Shown one piece after another: positions 1 through 34,276 of a stretch of 34,276 nt of DNA. This DNA is from Candidatus Omnitrophota bacterium (GTDB taxonomy: Bacteria > Omnitrophota > Gorgyraeia > DAOVKU01). The DNA lies in the NCBI GenBank assembly GCA_030631665.1, contig DAOVKU010000004.1:1-34276 (forward strand). Reading direction: 5' to 3'. The first letter of the stretch is position 1. Each line of letters begins with the position of its first letter. The notes under the pieces are model-generated. The model did not search any database. It saw nothing but the letters and a program-made list of their open reading frames with translations, and was not told where the DNA came from. A program made the translations under genes and the position numbers.

Positions 1-483
1 ATGAAGAGAGTGCCCGAAGGCAGGGGAATAATATCAACTTATCTTGGTGCGGACGGAAGAGAAGGTGATTTATTGATTTTACCGGGCGGGGGTTCGGCAA
101 TGCCGCCAACTCATAAAACTATAGATGAAAAACAGCATTTTATACATATGAAAGGAAATGAGCTTTTTAAAACAGCAGTTAAAAAAATGGCTGGTGCAGC
201 CGCTAAAGCCCTTAAGCAAATTGGAATGAAACCTAGTGATGTCGATTGTCTTGTGCCGCATCAGGCCAATGTGCGTATTATTAGGGCTGCAGCTCGTCGG
301 CTGGGAATACCCGAAGAAAAGGTTTATTTGAATATTGATAGATATGGTAATATGTCGAGTGCGTCTTCGGCCGTAGCTCTTTATGATGCTTACAAAGATG
401 GTAAGATAAAAAAAGGTTCAATAGTTGTTATGACAGCTTTTGGAGGAGGTCTTACCTGGGGTTCCTGCGTTATAAAATGGTAA
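1..483 (+). CDS. fabH: 3-oxoacyl-ACP synthase III (FabH), C-terminal part
   Basis: Condenses an acyl-CoA primer (classically acetyl-CoA) with malonyl-ACP, the first condensation of type II fatty-acid synthesis in the cytoplasm. Only about 160 residues, roughly the C-terminal half of a protein normally near 320-330 residues, lie in the window. The ATG at base 1 is simply the window edge, not a start. The visible part holds two of the three catalytic residues in family motifs: the His of PHQANVRI and the Asn of NIDRYGNMSSAS, followed by the glycine-rich FGGGLTWGS end. The active-site Cys lies outside the window. The last bases overlap the start of fabD, as expected for a translationally coupled fab operon. 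Family assignment is secure. Confidence 0.95.
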   Translation: MKRVPEGRGIISTYLGADGREGDLLILPGGGSAMPPTHKTIDEKQHFIHMKGNELFKTAVKKMAGAAAKALKQIGMKPSDVDCLVPHQANVRIIRAAARRLGIPEEKVYLNIDRYGNMSSASSAVALYDAYKDGKIKKGSIVVMTAFGGGLTWGSCVIKW

Positions 484-1388
484 AAATTGCTTTTCTTTTT
501 CCGGGCCAGGGTGCTCAATATGTAGGCATGGGGAGGGATATTTACCGTAAATATAAGACCGGACGCCGGATTTTTGAAGAAGCACAAGCTTCGTTAGATT
601 TTGATTTAATTAAAGTTTGCTTTGAAGGCCCACCGGAGAAACTATCCAGAACTGATATTAGTCAACCCGCTATTCTAACTACCAGCATTGCTCTCCTGAG
701 AGTTTTTCAAGAATTGAATCCGCATATTAGTCCTGAGGTTCTGGCCGGTTTGAGTTTAGGAGAATATTCGGCTTTGGTTGCCTCAGGCAGTCTTGATTTT
801 AAAGAGGCCGTTAAGCTGGTTAGAAAAAGGGGCCAGTTTATGGAAGAAGCTTCTTTGAGACATCCCGGCAAAATGCTATCTATAATCGGCCTGGCACCGG
901 AAAAAATAGAAGAAATTTGCAAAGTTTCCAAAACAGAAATAGCCAATTTAAATTGTCCTGGTCAAATTGTTGTTTCAGGCAAAGAGGAAAATATAGATTT
1001 AGCAGCTAAGTTAGCCAGGGAAAAAGAAGCCAAAAGAGCTATTATTTTAGATGTCAGCGGCCCTTTTCATAGTTCTTTTATGGAAGAGGCCGCTTTATCT
1101 TTGAAAAAAGAATTGGAAAAGGTAGATATTTTACCTTCAAAAATAGCTGTGGTGAGCAATGTAGGCGCTGTGCGTGAAACCGAACCGGATAAAATTAAAA
1201 AAAATTTAGTATCCCAGGTTATCCATTCAGTCAAATGGCAGAATTCAATGGAACTTTTAATTAACGATGGCTTTAAGGAATTTTTTGAGATAGGCCCGGG
1301 AAAGGTTTTAAGGGGGCTCATGCGCAGAATCGATGCTTCTGCTTCTGTTATCAATATCGAGACTGAAAAAGATATGCTAAGTTTATGA
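477..1388 (+). CDS. fabD: malonyl-CoA:ACP transacylase (FabD)
   Basis: Transfers malonyl from CoA to acyl carrier protein, supplying extender units to FabH and FabF. The 303-residue length is normal. The protein opens with the family motif FPGQGAQYVGMG, has the nucleophile elbow GLSLGEY with Ser93, the catalytic His in GPFHSSF near residue 199, and the C-terminal EIGPGKVL segment. The ATG at 477 lies inside the last codons of fabH (7-nt overlap), which argues for translational coupling. The flanking genes fabH, fabG, acpP and fabF make up the classical bacterial cluster. Confidence 0.97.
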   Translation: MVKIAFLFPGQGAQYVGMGRDIYRKYKTGRRIFEEAQASLDFDLIKVCFEGPPEKLSRTDISQPAILTTSIALLRVFQELNPHISPEVLAGLSLGEYSALVASGSLDFKEAVKLVRKRGQFMEEASLRHPGKMLSIIGLAPEKIEEICKVSKTEIANLNCPGQIVVSGKEENIDLAAKLAREKEAKRAIILDVSGPFHSSFMEEAALSLKKELEKVDILPSKIAVVSNVGAVRETEPDKIKKNLVSQVIHSVKWQNSMELLINDGFKEFFEIGPGKVLRGLMRRIDASASVINIETEKDMLSL

Positions 1389-1453
1389 AAAATCATAGAA
1401 ATATTTTTAAAGTTATAATTTCTTAAATATGTGATTATTGGAGGAGATAAATT

Positions 1454-2203
1454 ATGCGTTCGAAAATGCTTGTTGGAAAGGTTGCTCTGATAACCGGAGG
1501 AGCAAGGGGGATTGGCAAAGAAATAGCACTTAGATTTGCCGAAGAGGGCTGTGCCGTCAATATCTGTGACATCTCCAGTGAGAATTTAAAGACAGTTAAA
1601 GAAGAAATAAAATCGCAAGGCGGAAAAGCCGAAGGATTTGTGGTTAATGTTGCTAATTTAAAAGAAGTTGAAAAAATGGTTGATATTATTCTTGACAAAT
1701 CAAAAAAAATTGATATACTTGTCAATAATGCTGGGATAACCAGAGACGCTCTTTTAATAAGAATGAGTGAGCAAGATTGGGATTTAGTTATAAGTGTTAA
1801 TTTGAAGGGAACATTTAATTGCTCCAAACTTGTCTCAAAGATTATGATGAAGCAACGAGGTGGCAAAATAATAAATGTTGCTTCCATCATTGGTTTGATG
1901 GGTAATGCGGGGCAGGCAAATTATTCAGCCAGCAAAGCCGGTGTTATAGGTATGACTAAATCTTTGGCAAAAGAATTAGGCTCCAGATGCATAAATGTAA
2001 ATGCCATTGCTCCCGGTTATATACAGACAGAGATGACAGCTAAGTTGTCTGAGGACGTGAAGAATAAGATGCTCCAAGAGATTCCCCTCAGGCGTTTTGG
2101 TTCAATTTCTGATGTTGCCGGTCTGGCTTTATTTTTGGCTGGCCCATCCTCTGATTATATAACTGGAGAAGTAATTACAGTAGATGGTGGTATGTTAATG
2201 TAA
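1454..2203 (+). CDS. fabG: 3-oxoacyl-[ACP] reductase (FabG)
   Basis: NADPH-dependent short-chain dehydrogenase that reduces 3-oxoacyl-ACP to 3-hydroxyacyl-ACP in the elongation cycle. At 249 residues it has the normal length. Visible are the Rossmann motif TGGARGIG (residues 14-21), the NNAG motif, and the catalytic YSASK with Tyr157 and Lys161. The end PSSDYITGEVITVDGGM is typical of FabG. The start ATG follows a strong GGAGGAG ribosome site at 1440-1446. It sits 65 bp after fabD. SDR proteins are a broad family, but the position between fabD and acpP makes the FabG role very likely. Confidence 0.96.
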   Translation: MRSKMLVGKVALITGGARGIGKEIALRFAEEGCAVNICDISSENLKTVKEEIKSQGGKAEGFVVNVANLKEVEKMVDIILDKSKKIDILVNNAGITRDALLIRMSEQDWDLVISVNLKGTFNCSKLVSKIMMKQRGGKIINVASIIGLMGNAGQANYSASKAGVIGMTKSLAKELGSRCINVNAIAPGYIQTEMTAKLSEDVKNKMLQEIPLRRFGSISDVAGLALFLAGPSSDYITGEVITVDGGMLM

Positions 2204-2211
2204 ATGAAACT

Positions 2212-2317
2212 CGAGTTTACGGAACTTCAGTGAACGTAAACTCGTTAGTTGAACTTATCCGCCTGAGGCGGATTTAATTCCGATAATAATTTATATTCAC
2301 TTCGTTCTATAAATTAT
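2212..2317 (+). other. intergenic stem-loops between fabG and acpP
   Basis: The fabG-acpP gap holds three inverted repeats in a row. One has perfect 10-bp arms (2212-2221 with 2235-2244, loop 13). One is the GC-rich palindrome at 2258-2272. The third has perfect A/T-only 9-bp arms (2286-2294 with 2309-2317). None is followed by a clean T-run, so they do not look like classical terminators. They may adjust mRNA stability or ACP expression, which usually must exceed that of its neighbours. That role is inference. Confidence 0.5.
2258..2272. repeat. dispersed 15-bp GC-rich palindrome (TCCGCCTGAGGCGGA)
   Basis: Seven-base arms around a single central base. Near-identical palindromes occur at 14067-14082 and inside both tRNA-derived tandem repeats at 18801-18817 and 18868-18884. 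A degenerate version (CCGCCTGAGACAGAC) lies near 4006-4020. All copies are intergenic, and they stand out sharply against the A+T-rich background. This is a dispersed short repeat of unknown function. Confidence 0.7.
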
Positions 2318-2346
2318 ATCGTCATTAAAAAAGGAGGAAGAAATAA

Positions 2347-2586
2347 ATGGCAGAAATAGTTGAAAAAGTTAAGCAAATTATCGCCGAACAATTAGGCGTG
2401 AAATTAGAAGAAATCAAACCCGAATCTTCATTTGTTGATGATTTAGGAGCAGATTCCCTTGATACTGTAGAATTGGTTATGGCACTGGAAGAGGAATTTA
2501 ATATAGAAATTCCTGATGAAGATGCTGAGAAGATGACCACTGTCACCGATGCTATTAAGTACATTGAGAAAAAAACTAAATCATAA
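2347..2586 (+). CDS. acpP: acyl carrier protein
   Basis: Small acidic carrier of growing acyl chains. At 79 residues it has the usual length. Ser37 in the [10 protein letters not shown] motif is the 4'-phosphopantetheine attachment site, followed by the helix II acidic surface used by FabD, FabF and FabG. A strong AAGGAGGAAG ribosome site precedes the ATG. It lies between fabG and fabF, with its own structured 143-nt upstream gap. Confidence 0.98.
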
Positions 2587-2604
2587 CCTAAATATAATCT
2601 AATT

Positions 2605-3846
2605 ATGAATGAGAGACGGGTGGTTGTTACTGGTGCTGGCGTGGTTTCTCCGGTTGGCAATACAAAGCAAGATTTTTGGAAGGCTCTTCTTGAAGGTAAA
2701 AGTGGTATTGACCGCTTGAAAAGTTTTGATTGTTCAAAATATCCCTCCCAGATAGCAGGTGAAGTAAAAAACTTTGATACAACTGATCTAATCCCTCCCA
2801 AGCAAGCAAGGCGTATGGATAAATTTGTCCAATATGCCGTAAGTTGCGCCTCTATGGCTTTAAAGGATTCAGGCCTAAATATAGAAAAGGAAGATCCTTA
2901 CCGTTTAGGCGTATTGGTAGGTTCAGGCATAGGGGGGTTAAGGGTTATTGAGCAAGAACATTCTGTTTTGCTCTCCAAGGGTCCGAACAGAGTTTCACCT
3001 TTTTTAATCCCCATGTTGATTGTAAATATGGCTTCTGGACAGATTGCTATATTTTTTGGCCTTAAAGGTCCCAACGCAACTGTGGCTACTGCTTGTGCGA
3101 GCGGAACTCATGCCATCGGAGATGCTTTTAGTATGATTAAATTAAATAGAGCTGATGTTATGGTAGCCGGCGGCACAGAGAGTTGCATTACTCCTTTGGG
3201 GCTGGCCGGTTTTTGTCAAATGAAGGCTCTTTCAACTAGAAACGATGAACCGCAGGCAGCCAGTCGTCCCTTTGACAAAGAACGAGATGGTTTTATAATG
3301 AGTGAAGGCTGTGGTATTGTTATTCTGGAAGAATTTTCTCATGCCATCAAAAGGAAAGCAAATATTTATGCCGAGCTTGTTGGTTACGGCACGAACTCAG
3401 ATGCTTATCATATTACTGCACCCGACCCTGAAGCCAACGGTCCGGCTATGGCTATGATTTGTGCCCTTAAGGATGCCAAGGTCAATTTGGAAGAAGTAGA
3501 TTATATAAATGCTCATGGGACATCCACACAGTTAAATGATAAAGTAGAAACTTTGGCTATAAAAAAGGTTTTTAAAAAATATGCCCGGAAAATAGCCATT
3601 AGCTCCATTAAATCCATGACCGGACACCTGTTGGGTGCTGCTGGTGGTGTTGAGTTTGTAGCTACCTCATTGGCTATAAAAGAAGGTATTATCCCGCCTA
3701 CTACAAATTACCAATATCCAGATCCCAATTGCGACTTAGATTATGTCCCCAATACCGCCAGAAAATTAGAGATTGAAGTTGCGCTTACCAATTCTCTTGG
3801 TTTTGGCGGCCACAATGCCATTTTAGTTTTAAAAAAATTTAAATGA
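2605..3846 (+). CDS. fabF: 3-oxoacyl-ACP synthase II (FabF)
   Basis: Elongating ketosynthase that condenses acyl-ACP with malonyl-ACP. The 413-residue length is normal for the family. The Cys-His-His triad is visible: Cys164 in TACASGTHA, His304 in NAHGTSTQLND and His341 in SMTGHLLGAAGG. The C-terminal motif NSLGFGGHNA is also present. The gene starts 18 nt after acpP and is the last gene of the fab group. A 209-nt intergenic stretch follows, with a short direct repeat (GTCGCTT twice, near 3924-3939) and no recognisable gene. Confidence 0.97.
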   Translation: MNERRVVVTGAGVVSPVGNTKQDFWKALLEGKSGIDRLKSFDCSKYPSQIAGEVKNFDTTDLIPPKQARRMDKFVQYAVSCASMALKDSGLNIEKEDPYRLGVLVGSGIGGLRVIEQEHSVLLSKGPNRVSPFLIPMLIVNMASGQIAIFFGLKGPNATVATACASGTHAIGDAFSMIKLNRADVMVAGGTESCITPLGLAGFCQMKALSTRNDEPQAASRPFDKERDGFIMSEGCGIVILEEFSHAIKRKANIYAELVGYGTNSDAYHITAPDPEANGPAMAMICALKDAKVNLEEVDYINAHGTSTQLNDKVETLAIKKVFKKYARKIAISSIKSMTGHLLGAAGGVEFVATSLAIKEGIIPPTTNYQYPDPNCDLDYVPNTARKLEIEVALTNSLGFGGHNAILVLKKFK

Positions 3847-4055
3847 GTTCCGGATTTAAGAAAGGGAGTAAGACTTTTCGCTTTGTCCATAACCGGACTT
3901 GTCCACTTTCGGGGACTTCCTTTGGTCGCTTAGGTCGCTTGGAATTACAGTGTTAAGGAATGAAACAACGAAGTGTGAATATAAGTTTGTATATTTAAAT
4001 TTGACCCGCCTGAGACAGACAGTATTAAAATTTAGAATTTATTAGGGAGGTTATT

Positions 4056-5219
4056 ATGGATTATTTATTGACCGAAGAGCAGAAAATGGTGCGTGATTTA
4101 TGCCGTCAGATTACAGAAGAAAAAATTAGGCCGGTAGTTGGTGAGCTTGATAAGAAAAGAGAATTTCCGACTCAGATAATGAAAGTAATAGCTGACAGTG
4201 ACCTTTTCGGAATATATCTCCCGGAAGAATATGGAGGAACCGGCGGAGGTGTATTAGAGTTATGTATTGCCACCGAAGAGTTTTCTAAGGCTTGCGGTGG
4301 TATAGCGGTGTGCTATGCCGCCAGCGCTTTGGGCGCTATACCTATTTTATTGTTTGGAAATCAAGAACAGAAAAAAAAGTATTTGCCGCGCCTGGCTAGT
4401 GGAAAAAGTTTAGCGGCTTTCGGATTAACAGAGCCCGAAGCAGGAAGTGATGCCTCGGCTGTTAGCACTACTGCCAAAAAAGACGGTGATTACTATGTAT
4501 TAAATGGCACCAAACATTTTATTACCAACGGGGGTGTAGCTGATATTTATACCATTGTAACTATGACTGATAAGACAAAAGGTGCAAGAGGTTTTTCATG
4601 TTTTATCGTAGAAAAAGATACACCCGGTTTTACCTTTGGCAAAAAGGAAGAGAAAATGGGCATCAGGGCTTCTGTTACCACCGAACTTATTTTTAATGAG
4701 TGCAGGATTCCTAAGGAAAATCTGCTTGGCAAGGAGGGTATGGGATTTATAATTACCATGAAAACTTTTGACGTTTCGCGTCCGGGTGTCGCTGCGCAGG
4801 CAGTGGGCATTGCGCAGGGCGCGCTTGATTTAGCCGTTGAATATTCAAAAGAAAGAAAACAGTTCGGAAAAAGTATTTCCAGTTTTCAGGGTATTCAGTT
4901 TATGATAGCAGATATGGCCACGCAAGTAGAGGCTGCCAGGGCCCTTGTTTATTCAGTAGCCAGAATGGTGGATGCGGGTAATACCAAAGTAGCTAAGGAG
5001 TCAGCTATGGCTAAATTATTTGCAAGCGATACAGCTATGAGTGTTACCACAGATGCTGTTCAGATTTTCGGTGGTTATGGTTATATGAAAGACTATCCCA
5101 TAGAGAAATATATGAGAGACGCCAAGATAACGCAGATTTATGAGGGCACCAATCAGATTCAACGTAGTATTATTGCGCTCGGAGTTCTTAGGGAAGCCAA
5201 AGCAAAAAATAAAATTTAA
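4056..5219 (+). CDS. acyl-CoA dehydrogenase
   Basis: FAD enzyme that interconverts acyl-CoA and trans-2-enoyl-CoA, exchanging electrons with ETF. The 387 residues match short-chain family members (butyryl-CoA dehydrogenase type). Family features include AFGLTEPEAGSDASA for FAD and substrate contacts, the ERKQFGKSISSFQ segment, QIFGGYGYMKDYP, and the catalytic Glu363 in IYEGTNQIQRS. A strong GGGAGG ribosome site precedes the ATG. etfB and etfA follow directly, so the three genes probably form one electron-transfer module. Because the ETF alpha subunit has a ferredoxin domain, a reductive (enoyl-CoA reducing, possibly bifurcating) direction is plausible. Chain-length specificity cannot be read from sequence alone. 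Confidence 0.93.
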   Translation: MDYLLTEEQKMVRDLCRQITEEKIRPVVGELDKKREFPTQIMKVIADSDLFGIYLPEEYGGTGGGVLELCIATEEFSKACGGIAVCYAASALGAIPILLFGNQEQKKKYLPRLASGKSLAAFGLTEPEAGSDASAVSTTAKKDGDYYVLNGTKHFITNGGVADIYTIVTMTDKTKGARGFSCFIVEKDTPGFTFGKKEEKMGIRASVTTELIFNECRIPKENLLGKEGMGFIITMKTFDVSRPGVAAQAVGIAQGALDLAVEYSKERKQFGKSISSFQGIQFMIADMATQVEAARALVYSVARMVDAGNTKVAKESAMAKLFASDTAMSVTTDAVQIFGGYGYMKDYPIEKYMRDAKITQIYEGTNQIQRSIIALGVLREAKAKNKI

Positions 5220-5277
5220 AAGGATTAAACCTGTGTTAGGTACATAGGAATTTTAGGCTACTTATTTCTAATCAATT

Positions 5278-6060
5278 ATGAATATTATTGTTTGCATTAA
5301 ACAGGTTCCCGAAACCACTGAGGTCAAGATAGATCCCGAGACAAATACTTTAATTAGGGAAGGGGTGGCCTCAATCATTAACCCTTTTGATACCTATGCT
5401 ATTGAGGAAGCATTAAGAATTAAAGAAAGGATAGCATCTAAAGTTATGGTCTTAAGTATGGGGCCGCCTCAGGCCGAAGAAGCACTTAGGCAGGCTATAG
5501 CTATGGGGGCAGATGAGGCTGTGTTGCTTTCTGACCGCAGTTTTGCCGGGGCAGATACATTGGCTACCAGTTACACTCTTTCCAAAGGTATTTCGAAGAT
5601 CGGTGAATATAATCTGATTATTTGTGGCAAACAAGCCACCGATGGCGATACAGCACAGGTTGGACCCGGCATTGCTGAACATCTCAATATTCCGTGCGCG
5701 ACTTTTGTAAAAAAAATAGAAAAAATAGAAACCGATAAAATTGTTGTTGAAAGCATGAGAGAAGAAGGTTGTGATGTAATTGAGATACCTTTGCCTTGTG
5801 TTATCACAGTTGTTAAAGAGATAAATGAGCCTCGCTTGCCTTCTTTTAAAGGAATGTTGCGGGCAAAAAAACAAGAGATAAAAATCTGGGGTAAATCCGA
5901 CATCGGAGCAGAGGAAGGTTGTATAGGCTTAGATGGTTCGCCGACTCAGGTAATAAAAATATTTACACCTCCTGCGAGAAAAGGCGGTTTAATTTTAGAA
6001 GGTTCAGCTAAAGAAGTAACAGAAAAAATAGTTTCTCTTCTTGAGAACGAAATAAAATAA
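5278..6060 (+). CDS. etfB: electron transfer flavoprotein beta subunit
   Basis: Partner of EtfA in the heterodimeric flavoprotein that shuttles electrons to or from acyl-CoA dehydrogenase. The 260-residue length is usual. The family start MNIIVCIKQVPETTEVKID, the INPFDTYAIEEALRIKE segment and the nucleotide-binding CGKQATDGDTAQVGP segment are all present. There is no clear Shine-Dalgarno sequence before the ATG at 5278. The start was chosen because homologues begin with this M-x-I-x-V-x-x-KQVP sequence. etfA follows after 7 nt. Confidence 0.95.
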   Translation: MNIIVCIKQVPETTEVKIDPETNTLIREGVASIINPFDTYAIEEALRIKERIASKVMVLSMGPPQAEEALRQAIAMGADEAVLLSDRSFAGADTLATSYTLSKGISKIGEYNLIICGKQATDGDTAQVGPGIAEHLNIPCATFVKKIEKIETDKIVVESMREEGCDVIEIPLPCVITVVKEINEPRLPSFKGMLRAKKQEIKIWGKSDIGAEEGCIGLDGSPTQVIKIFTPPARKGGLILEGSAKEVTEKIVSLLENEIK

Positions 6061-6067
6061 AAATCCT

Positions 6068-7282
6068 ATGGCTGAAGAACAAATCAGAATTTTAAAAGAT
6101 AAGTGCACTCTATGCAAGCTTTGTATTAAAGCCTGTCCCTATAATGCCATTTCAATGGTTGGGGGAGAAATAAGTATAGATCTAGATAAATGTACACTGT
6201 GCCGTGCCTGCTTGAGTGTGTGTAAATTTCAAGCCATAGAAATAAGCCAAAAATCTGGTTTCCCCTCTATTGTGAGAGTTGCTGAGGCGAGTGGCGTGTG
6301 GGTTTTTGCCGAGCAAAAAAAAGGAATAGTTCAACCAGTTGTTTTCGAATTATTATCAAAAGCCAGAGAACTGGCAGTTGATTGCCAAAGTGAAGTTTGT
6401 TGTGTTCTTTTGGGTGATAAGAGCATTAAGAGCCAGGCCCGGGTGCTTATTAAAAAAGGAGCAGATAAAGTTATTCTGGTAGAAAGTGAAAAATTAAGAA
6501 ATTATCAGGATGATAGTTATTCAAATATTTTAGAATATCTCATAAGAAAATATAAGCCGGAGATTATCCTCTGCGGGGCTACATCTATCGGGCGTTCGCT
6601 TATACCCAGAGTAGCGGTTAGAATCAGAACCGGTTTAACTGCCGATTGCACTGCTCTGGCCATGGATAAAAAGGAGAAGTTACTTTTGCAAACCCGGCCT
6701 GCTTTCGGTGGAAATATAATGGCAACTATTATTTGTCCACACCACCGGCCGCAAATGGCCACAGTCAGGCACAAAGTAATGAAGGAACTTTTATCAGAAG
6801 ATAATAGACATGGTCAAGTGATAGAAGAAGAAATGCCGGATGAACTTTTAAATAATCGCACCATATTAAGAGGGGTAATTGAAGAAGTTGAATCTACCCA
6901 AAATATAGCCGAAGCAGATATAATAATTTCTGGTGGAAGAGGTTTGCAGGGGAAAGAAAATTTTAGATTAATTGAAGACCTGGCCAAAACTTTGAATGCC
7001 GCCGTTGGTGCTTCTCGGGCCGCAGTTGATAGTGACTGGATATCTTATTCTCATCAGGTTGGACAGACCGGTCGAACAGTTTGTCCAAAGATTTATTTCG
7101 CCATCGGTATATCCGGGCAGATTCAGCATTTAATTGGCATGCAATCTTCCAAAATTATTATAGCTATCAACAAGGATCCCCACGCACCCATTTTTGAAAT
7201 TGCTACTTATTCCGTTATCGGAGACCTTTTTGAAATAGTTCCTATCTTAATCGCTGAATTTAAAAAAGTTTTAAATAAATAA
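6068..7282 (+). CDS. etfA: electron transfer flavoprotein alpha subunit with N-terminal 2[4Fe-4S] ferredoxin domain
   Basis: Carries FAD and contacts EtfB. At 404 residues it is longer than a standard EtfA (about 310-330) because residues 1-60 form a two-cluster ferredoxin domain. The ligands are Cys13, 16, 19, 23 and Cys42, 45, 48, 52, both in CxxCxxCxxxC spacing. The C-terminal FAD domain has VGASRAAVDSDW, HQVGQTG, GISGQIQHL and AINKDPHAPIF. Ferredoxin-fused EtfA proteins are known from anaerobes, for example the caffeyl-CoA reductase and lactate dehydrogenase complexes of Acetobacterium, which bifurcate electrons. With the adjacent dehydrogenase and EtfB this suggests a ferredoxin-linked acyl-CoA redox complex. 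Bifurcation itself is inferred. Confidence 0.94.
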   Translation: MAEEQIRILKDKCTLCKLCIKACPYNAISMVGGEISIDLDKCTLCRACLSVCKFQAIEISQKSGFPSIVRVAEASGVWVFAEQKKGIVQPVVFELLSKARELAVDCQSEVCCVLLGDKSIKSQARVLIKKGADKVILVESEKLRNYQDDSYSNILEYLIRKYKPEIILCGATSIGRSLIPRVAVRIRTGLTADCTALAMDKKEKLLLQTRPAFGGNIMATIICPHHRPQMATVRHKVMKELLSEDNRHGQVIEEEMPDELLNNRTILRGVIEEVESTQNIAEADIIISGGRGLQGKENFRLIEDLAKTLNAAVGASRAAVDSDWISYSHQVGQTGRTVCPKIYFAIGISGQIQHLIGMQSSKIIIAINKDPHAPIFEIATYSVIGDLFEIVPILIAEFKKVLNK

Positions 7283-7366
7283 ACCCTTTTTTAAAGACCT
7301 TCCACAAAAATTACACAACTTATTTAATCATCTTTAGTTAAGAGAATAAAAAAAGCTTTGGTATCC

Positions 7367-7395
7367 TTGACTTTTCTTTTATTTTCGTGTATACT
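7367..7395 (+). promoter_or_regulatory. sigma70-type promoter upstream of smc
   Basis: TTGACT at 7367-7372 and TATACT at 7390-7395 are separated by exactly 17 bp, each one base from consensus. Transcription would begin near 7402, leaving a leader of about 45 nt to the smc ATG at 7447. Confidence 0.7.
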
Positions 7396-7446
7396 TTTGT
7401 TACAAAGTCTTATAATATAAGTAGTAAAGAAAAGAAAGGGCTTTAA

Positions 7447-10400
7447 ATGAAGTTAAAAAAAATAGAACTGTTTGGCTTTAAATCATTTGCAGATAAAACC
7501 GAACTTTCCTTTGAAGCCGGTGTTACGACTATTGTGGGTCCCAACGGCGTTGGCAAATCGAATATAGCCGAAGCCATCAAATGGGTTTTAGGTGAGCAGA
7601 ATGCCAGGGAGCTGCGTGGGCTTAAAATGGAAGACGTGATATTTAATGGAACCCAAACTCGTCCGCCTCTAAATTTTTCTGAAGTTTCGCTTACTTTCCA
7701 GAATAAAGATAAAATTCTTCCCGTAGATTATGATGAGGTTGTTATTACCAGGCGCGTATTCCGGACAGGAGAAAGTCAATATTTATTAAATAAAACACCG
7801 GTTCGTCTTAAAGATATTAACGATCTTTTGATGGGTACAGGCATAGGTCTTGATTCATATTCCATAATTGGCCAGGGTAAAATCGATCTTATTTTAAGTT
7901 CAAAACCGGAAGATCGACGGTGTATCTTTGAAGAAGCCGCTGGTATCACAAAATATAAATCCAAGAAGAAAGAAGCGCTTAGAAAACTTCAACATACCGA
8001 AAACAATTTGTTGCGAGTTAATGATATCATCCAGGAAGTTTCCCGGCAGATTTCTTCCATTGAACGCCAAGTAAAAAAAGCTAAAAAGTATAAGGAGAAA
8101 TTTGAGCAATTAAAAGAAAAACAAATTAAAGTTAACTCTCACGACCTTAAAAAATTAAAGAATATATTAAACTCACATTTAGACGAAGACCAAAAATTCA
8201 AAGAAAACGAAAAATTATTCTTAGAGGAAATAAAAAAGGCTGAGCTTCTTCTTTTAGAAAGCAAGCAAAAGTTATCTGAAATTGACGAGAATTTAAATAC
8301 TTTATATTCAAAAAAAGTAAACATAAATGCTCAAATTGAAAGTGCCAGGCAGCAAGTTAGCCTTAATACCGAGCGCATAACTGAACTGCAGAGGAGAAAA
8401 GAAAATTCAGAAAAACAGATTCAGTCAACACAAATAAAGTTACAGGAATTAAAGGAACAAATCGCAAAGATCAGAGAGGAATTAGCTGCCTTAAAAGAAG
8501 ATAAATTAAATAAAGCTGAAGAAAAATCTCAAAAAGAGCAGTACCTTAAAGAAATCACTTGTGAAATCGAGAATGCAGAAAAAAATATTAAAAATTGCAA
8601 AGAGAATATTTTTGAGGTTTCAAGTTTAGAATCCAGAACCAAAAATGAGCTGGCGAAAATTTCTGCTGACGAAGTAAATATAAAAGCACGGCTTAAACGA
8701 ATAAGAATAGAAAAAGAAGAAGTTAGAGAAGAACTGGAGAAAACAAGAGAAAAACTTTCTCATTTTAGTACGGAAAAAGAGAAAACAAGTAATGAAATTT
8801 CTTCTTTAAAGAAGCAGGGAGAACAGGTTCTTGGTAACGCAAATTTAAGAAAGCAGGCTCTTCTGGAAATAAAGAATCGACTTGAACAGTTAAATCAAAA
8901 GTTCATTGCTTCTCAGTCAAAATTGGAATATCTAAATGACTTGAGGCGAAAATTTGAAGGCTATCAGAATGGCGTAAAATCAATACTCATAGCCAAAGAG
9001 CAAGCGAAGCTGCCGCAGGATGATATCTTTAGACCCATTGCCAGTTTGATAGAAGTCGAACGCGGTTTTGAGAAGGCTGTTGAGGTGGCTTTAGGCGAGA
9101 AGGCGCAAATTCTTGTTGTTCGCGATGAGTCAGCACTTAAAAAATGTATAGGTTATCTTAAGGCTGAAGTTAAGGGAGACGCCACTTTTATTTGCCTGGA
9201 TACGATTCCGGACATAAAAAGTTCTTCCGATTTTAACTTAAAACCATTACTAAATGTAGTTAGCTATAGTCCGGAATTTGAAAAGGCCATTGGTTTTTTG
9301 TTTGCTGATATTTACCTAGTGGAAAATTTAGAAACAGCGCTTAAAGTAAGACAAGAAGCGCGCAGTAAAAACTTTAAACTAGTTACAAGAAATGGTGATG
9401 TGGTGGAGAACAGTTTGGTTACTTGTGGGGTTCGTCAACTGCAGGAGAACTCTCTTATAGGCAGGGGAGTGAGAATAAAAATTTTAGAAGAAGATATTAG
9501 TAAATGTAACCATGAAAAGGAAAATATGGGAGTTGCGAAGCAGAAAGAAGAAGAAGAATTAGAAAATTTTGAAATTACCTTACAAGGACTTAATTTTACT
9601 ATTCAGCGGAAAGAGATTGATTTAGCCAACCTGTCTTCCGGGCTTAGCTCGATTGAGGAAGAAAAAAAGAGAATTGATGATGAGGCATCTTTATTGAATC
9701 TCGAAATTACAGAAACTGAAGAAGAAGAAATTAAATTAACTGCCAGCAAGCAACGATTAGAACAAGAGATTGAAGAGACAAATAAATCTTTCTTTGAATT
9801 AGAATCGACTATGACCTCTAAAGAAGATTTAATTAAGGTTAAAAAAGAGGAAAGAGAACAGTTATTAATAGATATTACTCAATTAAAAACAGAACTAACG
9901 GCACTTACAGATTTAGAAATTAATCAAAATCAGACTGTCAAGATGATAGAGGACGGCAGCAGCGAAGCATTAGCATTATTCAATACTCAAAAACAAGAAA
10001 TAGAAGACGCCGAAGTGCGATTAAAAAATTTAGAGCTGGATATTAGCAAGATAAAACAAAATATAGAAAAATTAGAAGAAGATTATCAATTAACATCCAG
10101 TGAATTTAAAAATGCCTCCGCGTTAAAGGAAAATCAACTTAAAAGCATCAATGAAGTAGAAACCATTAGTGCCGGTAAACAGGAAGAACTTGAGAAGATT
10201 AAGAATACAATGCATAATTCGCAGGTTAAAAGCACAGAATTAAATTATCAAATACAGAATTTAAAAGAGCGCATATTTGAAAATTACAAAATCAATCTTG
10301 AAGAAATAAAAAAAGAAATCGAAGATGATTTTGACTGCGAGCGGGCAAAAGAAGAAATTTCTCAGTTAAAGCAAAAATTGGATTCTATGGGTGCGGTTAA

Positions 10401-11013
10401 TTTAGTTGCCATAGAAGAGCACAGAGAACTACAGGAGAGATTTGATTTTTTAAATAAACAAAGGCAGGACCTTCAAGAGGCCAAGGAGTCTTTACATAAA
10501 GTTATAATCAAAATTAACAAGACCACCAAAAAATTATTTATAGAAACTTTCGCTAAAATAGAAGTTGGTTTCATGGAATTTTTTAGGCTGCTTTTTGGTG
10601 GTGGAAAAGCTGAGTTGATTTTAAGTGATGAGAGTGATGTATTAGAAAGCGGAATAGAAATTAATGTTAGGCCGCCAGGTAAGAAATCACAAAATATTTC
10701 GCTGCTTTCAGGCGGAGAGAAAGCTTTAACCGCCGTAGCTCTTCTTTTCGCTGTTTTTAAAGTAAAACCTTCACCCTTCTGTATCCTTGATGAAATGGAT
10801 GCCCCGCTTGATGAATCTAATGTAAATCGATTTACTAAAGTTTTACAGGATTTTCTTAAAACTTCTCAGTTTATAGTTATTACTCACAATAAAAAAACCA
10901 TTGGCGTGGCGGATGTAATGTATGGCGTTACTATGGAAGAAGCTGGCGTTTCAAAAATTGTTTCGGTGAAATTTAAGGATTCAGACAAGGTTGTTGAAGA
11001 AGCTGTAGCTTAA
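7447..11013 (+). CDS. smc: chromosome segregation protein SMC
   Basis: SMC ATPase that dimerises, entraps DNA and with ScpA/ScpB compacts and segregates the chromosome. At 1188 residues it has the canonical length and layout. The Walker A motif is GPNGVGKS (31-38). A long heptad-rich coiled coil of Glu/Lys/Leu runs from about 170 to 500, followed by a hinge at about 510-660 (FEGYQNGVKSI through GNGDVV-like segments) and a second coiled coil from about 660 to 1000. The ABC signature LSGGE is at 1087-1091 and Walker B ILDEMD includes Asp1115 and Glu1116. The FGFKSFAD start is typical. A GAAAGGG ribosome site precedes the ATG. scpA and scpB are not in the window. Confidence 0.98.
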   Translation: MKLKKIELFGFKSFADKTELSFEAGVTTIVGPNGVGKSNIAEAIKWVLGEQNARELRGLKMEDVIFNGTQTRPPLNFSEVSLTFQNKDKILPVDYDEVVITRRVFRTGESQYLLNKTPVRLKDINDLLMGTGIGLDSYSIIGQGKIDLILSSKPEDRRCIFEEAAGITKYKSKKKEALRKLQHTENNLLRVNDIIQEVSRQISSIERQVKKAKKYKEKFEQLKEKQIKVNSHDLKKLKNILNSHLDEDQKFKENEKLFLEEIKKAELLLLESKQKLSEIDENLNTLYSKKVNINAQIESARQQVSLNTERITELQRRKENSEKQIQSTQIKLQELKEQIAKIREELAALKEDKLNKAEEKSQKEQYLKEITCEIENAEKNIKNCKENIFEVSSLESRTKNELAKISADEVNIKARLKRIRIEKEEVREELEKTREKLSHFSTEKEKTSNEISSLKKQGEQVLGNANLRKQALLEIKNRLEQLNQKFIASQSKLEYLNDLRRKFEGYQNGVKSILIAKEQAKLPQDDIFRPIASLIEVERGFEKAVEVALGEKAQILVVRDESALKKCIGYLKAEVKGDATFICLDTIPDIKSSSDFNLKPLLNVVSYSPEFEKAIGFLFADIYLVENLETALKVRQEARSKNFKLVTRNGDVVENSLVTCGVRQLQENSLIGRGVRIKILEEDISKCNHEKENMGVAKQKEEEELENFEITLQGLNFTIQRKEIDLANLSSGLSSIEEEKKRIDDEASLLNLEITETEEEEIKLTASKQRLEQEIEETNKSFFELESTMTSKEDLIKVKKEEREQLLIDITQLKTELTALTDLEINQNQTVKMIEDGSSEALALFNTQKQEIEDAEVRLKNLELDISKIKQNIEKLEEDYQLTSSEFKNASALKENQLKSINEVETISAGKQEELEKIKNTMHNSQVKSTELNYQIQNLKERIFENYKINLEEIKKEIEDDFDCERAKEEISQLKQKLDSMGAVNLVAIEEHRELQERFDFLNKQRQDLQEAKESLHKVIIKINKTTKKLFIETFAKIEVGFMEFFRLLFGGGKAELILSDESDVLESGIEINVRPPGKKSQNISLLSGGEKALTAVALLFAVFKVKPSPFCILDEMDAPLDESNVNRFTKVLQDFLKTSQFIVITHNKKTIGVADVMYGVTMEEAGVSKIVSVKFKDSDKVVEEAVA

Positions 11014-11032
11014 AAGGGGATAGCGCCCTTTT
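11012..11032. terminator. bidirectional terminator between smc and the diguanylate cyclase gene
   Basis: A 7-bp inverted repeat (AAAAGGG at 11012-11018 with CCCTTTT at 11026-11032) fills the 21-bp gap between two convergent genes. The T-run after the right arm serves smc, and the A-run before the left arm serves the minus-strand gene. Confidence 0.65.
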
Positions 11033-11034
11033 TC

Positions 11035-12201
11035 TTACGTGCTCATTAATGCTTTATTCCTGCCGGTTTGCTTAGCCCGATACAGAGCGATATCTGCTGT
11101 TTTTATAAGTTCATCTTTGTCCTGTGCGTTGTCGGGAAAAGTGGCAACGCCTAAGCTGATGGTTAGCTTTTTCTCTGGTAAAACCTCTTCATTTTTGAAC
11201 GCAAAAGACTCTACTTTTTTTCTTAAGCGTCTAGCAAGATTGAAAGCCTCTTTTTTGGATGTTTGCGGTAAAATGATAACAAATTCTTCTCCTCCATAAC
11301 GGGAAGCCGTATCGGTTTCTCTTAAATCCTCAAGTAGAATACTGCAGAGTATTTTTAATAGATAATCGCCTGCCGGATGTCCCAAAATATCATTATAAAT
11401 TTTGAAATGGTCTATGTCGAGCATAATTATCGAAGTTGGATGATTAAACCTTCGGCTGCGTTTTATTTCTTCATCAAGTAAGTATTGAAAATGGCCGTGA
11501 TTGTAAAGACTTGTCAATGAATCAATTTGGGACATCTTTTCTTTCTCTTCATAACGCCTGGAGTTTTCTATTGCCAGGCCCGCCTGGTAGGCAAACATAC
11601 TTAAAATTTTAATATCTTCTTTGGCAATTGCTTTTGAACTAAATTTATTATCTGCCAGAATAACACCCACTATTTTTTCTTTAGCTGTGAGGGGCACGGC
11701 CACAAATTCATCTAATTTAAGTAGTTCTTTAATCTGAGGATTAACTTTATTTTTGGCTTGTGGGTTGGTAACTTCAAAGGGCATTCCCTCAAGGGCGGTC
11801 ATAGTTATTACATCTTGATTCTCATGTAGGGGAATTTTTATAGTTTTGACTATAGCGTTGAATGAACCCAGACTCTCTTTCTTAAAGTTTTTATAAGCGC
11901 TTATTAAATCTTCAAAAGACACCTTTTCTGTTTCAATGTGATGCCAGATTCTTGCTGCTTCTTCGCTTGATTGAGGGCCTATACCCATTTTTCCTTCCAG
12001 GGTTTCACTTTCCTCATGCACCAAGAAAAGCATAGCTCTATTGAAACCGAGTCCTTCTTTAGCTGTAACGCCGGTTAAAATTATAAAGAGAATTTCATCC
12101 AGCCTCAAAGTAGTTTGCACGGCATTGCTAATTAAATAAAGTTGATTAAGCTCCGCCTTTGCTTTTTCAAACCGTTTTTTAAAATCCTGGCTATTTTCCA
12201 T
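11035..12201 (-). CDS. GAF-domain diguanylate cyclase (GGEEF)
   Basis: Predicted to make cyclic di-GMP from two GTP. The 388-residue protein has an N-terminal coiled-coil start, a GAF-like sensor domain at about 25-210 (VPLTAKEKIVGVILADN, MFAYQAGLAIENSR) and a GGDEF domain at about 222-385. The active-site signature is GGEEF at 303-307. A product-inhibition I-site RxxD (Arg294-Asp297) lies five residues upstream. IDHFKIYNDILGHPAGD carries metal and GTP contacts. There is no signal peptide or membrane segment, so the sensor is cytoplasmic. The ligand of the GAF domain is unknown. The gene has its own strong promoter and a start codon almost at the predicted transcription start. Confidence 0.93.
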   Translation of the reverse strand: MENSQDFKKRFEKAKAELNQLYLISNAVQTTLRLDEILFIILTGVTAKEGLGFNRAMLFLVHEESETLEGKMGIGPQSSEEAARIWHHIETEKVSFEDLISAYKNFKKESLGSFNAIVKTIKIPLHENQDVITMTALEGMPFEVTNPQAKNKVNPQIKELLKLDEFVAVPLTAKEKIVGVILADNKFSSKAIAKEDIKILSMFAYQAGLAIENSRRYEEKEKMSQIDSLTSLYNHGHFQYLLDEEIKRSRRFNHPTSIIMLDIDHFKIYNDILGHPAGDYLLKILCSILLEDLRETDTASRYGGEEFVIILPQTSKKEAFNLARRLRKKVESFAFKNEEVLPEKKLTISLGVATFPDNAQDKDELIKTADIALYRAKQTGRNKALMST

Positions 12202-12212
12202 AACAAATGATT

Positions 12213-12240
12213 ATTATACGTTAGCTTTCATATTTGTCAA
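12213..12240 (-). promoter_or_regulatory. consensus sigma70 promoter of the diguanylate cyclase gene
   Basis: Read on the minus strand, TTGACA (12240-12235) and TATAAT (12218-12213) are both perfect consensus hexamers with a 16-bp spacer. The start codon at 12201 lies only 11 nt past the -10 box, so the mRNA would have a leader of a few nucleotides or none. Confidence 0.8.
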
Positions 12241-12259
12241 GAGTCTCTTTATTTTTTTA

Positions 12260-12288
12260 TTGACATAGTCATTTTTTTGGTTTAAACT
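12260..12288 (+). promoter_or_regulatory. promoter of the riboflavin operon
   Basis: TTGACA at 12260-12265 and TAAACT at 12283-12288, 17 bp apart, place transcription start near 12295, right at the 5' end of the FMN aptamer. The promoter is back to back with that of the diguanylate cyclase gene, with about 20 bp between the two -35 boxes. Confidence 0.7.
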
Positions 12289-12292
12289 GAAA

Positions 12293-12520
12293 CTTACCTT
12301 TGGGAAAGGGTGTAATTCCCGACTGGTGGTAAGGGTATAAAATTTGCCCGAAGCCCACGAACTCCTGTGTAACATAAGGGGTAGATGCGGTGAGTTGCAA
12401 GACAATTCCGCAGCCAATAGTCCCGAATGAAGCGACTTGCGATAGTGTTTCTTCGGGATGCCGAAGTGGATCTTCTTGAAGTTCTACATTCGGCATAATA
12501 GTCTAGATGGGAAAAGGTAA
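12293..12520 (+). promoter_or_regulatory. FMN riboswitch (RFN element)
   Basis: Conserved RFN pieces appear in order: CTTACCTTTGGG and GGGTGTAATTCCCGACTGGTGGT at the 5' side, GCCCACGA, GCGGTGAGTT, CCGCAGCC, and finally AGTCTAGATGGGAAAAGGTAA. The P1 helix forms between 12294-12300 (TTACCTT) and 12514-12520 (AAGGTAA). At about 228 nt it is long for the family (commonly about 120-150). The extra length is an arm between CAGCCAATAGT and the terminal AGTCTAGATGGG, closed by perfect CCGAATG (12423-12429) and CATTCGG (12487-12493). FMN binding is expected to switch off the downstream ribBA-ribH-nusB-ribD-ribE operon through the terminator at 12642. Confidence 0.93.
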
Positions 12521-12548
12521 ATGAAAGCACAACTTAGCGAGTTTATTC

Positions 12549-12582
12549 TATGCTTTGCCTGAGGAACGGAAGGCAAGGCATA
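12549..12582 (+). other. stem-loop in the riboflavin leader
   Basis: TATGCTTTGCCT (12549-12560) pairs with AGGCAAGGCATA (12571-12582) over 12 bp with one G-U pair and a 10-nt loop. It lies between aptamer and terminator, with no T-run, so it may act as a spacer or pause element. Confidence 0.6.
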
Positions 12583-12641
12583 ACTAAATTGTTTGTTTGA
12601 ATTTACCCCTTTTGTTAGATTGGGGTCAAAAGGATTAAATC

Positions 12642-12666
12642 CCCGAAGGTAAACTTCGGGTTTTTT
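12642..12666 (+). terminator. rho-independent terminator of the FMN riboswitch
   Basis: CCCGAAG (12642-12648), loop GTAAA, CTTCGGG (12654-12660), then six T. It ends 34 nt before ribBA. Two upstream segments could form an alternative structure. TTTACCCCTTTT (12602-12613) complements the aptamer's 3' P1 strand. GGGG near 12621-12626 could pair with the CCCC that opens the terminator. This is consistent with transcriptional attenuation by FMN. Confidence 0.85.
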
Positions 12667-12700
12667 ATTATTAATAGAGAGAATAGAAGGTGAAAAAATA

Positions 12701-13954
12701 ATGTTTAACTCAACAAAAGAAATAATTGAAGATTTAAAAGACGGGAAGATGGTAATCTTTGTTGATGACGAAGGCAGGGAAAATGAAGGTGATTTGATAG
12801 CCTCTGCGCAATTACTAACTCAAGAAAACCTTAATTTTATGGCCAAAGAAGCACGTGGTTTAATTTGCGTTCCCATGGAAAGCAGCAGGCTCGATGCCCT
12901 TGGACTTCATCCAATGATTGACTTATCCGGCCAGGATAAAAAATTAGACCCTTATCGGACTGCCTGGGCTGTTTCCGTTGATGCTAAAAGAAACACTACT
13001 ACAGGTATTTCCGTTGCTGATAGATGTCGTACCGTCAAAGTACTTATTGATTCCTGCAGTAAGCCGCAAGATCTTATTAGGCCCGGTCATATCTTTCCGC
13101 TTCGAGCCCAAAAAGGGGGCGTGCTGGTAAGGGCAGGGCATACCGAGGCCTGTGTTGATTTAATGAAGTTGGCCAATCTTTATCCGGCCGGCGTAATCTG
13201 CGAAATTATGAACGAAGATGGAACCATGGCCAGAACTGTGCACTTAATCGAGTTTGCCAAAAAACATAATTTAAAAATTGGCACTGTTGCTGATTTAATA
13301 AAATATCGCAGAAAGTCAGAAAAATTGGTAAAAAAGGTTGCGGCCACTGAAATACCGACTGATTTTGGCAAATTTCGTTTAATGCTCTATAACTCTTTAA
13401 TTGATAATGAGCTTCATGTTGTACTTGTAAAAAATGAAATACATGATCCGACCTTAGTGCGTGTTCATTCTGAGTGTTTAACCGGGGATGTATTTGGGTC
13501 ATTGCGTTGTGATTGCGGAAAACAACTTAAAGAAGCTATGAGAATTATTGAAAGCTGCGGCAACGGTGTTATTCTTTATATGCGCCAGGAAGGCAGGGGC
13601 ATAGGACTTGAAAACAAAATCAAGGCTTATCACTTACAGGATGAAGGAGCCGATACAGTAGAAGCCAACAAAATGCTGGGTTTTAATCCTGATTTAAGAG
13701 ATTATGGCATAGGCGCTCAAATACTGACTGACCTTGGTATAAAAAATATACGCCTATTGACAAACAATCCACAGAAGATTATCGGATTAGAAGGTTATGG
13801 CCTTAAAGTGATAGAGAGGGTGCCATTAGAGATTGCTCCTAATCCTTCCAATTTAAAATATCTGCGGACTAAAATGGAAAAATTGGGTCATACGCTTAAC
13901 ATTAGCAGAAAACAGAAAACAGAAAACAGAAAACAGAAAAATTTTAACATCTGA
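12701..13954 (+). CDS. ribBA: bifunctional DHBP synthase / GTP cyclohydrolase II (RibBA)
   Basis: Provides both riboflavin precursors. The N-terminal domain (about 1-200) makes 3,4-dihydroxy-2-butanone 4-phosphate from ribulose 5-phosphate, with motifs [11 protein letters not shown] and RAGHTEA. The C-terminal domain (about 208-400) opens GTP, with zinc ligands Cys259, Cys270 and Cys272 in [14 protein letters not shown] and the RQEGRGIGL motif. The final 13 or so residues ([11 protein letters not shown]) come from a DNA heptamer repeat and look like a recent extension past the normal end. The gene is first in the operon after the FMN riboswitch, with an AAGGTG ribosome site. Both catalytic domains appear intact. 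Confidence 0.96.
13906..13940 (+). repeat. five tandem CAGAAAA heptamers
   Basis: Five perfect 7-bp copies form the 3' end of ribBA and encode a basic tail. Just downstream (about 13976-13990) lies pyrimidine-rich CTGTCGTCTGTCTTCTG, and a related purine-rich run (ACAGAAGACAGAAAGCAGAG) precedes the gene at 31894. This is a simple-sequence family scattered at gene borders. Confidence 0.85.
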
Positions 13955-14066
13955 TTTTGTTTTTTGCCTATCTGTCGTCTGTCTTCTGGCTTTTGGCTAT
14001 GCTTCCTCTCATAAGATGTATTAAAATTCTCTGCGACAATTTTAAGACATTCGAGGAAGTTAATTC

Positions 14067-14082
14067 GTCCGCCTAGGCGGAC
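14067..14082. repeat. dispersed palindrome GTCCGCCTAGGCGGAC
   Basis: A perfect 16-bp palindrome just before the ribH ribosome site (GGAGG at 14090). It belongs to the same family as the palindromes at 2258 and in the tRNA-derived repeats at 18801 and 18868. In the mRNA it would form a hairpin directly upstream of the ribH start, with possible effects on translation. Confidence 0.7.
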
Positions 14083-14100
14083 TCATTAAGGAGGAAAGAA

Positions 14101-14568
14101 ATGGTAAGGGAGATAAAGGCAAATTTAATTGCCAAAGACCTAAAGTTTGCTATTGTAGTTTCAAGATTCAATGAATTCATTACCCATAAATTGCTTGATG
14201 GCGCAGTTGATACCTTTTTGCGTCAGGGTGCCACTACTCAGAATATAGATATAGTTTGGGTTCCGGGTTCTTTTGAGCTGCCTCTGGCGGCTAAGCGTTT
14301 AGCAAGCAATAAAAAGTATAATGCTGTTATTTGCCTTGGAACTTTGATAAGGGGAGATACGCCTCATTTTGATTTTATTGCTAATGAAGCTGCTAAGGGT
14401 ATTGCCACTGTTGGGCTTGCAAGCCAGAAACCGGTTATTTTTGGTGTAATCACCGCTGATACTTTGGAACAAGCTATAGAAAGAGCTGGAACTAAAAGCG
14501 GCAATAAGGGCAGGGATGCGGCTTTATCGGCCATTGAAATGGCTAATTTGCTAAAAGTATTAAAATAA
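14101..14568 (+). CDS. ribH: 6,7-dimethyl-8-ribityllumazine synthase
   Basis: Condenses the RibB product with the pyrimidinedione from the RibD branch to give lumazine, usually in a 60-subunit shell or pentamers. The 155-residue length is normal. Substrate-binding motifs include [21 protein letters not shown] and [14 protein letters not shown] with the catalytic-loop His, plus the C-terminal [10 protein letters not shown] phosphate-binding segment. A GGAGGAAAG ribosome site precedes the ATG. It is followed by nusB after 10 nt, an order common in bacteria. Confidence 0.97.
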
Positions 14569-14578
14569 GAAAAGTTTT

Positions 14579-14995
14579 ATGAGAAAAAGAACGAAGTCCA
14601 GAGAATGTGCTTTACAAATTCTTTATACTATTGATATCACCGGCGATTCCCTCTCAAATATTACACAGATTTACTGGGAGAACCATCAGCAGTTTTTGTC
14701 ATGTAGGGATTTTGCTGATGTGCTGCTTAAAGGAATATCAATGCATAAGGATGAAATTGATAAAGTTATCAGTACTTACGCCAGTAACTGGAAGCTTGGA
14801 CGGATGGCAATTGTAGATAGAAATGTATTAAGAATTTCAGCTTTTGAATTACTTTATCTCGATGAAATTCCGCCGAAAGTTTCGATAAATGAGGCAGTCA
14901 ATCTTGCCAAAAAATTTTCTACCGTCGATTCAGGTAAATTTGTTAATGGTATCCTTGATAGGATTAACAAGGAAAAAGATATTGCGAAAAGTTGA
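14579..14995 (+). CDS. nusB: transcription antitermination factor NusB
   Basis: With NusE (S10) binds boxA RNA and supports antitermination of rRNA transcription. The 138-residue all-helical protein shows family sequence: RECALQILYTID at the start, WKLGRMAIVDRNVLRISAFELLY in the middle, PPKVSINEAVNLAKKFS and KFVNGILDRI at the end. Riding behind ribH is a widespread arrangement. The last 14 nt overlap the proposed start of the PHP gene. Confidence 0.96.
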   Translation: MRKRTKSRECALQILYTIDITGDSLSNITQIYWENHQQFLSCRDFADVLLKGISMHKDEIDKVISTYASNWKLGRMAIVDRNVLRISAFELLYLDEIPPKVSINEAVNLAKKFSTVDSGKFVNGILDRINKEKDIAKS

Positions 14996-15806
14996 TCTCC
15001 ATATTCACACTTATTTTTCAGATGGTAGTTTCTCGCCGGAAGAAGTTATTGAGATAGCGAAGAATAAAGGTTTTTCGGCCCTTGCCATTACAGACCACGA
15101 TTCTGTTAGTGGTATCCCTCGAGCAAAAATAGCAGGAAAAAAGTTGGGTGTAGAAGTTATTCCGGCTGTGGAGTTAACTGCTGAAGAAAAAGATACAGAA
15201 ATTCATATATTAGGTTATTTTATAGATTACAAGGATGAAAATTTTAGAAAATTTCTTAAAAGTTTAAGGCAAGCAAGAATAGAACGAACTTTTAAGATGG
15301 TTTCTAAGCTGAGAAAGCTGGGGCTCGATATAGATATGGAAGATGTCTTAGAAACAGCAGGCCCCGGGGCTATCGGCAGATTACACCTCGCTTTTTGTTT
15401 AATAAAGAAGGGCTACGTTAACGGTATTTACGATGCCTTTGCGAAATATCTTGGTGAAGGTAAAGCCGCTTATGTAAGAAAGAAGAGGCTGACGCCGGGA
15501 GAAACTTTACAGATAATAAAAAATTTAGGCGGGGTGAGTGTTTTAGCGCACCCGCATACTATAAAGAATAAAAAAATGGTTGAGGACATAATAAAGACGG
15601 GTATTGAAGGAATTGAAGTTTATCATTCAGACCACTCGCTAAAAACATCTCGTTACTTTCGCAAGCTTGCCGAAAAATATGGTTTGATTATCAGCGGTGG
15701 TTCTGACTGCCATGGCCTACGAAAAGGAAAAATTTTACTTGGAAGTGTAAGCGTTCCTTATCATGTTGTTGAAGAATTGAGGAGTAAGGCTAAAATAAAT
15801 GACTGA
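14982..15806 (+). CDS. PHP-domain metal-dependent phosphoesterase
   Basis: Predicted metal-dependent phosphoesterase of the PHP family, similar in motif order to the TrpH/YciV (RNase AM) group that acts on nucleoside 3',5'-bisphosphates or RNA 5' ends. Metal-ligand motifs are VDLHIHTYFSDGS at the N-terminus, TDHDSVSG, an internal Glu, LAHPHT and SGGSDCHG near the C-terminus. I prefer the TTG at 14982, giving 274 residues starting LRKVDLHIHT, because it places DLHIHT at the extreme N-terminus as in homologues and has AAGGA upstream. A longer frame back to 14889 would only translate nusB sequence. It overlaps nusB by 14 nt and ribD by 8 nt. The exact substrate is unknown. Confidence 0.88.
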   Translation: MRKVDLHIHTYFSDGSFSPEEVIEIAKNKGFSALAITDHDSVSGIPRAKIAGKKLGVEVIPAVELTAEEKDTEIHILGYFIDYKDENFRKFLKSLRQARIERTFKMVSKLRKLGLDIDMEDVLETAGPGAIGRLHLAFCLIKKGYVNGIYDAFAKYLGEGKAAYVRKKRLTPGETLQIIKNLGGVSVLAHPHTIKNKKMVEDIIKTGIEGIEVYHSDHSLKTSRYFRKLAEKYGLIISGGSDCHGLRKGKILLGSVSVPYHVVEELRSKAKIND

Positions 15807-16881
15807 TAAAAAATATATGAAAATGGCTTTGGAGCTTGCTATTAGAAGTGCGGGGTTTACCAGCCCCAATCCTGCTGTGGGTGCAATTGTAGTTAAAAAT
15901 AACAGAGTGATTTCATCTGCTTTTCACCGGAGAGCCGGTTTTCCTCATGCTGAAGCCAAGGCCTTAAAAAAGGCCGGTAAGAGAGCCATGGGTGCCAGGT
16001 TGTATGTTAATTTAGAACCCTGTGTACATTTTGGGAGAACGCCGCCCTGTTGTGATACCATTATAAAAAGCGGAATTAAAGAAACGGTAATTGCTGTGAA
16101 AGATCCCAATCCTTTGAATAACGGAAAAGGAATTCGAAAGCTAAAAAAAGCAGGCATTAAGGTAGTTATGGGAATTCTCAAAGAAGAAGCTGCCGATTTA
16201 AACAAAACATTTTTTAAGTTCATAACTAAAAGAATGCCTTATGTTTTCGTTAAGATAGCTCAGAGCTTAGATGGTAAAATAGCCACCAGCACAGGTGATT
16301 CTAAATGGATAACTTCGGAAAAATCAAGATATTATGTGCAAAAATTAAGGCGGAAAGTTGATGGCCTTTTGGTGGGCGTAAAAACCATTATTAGAGATAA
16401 CCCCCGTCTTACCTGCCGATTAAAGAAGAAAAAAGTTATGACCAAAATCATTATTGACCCAAATTTAAGAACACCTCCCCGTGCAAAGATTTTTAAAGAG
16501 GCAAAAAAAGTTATAATTGTAACTAAAAGAACAAATAAATTTCGGCCCGAGAAGAAAATCTTAGAGAAAAAAGCTGAAATTATAGAGGTGAATTGTCATA
16601 AAAATGGTAAATTAAATTTACGTCAGGCCTTAAAGGAAATTGCAAAACACGATATTGTCAGTCTCATGGTGGAGGGGGGAGGAGAAACAGTTTCATCTTT
16701 TATTAGAGAGGGTTTAGTAGATGAAATGTTTCTTTTTATAGCCCCTAAAATTATCGGTGGTAGATGCGCGCCAACATCTGTCGAAGGAAATGGCGTGGCT
16801 AGAGTAAAAGACGCGCTTTGTTTTGAAAAATTTGAATTTGAGAAAGTAGGGCGCGATTTACTCCTGAAATTAAAATATTAA
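15799..16881 (+). CDS. ribD: bifunctional pyrimidine deaminase/reductase (RibD)
   Basis: Deaminates then reduces the GTP cyclohydrolase II product in riboflavin synthesis. The 360-residue length is normal. The N-terminal deaminase domain (about 1-145) has zinc ligands His50 (in HAEAKAL with proton-shuttle Glu52), Cys75 and Cys84 in PCVHFGRTPPC. The C-terminal reductase domain (about 148-360) has KIAQSLDGKIATSTGDSKWI and MVEGGGETVSSF. Its ATG lies inside the end of the PHP gene, suggesting coupled translation. Confidence 0.96.
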   Translation: MTDKKYMKMALELAIRSAGFTSPNPAVGAIVVKNNRVISSAFHRRAGFPHAEAKALKKAGKRAMGARLYVNLEPCVHFGRTPPCCDTIIKSGIKETVIAVKDPNPLNNGKGIRKLKKAGIKVVMGILKEEAADLNKTFFKFITKRMPYVFVKIAQSLDGKIATSTGDSKWITSEKSRYYVQKLRRKVDGLLVGVKTIIRDNPRLTCRLKKKKVMTKIIIDPNLRTPPRAKIFKEAKKVIIVTKRTNKFRPEKKILEKKAEIIEVNCHKNGKLNLRQALKEIAKHDIVSLMVEGGGETVSSFIREGLVDEMFLFIAPKIIGGRCAPTSVEGNGVARVKDALCFEKFEFEKVGRDLLLKLKY

Positions 16882-16885
16882 AGAA

Positions 16886-17512
16886 ATGTTTACCGGTTTA
16901 ATTGAAAAAACGGCTCAGATAAAAAGCATAAAGAGAAAAAATAACATTTATTTACTTTGTATAAAGATTCTTGACACCGCGGTTGAGACAAAAAAAGGAG
17001 ATAGTGTTTCTGTTAATGGCGTTTGCCTGACTGTGGTGAGTAACAAAAAAGGTATAATATGCTTTGAGATTATGGGCAGGACTTTTAAAAACACCAACCT
17101 TTCTTTTTTAAAGAAGAAAGATATGGTAAATATCGAAAATGCTCTTTCTCTCGGAGAAAAAATAGGGGGGCATTTTGTGCAGGGACATGTCGATAATATG
17201 GTAGGCATAAAAAGTATAAAAAAGAAACCGGATGGTTTAGAATTTACCCTCAGCTTACCTGCGCAAAGTAAACCCTTTATAGTAACTAAGGGCTCAGTTG
17301 CTTTAGATGGCATAAGTTTAACTGTACAGGAAGTTAAAAAAGATGCTTTTAGTGTATATATCATTTCTCATACCCTTAAAACAACCAATCTTGAAAAAAG
17401 AAAGATAGGCCACAAATTAAACTTAGAAATTGACATTCTTGCCAAGTATGCCTGCCCCCAAAATAAACCTTCTTCAATTGATGCCGATTTTCTGAAAAAA
17501 AGTGGATTTTGA
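16886..17512 (+). CDS. ribE: riboflavin synthase alpha subunit
   Basis: Dismutates two lumazines to riboflavin, the last step of the pathway. The 208-residue protein has the duplicated barrel layout. It starts MFTGLIEKTAQI, and each half carries a ligand motif (SVNGVCLTV and ALDGISLTV), with GGHFVQGHVD between them. It begins 4 nt after ribD and closes the riboflavin operon. ribF (FAD synthetase/riboflavin kinase) is not in the window. Confidence 0.96.
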   Translation: MFTGLIEKTAQIKSIKRKNNIYLLCIKILDTAVETKKGDSVSVNGVCLTVVSNKKGIICFEIMGRTFKNTNLSFLKKKDMVNIENALSLGEKIGGHFVQGHVDNMVGIKSIKKKPDGLEFTLSLPAQSKPFIVTKGSVALDGISLTVQEVKKDAFSVYIISHTLKTTNLEKRKIGHKLNLEIDILAKYACPQNKPSSIDADFLKKSGF

Positions 17513-17539
17513 CTACACTTTTTTCTTAACTCACCGTTT

Positions 17540-17629
17540 ATCCATAGGGATAGACCTTACTAATTTCTTTAAAGGAAGGGTCTAATCCACAGGGATAAAC
17601 CTTCCTAATTCCCCCTAAGGAAGGGTTTT
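17540..17629 (+). terminator. two tandem 45-bp hairpin repeats after the riboflavin operon
   Basis: Two similar 45-bp units (17540-17584 and 17585-17629) start ATCCAYAGGGATA and each fold into an imperfect hairpin in which ACCTTCC-like left arms pair with GGAAGGG. The second copy is followed by TTTTAT and could terminate the riboflavin operon. Only two units with no unique spacers are present, so this is not a CRISPR array. Confidence 0.5.
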
Positions 17630-17669
17630 ATAATTGACTCATAGTGTTATAAGTGCTAAACTTAGCAAT

Positions 17670-18587
17670 ATGAAAAGAAATCCATTAAGACGTAAACTGG
17701 ATAGACTTGCGGGAAGATTTTTTCTTTTTACAAGTTTTGCTATTATCAGAATTTTACCTGAAAGGTTATTTTATCATTTTGCGCTTGCCTTGGGAGCTTT
17801 GGCCTATTATATATTAAATAAGCATAGAAGATTGGTTGTGGATAATCTTAAACGCGCTTTTGGGAACAGTAAGACAGAGGCCGAATATCAAAGGATTGCC
17901 AAAGAAGTATTCAGGCAGATTGCGCTTGGCGGTTGCGAAACAGTCATAACAGTTTTATACAAACGCAAGGAACAGATTAAAAGCGAGATAAAGGTTGAAG
18001 GCCTTGAAAATTTGCAGAAAGCTCTAAAGAAAGGGAAGGGCGTTATAGCGCTTTCTGCCCACTTCGGCAGTTTTACTCAGATGTGTATCAGGTTATCGCA
18101 GGAAGATTTTTCTTTTAAAACCGTTATCAGGGACCCTGATGATAAGATGGTGACGGAATCTTTTGTTAAATTGAGAAAAAGATTAAATGTTGAATTTATT
18201 TCAGCCCGGCCGCGTAATGTATGTGTTAAAAACTCGCTTAAATATCTGCACCAAAATGGCGTTTTGTGTTTAATGGCAGATCAGAGTAAGAGCGGGGGTA
18301 TCCTGGTTAAGTTTTTTGGGCAATTAGTTGCTACGGTAGCTGGCCCTGCGGTAATGACCTTGCGGACAGGTGCGCCTATTGTCCCCATTTTTATTATAAG
18401 AGAAGGCAAAGCCAGTCATAAAATTGTCATTCATCCGGCTCTCGAAATTCCTTTAATCGGAGATAATGACAAAGATATTTTTAAAATTAGTCAGAAATTC
18501 ACCAATATTATCGAGGATTATGCCAGACGTTATCCTGAACAGTGGTGGTGGGTCCATCAAAGATGGAAACATGCACCAAAAAATTAG
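17670..18587 (+). CDS. LpxL/HtrB-family lipid A (lysophospholipid) acyltransferase
   Basis: Inner-membrane acyltransferase family that adds secondary acyl chains to lipid A or related lipids. The chosen ATG at 17670 gives 305 residues. The TTG at 17634 would add 12 residues from the hairpin region. An N-terminal hydrophobic segment lies at about 20-50. Family sequence includes KHRRLVVDNLKRAFG, ALSAHFGSFTQM, LMADQS, VKFFGQLVATVAGPAVMTLRTGAPIVP and the WWWVHQRWK end. The catalytic motif HX4(D/E) is altered: His131 is followed at +5 by Thr136 instead of an acid. Activity may be changed or the acceptor different. It supports an outer membrane with acylated glycolipid. Confidence 0.87.
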   Translation: MKRNPLRRKLDRLAGRFFLFTSFAIIRILPERLFYHFALALGALAYYILNKHRRLVVDNLKRAFGNSKTEAEYQRIAKEVFRQIALGGCETVITVLYKRKEQIKSEIKVEGLENLQKALKKGKGVIALSAHFGSFTQMCIRLSQEDFSFKTVIRDPDDKMVTESFVKLRKRLNVEFISARPRNVCVKNSLKYLHQNGVLCLMADQSKSGGILVKFFGQLVATVAGPAVMTLRTGAPIVPIFIIREGKASHKIVIHPALEIPLIGDNDKDIFKISQKFTNIIEDYARRYPEQWWWVHQRWKHAPKN

Positions 18588-18684
18588 GATTCAGTAGTTA
18601 GAATTCAGCATTCAGGCTGTCTGTCCCCACCTCAGGCTAAATATGCGACAGGCATTGATTAATGACTATTTAAAAAATTTGGAA

Positions 18685-18762
18685 CGGGGCGTAGCGCAGT
18701 TTGGCTAGCGCGCCTGCTTCGGGAGTAGGAGGTCGGCGGTTCAAATCCGCCCGCCCCGACCA
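18685..18762 (+). tRNA. tRNA-Pro (anticodon CGG)
   Basis: A full cloverleaf: acceptor CGGGGCG (18685-18691) with CGCCCCG (18752-18758), discriminator A and encoded CCA (18760-18762). The D stem is GCGC/GCGC. The anticodon stem CCTGC/GTAGG has loop TTCGGGA, giving anticodon CGG at 18720-18722. The T stem GGCGG/CCGCC has loop TTCAAAT. Its 3' end is duplicated at 24035-24055 and marks the left edge of a genomic island. Confidence 0.95.
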
Positions 18763-18763
18763 A
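18743..18763 (+). repeat. left attachment repeat (attL) at tRNA-Pro 3' end
   Basis: The 21 bp AAATCCGC...CCGACCAA cover the T loop, T stem, acceptor strand and CCA of tRNA-Pro plus one base. They are repeated without mismatch at 24035-24055. Such tRNA-end duplications are typical of tyrosine-recombinase islands. Confidence 0.85.
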
Positions 18764-18895
18764 TACTTTGGTTTAGCGCGTCCACCTCAGGCAGAAGGTC
18801 GTCCGCCTAAGGCGGACCGCCCCGACCAATGCTTTTGGTTTAGCGCATCCACATCAGACGGTAGGTCGTCCGCCTGAGGCGGACAGCCCTGACCA
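18763..18895 (+). repeat. two tandem degenerate tRNA-Pro-derived repeats (66 and 67 bp)
   Basis: Unit 1 (18763-18828) and unit 2 (18829-18895) each resemble tRNA-Pro from the D loop to CCA. TTTGG...TAGCGC matches the D arm, AGGTC matches the variable region, and CCGCCCCGACCA (unit 1) or CAGCCCTGACCA (unit 2) matches the acceptor/CCA end. The T arm is replaced by the dispersed palindrome TCCGCCTNAGGCGGA. Neither has a 5' acceptor strand or a good anticodon arm, so they are tRNA remnants rather than tRNA genes. Confidence 0.75.
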
Positions 18896-19022
18896 AAAAA
18901 AGTAGATGCCTGCCTGTGGTAGGCAGATATTTCCGGAAGATTTGGAAAAAGCGGAATATTTGGCATAAAAAGAAATAAATGACGATTTTGCCATATTATA
19001 CCTAATACGTATTTTATGATAT

Positions 19023-19136
19023 TGCGGGGCAATTACGGATAGGGAAAAAGAATTGCAGGAAGAATTAGTCACTATTTTGATTGAATTAGCTCTTAGAGAC
19101 TGCATATATAAAGAAAATATGTATTCCATATATTAA
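19023..19136 (+). pseudogene. possible decayed ORF 3' fragment
   Basis: An open frame without a convincing start reads ITDREKELQEELVTILIELALRDC and stops with TAA at 19134-19136, inside the first attC-like hairpin. A stop codon lies 20-30 bp upstream. It may be the tail of an eroded first cassette, or chance. The rest of 18896-19115 shows no gene. Confidence 0.25.
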
Positions 19137-19145
19137 TTGTTATGT
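19116..19145 (+). other. partial attC-like site (attC0), left edge of the cassette array
   Basis: The 30 bp match the right part of the short attC at 22347-22376 with three differences and end in the R' half-site GTTATGT (19139-19145). The left half-site (ATAACAA) is missing, so it is a remnant or serves as the entry edge of the array. Confidence 0.55.
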
Positions 19146-19180
19146 GAAAAAATAATTAAAATAAAAAAGGAGATAAAGAC

Positions 19181-19267
19181 GTGGGTGATAAAGGACAGAA
19201 AGATAAGGATAAAAAAGTAAAGCAATCAAAAGAGAAAAAAGAGAAAAAAAATAAAAAACAAAAATAA
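19181..19267 (+). CDS. 28-aa lysine-rich peptide (cassette A)
   Basis: A GTG start with a strong AAGGAG site (19168-19173) opens a 28-residue protein, MGDKGQKDKDKKVKQ onward, nearly all Lys, Glu, Gln and Asp, with no hydrophobic core. Small proteins of this composition starting MGDK are, from memory, annotated as hypothetical in several bacteria. A nucleic-acid-binding role is only a guess. It is the sole convincing ORF of its cassette. A second in-frame stretch without a start (about 19280-19363, WITVKELRDEVLCLLKEIG) follows and may be a decayed gene. Confidence 0.55.
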   Translation: MGDKGQKDKDKKVKQSKEKKEKKNKKQK

Positions 19268-19391
19268 ACTGTTTAATAAAACAAATTCGTCAAGTGGATT
19301 ACAGTTAAAGAATTAAGAGACGAAGTGCTTTGTTTGCTTAAGGAAATAGGGGTTGTAGTTTAAAAAGTTTAAAGTATGAATGAATAAAAAC

Positions 19392-19470
19392 ACATAACAA
19401 CGCACTACACCTGACCTTTTCCCGCGCCCTATCGGGCTTGGTCAAAGTCAGGTGAGCTTGAATGTTATAG
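19392..19470 (+). other. attC site 1
   Basis: R'' ACATAAC (19392-19398) and R' GTTATAG (19464-19470) flank an imperfect palindrome. The inner arms are CACCTGAC (left) and GTCAGGTG (right), around a variable centre. The 79-bp length and R''-L''-L'-R' layout fit integron attC sites. It ends cassette A. Confidence 0.82.
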
Positions 19471-19484
19471 GATAAAAAATAAAA

Positions 19485-19970
19485 ATGAAAAGAAAAAACA
19501 TTGTTTTAATATTAGTCTTAGCCATAATCACGTTACATATTTACTGCCAAGATATTTTTGCAAAAAATAATATTAACACACATACATTTTATAAGGCCTA
19601 TACAATTAATGTGCCCAATGATAACTATATAATAATCAGTATGCGTAGTTTTGGACCTGATAATTATTTACTGTTAGACATGAAGGCTAATGAAATTTTT
19701 ATATATTCACCCTATAAGGAAAAGGGCTTATTATTAAAAAGAAAACTCACTAAAGAAGAATCTTTTTCAATTCTCGCAATATTTGAATCAAAAGAATATA
19801 TGAATATATCCGAAAGGAACAGTAAAGTAGCCCGTGATGCAACTGAAATTAAAATTACTTCTACAATTAAGAAAAGAGAAAAACGTATTCATCACATAAT
19901 GCCCGATAACAAAATTATTAAAGATATAATAAATTTATACAACGAACTAAACGTTATAGAAAATAAATAA
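19485..19970 (+). CDS. predicted secreted protein of unknown function (cassette B)
   Basis: The 161-residue product starts with basic residues (MKRKN) and a hydrophobic stretch (IVLILVLAIITLHIYC) ending near AFA/AKN-type sequence, consistent with a Sec signal peptide. A lipobox is not convincing. The mature part is mixed alpha/beta with no motif I recognise. The ATG lies 14 nt after the R' half-site of attC 1, and the AGGA of GTTATAGGATA may serve as its ribosome site. A second attC closes the cassette. It may act in the periplasm; nothing more can be read. Confidence 0.75.
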   Translation: MKRKNIVLILVLAIITLHIYCQDIFAKNNINTHTFYKAYTINVPNDNYIIISMRSFGPDNYLLLDMKANEIFIYSPYKEKGLLLKRKLTKEESFSILAIFESKEYMNISERNSKVARDATEIKITSTIKKREKRIHHIMPDNKIIKDIINLYNELNVIENK

Positions 19971-19978
19971 CAATTAAC

Positions 19979-20063
19979 CTATAACAATTCGCTTCACATT
20001 GACCGGAACCTGTGCCCGATTTCATCGGTCACGGATTCCGGCAAGTGAGCTCAAATGTTATGC
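19979..20063 (+). other. attC site 2
   Basis: R'' CTATAAC (19979-19985) and R' GTTATGC (20057-20063) are reverse-complementary at their cores. The arms CTTCACATTGACCGGAA and TTCCGGCAAGTGAG pair with an extra base on one side, as is usual in attC. Length 85 bp. Confidence 0.82.
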
Positions 20064-20096
20064 AATACGTAGCAAAAATAAGCATAAGGAGAAATA

Positions 20097-20837
20097 ATGT
20101 CGATACCTAAGGTTTTTATCTCTTACTCACATGATACCCAAGAACATAAAAAGTGGGTTTTAGATTTAGCTACTCGTTTACGGGGGGGCGGTGTTGACGC
20201 AATCATTGATCAATGGGAACTAAGGCCAGGTGACGATCTGCCTCACTTTGTGGAAACTCACCTGGCTGATTCAGATTATGTAATTATGGTCTGTACGGAT
20301 AGGTATGTTGAAAAAGCAAATAAGGGTGTCGGCGGTGTCGGATATGAAAAGATGATTATTACGGCCGATCTGTTTGCCAATATCGATTCTAACAAAATCA
20401 TTCCTATTATCCGGCAAAGTGGAACTCACAACGTCCCTACATTTCTGAAAACCAAACTATTTGTTGATTTCTCTCATTCAGGTGATTACGAATACAGCTT
20501 CGATGAACTTGTAAGAACCTTCCATGATGCCCCTCTTTTTGAAAAGCCTGCCATCGGCAATAGTCCTTTCATACCGATAGAAGATATTCGACCAGAAAAA
20601 ACAGGCGATGCCCTACGCGAATTAATGGCCATAGTCGTAACCGATTTTGAAGCAGGGTATGATTGGTCAGTCTACAAATCAATTGTCAAAAAAGTTGGAG
20701 TGTCAAGGATAATGCTTGATTCACTTATAATGGAGGCTAAAAAGAAAGGTTTAGTCACTCAAGATTCCGATAAAGATCTCCGTTTAGCTGAAAAAGGCAA
20801 ATTCTATGCGGTCGAACATAAATTAGTGAAAGCATAA
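20097..20837 (+). CDS. TIR/SEFIR-domain protein (cassette C)
   Basis: The 246-residue cytoplasmic protein has an N-terminal TIR-superfamily domain of the SEFIR/TIR_2 type (about 3-140). It shows KVFISYSHDTQEHKKWVLDL, DQWELRPGDDLPHFVE and DYVIMVCTDRYV. Glu84 in GYEKMI is a candidate for the acidic residue used by NAD-cleaving TIR domains, but this is not certain in the SEFIR branch. The C-terminal 80 residues (VTDFEAGYDWSVYKSIV to the end) look like a helical winged-helix-type region. Bacterial TIR proteins often act in anti-phage signalling by NAD+ depletion. AAGGAG precedes the ATG. The stop codon sits inside the R'' of attC 3. Confidence 0.88.
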   Translation: MSIPKVFISYSHDTQEHKKWVLDLATRLRGGGVDAIIDQWELRPGDDLPHFVETHLADSDYVIMVCTDRYVEKANKGVGGVGYEKMIITADLFANIDSNKIIPIIRQSGTHNVPTFLKTKLFVDFSHSGDYEYSFDELVRTFHDAPLFEKPAIGNSPFIPIEDIRPEKTGDALRELMAIVVTDFEAGYDWSVYKSIVKKVGVSRIMLDSLIMEAKKKGLVTQDSDKDLRLAEKGKFYAVEHKLVKA

Positions 20838-20909
20838 CAAAGCGCTGCACCCGACTGTTAGCCGCCGCCTTCGGTGTCGGGCGCTAGCAGGTGAGCTTGA
20901 ATGATATAG
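20832..20909 (+). other. attC site 3
   Basis: R'' GCATAAC (20832-20838) and a degenerate R' GATATAG (20903-20909), with arms GCACCCGAC and GTCGGGCGCTAGCAGGTG. The right side AGGTGAGCTTGAATG is the same as in attC 1. R' lacks the second T of GTT, which could weaken recombination here. Confidence 0.72.
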
Positions 20910-20917
20910 GAGAAAAA

Positions 20918-21511
20918 ATGAAAATATTGAAAGAAATATTAAAGGCATTAAAAGAACTAATCTCAATAATTTTAGGCTTTGCTTTAGTGGCTTTCATTTG
21001 CTGGGGAATTTATCTCATAGCAAATAAAGTGATTTCTGTATTTATAAAACTGGATCCTACTGTTGCTGCCAGTTTAATAGCGGCTTCAGTAACAATTATT
21101 GTGTCTGTTATTTCTGTTTTGTTGGCTAAACTTTTAGAACATAGGTCCGAGATCCGTAAAGAAATGCGTATAAAAAAAATTCCTGCATACACTGACTTAA
21201 TAAATTTTATGTTTCGAGTATCTTTTGCTAAAAAAAGAGGACAAAACCCGCCAACCGAAAAAGAGATACTTGATTTTTTTCAAGGATTCACAGAAAAAAT
21301 TGTTGTATGGGGATCAGATGATGTAATTAATGCTTTTAATGCTTTTCGTACTTTTGCACAAAAAACTCAAACTGCGCAAAGTGAAAATATTTTATTTGTA
21401 GCAGAGACATTATTTTTAACAATAAGAAAAGATCTCGGACATAAAAATAAGGGCTTAACAAAAGGCAAACTCTTAGGGCTTTTTGTAAATGATATTGAAA
21501 AATACCTATAA
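20918..21511 (+). CDS. two-helix membrane protein of unknown function (cassette D)
   Basis: From the ATG at 20918 the product has 197 residues. Two hydrophobic segments (about 14-37 and 48-73) are followed by a basic turn (EHRSEIRKEMRIKKIPAY) and a cytosolic helical domain of about 120 residues. An upstream GTG at 20891 lies inside the attC site and is unlikely. AGGAG, partly formed by the R' half-site of attC 3, gives a good ribosome site 6-7 nt before the ATG. I do not recognise a catalytic motif. Small two-helix membrane proteins are common partners or effectors in defence cassettes, so a membrane-effector role is possible but unproven. Confidence 0.78.
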   Translation: MKILKEILKALKELISIILGFALVAFICWGIYLIANKVISVFIKLDPTVAASLIAASVTIIVSVISVLLAKLLEHRSEIRKEMRIKKIPAYTDLINFMFRVSFAKKRGQNPPTEKEILDFFQGFTEKIVVWGSDDVINAFNAFRTFAQKTQTAQSENILFVAETLFLTIRKDLGHKNKGLTKGKLLGLFVNDIEKYL

Positions 21512-21580
21512 CCAGACAATACATCTGACCTTACTCTGCGGCTGCGCCGTTCCGCAAGGCAGCTGATTTTTGTATTATGT
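21506..21580 (+). other. attC site 4 (degenerate)
   Basis: R'' CTATAAC (21506-21512) and R'-like ATTATGT (21574-21580). The left arm ACATCTGACCTT resembles ACACCCGACCTT of attC 6, the centre is GC-rich (CTGCGGCTGCGCC), and the right arm is AAGGCAGCTGA. The R' core departs from GTT. Confidence 0.62.
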
Positions 21581-21593
21581 GAGAAAAACTAAA

Positions 21594-22328
21594 ATGCCCA
21601 GAGATAAAAAAATTAAGAAAATATTTGAGATAGCCGATGATGGAATCCAAGGAGTAGTGGGCTATTTCTTTTATGTCCTTGCGTGCAAGAATGCAGTCAA
21701 TGCAAATTCCCTTCTGTCAAAACTTCCCGATAAAGTCATTCCAATTACCCATGAATGGTCTCGATACTATAATCCACATGACCTTATTGATATTATGAAT
21801 TCGCTTTTTAATCCATATCATGCCCGCATATGTTTGATTTCAACAATTAGCATATTTGAAGGAGCATTAAAAAATTTTATTGAAAGACTCTTGGATGCAA
21901 ATAAAATTAAACAGTCTCCTAAAAATAGCTATAAGAAAAAACTTGAATGGATATTTCGCGAAGTATTAAAATCTAATTATGGCACAGCCACAATGATAGC
22001 AAGAATACCTGAACTTTGCCTGCATATCGATCATGCCCGACGCATAAGAAATCTATGGATGCATAATAATGGTCTTTTTGATGAGCACTATAAAAAAGAC
22101 GGTATTTTGTTGCCGAAATATTCTCCCATTATTGATGTCTCATATAAAAATAAAAAACCGGTTATAATAAAACCTGAATGGTTTCTTGCTATGTGTCATT
22201 CACACATAGAGTTATTGCACCAAATCCATTACCAACTACAAAAGAAATATTTTGGTCAAAAAAAATCCTATAGCTATAAAGAATTAAAAAAACGTATTGA
22301 GTGGCATAGGCTTTTAACTGGTGTATAA
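21594..22328 (+). CDS. HEPN-like protein (cassette E)
   Basis: The ATG at 21594 gives 244 residues; the TTG at 21570 falls in attC 4. The protein is mainly helical. It carries RNLWMH, an R-x4-H motif (Arg152 to His157) in the context HARRIRNLWMHNNG, which is the hallmark of HEPN RNases. An earlier helix, STISIFEGALKNFIERLL (about 83-100), also fits HEPN-type folds. HEPN proteins cut RNA in toxin-antitoxin, abortive infection and CRISPR-related systems. No cognate nucleotidyltransferase (MNT) is beside it. Neighbours are other cassettes, each expected to act on its own. The assignment rests on the motif and helical pattern, so it needs a profile search. Confidence 0.65.
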   Translation: MPRDKKIKKIFEIADDGIQGVVGYFFYVLACKNAVNANSLLSKLPDKVIPITHEWSRYYNPHDLIDIMNSLFNPYHARICLISTISIFEGALKNFIERLLDANKIKQSPKNSYKKKLEWIFREVLKSNYGTATMIARIPELCLHIDHARRIRNLWMHNNGLFDEHYKKDGILLPKYSPIIDVSYKNKKPVIIKPEWFLAMCHSHIELLHQIHYQLQKKYFGQKKSYSYKELKKRIEWHRLLTGV

Positions 22329-22335
22329 TGAAAAT

Positions 22336-22376
22336 ACATAACAATTAATATGTATTCCACATATTAATTGTTATAC
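22336..22376 (+). other. attC site 5, minimal perfect palindrome
   Basis: R'' ACATAAC and R' GTTATAC are the ends of a perfect 16-bp inverted repeat (22338-22353 with 22359-22374) around a 5-nt loop ATTCC. At 41 bp it is shorter than most attC sites and has no extrahelical bases. A 30-bp near copy lies at 19116-19145. Confidence 0.6.
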
Positions 22377-22383
22377 GAAAAAT

Positions 22384-23079
22384 ATGGAAATATCGATTAT
22401 GGAAACATTCAAGGTAATAGGAATTGGTCTTGCGACAAATGGAACATTACTTGCATTATTTATAATCATTTTTAAAAAATGTTTTGACGCTTGGCTATCT
22501 AAATCAACCGAAATTCATCTGAAGAAAATTGAATTGGAAAACAATAAGAATTTATATAGTTATGGAAAAATTTTCGACGAACAAGCAGCAATAATTAAAG
22601 AAATTTATTCTGATATAACTGTAATTTTCGGAAATATTCAGCATTTATTATATCACTTTAATTTATTGGAGAATAATCCTGAATTATTCGATCACTTGCG
22701 AATTCCTAAAAACGGAGACGGCCCAAAATGGGATAAATATCTCAAGGCAACGCTATCAGAAAGTCGTGAAGAAAAAATTGCTAAAAAAACTTCTGAGCTT
22801 GCAAGTACAACAACAAGAAAAATTCAATCCAATAAAATATTTTTTCCCAAGCATATAGCAAATGAATTAGAAGTATTATCTACTCTTGGTTTTTTTATAG
22901 CATCACAGTTCAAAAATGTTACTTATAGAGATCCTGAAACATTTGAAACTCCTATTGCTAATGAAGTTATTGAAACCTGGAAACAAGCAATAGAAACATC
23001 AAGAACGACACTACCTATTTTAGAAGATATGTTTAGAAAACATTTGAGGATAGAAGAAACAGAAAAAAATGACGTATAA
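22384..23079 (+). CDS. single-pass membrane protein of unknown function (cassette F)
   Basis: The 231-residue product has one hydrophobic helix near the N-terminus (about 10-31, VIGIGLATNGTLLALFIIIF) and a long cytosolic helical domain. Asn- and Glu-rich sequence (IELENNKNLYSYGKIFDEQAAIIKEIY) suggests a coiled-coil stalk. The ATG at 22384 is taken; ATG 22399 is a close alternative and neither has a clear ribosome site. The stop TAA overlaps the R'' of attC 6. No family recognised. The shape, a membrane anchor plus a helical body, resembles cassette D. Confidence 0.72.
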   Translation: MEISIMETFKVIGIGLATNGTLLALFIIIFKKCFDAWLSKSTEIHLKKIELENNKNLYSYGKIFDEQAAIIKEIYSDITVIFGNIQHLLYHFNLLENNPELFDHLRIPKNGDGPKWDKYLKATLSESREEKIAKKTSELASTTTRKIQSNKIFFPKHIANELEVLSTLGFFIASQFKNVTYRDPETFETPIANEVIETWKQAIETSRTTLPILEDMFRKHLRIEETEKNDV

Positions 23080-23139
23080 CAACTCAATACACCCGACCTT
23101 TTCCGCCGCTCCAAAGGCGGGTGATTTCGGGCGTTATAG
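23074..23139 (+). other. attC site 6
   Basis: R'' GTATAAC (23074-23080) and R' GTTATAG (23133-23139). The arms ACACCCGAC and CGGGTGATTTCGGG surround a short GC-rich centre (CCGCCGCT/AGGCGG). Length 66 bp. Confidence 0.8.
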
Positions 23140-23151
23140 GAAAATAAATTT

Positions 23152-23943
23152 ATGAAAATAGAGAATTGGGAAGATTTTGAAGAAAAAATAAAAAAAATTT
23201 ATTCTAAAGTTCAAAGACTCAAAACTAAAGAGAATGCTTCCAAAGTTTCAACTCCACTATTTCGCGGTCAAAGCGATGCTGCATGGGAATTAAAAACAAC
23301 GTTAGATAGATTGGAAAGTAATTTCTCAGTTGAAAAATACTACAGAATAATTCGCAGCATAAAATCTGCTGTAGAAAGCTACACATCAAATCGTTGGCAA
23401 TTGCCAACCATCGAACGAGACTTAACTCAACTAGATAAATACGATACAATATCTATGCCTTCTTATGAATTTATGACACACCTTAGGCATAATTGTTTCC
23501 CCTCACCACTCTTAGACTGGACAAGATCACCATATATTGCAGCTTTTTTTGCCTTCAATGAAGACAAAAAGACAGATCCGGCAATTTATGTGTATATTGA
23601 ATTTACTGGTAAAGGGAAAACTTGGCGTTCTGACAAGGCAAAGATTTGTTCATTGGGGCCGAATGTTACAACACACAAACGACATCATCTGCAGCAGAGT
23701 GAATACACTTTTTGCATAAAAGGAATGGACAAAAAATACTCATATGCACCCCATGAAGAAGTCATATCAAGATCAAGTACAGATCAAGACATTATTGAAA
23801 AATACAGTTTACCTTATTCTGAAAGAGCATTTTTTTTGAACAAACTAAATCAAATGAATATTAATGCTTATTCCCTTTTTGAAAATGAAGAAGGATTAAT
23901 GAATAAACTTGCAAATGAAGAATTGTTAATAAAAAACCTATAA
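23152..23943 (+). CDS. FRG-domain protein (cassette G)
   Basis: The 263-residue protein contains the FRG domain: STPLFRGQSDAAWEL with Phe37-Arg38-Gly39, then the family's second block PSPLLDWTRSPYIAAFFAF (near residue 118). FRG domains are widespread in stand-alone bacterial proteins of unclear chemistry and frequently sit in phage-defence or accessory loci. The ATG follows attC 6 by 12 nt, and AGGA from the GTTATAGGA junction can act as the ribosome site. The stop overlaps the R'' of attC 7. The protein is soluble, with no signal peptide. Family call is strong; function is inferred at best. Confidence 0.88.
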   Translation: MKIENWEDFEEKIKKIYSKVQRLKTKENASKVSTPLFRGQSDAAWELKTTLDRLESNFSVEKYYRIIRSIKSAVESYTSNRWQLPTIERDLTQLDKYDTISMPSYEFMTHLRHNCFPSPLLDWTRSPYIAAFFAFNEDKKTDPAIYVYIEFTGKGKTWRSDKAKICSLGPNVTTHKRHHLQQSEYTFCIKGMDKKYSYAPHEEVISRSSTDQDIIEKYSLPYSERAFFLNKLNQMNINAYSLFENEEGLMNKLANEELLIKNL

Positions 23944-24001
23944 CAATTCGCTGAAGCCGACCATTTTGCTGCGCAAAATGGCGGCTTAGCTCAAGAACAA
24001 T
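23938..24001 (+). other. attC site 7, right end of array, R' degenerate
   Basis: R'' CTATAAC (23938-23944), then AATTCGCTGAAGCCGACC, a strong hairpin CATTTTG-CTGCG-CAAAATG, and GGCGGCTTAGCTCAAG, which pairs with the left arm. This is the closest of the set to widely seen attC sequences. Where R' should be, the sequence is GAACAAT (23995-24001), so the half-site is lost or replaced. Confidence 0.75.
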
Positions 24002-24034
24002 AAAGGGGACGGTTCTATTAAAATATGGGAAGAG

Positions 24035-24055
24035 AAATCCGCCCGCCCCGACCAA
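24035..24055 (+). repeat. right attachment repeat (attR), copy of tRNA-Pro 3' end
   Basis: A perfect 21-bp copy of 18743-18763. The 33 bp between the last attC and this repeat (24002-24034) include GGGGACGGTTCTATT, which recalls short repeats near REP-type transposases in other genomes; no transposase is present. Downstream sequence is ordinary coding DNA. Confidence 0.85.
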
Positions 24056-24107
24056 AAATAGACATTGGGATTTTTTTGGGAGAGAGAACAAGAGATTAGA
24101 AACAGAT

Positions 24108-25502
24108 ATGTTAGATAGAGAGAAAAAGTTTTATAAGAACGCACTATGTGTTTATCCTCATCAGAAAGGAATTCCAGAGAAAAAATATTGTCCTCCTATT
24201 GGATTGGAATATATTGCTACTGTCTTAGAGAATTTGGTCGAAAAAGTTACGCTTATTGATATGCGGTTTGAGCCAAATCTGGATGATTTTTTTAAAGCTG
24301 ATAACATAGATTTAGTTTGCTTGTCTGTAAATTGGGATTACCAACGAGAGGCTGCTATAAATATTATCACTTGCATTCCAAGTGATATTAAAGTTATTGT
24401 AGGAGGAAGAGCTGCTGCGGCTTATGTAGAAGAACTTTTTGCTGCAGCTTCTAATATAGATATTATTGTTAGAGGAGATGGAGAGGAGATTATTCGTGAT
24501 ATAGTTTCTGGCTCCCCTCTTAAGGATATCACCGGCATTTCTTACCGTGAAGATGGAAGAATTATTCATAATAAAACTCGCGATCTTCATTCGTTGGACG
24601 ACACCATCTATCCTAATAGAAAAATGAGGCGGGTTAATTATGGGCTTTTGTATAAAGACATAGACCTTGGTCTAGGCATAGACTTTATTTCAACCTCCAG
24701 GGGTTGTCCTTATAATTGTAAATTTTGTACTTTTACTAATAATCCCTTAGGGCAGAAAAGAAGTTGGAGTGCCAGGTCAGCACATTCTGTTGTTGAAGAA
24801 TTAAAGACTATCAATGCTGAGTTTATCTTTGTAGTAGATGACAATTTTGCTGTAGATATGAAAAGGGTCGAGGAGATTTGTGATTTGATAATTGCCGAAG
24901 GTATTAAAAAGATATTTGTGGTTGCTTTAAGGCTTGAGATTTATAGGTACCCACAAATCTTAAAAAAGATGTTTAAGGCCGGTTTTAAGATACTTACAAT
25001 AGGAATTGAATCAGCCCAAGATAAAACCTTAAAGGCAATGCAAAAGGGTTTTAATGTTGCTTTAGCTAAAAAAGCGTTTGCTGAGATTAGGAAGATAAAT
25101 TTTTATATTCATGGCTATTTTATTGTCGGCTGCATAGGAGAGAGCGAGTCAGAAATGCTGGAAATTGCCACTTTTGCTAAGAAGCTTAAATTGGACACTG
25201 TTAACCTTAGTTTATTGAGGACAGAGAAATATTCACCTCTAAATGATCTTATCGCCAAATCTGGAAGTTATTATGCGGGTGAGGACAATATAATATGCTC
25301 GCAAGAATATCCCTTAGAAAAGTTGAGAGATATTAAACATCATATAAGCAGAAACTACTATAATTTTCCCACTATGCTAAGAATAACAAAGAAGATATTC
25401 ACTATTCGCATGATAAAGTTTCGTTGTCTTGTTAAATTGATATTTATTCTTTTATTTAGGGGACTTTTAAGTAAAAAGAAAAATATATTAACTTATAGCT
25501 AA
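24108..25502 (+). CDS. B12-binding-domain radical SAM protein
   Basis: The 464-residue enzyme has a Rossmann-like N-terminal domain (about 10-160) of the cobalamin-binding type, with PPIGLEYIATVLE, though the cobalamin-ligand DxHxxG motif is not visible. A radical SAM domain follows. Its [4Fe-4S] cluster cysteines Cys200, Cys204 and Cys207 lie in GCPYNCKFC. A hydrophobic C-terminus (KLIFILLFRGLL, about 440-455) may touch the membrane. Related proteins methylate or rearrange lipids and cofactors, but the substrate cannot be told here. It starts 52 bp after the island's right repeat, so it may be resident or the edge of older accessory DNA. Confidence 0.9.
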   Translation: MLDREKKFYKNALCVYPHQKGIPEKKYCPPIGLEYIATVLENLVEKVTLIDMRFEPNLDDFFKADNIDLVCLSVNWDYQREAAINIITCIPSDIKVIVGGRAAAAYVEELFAAASNIDIIVRGDGEEIIRDIVSGSPLKDITGISYREDGRIIHNKTRDLHSLDDTIYPNRKMRRVNYGLLYKDIDLGLGIDFISTSRGCPYNCKFCTFTNNPLGQKRSWSARSAHSVVEELKTINAEFIFVVDDNFAVDMKRVEEICDLIIAEGIKKIFVVALRLEIYRYPQILKKMFKAGFKILTIGIESAQDKTLKAMQKGFNVALAKKAFAEIRKINFYIHGYFIVGCIGESESEMLEIATFAKKLKLDTVNLSLLRTEKYSPLNDLIAKSGSYYAGEDNIICSQEYPLEKLRDIKHHISRNYYNFPTMLRITKKIFTIRMIKFRCLVKLIFILLFRGLLSKKKNILTYS

Positions 25503-25567
25503 ATTTATATTATTTGGTAACTATATTTCTCTTATATTGATGGAATAGTAAAATATACCTTGCGCTT

Positions 25568-25843
25568 ATGAAAAAAAGAATTCATGTCTATTATTCAGGC
25601 AGGGTTCATGGAGTTGGTTTTAGGTTTACTATTGAGAGCCTGGCTCAACAATTAAATTTAACTGGTTGGGTAAGAAACTTGCCTGATGGCAGGGTGGAAG
25701 CTATTTGCGAAGGCAACGAAGAAGATTTGAGTTTATTTTTAGAAAAGATAAAAAAAATAATGGGTGAGTATATTTCCGGAGAAAGTGTGGAATGGACTCC
25801 GGCCAGTGGTGAATTTAAGGGTTTTGATATAATGTTTTTTTAA
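25568..25843 (+). CDS. acyP: acylphosphatase
   Basis: Hydrolyses carboxyl-phosphate bonds such as acetyl phosphate or 1,3-bisphosphoglycerate. At 91 residues it has the typical size. The catalytic pair is Arg19 in SGRVHGVGFR and Asn37 in GWVRNLPDGRVE. The family core EAICEGNEEDL follows. It lies 17 nt upstream of the metallophosphoesterase gene, probably in one transcript. Confidence 0.95.
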   Translation: MKKRIHVYYSGRVHGVGFRFTIESLAQQLNLTGWVRNLPDGRVEAICEGNEEDLSLFLEKIKKIMGEYISGESVEWTPASGEFKGFDIMFF

Positions 25844-25860
25844 AATTGTGAGAAACAAAA

Positions 25861-26586
25861 GTGCGATACGCAATTTTTGCCGATGTCCATAGTAATTTAG
25901 AGGCCATAAATGCAGTTGAAAACGCCATAAAGGGTGAAAGAATTGATGAATGCCTTTGTCTTGGCGATATCGTAGGTTATGGTGCAAATCCGGGCGAGTG
26001 TATAGAAAAAATAAAAAGATTGGCATCTATAATTGTAGCCGGAAATCATGATTGGGCAGCGGCAGGAAAATTTGATATTAGTTATTTTAATATCTATGCC
26101 AAAAAGGCCATTTTGTGGACTCAGCAGAATATAACTAAAGAAGAAAAGAATTTTTTATCACACCTGCCTTTGATTTATGAAACTCAGCTTTTTACCCTTA
26201 CACACGGAACACTTATTCATCCCGAAGATTTCGGTTATGTATTAAATAATGTTATGGCGGGAAAAAATATGCAGATTCAAAAAACACCTTTTTGCTTTAT
26301 TGGCCACTCTCACATGCCGGAAATTTATAAAACCGGGGAGAATTTAGTTTTAAGAGAAAAATCGAGAGAAATAGTGGTTAAGGAGGGAAACAAATATCTA
26401 ATTAATGTTGGTAGTGTGGGCCAGCCAAGGGATGGCGACCCGAGGGCAGCTTATTGTATTTTTGATACAAGCGAAGGGACTATTTCCATAAAGCGGGTTG
26501 AGTACAACATTAGCAAAACCTGTGATAAAATTTTAGCAGCCGGCTTGCCGCAAACCTTAGCTTACCGTTTATTTGAAGGAAGATAG
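25861..26586 (+). CDS. YfcE/MJ0936-type metallophosphoesterase
   Basis: Calcineurin-like phosphoesterase of 241 residues with a GTG start (the first codon of MRYAIFADVHSN). Metal ligands follow the family order: DVHSN, GDIVGYGANP, GNHDW, LTHGT and GHSHMPE. The NVGSVGQPRDGDPRAAY segment is typical of the small phosphodiesterase subgroup. The physiological substrate is unknown. ligA starts 4 nt downstream, so the two are co-transcribed. Confidence 0.9.
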   Translation: MRYAIFADVHSNLEAINAVENAIKGERIDECLCLGDIVGYGANPGECIEKIKRLASIIVAGNHDWAAAGKFDISYFNIYAKKAILWTQQNITKEEKNFLSHLPLIYETQLFTLTHGTLIHPEDFGYVLNNVMAGKNMQIQKTPFCFIGHSHMPEIYKTGENLVLREKSREIVVKEGNKYLINVGSVGQPRDGDPRAAYCIFDTSEGTISIKRVEYNISKTCDKILAAGLPQTLAYRLFEGR

Positions 26587-29137
<2,551 letters not shown>

Positions 29138-29141
<4 letters not shown>

Positions 29142-30274
29142 GAGACTTTAAAATTCCACCCAATATTATTTATGGCATAGGTGCTATAAATTCACTGGCT
29201 AAATATGTAAATTCTTTCGGAGGAGTTGCTTTTTTAGTTACCGGCCGGAAATCAATGAAGAGAGCGGGCATAACCGATAAAATAAAGACGCAACTCTTAG
29301 GAAAAAATGTAAAAACGGTTGTTTTTGATGAAGTAAATGAAGATCCTTGCCTGGAGACTGTAGACAAAGGTCTGGAAATTGCCAGAGAGGAAGGAATAGA
29401 TTTTGTTATTGGTTTGGGAGGCGGAAGCGCTCTTGATACTGCTAAGGCCATAGCAGGTATTTTTAATGAAAATTGTTCAGTAAAAGAATTTGTGTTGCAT
29501 GACAGGCCCATTACCAAAAAAGGGCTTAAATTTATTGCCTGCCCCACTACCAGCGGTAGCGGAACAGAAGTTACTAAAAACGCTGTTTTGACCATAAAGG
29601 AAATTCCGGCTAAAAAGAGCATAAGGCATCAATATCTCATCCCTGATTTAGCCATAGTTGATCCTGAATTAACTCTTTCTTTGCCAAAGAAATACACGGC
29701 TGGTTGCGGCCTGGATGCTCTTACCCATGCCATTGAGGCATATACTTCAATTAATGCTTTTGAGATTACAGATACTCTTGCCCTGCGCGCCATTTCTCTC
29801 ATTGGTGAAAGCTTAATAACCGCCTACAAGCAACCGGAGAACATAGAAGCCAGAGAAAAGATGGCTTGGGCCAGTAATTTGGCCGGGATGGCATTCAGTA
29901 ATGGCGGGCTGGGTGCGGCTCATGCTCTTGCGCATCCCCTGGGTATTTATTTTAAAATTCCGCATGGCATTATAAACGCAGTTTTGCTGACAGCGGTGAT
30001 GAAATTCAATTTAGATGCCCGAAAAGAAAAATTTATAAAGATAGCCCGCGCCCTTTCAAAAGATAAAAAAGCTAAACATCCCGGGGAGGCAGTAGAAAGA
30101 GTTGGGCATCTAAAACGAGAGTTAAATTTAAATATGGGCTTGCATGATTTTGGAATTAAGAGGAAGGATTTTCCGGCCTTAGCCGAAGGTACAAAATATT
30201 CAGCTTCAATTAAATCTAATCCTATAGGTTGCGGCAAAGATGAATTGATTAAAATTTTAGAGATGGCTTATTAG
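29138..30274 (+). CDS. iron-containing alcohol dehydrogenase
   Basis: Group III Fe-dependent alcohol dehydrogenase of 378 residues, NAD(P)-linked. Visible features are the nucleotide motif IGLGGGSALDTAKAIA, PTTSGSGTEVT, metal ligands in GCGLDALTHAIEAY (Asp and His), and the two further His in HALAHPLGIYFKIPHG. The TTG start at 29138 overlaps the upstream stop and yields the expected short N-terminus (RDFKIPPNIIYG). Likely reduces an aldehyde to an alcohol in fermentation or detoxification; substrate not readable. Confidence 0.93.
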
Positions 30275-30304
30275 CAATGTTTAATCTATAATGAGAAATT
30301 TATT

Positions 30305-30922
30305 ATGCTTAAAAAATTCATAGTAGAAAAGATAGTGGTGGGGCCTCTTTTTAGCAACTGTTATCTTTTTGTATGTGAGCCTGAGAGAATTTGTGCTGTA
30401 ATTGATCCCGGTGATGAAGCGGGATTAATTAAACAACATATCAGAGATTTAAATTTAAAGCCAAAGTGTATTATTGTTACTCATGGACATATAGATCACA
30501 TAGGGGCTATTGGTGAGTTTGATCTACCTGTTTATGCGGGTAGCGGCGATAGCGATTATTTTTGCAATCCAGTTAAAAACATTTCTTTTTTAATGGGGAA
30601 AGAGCAAACGTTTAAAAAACCTTCCAGGCTTTTAGGAGAAGGTGATAAAATAGATATTGGCGGATGTTCTTTGAAAGTAATAGAAGTTCCGGGTCATAGC
30701 CCTGGTAGTATCTGCCTTTTAGGTAATGGAATTTTATTTTCAGGTGATACGCTTTTTGCCGGCGGTGTAGGCAGGACAGATTTTCCGGATGGCAATGGGC
30801 AGTTATTGATAAAAATGATTAAAGAGAAATTATTTATATTAGAAGAAACCATAAAAGTTTATCCCGGACACGGGGAAGCTACAACTATAAAAATTGAAAA
30901 AAGAAATAACCCATTTTTTTGA
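30305..30922 (+). CDS. MBL-fold hydrolase (GloB-like)
   Basis: Metallo-beta-lactamase-fold hydrolase of 205 residues. Two-metal ligands are THGHIDH, VPGHSPGS, FSGDTLF and the final YPGHGEATTI. The compact length and SGDTLFAGGVGRTDFP segment place it in the YcbL/GloB-like thioester hydrolase group. It may hydrolyse S-lactoylglutathione-like thioesters, though no glutathione pathway gene is nearby. The start ATG is 30 nt after the alcohol dehydrogenase. Confidence 0.92.
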   Translation: MLKKFIVEKIVVGPLFSNCYLFVCEPERICAVIDPGDEAGLIKQHIRDLNLKPKCIIVTHGHIDHIGAIGEFDLPVYAGSGDSDYFCNPVKNISFLMGKEQTFKKPSRLLGEGDKIDIGGCSLKVIEVPGHSPGSICLLGNGILFSGDTLFAGGVGRTDFPDGNGQLLIKMIKEKLFILEETIKVYPGHGEATTIKIEKRNNPFF

Positions 30923-30973
30923 AACGCAATAGTTTTTAATTATGTATTTGCTTTAAGCAAAGCGAGATAAGCC

Positions 30974-31864
30974 TTGAATGAATTAGCAGAGCAGTTCTTA
31001 AATTATCTTTTTGTTGAACGCGGTCTGGCCAGAAATACTATTTCTAGTTATCGGACCGACTTAAAAAAATTTCATTCTTTTCTGAAAAAAAAAGGAAAAA
31101 CATCGGTTGATAATATAACCAGGGAAGATATCAGAAATTTTTTAATGGACCTTAAGGATAAAAAGCTTTCTGTTAATTCCATAGCCAGAAATCTAATTTG
31201 CATTAAATCTTTTTTTAAATATCTTATAAATGAAAGAATTATCAAAGATGATATTACCGCAGTGCTTGAGTCGCCTAAATTATGGAAGAAACTTCCTGAT
31301 ACTTTGAGCATTGAAGAGGTAGATAAAATTATTTTAAAAGCAAATTTTAAAAATAGACAGGGTATAAGAGATAAAGCTATCCTGGAGGTTCTCTATGGTA
31401 CCGGCATGCGGGTTTCCGAAGCGGTCAATCTCAAACTCAGAGACATTAATTTTGAAGTCGGGTTTTTAAAATGCAAGGGCAAGGGGCAGAAGGAAAGAAT
31501 TGTGCCTTTCGGCGATAAGGCTAAGACTGCTATCAAACGATATTTAAAAGAGGCGCGTCCCAAGTTTATTTTAAAAAAAAGAGATGTGCCGGAAATCTTT
31601 TTATCCAGATTGGGCAGGCCAATATCAAGGGTTTCCATTTGGAAAATGATAAAGACTTACACCAGAAAAGCTAATATTAAAAAAAATATAACGCCTCATA
31701 CTTTAAGGCATTCTTTCGCTACGCATATGCTTGAGGGGGGTGCGGATTTAAGAGTAGTACAGGAACTTTTGGGTCACGCTGATATTTCCACAACACAAGT
31801 TTATACCCACATAAATAAAGATAGACTTAAAAGCATTCATCATAAATATCATCCCAGACCGTAA
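30974..31864 (+). CDS. xerD: XerC/XerD-family tyrosine recombinase
   Basis: The 296-residue length fits the Xer dimer-resolution recombinases. The N-terminal SAM-like core-binding domain (1-90) contains FVERGLARNTISSYRTDL. The catalytic domain has Arg146 (GTGMRVSEA), a beta-hairpin Lys (CKGKGQKERIVP), His242/Arg245 (HTLRHSF), His268 (LGHADIS) and Tyr277 (TQVYTHI). The TTG start at 30974 is the best option in this frame. It lacks the extra helix insertion of IntI integrases, so it is not the integrase of the cassette array, although Xer enzymes can serve mobile elements. It is 6.9 kb from the island's right edge, among housekeeping genes. Confidence 0.92.
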   Translation: MNELAEQFLNYLFVERGLARNTISSYRTDLKKFHSFLKKKGKTSVDNITREDIRNFLMDLKDKKLSVNSIARNLICIKSFFKYLINERIIKDDITAVLESPKLWKKLPDTLSIEEVDKIILKANFKNRQGIRDKAILEVLYGTGMRVSEAVNLKLRDINFEVGFLKCKGKGQKERIVPFGDKAKTAIKRYLKEARPKFILKKRDVPEIFLSRLGRPISRVSIWKMIKTYTRKANIKKNITPHTLRHSFATHMLEGGADLRVVQELLGHADISTTQVYTHINKDRLKSIHHKYHPRP

Positions 31865-31893
31865 AAACAGAAGACAGAAAGCAGAGAAAAAAG

Positions 31894-34276
31894 ATGGATT
31901 TAGTTGTAACGCACACAGGAGGAGATTTTGATTCATTGGCTTGTCTTGTGGCAGCTAAGAAGATTTATCCCGATACCCACCTGTTTTTTCCGGGTTCTCA
32001 GGAAAAAACTGTCAGGGAGTTCATTTCTTTGTGTAAAGACTTAGTCAGAATAGAGAATGAAAAAGACATCAGGTTAAAAGAGATAACTCGACTTATAATT
32101 GTTGACACGCGCCTTAAAAATAGAATTGGCAAGGCCTCTGAATTGATAAATAAGAAGGGTGTTGAAATCCATATCTATGACCATCATCCGAAAACCCCCA
32201 ATGACATTAAAGCCGATTTCGAAATTTCGAGAAAGGTGGGCGCTACGGTTACCATTTTAATCGACTTAATAAGAAAGAAAAAAATTAAGATTTCACCCCT
32301 CGAAGCCACTATTATGGCCCTGGGTATTTACGAAGATACAGGCTCCCTTACCTTTAGAACTACCACCAAAGAGGATGTCGATGCAGTGAGCTTTTTAATT
32401 TCGAAAGGAGCAGATTTATCTGTAGTCTCCTCGTATTTAAATAGAGATTTGTCCGATGAAGAAATTTCGGTTTTAGTAAAGTTGCTTCAATCTACGCAGG
32501 TACATTTGATTAACGGCATAAAAGTAGCTATCTCCAGCATAAAAGCCCATCATTATATTGGAGACCTGGCGGTTTTAGTTCATAAGTTGATAGATATAGA
32601 AAATTTCAATGTATTTTTTCTTGTAGTTTGTATAAAGAACAAAGTTCATATTGTCGCTCGTTCTCGTCTTGAAATTGTAAATGTTGATAAAATAATGCGC
32701 AGATTTGGTGGTGGTGGTCATTTAACTGCAGCTTCAGCTGTTATCAAAGAAGCTGCTCTTTTTGATACAAAGAAAAGATTACTGGAAGTTCTTAAAAAAG
32801 AAATTAAGCCTTCTATTTGCGCTAAAGATATTATGCATTCACCGGTTAAAACGATAATGTCCGAACAGATTATAAGCGATGTCAGAAAAACTATGATTCG
32901 TTATAATTTGGGAGGAATGCCTGTTGTAGAACGAGGTAAATTAATTGGCATTATTAGCCGTAGCGATCTGGATAAAGCCATATATCATGGCTTTGGGCAT
33001 TCACGGGTGAAGGGTTACATGTCTACAGACCCAATAACAGTTATGCCGGATACCCCTATTTATAAACTTCAGGAGATTATGTTTGAAAAAGATATTGGCA
33101 GATTACCTGTATTGAGAAGGGAAAAATTAGTGGGGATTGTGAACCGGACCGACCTTTTGCGCAGCGTTCACGAAGAACTCATGATTTCAATGAAAGGCTC
33201 TGAAGAAAAGAAAGAAAAGAATAGAAAAATTTCGTTAGAAGAAAATGTCACTTATCTTTTAAAAAAACAACTACTTCCTGAGATTTTTGAGTTGCTGAAG
33301 GCTATTAGTGAACAAGCATTTAAGAAAAAGATGCGTGCTTATCTGGTTGGAGGATTTGTTAGAGATTTACTTTTGGGCGTAAAAAATTATGATATAGATA
33401 TTGTGGTTGAGGGTAACGCAAGCGAATTTGCCAGGAGTTTATTAAAGGTATTGGGGGGTAGAGTTATTACCCATAGTCGCTTCCAAACAGCTATTTTGGT
33501 TACGAAGTGGCCGGCTCGCCCTCATTTAGATAAGAAAATTCTAAGGATAGATATAGCTACTGCTCGCACAGAATATTATGAGTTTCCCGCGGCTTTACCA
33601 AAAGTGGAATTATCTTCTCTCAAAGAAGACTTATACAGGCGAGATTTCACTATTAATTCTATGGCTATTTCTTTAAGCAGGGATAGTTTTGGCGTTTTGA
33701 TAGATTTTTTTGGAGGCAGAGAAGATTTGGCAGCAGGAAAAATTAAGGTATTGCATAATTTGAGTTTCGTGGAAGACCCAACCAGGATATTCAGAGCCGT
33801 GCGTTTTGAGCAAAGATATAACTTTAAAATTAATAAACAGACGGAGCATTTAATTAAGACAGCCATTAGCCTGGATATGTTTGAAAAGGTAGCCGGGGAA
33901 CGCCTTAGAGAGGAGATAATCTATATTTTAAACGAAGAAAAACCGCTTAAAGGCATAAAAAGAATGGTTCAATTGCATGAACTGCGATTTATACATCCAA
34001 AAATAAAATGGTCAATTTCTCTGGAGAGATTTTTTAAAAAAACAAAACGTGAAATTAAATGGTTTGAAAAAATAAAAGCAGAAAAAATCGACAGCTGGCT
34101 CATATATTTTATGGCAATGCTTATCGATTTAACTTACAAGGAATCGCTTGAGGTTACTGACAGATTTGTACTTAGCAATACGCATAAAATGAAAATTTTG
34201 TCTTTTAAGAAGAATGCAAATGTAGTTACAAAAACCTTGAGGCAAAGGAGACTTCTACCAAGTCAGATTTATAATA
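31894..34276 (+). CDS. DHH-CBS-CBS-poly(A) polymerase/tRNA nucleotidyltransferase fusion (partial, runs off the end)
   Basis: The open frame of at least 794 codons from the ATG at 31894 continues past the window end. Domains in order: a DHH/DHHA1 phosphoesterase (about 1-305) with GDFDS, YDHHPKTP (Asp96-His98) and GGGGHLTAASA (272-276 core); two CBS domains (about 310-370 and 373-432); and a class II nucleotidyltransferase/poly(A) polymerase head (from about 480). The head has GGFVRDLLLG, catalytic Asp500 and Asp502 in YDIDIVVEG, RRDFTINSMAI and EDPTRIFRAVRFEQRY. Such fusions occur in bacteria including Aquifex and Thermotoga relatives, where they act in CCA or A addition to tRNA. CBS domains may sense adenylates. 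Which nucleotides are added cannot be decided here. Confidence 0.93.
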   Translation, partial: MDLVVTHTGGDFDSLACLVAAKKIYPDTHLFFPGSQEKTVREFISLCKDLVRIENEKDIRLKEITRLIIVDTRLKNRIGKASELINKKGVEIHIYDHHPKTPNDIKADFEISRKVGATVTILIDLIRKKKIKISPLEATIMALGIYEDTGSLTFRTTTKEDVDAVSFLISKGADLSVVSSYLNRDLSDEEISVLVKLLQSTQVHLINGIKVAISSIKAHHYIGDLAVLVHKLIDIENFNVFFLVVCIKNKVHIVARSRLEIVNVDKIMRRFGGGGHLTAASAVIKEAALFDTKKRLLEVLKKEIKPSICAKDIMHSPVKTIMSEQIISDVRKTMIRYNLGGMPVVERGKLIGIISRSDLDKAIYHGFGHSRVKGYMSTDPITVMPDTPIYKLQEIMFEKDIGRLPVLRREKLVGIVNRTDLLRSVHEELMISMKGSEEKKEKNRKISLEENVTYLLKKQLLPEIFELLKAISEQAFKKKMRAYLVGGFVRDLLLGVKNYDIDIVVEGNASEFARSLLKVLGGRVITHSRFQTAILVTKWPARPHLDKKILRIDIATARTEYYEFPAALPKVELSSLKEDLYRRDFTINSMAISLSRDSFGVLIDFFGGREDLAAGKIKVLHNLSFVEDPTRIFRAVRFEQRYNFKINKQTEHLIKTAISLDMFEKVAGERLREEIIYILNEEKPLKGIKRMVQLHELRFIHPKIKWSISLERFFKKTKREIKWFEKIKAEKIDSWLIYFMAMLIDLTYKESLEVTDRFVLSNTHKMKILSFKKNANVVTKTLRQRRLLPSQIYN

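Follow-up and report, generated by a model that had tools for sequence, protein, structure and literature searches.

A cassette junction in an Omnitrophota array, most likely a fusion of an attC edge with a second copy of attI

The junction between the fifth and sixth cassettes of an attI-led array in Candidatus Omnitrophota bacterium (lineage Bacteria; Omnitrophota; Gorgyraeia; DAOVKU01) is real and fits best among the deltaattI-type cassettes, as a variant; a bidirectional minimal attC is not supported. We put a probability of about 80% on the reading that this site, at 22336-22376, is the 3′ end of a deltaattI-type cassette, in which the R″ edge of cassette 5 was kept and a truncated copy of the array's attI took the place of the rest of its attC. 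Such a fusion of a normal attC left edge with a second attI copy, the most likely origin here, is a known but rare kind of rearrangement. Coordinates refer to the window, meaning the whole stretch of DNA analysed, 34,276 nt of contig DAOVKU010000004.1 (GCA_030631665.1).

The array has seven cassettes. Besides 22336-22376 (here 'attC5'), it carries six ordinary attC sites with a conserved L″ box and an interrupted stem, which score 56-71 bits with an attC covariance model. That model was trained on the same six sites, so the scores are not independent; independent support for the array comes from the sites that the model finds in many relatives absent from the training set. The features are as follows, with attC scores from R1.

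19095-19146, plus strand: attI at the array's left end, with L box ATATATT (19128-19134), R box GTTATGT (19139-19145) and crossover after G19139; attI profile E = 1.1e-6
19392-19473, plus strand: attC1, canonical; 70.2 bits, in the training set
19978-20066, plus strand: attC2, canonical; 56.1 bits, in the training set
20831-20912, plus strand: attC3, canonical; 62.2 bits, in the training set
21505-21583, plus strand: attC4, canonical; 58.2 bits, in the training set; the R′ box ATTATGT (21574-21580) forms cassette 5's left end
21594-22328, plus strand: cassette 5 ORF, 244 aa, without a family match
22336-22346, plus strand: R″ box of cassette 5 (ACATAAC, 22336-22342) and spacer AATT, the presumed left edge of cassette 5's former attC
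22338-22374, no strand: perfect 16-bp palindrome with a 5-nt loop, a product of the composite
22347-22370, plus strand: putative deltaattI, from -23 to the crossover G (G22370), with L box ACATATT (22359-22365); 23/24 identical to 19116-19139; attI profile E = 1.1e-4 over 22340-22377
22370-22376, plus strand: R or R′ box GTTATAC, of which TTATAC is the left end of cassette 6 and complements cassette 6's own R″, GTATAAC
22384-23079, plus strand: cassette 6 ORF, 231 aa, without a confident family match
23073-23142, plus strand: attC6, canonical; 71.3 bits, in the training set
23937-24006, plus strand: attC7, the array's right end; 59.0 bits, in the training set

The cassette 5 ORF had no homologues in 384 class genomes, plasmids or viral contigs. 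The only reading frame that cassette 1 apparently holds is short (about 28 codons), is rich in lysine and starts with GTG (19182-19268). Defence-like cargo is found in cassette 3 (20097-20837), which encodes a TIR/SEFIR-domain protein (PADLOC bSEFIR, 2.8e-78), and in cassette 7 (23152-23943), which encodes an FRG-domain protein (PDC-S15, 4e-33). A candidate promoter, GTGGCA-17-TATAAT, lies at 22301-22329, just left of the hairpin and before cassette 6; promoter-like sites in the scan were no more numerous than in shuffles. The last 21 nt of a tRNA-Pro (CGG) gene region (AAATCCGCCCGCCCCGACCAA, 18743-18763) recur exactly at 24035-24055, just past attC7, so the whole attI-led array sits between two tRNA 3′-end repeats. 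This arrangement resembles the cargo of an island inserted at a tRNA gene, and partial tRNA-like copies occur at 18767-18896.

The search of this genome gave no IntI above the cut-off, tblastn with two IntI proteins returned only a XerD-type gene at 30974, and no intI remnant was found near the array. With at least two attC sites and no integrase gene nearby, the array classifies as a CALIN, and neither of its attI-like sites has an adjacent intI. At 93% completeness, the assembly could lack an IntI that lies elsewhere in the genome.

Identifying attI in this lineage was done through its integrases. All loci above the TIGR02249 cut-off in the 384 class genomes were taken (23 loci in 21 genomes), so that the integrase model, independently of the motif, made the selection, and TATTAATTGTT was then sought on the 5′ side of intI to avoid circularity. 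In 20 of the 23 loci the best match to the attI motif (TATTAATTG^TT with an L box) fell 434-634 nt from intI, and a 21st locus (G199) has a diverged form, AATACGGATTCCACATAAGAATTGTTAG, at the same place. Exact TATTAATTGTT occurred at 10 intI loci and in none of the 920 shuffles; matches with two mismatches often arise by chance, and these are informative only through their position. A match beside a true integron integrase was first met in G050, in a search of relatives with 22336-22376, and in G050, G010 and G034 the same kind of motif lies between intI and the first attC, just ahead of the first cassette. Most motif sites with an attI-type spacer have attC after them on the same strand. Judged by position, the motif near intI is the attI of the class.

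A profile built from 39 relatives' sites, with the genome under study left out, found significant matches in the window only at 19095-19146 (E = 1.1e-6) and 22340-22377 (E = 1.1e-4); the next match, unrelated, had E 3.6. Most of the 39 sites had been gathered with a pattern from this window; unlike the integrase-based test, the profile is therefore not fully independent. The motif that adjoins intI in relatives and the restriction of profile matches to these two places together identify 'attC5' as a composite.

Several features of attI in the class stand apart from this junction. In the intI promoter region lies a palindrome resembling ACGAA(N)TTCGT, which recurs in or near attI of the same integron (L035:2424-2445, L037:6903-6918, L036:7315-7330) and could be an operator or an IntI binding site. 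Many class genomes (L079-L098; G011, G045, G182, G258 and others) have attI followed by attC with no integrase found alongside, several times per genome. G011 has six motif sites; upstream of its dispersed copies lies a shared promoter-like stretch of about 40-50 nt. Neither G011 nor G045 yielded an IntI over the cut-off. In G233 (contigs C68, C87, C92 and C110; L086-L089, L108) the single intI adjoins the attI on C68, three more exact attI motifs lie on other contigs, and at least one of these (L087) leads attC sites, making integrase action in trans possible in that genome.

Both 19095-19146 and 22340-22377 carry the L box and the TATTAATTG^TT core of an attI. The extended sequence upstream of the L box is absent from the internal site, where likeness to the copy at 19116 ends at 22347 (-23). 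From there to the crossover G, 22347-22370 agrees with the array's own attI at 23 of 24 positions; the closest relative's attI among those fetched agrees at 21 of 24. The preliminary description had noticed a near copy of the site's right side at the array edge, and alignment upholds it: 19116-19145 and 22347-22376 are identical at 27 of 30 positions (92% across 36 nt). The copy was real, but it is the array's attI and not a coincidental resemblance. A truncated attI that ends at the crossover thus occupies the place of an attC, as in a deltaattI-type cassette. On sequence grounds, the deltaattI fragment appears to start 23 nt before the crossover G and to include the R box.

The left edge of the site belongs to cassette 5. 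Boundary boxes of the R″ (RYYYAAC) and R′ (GTTRRRY) types are present as ACATAAC and GTTATAC. Across the seven cassettes, R″ complements the cassette's own R′ (TTRRRY) at 41 of 42 positions, compared with 24 of 36 for the next cassette's R′, and the R″ of cassette 5 complements its own R′ at 6/6 cassette-borne bases. This bookkeeping confirms the cassette boundary proposed at 22336-22376. The R″ box is intact and the join lies 4 nt to its right; 'ATAACAATT' opens attC2 and attC7 too.

The hairpin was described correctly at the outset. Its arms, 22338-22353 and 22359-22374, form 16 base pairs, all Watson-Crick, around the 5-nt loop ATTCC, and its two strands fold alike (top -12.5, bottom -12.7 kcal/mol by DNA folding; z ~ -8; 0 of 200 shuffles as stable). 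Extrahelical bases and an unpaired central spacer are absent, as had also been noted: the stem is perfect on both strands, the would-be central spacer AATTA/TAATT is wholly paired, and there is no L″/L′ pairing with the extrahelical bases that choose the bottom strand. These 16 bp divide into the attI dyad AATATGT/ACATATT (7 bp), the self-complementary AATT (4 bp) and the R″/R′ core ATAAC/GTTAT (5 bp). Pairing of 5 bp between R″ and R′ is expected at any cassette junction. Since the palindrome divides in this way, its origin by fusion needs little extra coincidence, and it is a by-product of the dyad, the AATT and the R″/R′ core. The dyad of the 19116 copy has 6 pairs and one G-T wobble. Dyads left of the L box are weakly enriched in relatives' attI, with stems of at least 5 bp in 13 of 48 sites (two or three of which are probably not attI) compared with about 12% in shuffles. 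In a circular cassette 5, pairing would reach 18 bp if a possible change at the crossover base is disregarded.

Some observations count against the fusion. The junction at 22346/22347 is not at a known IntI crossover, the attI match is short, at 24 nt, and does not include the upstream part of attI. Perfect pairing further needs AATT at the attC edge, which 2 of the array's 6 attC sites possess, and a single T-to-C change that completes the dyad; a deltaattI fusion alone predicts neither. The relatives compared include none of the same genus that shows the junction before or after the event. The perfect arms would be accounted for directly by an inverted duplication, in which the attI end (ATTAATTGTTAT) would have been copied in inverted orientation by template switching in replication and the match of the left arm to R″ would be secondary; once reverse-complemented, the attI end at 19130-19145 is indeed identical to the left arm, ACATAACAATTAATAT. 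We consider this origin unlikely. The symmetry ends exactly at the cassette-specific R-box bases, and the left arm fits the complement of cassette 5's own R′, as in other cassettes, although the latter match is not decisive because ACATAAC stands at 2 of 7 cassette ends.

Gonzales Machuca et al. described deltaattI-type cassettes, which carry a truncated attI in place of attC, in class 1 and class 2 integrons (PMC12901181). Three natural examples were tested there; they were excised by IntI1 at frequencies from 4% upward and could insert into attI1. The site studied here resembles blaOXA-10-deltaattI1-11 and aadB-deltaattI2-238, as these are described in PMC12901181 (Partridge 2009 type ii as cited there), in having a truncated attI for attC that ends at the normal crossover. 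It also shares with deltaattI-type cassettes the in-array order attI/attC-ORF-deltaattI-next cassette and a fragment identical, or nearly so, to the local attI. Unlike them, it keeps R″ and 4 nt of attC, its fragment starts at -23 and not at one of the listed end points (-8 to -12, -238), it forms a near-perfect palindrome, and it comes from an uncultured bacterium without detectable IntI. Compared with attI of the IntI-bearing class integrons (loci in G050, G010 and G136), it has the same L box, TAATTG^TT core and short dyad left of the L box, but it is internal, has no adjoining intI, and its homology ends 23 nt to the left of the crossover.

The usual entry point for new cassettes is attI. 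We infer that cassette 5 was once the first cassette after attI, that an attC-attI exchange, or alternatively a deletion between attC and an internal attI, then gave 'attI-c5-deltaattI-c6', and that cassettes 1-4 would have been inserted later at attI. For deltaattI-type cassettes, an origin by L-box x R″ exchange has been proposed (PMC12901181). A simple exchange of this kind, as proposed for deltaattI1-11, was rejected here because it does not yield the observed join, which is off the proposed exchange since R″ and 4 nt are retained. Other arrays in the class contain related arrangements. In L081 an ORF ends directly in attI between two attC sites; at 5540-5887 (minus strand) of that locus a 69-codon ORF preceded by an attC leads into an attI with upstream sequence right after the stop codon, and a further cassette and attC come next. 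L097 has an R″-like TTCTAAC upstream of attI that fits its cassette's R′, giving an R″-to-attI junction, and in L079 a single array contains two attI whose upstream sequences are the same.

With an integrase, the fused site would act mainly as a weak double-stranded, attI-like simple site and not as a folded single-strand attC. Residual activity, if any, is more likely to be of the duplex attI type, because the L box, the 4-nt spacer, the R box and G^TT are intact, and it would let cassettes insert before cassette 6 or cassette 5 be excised. Bouvier et al. deleted the extrahelical bases of the VCR and paired its central spacer, and integration of the bottom strand fell 8.5x10^4-fold; crossover in the same construct occurred in R′ or R″ according to the strand delivered (PMC2727003). 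Like that construct (VCR mut20), 'attC5' has a fully paired R-spacer-L stem; mut20 differs in being engineered and in having a longer terminal structure (PMC2727003). By analogy with it, the folded site is predicted to be nearly dead. The earlier suggestion that cassettes might insert in either orientation would accordingly hold for the loss of polarity but not for efficiency, predicted to be near zero. We think it improbable that the site works in a dual mode, as a duplex attI-like target and a strand-neutral single-strand hairpin at once, with cassettes leaving or entering by either pathway and in either orientation. If it did, fusing attI with attC would offer a natural path leading from double-strand recombination sites to single-strand ones. 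The site is probably idle in this genome, where no IntI is recognisable.

The preliminary description had called the site a minimal attC. A genuine one, recombining from either strand and resembling attI through shared IntI binding sequences, would have R″ and R′ boxes in place, a hairpin stable on both strands and correct cassette boundaries on both sides, all of which are seen. Like canonical attC sites (VCR, attCaadA7 and the array's other six), 'attC5' has these boxes and a hairpin; unlike them, it lacks extrahelical bases, an unpaired central spacer and array-type L″/L′ boxes. It is only 41 bp long, against a stated range for attC of 57-141 bp (PMC12901181), and its two strands score 14.7 and 13.4 bits by the attC model, showing no polarity. 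Its right three quarters are the array's attI, and loop and dyad match that attI at 23 of 24 positions, beyond any shared box. Given also the loss of activity in the fully paired VCR, this identity is very doubtful.

A transcription terminator or general intergenic repeat, suggested by a hairpin just past a stop codon, is scarcely credible: the stem is nearly all A-T and not G+C-rich, has no T-run and was not listed by the terminator scan. The check for further copies proposed earlier was run, and the hairpin is single-copy in the 1.5-Mb assembly, the other matches being the copy at 19116-19151 and chance-level pieces; the window holds no other copy with up to 3 mismatches (0 expected in shuffles). 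No comparable palindrome occurs in GTDB genomes or viral contigs except for low-complexity ATT repeats, to which all five pattern matches in GTDB belong. The dispersed repeat that would have undone the original observation was rejected on this basis.

The fusion of an attC edge with attI suggests that deltaattI-type cassettes, so far described, in the literature we found, for mobile resistance integrons, also arise in the chromosomal arrays of an uncultured class. It further suggests that attI-attC fusions can pass for a minimal attC and lead attC finders astray. With attI of the class now defined, internal attI copies and integrase-less attI-led arrays can be counted.
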